NCBI GenBank assembly: GCA_024275095.1
Contig: JAJRZV010000088.1
Location: forward strand, 1 to 15,207
Direction: 5' to 3'
DNA length: 15,207 nt
DNA from: a bacterium
GTDB lineage: Bacteria > JAJRZV01
Both the position numbers and the translations under genes were made by a program. The notes under the pieces were generated by a model that was not told the origin of the DNA, did not search any database, and saw only the letters and a list, made by a program, of their open reading frames with translations. This document shows, one piece after another, positions 1 to 15,207 of this stretch (positions within the stretch are counted from its first letter, which is position 1; the number at the start of each line of letters is the position of its first letter).

Positions 1-126
1 CGCTAATCCCACCGTCGATAATACCCGCGTCATCGCAGCCGTCAACGTCGTCTTACCATGATCTACATGACCTATCGTTCCTACATTCACATGCGGCTTC
101 CGCCTCTCAAATTTAGGCTTCGACAT
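1..126 (-). CDS. tuf: Elongation factor Tu, N-terminal part (runs off left edge)
   Basis: EF-Tu is the GTPase that delivers aminoacyl-tRNA to the ribosomal A site. Only the first 42 codons are in the window. They begin [20 protein letters not shown] and carry the G1 P-loop GHVDHGKTT at residues 19-27, followed by the helix TAAMTRVLS. The ATG at 124-126 is preceded by a strong Shine-Dalgarno (CAGGAGGTG, 132-140). It lies 30 nt downstream of the fusA stop, the classical fusA-tuf (tufA) arrangement, so it is probably cotranscribed with rpsL-rpsG-fusA. A second tuf ends at the other edge of the window; the two visible pieces do not overlap, so they cannot be compared here. Identity is certain from the P-loop and context. 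The only limit is that the gene is cut by the window edge. Confidence 0.97.
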
Positions 127-156
127 CTCTACACCTCCTGAATTTAAATCCGCATG

Positions 157-2235
157 TTAAACGACTTTTCTACCTAATACTCTGTCCTTTATATTATCAG
201 GAACAGGTTCGTAACGGTAAAACTGCATTGTATAAGTACCACGTCCTTGTGTCAAGGAACGTAGTACCGTAGCATATCCAAACATTTCAGAAAGAGGTAC
301 AACTGCTTTAATCACCTGAGCATTACCACGACGGGTTGTGCTTTCTATTTTACCTCTGCGAGAATTGAGATCACCGATAACATCTCCCATGTACTGCTCT
401 GGCACCACCACTTCAACTTCCATCACTGGTTCAAGTATGTAGGGTTCTGCTTTCATAACGCCATCACGAAATGCCTGAGAAGCCGCGATTTTAAAGGCGA
501 TTTCAGAAGAGTCTACCTCGTGATAACTTCCGTCAACAACCGCGACTTTCACGTCCACCACAGGGTAACCGCCCACAACACCTTCTTCCATCGCTTCTAT
601 TACACCTTTCTCAACAGCAGGAATAAACTCTGAAGGAATGACCCCGCCTTTAATACGATCCTCAAACTCGAAGCCTTTACCACGAGGCAGAGGTTCTATT
701 TCGAGAATCACGTGTCCATATTGACCACGCCCGCCGGTTTGGCGGATGTACTTGCCTTCAGAAACCACCTTTTTCGAAATACTTTCCTTATATGCCACCT
801 GAGGCTTGCCCACATTGGCCTGCACGTTGAACTCCCGGAGCAAACGGTCAACAATAATTTCGAGATGCAGCTCCCCCATTCCTGAAATGATGGTTTGTCC
901 TGTCTCTTCGTTGTATCGAACCCTGAAAGAGGGGTCCTCCACACTGAGTTTTTGAAGCGCCAGAGAGAGCTTGTCCTGATCCGCCTTTGTTTTGGACTCC
1001 ACAGCAAGGGAAATAACCGGCTCCGGAAAAGAAAGGGATTCAAGCACAATGGGATGCTTTTCGTCACATAAAGTATCACCTGTTGTAGTGTTTTTCAGAC
1101 CAAGCACAGCTGCAATATCTCCTGCATAAAGTTCATTTATTTCTTCTCTTTTATCAGCGTGCATTTTCAACAAACGGCCGATCCGTTCTTTTTTACCCTT
1201 GCGTGGGTTGAGAAGAGACATACCCGTTTTTATGTGACCGGAATAAACACGAATGTACGTCAGCTGGCCCACATAAGGATCGGTCATGATTTTAAAAGCC
1301 AGTGCAGACACAGGAGCATCATCCTTGGCGGGTCTCTCTTCCGTTTCTCCTGTGTCCGGGTTTTCACCTTTTACAGGGGGAATGTCCACAGGCGAGGGAA
1401 GGTAATACACAACTGCATCCAGAAGAGGTTGAACACCAATGTTCCGAAATGCTGCACCACAAAGGACAGGTATACCCTTGAGATTAATGGTTACTCGACG
1501 CAAGGCTTCCCGTATTTCCTTTTCGCTAATGTTCTCATTTTCGATATACTTTTCCATGAACACGTCATCGCTATCCGCTATTTTTTCCAGCATTATTACT
1601 CTATATTCTTCGACTTTTTCTCTGAGCTCCGCTGGAATTTCATCTTCTATAACACGGGCACCCTGAACTTCCTGGTCAAAATAAAATGCTCTTTTTATGA
1701 TAAGGTCTATTACTCCTTTGAATTTGTCTTCCGAACCAACAGGAAGCTGAACCGGAATAGGATTGGCTCCCAATCGCTCCACCATCATGGATATAACTCT
1801 GTCAAAATCAGCTCCCGTTCGATCCATTTTATTTACAAAGGCTATTCGTGGAACGTGGTATTTGTCGGCCTGACGCCATACAGTTTCAGACTGCGGCTCT
1901 ACACCTCCAACAGCGCAAAACACAGCTATCGCACCATCGAGTACGCGAAGTGAACGTTCCACCTCGATGGTAAAATCCACATGACCTGGTGTGTCAATAA
2001 TATTAATACGATGGTCTTTCCAGAAACATGTTGTAGAAGCAGAGGTTATGGTAATACCCCTCTCCTTTTCCTGGGGCATCCAGTCCATGGTGGCAGTGCC
2101 TTCGTCTACTTCCCCAATGCGGTGCTTCAAACCTGTATAATAGAGAATTCGCTCCGTGGTTGTAGTTTTCCCGGCATCTATGTGAGCCATAATTCCGATA
2201 TTCCTCTGTCGTTCTATGGGTACCCTGCGAGGCAT
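157..2235 (-). CDS. fusA: Elongation factor G (translocase GTPase)
   Basis: EF-G is the cytosolic GTPase that drives tRNA-mRNA translocation on the ribosome and, with RRF, ribosome recycling. The 692-residue product is the normal family length. Visible G-domain motifs are G1 AHIDAGKTT (17-25), the switch I region ending RGITI (59-63), G3 DTPGHVD (81-87) and G4 NKMD (135-138), followed by EF-G domains II-V; the C-terminal part contains the typical [16 protein letters not shown] segment. The start [20 protein letters not shown] matches the usual EF-G N-terminus; an AAGGGA element sits about 7 nt upstream of the ATG. It lies 56 nt after rpsG and 30 nt before tuf, the standard str operon order rpsL-rpsG-fusA-tuf. 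No truncation or unusual residue was noticed. Alternative paralogues (EF-G2, TetM-like protection proteins) are unlikely given the operon position. Confidence 0.98.
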
Positions 2236-2291
2236 TGCAAAATCCCTTTTTCAGTTTTCTCCTCGTCTCCAACGTGATTAGATTTATCCTT

Positions 2292-2762
2292 TTACCAGCG
2301 ATAATGAATGAAGGCTTTATTGGACTCCGCAATCCTATGAACTTCTTCCCTTTTCCTGACGGCTCCACCCTTTCCTTCGGACGCGTCCATTATCTCATTT
2401 GCAAGGCGGTCGACCATTCGTTTTTCAGAACGGCTTCTTGCTGCTCTTACAATCCATTTAATGGCGAGCTTTAAACGCCTGTCAGGAGGAACTTCCACAG
2501 GCACCTGGTATGTGGCCCCGCCCACTCTCCTCGACTTTGTCTCCATTATCGGCTTCACGTTCTCAAGAGCCATCTTCCACACTTTGAGAGGATTATCCTT
2601 CTTCCTTTCCCTCACAATGTCGAAAGCCCCGTACACGATCTTTTCCGCAACCGTCTTTTTACCATCCCACATGATATTGTTTATTAATTTATGCACGCTT
2701 TCATCGTTATATATGGGATCAGGCGGAACCTCACGTTTCTTATATTTGCCTCTTCTCGACAT
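2292..2762 (-). CDS. rpsG: 30S ribosomal protein S7
   Basis: S7 is the primary binding protein that nucleates the 30S head on 16S rRNA and lines the E-site/mRNA exit region. The product is 156 residues, starting MSRRGKYKKREVPPDPIYND, exactly the family N-terminus, and ending with the HRIAESNKAFIHYRW tail. The open frame extends 15 codons further upstream, but that part overlaps the end of the rpsL gene and is not S7-like; the ATG at 2760-2762 has an AGAGG element about 8 nt upstream, so this start was chosen. The gap to rpsL is only 17 nt. In E. coli S7 represses its own operon by binding an rpsL-rpsG intercistronic region of roughly 100 nt; there is no room for that element here, so any autoregulation must work differently or within coding sequence. 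Confidence 0.97.
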   Translation of the reverse strand: MSRRGKYKKREVPPDPIYNDESVHKLINNIMWDGKKTVAEKIVYGAFDIVRERKKDNPLKVWKMALENVKPIMETKSRRVGGATYQVPVEVPPDRRLKLAIKWIVRAARSRSEKRMVDRLANEIMDASEGKGGAVRKREEVHRIAESNKAFIHYRW

Positions 2763-2779
2763 CTCGCTGCCTCTGGCAA

Positions 2780-3151
2780 CTATTTGGGTTTCTTCGTCCC
2801 GTAACACGAACGAGACTTTTTACGATTCTCAACACCAGCACAATCGAGAGTGCCTCTGATAACCTGATAACGCACTCCCGGAAGGTCCTTCACGCGTCCA
2901 CCACGAACAAGAACAACGTGATGCTCCTGAAGGTTATGGCCTTCGCCCGGAATATAAGCTGTCACTTCAATTCCATTGGACAGTCTCACCCTTGTTACCT
3001 TTCTCAACGCGGAGTTGGGTTTTTTAGGAGTTGTAGTAAAAACCCTCAAGCACACACCCCTCTTTTGAGGGCACTTTTGCAGAGCAGGAACCTTGGACTT
3101 TTTCTTAACAGGCTCACGTCCTTTGCGAACAAGTTGATTAAAAGTAGGCAT
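2780..3151 (-). CDS. rpsL: 30S ribosomal protein S12
   Basis: S12 sits at the decoding centre of the 30S subunit and controls translational accuracy. The 123-residue product starts [20 protein letters not shown] and includes the two conserved loops in which streptomycin resistance arises: [11 protein letters not shown] (residues 41-51; K43 and K44 present) and [14 protein letters not shown] (about 82-95), both in the wild-type, streptomycin-sensitive form. The C-terminal lysine-rich tail ends YGTKKPK. An AGGAG about 8 nt before the ATG supports the start. It is the first gene downstream of a near-consensus sigma-70 promoter in the rpoC-rpsL spacer, giving a predicted leader of roughly 38 nt, and is followed after 17 nt by rpsG. 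Confidence 0.98.
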
Positions 3152-3195
3152 CAGTAAATCTCCTCACCTTCTCACTCAAATACTTGAATTAAAAT

Positions 3196-3224
3196 ATTTT
3201 AAATGCAATCACCTTACCTGTCAA
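3196..3224 (-). promoter_or_regulatory. Sigma-70 type promoter for rpsL-rpsG-fusA-tuf
   Basis: On the minus strand the sequence reads TTGACA (3219-3224), exactly 17 nt of spacer (3202-3218), then TAAAAT (3196-3201). The -35 box is perfect, the -10 box has five of six consensus bases, and the spacing is optimal. It lies in the 79-nt gap just past the rpoC stop codon (3231-3233). The expected start site near 3189 gives a leader of about 38 nt before the rpsL ATG. The -10 box is embedded in a perfect 14-nt AT-only palindrome (3189-3202), which should melt easily. Inference: it lets the str genes be expressed independently of rpoBC read-through. Confidence 0.8.
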
Positions 3225-3230
3225 TGAACT

Positions 3231-6200
3231 TCAGTCTTTCGACGCCATTAAAGTCTCAAAAAGATCCTCATCCATCTCTATTTTCATACGGAATTTACCA
3301 TACTGCGTAAATCCCGTACCGCATGGAATAAGCCGACCCATAATGACGTTCTCTTTGAGCCCTCTGAGATAATCAATCTTTCCAGATATTGCTGCTTCTG
3401 TGAGCACCTTGACGGTCTCCTGGAATGAAGCTGCAGAAATCCAGCTCTCCGTGGTGAGTGAGGCTTTGGAAATACCCAAGAGCAACGGTTCCGCTACTGC
3501 TGGTTTGCGACCTTCCTTTATAACTCTCTCATTCTCATCCTCAAATACCCATTTATCCACCTGTTCTCCCACAATGAAATCAGTATCACCAGGATCCACA
3601 ATTTTTACTTTTCGAAGCATCTGGCGGACAATTACTTCTATATGCTTGTCGTTTATGCGAACACCCTGAAGACGATATACTTCCTGGATTTCGTCCACCA
3701 GAAACCGAGCAAGCCCTTTCTCTCCTAAAACACGAAGTATGTCATGTGGGTTGGGTGATCCATCTACAAGAGGCTCTCCTGCGCGAACACGGTCTCCATC
3801 GTATACTATTATGTGTTTTCCTCTGGGGATCTGGTACACTTTGGGTTCCCCTACTTCTGGATACACGTAAAGTTCGCGCCTGCCACGGGAGTCTTCTTTG
3901 CCGTATTTTACAACTCCATCGATTTCACTAATAACAGCCAGATCCTTGGGTTTACGAGCCTCAAACAACTCCGCCACACGTGGTAAACCGCCGGTAATGT
4001 CTTTTGTCTTGGTTATTTCCCTGGGTATTTTCGCTATAACATCACCTGCATGAACCGTATCGCCCTCGTTAACCATAATAACCGCATTTTTGGGCAAGTA
4101 GTACCGGGCGTATTGCTCCGTACCTTCAATCTTTTTCGTTCTACCCTTCTCGTCTTTAATAGAAATACGCGGCCGCAAATCCGGCTTCTTGGGTGCGATG
4201 ATAACACGCTGTGAGAGCCCTGTATGCTCATCATGACGCTCTTCCATTGTAAGTCCTTCGAGAATGTCCCCGAATTTTACAATACCGGAAACCTCAGAAA
4301 TAATAGGTCTGTTATAAGGATCCCATTCAGCCAGTAACTGACCTGCCTTTACTTCCTCACCGTCATTCACAAAAAGCTTGGCACCGTACGGCAAGCGATA
4401 ACGTTCACGCTCACGCCCATGCACATCTTCTATGACAATTTCTGCACTGCGATTCATGACAACAGCTTTTCCGTCTTTCCCGTACACGAACTTAACTTCA
4501 CGGAATCTGACCACCCCGTCGTTACGGGCCTCATGCGTGGATTGTTCGACCTTTCCACTGGCAGCTCCACCGATGTGAAATGTGCGCATGGTGAGCTGGG
4601 TGCCTGGTTCACCAATAGATTGAGCAGCAATAATGCCTACAGCTTCCCCGAGCTCCACCAATTTACCCCTGGCCAGGTCTCGACCGTAACACAGAGAACA
4701 AATTCCTCTTTTCGTTTTGCACGTAAGCACGGACCTGATTAGAACTTTATCTATTCCAGCCTCTTCAATTTTACGAGCAGCGTCTTCGTCTATCTCCTCG
4801 TTTGCCTTGACTATTACCTCGCCTGTGTAAGGATCAATGATATCAAATAGAGCAACACGACCCAGAATACGTTGAGACAGAGGTTCTATAATTTCCCCTG
4901 CTTCCTCCAGTGCCGTCACTTCAATCCCATCCAGAGTGCCACAATCATATTCAGTGATAATGGCATCCTGTGCCACGTCCACGAGCCTGCGCGTAAGATA
5001 ACCCGCATTTGCAGTCTTCAAAGCCGTGTCAGCAAGTCCTTTACGTGCTCCGTGAGTGGAAATAAAGTATTGAATAATATTGAGACCCTCACGGAAGTTG
5101 GCCGTAATCGGTGTTTCAATAATTTCCCCAGAAGGTTTGGCCATAAGGCCTCTCATGCCCGCAAGCTGCCGAATCTGCTGGGCCGAGCCTCGTGCTCCAG
5201 AATCCGCCATCATATAAATAGAATTGAACGAGTCAACTTCCATTTCTTTGCCGTCTTCGGTCCGGATAACGTCCGTACCGATCTCTTTCATCATCTCCTT
5301 TGATATTTCATCAGTCACGCGAGACCATATATCAACAACTTTATTGTATCTCTCACCTTCTGTGATAAGACCTTCGTAGTATTGTCTCTGGATTTCTGCT
5401 ACTTCTCTCTCAGCTTCCCGTATAAGTTCATCTTTTTTAGAGGGCACGCGCAAGTCTTCAATATTTATGGATATACCAGCTCTAGTGGCCATAGAAAATC
5501 CCAGATTCTTCAACCTGTCAGCAAGAATCACCGTAGCCTTCTGGCCATTGCGCCTGTAACAGGTATCAATAATTTCTGCTATCTCGCTTTTACCGAGAAC
5601 TCGATTAACAAGGGAAAACGACAAACCCTCAGGAAACACCTCATATATCAGGCAGCGCCCTACAGTTGTTTCTTCAAGTTTCCCGTTAATCCGGACCTTT
5701 ATTTTAGCGTGAAGGTCAAGAGCTCCGTTTTCATAGGCAATGCGAACCTCATCAATGGACGAAAAGACCTTTCCTTCGCCCTTTACAAAAGGACGTTCCT
5801 TGGTCATGTAGTAAAGCCCGAGAACGATATCCTGTGTGGGTACAATGATGGGTTTACCATGAGCAGGGGAAAGGATGTTATTGGTTGACATCATGAGTAC
5901 GCGGGCTTCAACCTGAGCAAGGATGGACAGTGGTATGTGCACTGCCATCTGGTCTCCATCAAAATCCGCATTGTAAGCCGTGCATACAAGCGGATGTATC
6001 TGAATCGCCTTTCCCTCTATAAGAATGGGCTCAAAAGCCTGAATGCCCAAACGGTGAAGAGTGGGAGCACGGTTTAAAAGTACGGGGTGTTCACGCACAA
6101 TCTCATCCAGCACATCCCATACCTCTTTTACACCCTGATCCACCATCCGCTTTGCTTCTTTGAGCGTGAGTGCCAGGCCCTTTTCTTCCAGTTTATTAAA

Positions 6201-7346
6201 AACAAACGGTTTAAAAAGCTCCAGTGCCATAATCTTTGGTAGTCCGCATTCGTGAAGCTTCAACTCCGGACCAACAACGATAACGGAACGGCCAGAATAA
6301 TCCACACGCTTTCCGAGAAGGTTCTGTCTGAAACGCCCCTGTTTGCCTTTGATCGCGTCACTGAGAGACTTAAGAGGTCGCTTGTTGGAACCAAGCACTG
6401 GTCTTCCACGCCGCCCGTTTTCGATAAGCGAATCAACTGCTTCCTGAAGCATACGTTTTTCATTGCTAATGATGATATCAGGAGCATTCAGTTCCATAAG
6501 TCTCTTGAGGCGATTATTGCGATTTATTACACGACGATAAAGATCATTTAGGTCACTGGTTGCAAACCGTCCACCTTCAAGAGGAACAAGTGGCCTCAGG
6601 TCCGGTGGAATAACAGGAATCACGTGAAGGATCATCCACTCAGGGCGATTTCCAGAAAACCGAAATGCGTTTATCACCTTCAAGCGTCGAGCTATTCGCT
6701 TAATTCGACCTTCTGAATGGGTATTATTCAACTCCGCATAAAGCCTTTCCGCCTCTTCATCCAAGTTCATGTTTTTAAGAATTTCCTCAACAGCTCCTGC
6801 TCCAATGCCTGCTTTAAAAGCATCTTTACCGTACTTTTTCTGACATTCCTGGAGTTCGCTCTCCGAGAGGATCTGGCATCGTTTCAAATTGGTCTTTCCA
6901 GGATCAATCACAATGTAACTGTCGTAATAGAGAACCTTTTCCAGACTCTTGATGCTGATGTCCAGGAGTGTTCCTATGCGTGACGGCAAAGACCTTACGT
7001 ACCATATATGCGCAACAGGTGCAGCGAGTTCGATGTGACCCATGCGCTCCCGTCGGACTTTCGCAGGGATCACCTCAACACCGCACTTTTCGCAGACCAC
7101 CCCCCTGTGTTTCATGCGTTTGTAACGCCCGCACAGACATTCGTAATCTTTAATGGGACCGAAGATTTTGGCACAAAACAGTCCATCACGCTCCGGTTTG
7201 AATGTCCGGTAGTTAATGGTTTCGTGTTTCTTTACTTCGCCGTGAGACCAGTTGCGAATTTTTTCAGGAGACGCAAGTCTAACCCTGACCGCGACAAAGT
7301 CAAGGGGATTCTTAGGCCTTTCAAAAATATAGCCGAACTCTTTCAA
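3231..7346 (-). CDS. rpoC: DNA-directed RNA polymerase subunit beta'
   Basis: Beta' carries the catalytic magnesium site and clamp of bacterial RNA polymerase. The product is about 1371 residues, slightly shorter than E. coli RpoC. Visible: N-terminal zinc site (CLCG, C70/C72, with CEKC, C85/C88), the catalytic [12 protein letters not shown] loop (459-470; Asp 461, 463, 465), bridge-helix region near 765-800, second zinc site (C802, C876, C883, C886), and trigger-loop segment [14 protein letters not shown] interrupted by a proteobacterial-type insertion. There is no nearby ATG. Two TTG codons are possible, at 7350-7352 (overlapping the rpoB stop) and 7344-7346. The second lies 6 nt after AGGAGG, whereas the first abuts it, so 7346 was chosen (protein begins (M)[14 protein letters not shown]). 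This puts the start 2 nt after the rpoB stop, suggesting translational coupling. Confidence 0.97.
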
Positions 7347-7348
7347 GT

Positions 7349-10300
7349 TCAACCTCCTGCCTTGGTTTTTTGTCTTTCTTTAAGGTGCTCCAGTTCCTTC
7401 TTGAGCTCTTCTAAATCCTCCTCTTCGAGAAGCTGAACGTCTATGGCCAGTGCCTGAAGCTCCTTAATGAGCACATTGAAGGATTCAGGGAGCCCCGGTT
7501 CAAGATCGAGCTTGCCCTTAACGATTGACTCGTACATCTTTACGCGGCCTGTAACATCGTCGGATTTAACCGTAAGAAATTCCTGAAGGCTGTAGGCTGC
7601 TCCATATGCCTCAAGTGCCCACACTTCCATCTCACCAAGCCGCTGGCCTCCAAAATGCGATTTTCCTCCGAGTGGTTGTTGAGTGATAAGGGAATAAGGC
7701 CCAATGGAACGAGCATGAATCTTATCATCCACCATGTGGATAAGTTTCATCACGTACATGTAACCTACTGTTACATCGAAGTGAAAAGGTTCTCCTGTTT
7801 TACCATCGTAAAGCCGGGTTCTTCCCGTACGCGGCAACCCAGCCTTTTCCATGAACTCTTTAACCTCTTCTTCGGTAGCCCCGTCAAAAACAGGACAAGC
7901 CACGGGTACACCTTTCATGCATCCTTTGATAATACGAATGAGAGATTCCCTATCCAAGGATTCAATTACTTTCCTGTAGCCCGGAGAATCGTAAATCTGG
8001 AGGAGTATTTGCCGCAGCTGCTTCTCGTCCAGAGCACTATCTATCATCTCAGCTATACGCTTACCCATCTCCCTTGCTGCCCAACCCAGATGTGTCTCCA
8101 GCACCTGCCCCACGTTCATACGCGATGGCACACCCAGCGGGTTGAGCACTACATCTACAGGTGTCCCGTCTTCAAGATAAGGCATGTCTTCAATAGGAAG
8201 AATTTTGGATATAACCCCTTTGTTCCCGTGCCTGCCCGCGAGTTTATCTCCCACCTGTATTTTTCTTTTAACAGCCACATTAACCTTTACAATTTTGAGC
8301 ACACCAGGTGGTAACTCCTCACCTTTCCTCAAACGGTTAATTCGTTCCTTGTAAACAGTGTTGATAAGTGAAACCTGCTCGTCGTATTTGTTCACAAGAT
8401 CTTCTAACTTTTTAAGTAGCTCTTCATCCCCAAGGTCAAGTTTAGTGAGCCGGGTATAGGGTATGCGGTCAATGTGTTCATCTTTGATCTTTTCACCTTC
8501 TTTAATGATCGTTTGTTTGCCAATAACAAAATCGCTTTTGACCTTTCGTCCTCGTAAAAGAGCTTTTATCTTGGCAAGGTGATTTTCATGAATGACCCGC
8601 AACTCATCTTCTCTGTCTTTTTCTAATCTGGCGATTTCCTGCTCCTCCTGAGACTTCAAACGTGAATCTTTCTCAAGGCCTCGTCTGGTAAGTACCGTTG
8701 TACCAATAACCACGCCCGTAACACCAGGTGGTACCTTTAAAGATGTGTCTCTTACATCCGAGGCTTTTTCTCCAAATATGGCCCTCAGAAGTTTTTCTTC
8801 GGGAGTAAGATATGTTTCTTCTTTGGGGGTTATCTTCCCAACAAGAATGTCACCCGGTTTAACTTCGGCGCCAATGCGAATAATTCCGCTTTCATCGAGA
8901 TTGCTCAATGCCTCATCACTTACACCCGGAATATCTCTTGTAATTTCTTCAGGACCTAATTTAGTCTCTCTGGCAACGCATTCGAATTCTTCGATGTGAA
9001 TAGATGTAAGAACATCATCACGAACCAGACGTTCGCTGATAAGTATGGCATCCTCGAAGTTGTACCCATTCCATGGCATAAAGGCCACGAGCAAATTTTT
9101 ACCAAGGGCGAGTTCTCCCTTGTCAGAAGCTGGACCATCAGCAATGATCTGGCCTTTGCTTACCTTTTCTCCCTTTTTCACTATAGGCTTATGATTGAAA
9201 CACGTACCCTGATTAAGCTTGCGGAATTTGGTAAGTGTATATATATCTACACCCCCGCCTTCTTTTTCACTCACCCTCACCACAATTCTATTGGCATCCG
9301 CATATTCTACCACGCCATCCCTTCGAGCGACCACGGCGTATCCGGAATCCCGAACCACTCGACTTTCCATTCCCGTACCAACCAGCGGTGCTTCATTTAC
9401 CAGAAGAGGCACAGCCTGCCTCTGCATGTTAGAACCCATGAGAGCGCGGTTGGCATCATCGTGGCCGAGAAAAGGTATGAGAGATGACGAGACACTTACA
9501 AGTTGAGTGGGAGTTAAATCTATCAAATCCACCTGCTCTTTTGGGACTATCCTGATTTCGCCTCCAACCCTTGCAACAACGTGATCTTCAGTAATATTTC
9601 CTTTTTCATCCCGGGAAGTGTTGGCCTGGGCAATTACGTGGTTTTCCTCATCGAGAGCTGAAAGGTATACAATCTCGTCTGTAATTTTTCCGTCTTTTAC
9701 TACCCGGTAAGGCGTTTCTATGAAACCGTACTCATTAACACGCGCATATGTGGCAAGAGAGGTAATGAGGCCGATATTCGGACCTTCTGGAGTTTCAATA
9801 GGACAGATCTTCCCATAATGAGTGGGATGAACATCCCGCACTTCAAACCCGGCTCTCTCACGTGTAAGTCCTCCGGGTCCCAGTGCACTGAGTCGACGTT
9901 TGTGTGTAAGTTCCGCAAGTGGATTGGTCTGATCGAGGAATTGGGAGAGCTGACCCGTCGCAAAAAACTCCCTCAGCGTCCCCAAAACCGGCTTAAAATT
10001 CACAATATCGTTGGGCATGACCGTTTCAACATCCACAAAACCAAGTTTATCCCTGACGATTCGTTCCATGCGGATAAGTCCTATTCTGAAGTAATTTTCA
10101 ACAAGTTCACCAACAGGTCTCACGCGACGGTTACCCAGATGGTCAATATCATCAGGGTGACCTCTCCCGTCTTTCAGGTTAAATAAATATTTAAGAGTCG
10201 CCACCACATCTTCCTTTGTAAGGGTGGTGGTGCTCATGGGAACATCCAGACCCAATCGTTTATTAATCTTTAAGCGTCCAACTTTTGTAAGATCATAACG

Positions 10301-11506
10301 CTGTTTATCAAAAAAGAGCATGTTAAGATAATTCTCTGCTGCTTCCAGTGAAGGTGGTTCTCCCGGTCTCATCTTTCGATATATTTCAATAAGAGCGATT
10401 TCTCTGTTTTTGGCTTTTTCTGTTCTCAGTGTGTCTATTATGGATGAGGAAATATTCAGGTTATCAAAAAATGCTATTTCAAATTCTCTTATTCCAGCCT
10501 TGATAATATTGGTAAGAGCGTCGCGCGTAATTTCAGCACCACATGCAACAATAACATTACCATCCTTATCCACTATATCCTGAGGAGGTACCTTCCCCAC
10601 CACGTGGTCCTCCGAAACTGCAAAATATTCAATTCCTGCTTCTGCGATTCGTCGCGCAATGCGTTTATTAATCCTCCTGTGTTTTCTTACAATCACCTCA
10701 CCTGTTCGGGGATCCTTTATATCTTCAGCAGGCCTTTGATAAGTAATAACATCTGGATTAACCTTCTTGTAAATCTTACCACCTTCTATTTTTACCTCCT
10801 CGATCGGGTAGAACGTCCGAATAATATCCTCAGCAGTGTAACCAAGCGCCTTTAACAACACCGTCGCGGGAATTTTCCGCTTCCTGTCAATACGAACGTA
10901 AAATATTCCCTTATGCTCAAACTCGAAATCGAGCCAGGAGCCCCGATATGGAATGATTCGTGCTGTGTAAAAAGGACGTCCGTGAGTCTTTGTTTTCAAT
11001 TTATCCAGTTCAAAAAACACTCCGGGAGAACGATGGAGCTGATTAACAACCACACGCTCCGTACCATTGATAATGAATGTTCCAGTGTCTGTCATAAGGG
11101 GAATTTCTCCAAAATACACATCCTGTTCCTTGATATCCCGAATTTCCCGATTACCTGTCTCCTCGTCCACATCCCATACAACGAGCCTGATGGTTACACG
11201 CATTGGAGCAGCATATGTTAAACCTTTGAGACGGCACTCTTCCGGTGTGTATTTAGGATCATCAATCTCGTACTTCACGTATTCCAGAGAAGCTCTACCA
11301 TTAATAGCTTCTATGGGAAACACGGAATGAAACGCAGCGTGAATTCCGATATTATCCCGGTTGTCAGGAGAGACATCTTTTTGAAGGAACTGCTCATAAG
11401 AAGATCTCTGGAGTTCAATAAGATAGGGTGGATCAATAGGGGACGGTATTTTGGCAAAGTTTTTTCTCAACTTATAAGGCAAACCGATGATATAGTTACT
11501 GGCCAT
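7349..11506 (-). CDS. rpoB: DNA-directed RNA polymerase subunit beta
   Basis: Beta is the second large catalytic subunit of RNA polymerase and the rifampicin target. The product is 1385 residues. It starts [20 protein letters not shown], contains the rifampicin region [20 protein letters not shown] (within about 513-542), the fork segment [20 protein letters not shown], a proteobacterial-type charged insertion (roughly 960-1050), the [12 protein letters not shown] segment and the conserved C-terminal [20 protein letters not shown]. In the rifampicin region the residues equivalent to E. coli Q513, D516, H526, R529 and S531 are kept, while M515 is Leu. An in-frame GTG lies 9 nt upstream (11513-11515), but it would be almost in contact with the AAGGGGGT Shine-Dalgarno; the ATG at 11506 is better spaced. 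Preceded by a 124-nt gap after rplL containing a hairpin. Confidence 0.97.
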
Positions 11507-11550
11507 CGGGTTCACACCCCCTTAAGTTATTTACAAATTCCAACCACATA

Positions 11551-11574
11551 TGCACCACACCACCTTGTGGTGCA
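11551..11574 (-). other. Hairpin in the rplL-rpoB spacer (possible processing or attenuation element)
   Basis: In the transcript the sequence TGCACCAC is followed by an 8-nt loop and GTGGTGCA, a perfect 8-bp stem. The loop itself carries a second GTGGT copy, so CACCAC can instead pair with the nearer GTGGTG, leaving a 3-nt loop. No U-run follows, so it is not a canonical intrinsic terminator. In E. coli the rplL-rpoB gap holds a partial attenuator and an RNase III site; a similar role here is inference from position only. The rest of the 124-nt gap (11507-11630) shows the rpoB Shine-Dalgarno and no convincing promoter. Confidence 0.55.
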
Positions 11575-11630
11575 ATAACCACTTATAATGAATTGAAGCA
11601 ACCGAAACACAGATTTTTCAGGCCTTCACT

Positions 11631-12053
11631 TTACTTAATTTCAACTTCTGCACCAGCCTTTTCCAGTTGTTCCTTGATTTTCTTTGCTTCGTCAACGCTG
11701 ATTCCCTCTTTCACCGGAGCTGGAGCAGACTCAACCAGCTCTTTGGCTTCCTTGAGACCGAGACCAGTAATTGCTCTTACTTCTTTGATAACCTGAACTT
11801 TTTGACTGCCAAATGATTTGAGAATAACAGAAACTTCTTTTTCTTCCTCTGCAGCGGCTTCCTCACCAGCAGCCTGGCCTGCAGGAGCAGCTGCAACAGC
11901 CACAGGCGCTGCTGCGGATACGCCAAACTTGTCCTCCAGTGCTTTTACAAGCTGAGACAGTTCAAGAACTGTGAGCTGACTGATCTGCTCTACAAGATTC
12001 TGCACCTTTTCACTGACTTCCAATGTTTCTTTGGCTGCTTCTTTTTCTGCCAT
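11631..12053 (-). CDS. rplL: 50S ribosomal protein L7/L12
   Basis: L7/L12 forms the flexible multicopy stalk of the large subunit, which recruits and stimulates the translational GTPases (EF-Tu and EF-G, also encoded in this window). The product is 140 residues. The N-terminal L10-binding and dimerisation domain includes [19 protein letters not shown], followed by an Ala/Glu-rich hinge (about 45-72) and the conserved globular C-terminal domain ([41 protein letters not shown]). Two consecutive ATGs are available (12054-12056 and 12051-12053). GGAGG lies 3 nt before the first and 6 nt before the second, so the second is preferred; the difference is one Met. The N-terminus is roughly a dozen residues longer than E. 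coli L7/L12. Located about 30 nt after rplJ. Confidence 0.97.
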
Positions 12054-12084
12054 CATTGACCTCCGTTTAATGATTTAAATTGTT

Positions 12085-12612
12085 TTATTTTTCTTTCTCG
12101 CTTGCCCTGTAAATAACGCGCGGGAGAGAGGAAAGAAGGTTATTTAACAATCCTACAAAAGAGCTGATAGGAGCAGCCACCGCTCCCACAGCCATACCGA
12201 CCATTTCCGTATATGAAGGCAACCTGGAAAAGTAAATAATATCAGCCTCGCTCAGCAACTCCTTTTCGAAAACCCCACCTTTTAAAGCAAGTTTCTTTGT
12301 TGCCTTTTGAAATTTAATAAGCACCTTGGAAACCTCAATAGGATCTCCATCAATAAATACCACAGCAGTTGGACCCACAACCTTATCCACTAACTTCGAA
12401 TAATCCGTCCCTTCACACGCCCTTCTAAAAAGTGTATTTTTTACAACTTTGACTTCTGTTTTTGCTTCTTTAAGAGATCGACGAAGCTCCGAAATTTCGG
12501 ATACTGTAAGTCCGCTAAAATCTGCAAGAAATATTGCCTTTGTTTTAACCAAACGTTCTTTAAGCCTGTCAATAATTTCCTGTTTTTTCTGTAGAGTTTC
12601 TTCAGTAGGCAT
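12085..12612 (-). CDS. rplJ: 50S ribosomal protein L10
   Basis: L10 anchors the L7/L12 dimers to 23S rRNA at the stalk base. The 175-residue product has the usual N-terminal RNA-binding domain (KAIFLADFSGLTVSEISELR about 25-44, EVKVVKNTLFRRAC about 53-66) and a C-terminal helix that binds L7/L12 (after the VGAVAAPISSFVGLLNNLL segment). The ATG is preceded by a G-rich GGGGGA element. It follows rplA after only 14 nt. The L10-L12 autoregulatory leader known from E. coli and Bacillus lies between rplA and rplJ and is far longer than this gap. It is therefore absent, moved into the rplA coding sequence, or replaced. Immediately followed by rplL, its stoichiometric partner. Confidence 0.97.
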   Translation of the reverse strand: MPTEETLQKKQEIIDRLKERLVKTKAIFLADFSGLTVSEISELRRSLKEAKTEVKVVKNTLFRRACEGTDYSKLVDKVVGPTAVVFIDGDPIEVSKVLIKFQKATKKLALKGGVFEKELLSEADIIYFSRLPSYTEMVGMAVGAVAAPISSFVGLLNNLLSSLPRVIYRASEKEK

Positions 12613-12626
12613 GATGTCCCCCGATT

Positions 12627-13325
12627 TCAGCGAAGGTAATTTCTCAACGAGTTATAATCGACCTTAACCCCAGGTGACATGGTTGTGGTAAGCGTGACAC
12701 CTCTAATATACGCTCCCTTACTTGTAGGTGGCTTGAGCGAAAGAATCTTTTCTATTGCTGCAATAATATTGTCCCGTAGTTTGCTTTCGTCAAACGAAAC
12801 TTTACCCACGGGCAGGTGAATGTTTCCTGTTTTATCCACACGGAATTCAATCAGACCTTTCTTTGCATCTTCTACAGCCTTTTTAATATCAAAAGTTACA
12901 GTGCCTGACTTCGGATTCGGCATAAGGCCACGAGGGCCCAAAATTCTACCCAGCCTGCCCACCTGAGACATCATATCCGGTGTGGCAATGGCTATATCGA
13001 AATCCAGCCACCCCTCTTGAATCTTTTTTATCAGTTCATCCCCCCCGACATGGTCAGCACCTGCCTCTTCCGCTTCCTTGATTTTATCGCCTTTGGCAAA
13101 TACAAGAACCTTTTTCTTCTTTCCTGTTCCATGAGGTAGGACAACTGAACCCCGGACAATTTGATCTGACTTTTTGGGATCGACTCCAAGACGCAGATGA
13201 AGTTCGACGGTTTCATCAAAATTTCCGTATTTTATCTCTTTAAGCAGTTTCAGGGCTTCGTCCAGATTATAACGTTTCGTCCTGTCAACTTTTGCTATAG
13301 CCTCGCGATATTTCTTACCTCTCAT
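12627..13325 (-). CDS. rplA: 50S ribosomal protein L1
   Basis: L1 forms the mobile stalk on the E-site side of the 50S subunit and helps release deacylated tRNA; in many bacteria it also represses the rplK-rplA transcript. The product is 232 residues, beginning [20 protein letters not shown] as in the family, with the hallmark segment [20 protein letters not shown] in the middle and the C-terminal [20 protein letters not shown] motif. The open frame reaches 7 codons further up to a TTG inside the rplK stop region, but that extension is not L1-like. The ATG at 13323-13325 is 10 nt after the rplK stop and has a close GAGGGG element, so it was chosen. It is 14 nt upstream of rplJ. Confidence 0.97.
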
Positions 13326-13335
13326 GATCCCCTCA

Positions 13336-13764
13336 TTAATCAACAATTTCTATTCCCATGCTTCTGGCAGTACCTTCGACAATCTTCATTGCTTTATTAA
13401 TGTCAGTGGTGTTTAAATCGGGCATTTTTATCCTGGCTATCTCTTCAAGATCAGATTTTTTCAGTTTTGCAACCACCTGTCGTCCCGGTTCTGACGCACC
13501 CTTTTCAATCCCTGCCTTCTTTTTTAAAAGCACCGACGTCAGCGGGGTTTTAATCTTAAAAGTAAATGATTTATCTGAGTATATATCAACTATCACAGAA
13601 AAAACAAGGTCTTTGGGCTCCTTTTTTGTCTTTTCATTAAATGCCTTACAGAACTCCATAATATTAATACCATGAGGCCCGAGAGCTGAGCCCACTGGCG
13701 GGGCAGGTGTGGCACTACCTGGTGGAATTTGAAGCCTCACCGTAGCCACAAGTTTCTTCGCCAT
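13336..13764 (-). CDS. rplK: 50S ribosomal protein L11
   Basis: L11 binds the GTPase-associated centre of 23S rRNA and is needed for RelA activation in organisms that have it; it is part of the thiostrepton site. The 142-residue product is the family length. It starts [20 protein letters not shown], has the conserved proline-rich N-terminal loop ([20 protein letters not shown] about 21-40) and the C-terminal rRNA-binding domain ending with [17 protein letters not shown] strong GAGGAGG lies about 8 nt before the ATG and overlaps the nusG stop codon; the gap to nusG is 13 nt. No dedicated leader for L1-mediated control is visible in this gap. Confidence 0.97.
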
Positions 13765-13777
13765 ATTTATGTCCTCC

Positions 13778-14413
13778 TCAGGAGATTTTCTCTACTTGGG
13801 AAAAATCGAGTTCCACAGGTGTACGGCGTCCAAATATACTTACTTCAACGGTGAGTCTCCCTCTTTCAGGATTAACACTCACCACTTTTCCGGTAAAATT
13901 CATAAATGGGCCCTCTATTACTCTCACTTCATCATCCACATCAATGGCCACACGGGGTTTGAGCTCACCATCCTCAATTTGCTGACGAAGTTTCTTTACA
14001 TCCTCTTCTGGTAAAGGAGTGGGACTTTGCTGGTTTCCCACAAAACCTGTGACACGTGGTGTCTTTCTTACCAGATGCCATGTGTCTTTGTTCATCTCCA
14101 TCTGAACGAGAATATACCCCGGGAAAAACTTCTGCTTTTTCTTTTTTTCCTGACCTTCTTTCTTGGGTTTTGTAGAAGGCTCCACTGTTTCTGAAGGAAT
14201 AAATATTTCACCAAAATACTTCTGTAACTTGTGTTTTTTGATACGCTGTTCAAGTGCAAGCTTTACATTTTCTTCATATCCCGAGTAAGTATGTACCACG
14301 TACCATTTCATACGTGAGATGTCTATCTTTTCTTTCTGGTCCTCATCACCTTTTGAAACACTGTTGTCAACCGATTGTTCATCTTCTGATGTTTTTTCTT
14401 TTTCCTCTACCAC
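13778..14413 (-). CDS. nusG: Transcription termination/antitermination factor NusG, with N-terminal extension
   Basis: NusG binds the RNA polymerase clamp, suppresses pausing, and through its KOW domain contacts Rho or ribosomal S10. The 211-residue product contains the NGN domain ([20 protein letters not shown] from residue 35, [18 protein letters not shown]) and the C-terminal KOW domain ([20 protein letters not shown]). The first 34 residues, rich in Glu, Asp, Lys and Ser, precede the usual NusG start. The GTG at 14411-14413 has a strong GGGAGG element 5 nt upstream and is chosen. The Met at residue 35 lacks any Shine-Dalgarno. The loop before KFFPGY is unusually Lys-rich ([13 protein letters not shown]). 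Follows secE by 18 nt, the widespread secE-nusG pair. Confidence 0.95.
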
Positions 14414-14431
14414 TTCTCCCTCCCAGGGAAC

Positions 14432-14626
14432 TCAGCCAAGGAGATGGCCAATTATAAGAGTATATAAGTAATCAAACAATCCCAGTAAAAAGGCAATTAT
14501 AAAAGTAAACACAATAACTACGCCAGTCGTAGCCATAACCTCTCGTCGCGTGGGCCAGGTCACCCTCTTTAATTCTGCCCTCGCGTCTTTCAAAAATTGC
14601 ACGACTTTTTTCAGAATTTCTTTCAT
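14432..14626 (-). CDS. secE: Preprotein translocase subunit SecE
   Basis: SecE is the essential small subunit that clamps SecY in the inner-membrane SecYEG channel. The 64-residue product is the short single-span form usual outside enterobacteria. It has an N-terminal amphipathic helix (KEILKKVVQFLKDARAELKR), the family signature RVTWPTRREVMATT (about 21-34), and one hydrophobic segment from about 35 to 60 (VVIVFTFIIAFLLGLFDYLY). The ATG at 14624-14626 is followed in frame upstream by CTG and then a stop (TAG), so no longer start exists. The Shine-Dalgarno is weak (GCGGGTAG region). It lies 161 nt downstream of tRNA-Trp and 18 nt before nusG; leader structure in that spacer may influence its translation. 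Confidence 0.95.
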   Translation of the reverse strand: MKEILKKVVQFLKDARAELKRVTWPTRREVMATTGVVIVFTFIIAFLLGLFDYLYTLIIGHLLG

Positions 14627-14696
14627 CAGCTACCCGCTTTTTATTTTGCTGCACCGTGCCATGTATATCACGTTCGCTCCGCTCACTTACCACCCT

Positions 14697-14724
14697 CCGG
14701 TGGTTGGGGGTTCAAATCCCCCCT
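14697..14724 (-). repeat. Inverted copy of the tRNA-Trp 3' half (antisense segment)
   Basis: The plus strand here begins CCGGTGGTTGGGGGTTCAAA and is identical for 24 contiguous nt, 27 of 28 overall, to the minus-strand tRNA-Trp segment at 14794-14821 (3' anticodon stem, variable loop, T-arm and part of the acceptor strand). The two copies are therefore an inverted repeat with 69 nt between them. In a minus-strand transcript covering both, they could form a 28-bp helix with one G-U pair that excludes the tRNA fold. Within the segment and its flank are two competing local hairpins: 14689-14704 (ACCACC, loop GGAG, GGTGGT in the transcript) and 14706-14722 (five G-C pairs around a T-loop-like sequence). 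Function is unknown. It could be a degenerate tRNA end, since a plus-strand class II tRNA 3' end would look similar. Confidence 0.85.
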
Positions 14725-14787
14725 TCCCAACAATCCTCCTCCCAGCATTATACGCTTCACATATAACATCAGCTTCTCTTCCCTTAT

Positions 14788-14861
14788 CAGGCCAGGAGGG
14801 ATTTGAACCCCCAACCACCGGTTTTGGAGACCGGCGCTCTGCCTGGTTGAGCTACTGGCCT
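14788..14861 (-). tRNA. tRNA-Trp (anticodon CCA)
   Basis: A 74-nt cloverleaf on the minus strand: acceptor AGGCCAG pairs with CTGGCCT (7/7), D-arm GCTC/GAGC, anticodon stem CCGGT/ACCGG around loop CTCCAAA (anticodon CCA at 14825-14827), 5-nt variable loop, and T-arm GGGGG/CCCTC (one G-U) around TTCAAAT. The discriminator base is G, as expected for bacterial tRNA-Trp, and the CCA end is not encoded. It sits 52 nt after rpmG and 161 nt before secE, a placement seen in many bacteria, so it is probably cut out of a tuf-rpmG-secE-nusG transcript by RNase P and a 3' endonuclease. Its 3' half is duplicated in inverted orientation downstream. Confidence 0.97.
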
Positions 14862-14913
14862 TTTTCTTCCACACCGTTTTATATTCTTCTCTCTATATTT
14901 CCTGTGTTTCGTA

Positions 14914-15063
14914 TTATTTTGTTTCTTTATGTACTGTGTGTCGTTTGCAAAAAGGACAATACTTTTTCAGCTCGAGCCTTCCCGTTGTAGTCTTTTTATT
15001 CTTCGTGGTGGAGTAGTTCCGCCTTCGACATTCAGTACATTCAAGAGTTACCTTCACACGCAT
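14914..15063 (-). CDS. rpmG: 50S ribosomal protein L33 (zinc-binding form)
   Basis: L33 is a small large-subunit protein near the E site. The 49-residue product starts [20 protein letters not shown] and ends [10 protein letters not shown]. It keeps both cysteine pairs (C9/C12 and C36/C39, as CTEC and CPFC), so it is the zinc-ribbon form rather than the zinc-independent paralogue that some bacteria induce under zinc limitation. Its ATG (15061-15063) lies 3 nt after the tuf stop codon, with GGAG 6 nt upstream inside the last tuf codons, implying translational coupling to tuf. Downstream 52 nt of A-rich sequence lead to tRNA-Trp. The gene order tuf-rpmG-tRNA-Trp-secE-nusG is common in bacteria. 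Confidence 0.97.
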
Positions 15064-15066
15064 GGC

Positions 15067-15207
15067 TTACTCCAGCACCTCCGTTACTACTCCAGCTCCA
15101 ACCGTACGCCCCCCCTCACGTATCGCAAACCGCATTCCCCTCTCCATCGCCACAGGATACATCAACTCAACCTCCATGTTCACATTATCACCAGGCATCA
15201 CCATCTC
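15067..15207 (-). CDS. tuf: Elongation factor Tu, C-terminal part (runs off right edge)
   Basis: Only the last 46 codons and the TAA (15067-15069) are in the window. They encode [20 protein letters not shown] and then the very conserved end [21 protein letters not shown], the domain III beta-barrel of EF-Tu. This is the tufB-type copy upstream of rpmG-secE-nusG, while the copy at the left edge is the tufA-type copy after fusA. Both point the same way. The gene is cut by the window edge, so its start, promoter and similarity to the other copy are not visible. Confidence 0.97.

Follow-up and report, generated by a model that had tools for sequence, protein, structure and literature searches.

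The repeats behind the E. coli tRNA-Tyr genes tyrT and tyrV have been known for decades as a single-operon oddity, and we know of no accepted origin for them. In these units the end of the tRNA-Tyr is followed, after 57-59 nt, by an antisense T-arm. Next come hairpins with GCA and GAA loops, a GAGCGAAGCGA core and, as a direct copy, the final 19 nt of the tRNA; the units stand in tandem with a period of 178 bp. In the E. coli structure that Rfam gives for this family (RtT, RF00391, rttR), the antisense segment is paired with the 3'-end copy downstream of it.

The bacterial genome described here has tRNA tails with the same order of parts, with GNA and GNAB hairpins and a GAGCGAAGCGA-type core. 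Six of its loci also have a copy of the tRNA 3' end, and tandem units occur in this genome too. The spacing agrees as well, the antisense T-arm beginning 63 nt behind the tRNA at tRNA-Trp and 57-59 nt behind it in RtT. There are differences: about 16 tRNA loci are involved, whereas one is known in E. coli, and the direct copy of the tRNA 3' end that closes the RtT unit is lacking at tRNA-Trp. We found no account of such tRNA tails in the literature.

The interval between tRNA-Trp and secE

The window, that is, the whole stretch of 15,207 nt that was analysed, corresponds to contig 53 in a bacterial genome assembly of 136 contigs and 2.45 Mb. The repeat family is described from this one genome, probably a metagenome-derived draft. 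The list of open reading frames gives the order rpmG, tRNA-Trp, secE and nusG, followed by ribosomal protein genes, and on this order the first-pass annotation was correct. The distance from tRNA-Trp to the first open reading frame has a median of 25 nt elsewhere, compared with 161 nt here. The features of the interval are listed in Table 1.

Table 1. Features of the tRNA-Trp tail in the window.
Feature	Position	Strand	Basis
tRNA-Trp(CCA), the gene that hosts the tail element	14788..14861	-	ARAGORN; Rfam tRNA, 68 bits
tRNA part with the antisense match (3' anticodon stem, variable loop, T-arm, beginning of the acceptor 3' strand)	14794..14821	-	inverted repeat, 27/28
Tail spacer from the tRNA 3' end to the antisense copy, 63 nt	14725..14787	-	
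Antisense copy of the tRNA-Trp T-arm region	14697..14724	-	own tRNA is best match among 41
Hairpin ACCACC-GGAG-GGTGGT, directly after the antisense T-arm	14689..14704	-	
Family core GTGAGCGGAGCGAAC...ATATACATGGCACG	14655..14686	-	models R1 and leave-one-out R2
secE, 161 nt downstream of the tRNA-Trp 3' end	14432..14626	-	ORF list

The antisense copy and the tRNA segment that it matches are inverted copies of each other at 27 of 28 positions and lie 69 nt apart. Their ungapped inverted-repeat score is 25, and the maximum in 1000 Markov resamples of the 161-nt spacer was 12, which bears out the earlier claim of an inverted copy of the tRNA-Trp 3' half. Taken alone, the antisense copy is a perfect T-arm-like hairpin (GGGGG-ATTTGAA-CCCCC). 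This hairpin and the one directly after it are the two small alternative hairpins that had been pointed out before, and both are present. The feature extends beyond the stretch first described, to approximately 14655, by way of GTGAGCGGAGCGAAC. A 15-mer of its family core has an exact match elsewhere only in the tail of tRNA-Arg(tct).

The single mismatch between the two arms becomes a U-G pair in the minus-strand transcript. Counting G-U pairs, 8 more bp between 14784-14791 and 14726-14733 lengthen the helix beyond the 3' end of tRNA-Trp, with spacer positions 14784-14787 and tRNA bases 14788-14791 on one side. On this folding model, homology or pairing at Trp reaches slightly beyond the tRNA end. 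The predicted fold has an energy of -102.4 kcal/mol (z -6.8), as against -71.5 kcal/mol with the cloverleaf forced. The proposed competition between an antisense helix and the cloverleaf holds on paper.

Other identities of the segment were tried and rejected. A missing or split class II tRNA was considered; the five Leu, four Ser and one Tyr tRNA genes are all present and intact, and the plus-strand half is therefore not needed as part of a tRNA. A Leu 3' half was considered because the 3' end of the segment is similar to Leu tRNAs from other genomes, yet the genome's own tRNA-Trp is by far the better fit. Rfam matches consisted of the tRNA itself and chance only. A 63-codon open reading frame at 14683-14874 of the window, minus strand, crosses tRNA-Trp and the antisense copy (...GRGDLNPQPPEGGK) and is most likely spurious. 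Among the tRNA matches of this genome, none corresponds to tRNA-Asn, tRNA-Ile(gat) or tRNA-Ala(tgc); perhaps this reflects rRNA operons and other parts absent from the assembly. Outside the tRNA list, GGGGGTTCGACTCCCCCCGCCTCCA (G000:C86:8830, minus strand) resembles the 3' end of a tmRNA.

A structured repeat downstream of about 16 tRNA genes

The antisense tRNA-Trp piece belongs to a structured repeat with copies just downstream of about 16 different tRNA genes. An antisense copy of the gene's own T-arm is found within 100 nt downstream of 16 of the 42 tRNA genes, and never upstream. The hosts are Trp, Tyr, Leu-caa, Leu-gag, Ser-gct, Ser-gga, Ser-tga, Ala-ggc, Val-gac, Glu-ttc, His, Phe, Arg-ccg, Arg-cct, Arg-tct and Gln-ttg; the matches towards the end of this list are weaker. 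With the threshold fixed at a score of at least 11, the copy is present downstream of 13 of 40 tRNAs in this genome and upstream of none (0/40), and none of 139 tRNAs from other genomes has it. The neighbouring tRNA ranks top among 41 in 12 of the 14 strongest cases. The offset from the tRNA end to the antisense T-arm is mostly 54-63 nt (63 nt for Trp). The matched tracts vary in length and in position within the tRNA, and nearly always they include the T-loop.

The antisense T-arm is followed by a short hairpin and then by GGCGAGCGGAGCGAGCATATAATG or a variant of it. The stem of this hairpin varies by locus, and in a small alignment its changes are paired; the loop is GTGA, GTTA, GGAG, GGA, GTA or GCCA. 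A hairpin with the loop type of the one at Trp stands at the same position in 13 of 16 tails. Hairpins of the GNA, GNNA and GNAB types closed by C-G, present in 13/16 tails, reach 0.69 per 100 nt in tails vs 0.06-0.07 elsewhere, and GCGNAGC is approximately 25 times commoner in tails (11 in 2.2 kb vs 88 in 445 kb). The direct copy of the tRNA 3' end seen at six loci starts in the T-loop and lies 185-237 nt downstream. Behind tRNA-His, the first 54 nt recur exactly after this copy, and a second unit is present at Ser-gct and Arg-tct.

With the family model R1, all genome-wide matches below E 0.01 lie in tRNA tails and on the tRNA strand. The model also recovers the second Ser-gct unit, on which it was not trained (E 0.0013). 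In a leave-one-out model (R2) made without the Trp copy, the Trp unit was the sole match in the window (E 1.4e-5), and the model built without Trp gave no match in 258 kb of other bacterial loci. When every tRNA was surveyed, the partial tRNA copies lying next to tRNAs were nearly all in the window's own genome. Among 386 genomes from about 260 families, a pattern search gave more than one match only in this genome, and the core had no exact match in viral contigs. No such copy was found at 72 further tRNA-Trp genes, which came from contigs with the nusG region or from tRNA-Trp similarity matches; the best inverted scores there were 5-9. Scattered genomic copies were rejected as well, the T-loop pattern matches away from tRNAs being chance and one tmRNA-like 3' end. 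The end of contig C59 and the start of contig C129 overlap inside the tail element of tRNA-Arg(cct), and the assembly therefore broke at the element. Several further contigs start or stop near tRNAs.

Relation to RtT and proposed origin of the tails

The Rfam RtT model, which gave four matches in E. coli as a positive control, had no match in positions 14400-15207 of the window even at E 5, and none at the gathering threshold in ten tail loci of this genome. In the other direction, models R1 and R2 had no match at E. coli tyrT. Since neither set of models finds the other, the link to RtT rests on layout and hairpin type. By this comparison the tail elements are built like RtT, and membership of the Rfam RtT family is not shown.

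We think it fairly probable that the feature is a dispersed, structured, RtT-like repeat of tRNA tails whose T-arm part has been recopied from the adjacent tRNA. Each unit consists of a spacer of about 60 nt and the antisense T-arm of the host, with a short hairpin or two and a GAGCGGAGCGA core; some loci also carry the tRNA 3' end as a direct copy and start a second unit. The adjacent tRNA would have served as the source of the antisense T-arm, probably more than once, and template switching from one arm of the quasi-palindrome to the other is an example of how this could happen. Such repeated recopying is suggested by the tracts, whose lengths around the T-loop vary. The near-identity of the two arms at Trp would arise without selection for a switch, because the antisense T-arm was copied from its neighbour. 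The unit is probably transcribed as a tRNA trailer. Behind an already folded tRNA, the tail would make hairpins of its own, and with a direct copy it would make a minihelix ending in the tRNA 3' end, like the Rfam RtT structure. At tRNA-Trp, the unit would extend the leader between the tRNA and secE, and any effect on secE-nusG may be a side effect.

Other explanations, and the use of a comparable set

Part of these observations would be accounted for if mobile, non-autonomous DNA elements used the T-loop as their point of entry into tRNA genes. The inverted T-loop pair would then fold as a single strand into an attachment site, and the direct 3'-end copy would be the displaced site. CTX phage attP and integron attC are folded single-strand attachment sites, and the tails share with them two inverted sites approximately 60-90 nt apart that are able to fold together. 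In several loci both ends of the core break at the T-loop, the copies are specific to their own tRNA, direct 3'-end copies occur, two contigs (C59/C129) break within the element, and the hairpin loops are of a kind that we take to be stable DNA-type loops. However, the site here is a tRNA T-arm, no recombinase is known for it, and no sign of movement was seen. Judged by their length and gene neighbourhood, the two PF00589 genes of the genome are XerC/XerD-like, and the genome gave no phage-type integrase. There is no larger gene-bearing element, no copy was found off tRNAs, and there is no empty site for comparison. Elements placed in tRNA genes by tyrosine integrases likewise share the T-loop break and the direct tRNA 3'-end copy (six loci here); in contrast to them, the tails are gene-less units of about 200 nt with an internal inverted T-arm, and at Trp no direct repeat was found. 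We regard entry of mobile elements as unlikely. A gene-less mobile class that spreads by single-strand recombination at the T-loop and rewrites the inverted T-arm for each host, with tyrT as a relic, we hold to be quite unlikely.

The genome has three RAYT transposases with their own, different repeats. The REP sequences of RAYT, which are short palindromic repeats, are thus also present here: the repeat TTCGGGGTCTGGTCTCAACATTTGACATT, found downstream of tRNA-Leu tag, cag and caa, is the one that flanks the RAYT (Y1) transposase genes. The RAYT REP repeat GGGGTCTGGTCTCAA is unrelated to the tail core. An origin of the tails from RAYT was rejected, the tail core being absent beside all three RAYT genes.

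The first-pass annotation had proposed a switch specific to tRNA-Trp. As a rival to the tail-element reading, this would mean that the 28-bp helix of tRNA and antisense copy forms in competition with the cloverleaf and adjusts tRNA-Trp maturation or secE-nusG expression; the helix could also be an RNase III site. secE is nearby, and the predicted helix is strong, approximately 31 kcal/mol better than folded tRNA plus tail; its mismatch and its 8-bp extension use G-U pairs that are valid only in the transcribed strand. The interaction predicted between tRNA and tail is -26 kcal/mol for Trp, -22 kcal/mol for Tyr and -24 kcal/mol for Leu-caa, but close to zero at Ser-gga, Ser-tga, Leu-gag and Arg-ccg, and on these predictions pairing with the tRNA is thus not a property common to the family. 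Selection for pairing across the family was also rejected: mismatches at Ala, Ser, Arg-cct and Leu-gag disrupt pairs, and the G-U pattern of Trp is therefore not general. In addition, similar antisense copies lie behind about 16 tRNA genes here, the 72 other tRNA-Trp genes lack one, and the spacer search found no terminator or promoter signal; in particular, there was no terminator hairpin with a U-run before secE, as a leader attenuator would have. The antisense part would also be made about 63 nt after the tRNA, which may have folded by then. A switch or processing site private to tRNA-Trp is hence very improbable.

Inverted duplications fixed by chance at single tRNAs, with no family, would fit the varying length and position of the tracts, but they are contradicted by the core, hairpin and spacing common to many tRNAs and by the recovery of the Trp unit with the leave-one-out model, and we give them hardly any credence. 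The neutral inverted duplication that had been named as the competing explanation came closer than the switch, but the copy is part of a structured repeat family and not a random duplication.

For the preferred reading, an RtT-like repeat recopied from its neighbour, the finding carries a warning: lone antisense tRNA pieces should not be taken as private switches. With about 16 tRNA tails that have their own antisense T-arms, the E. coli oddity becomes a comparable set, and such a set makes its origin, the copying from the adjacent tRNA and a possible function testable.
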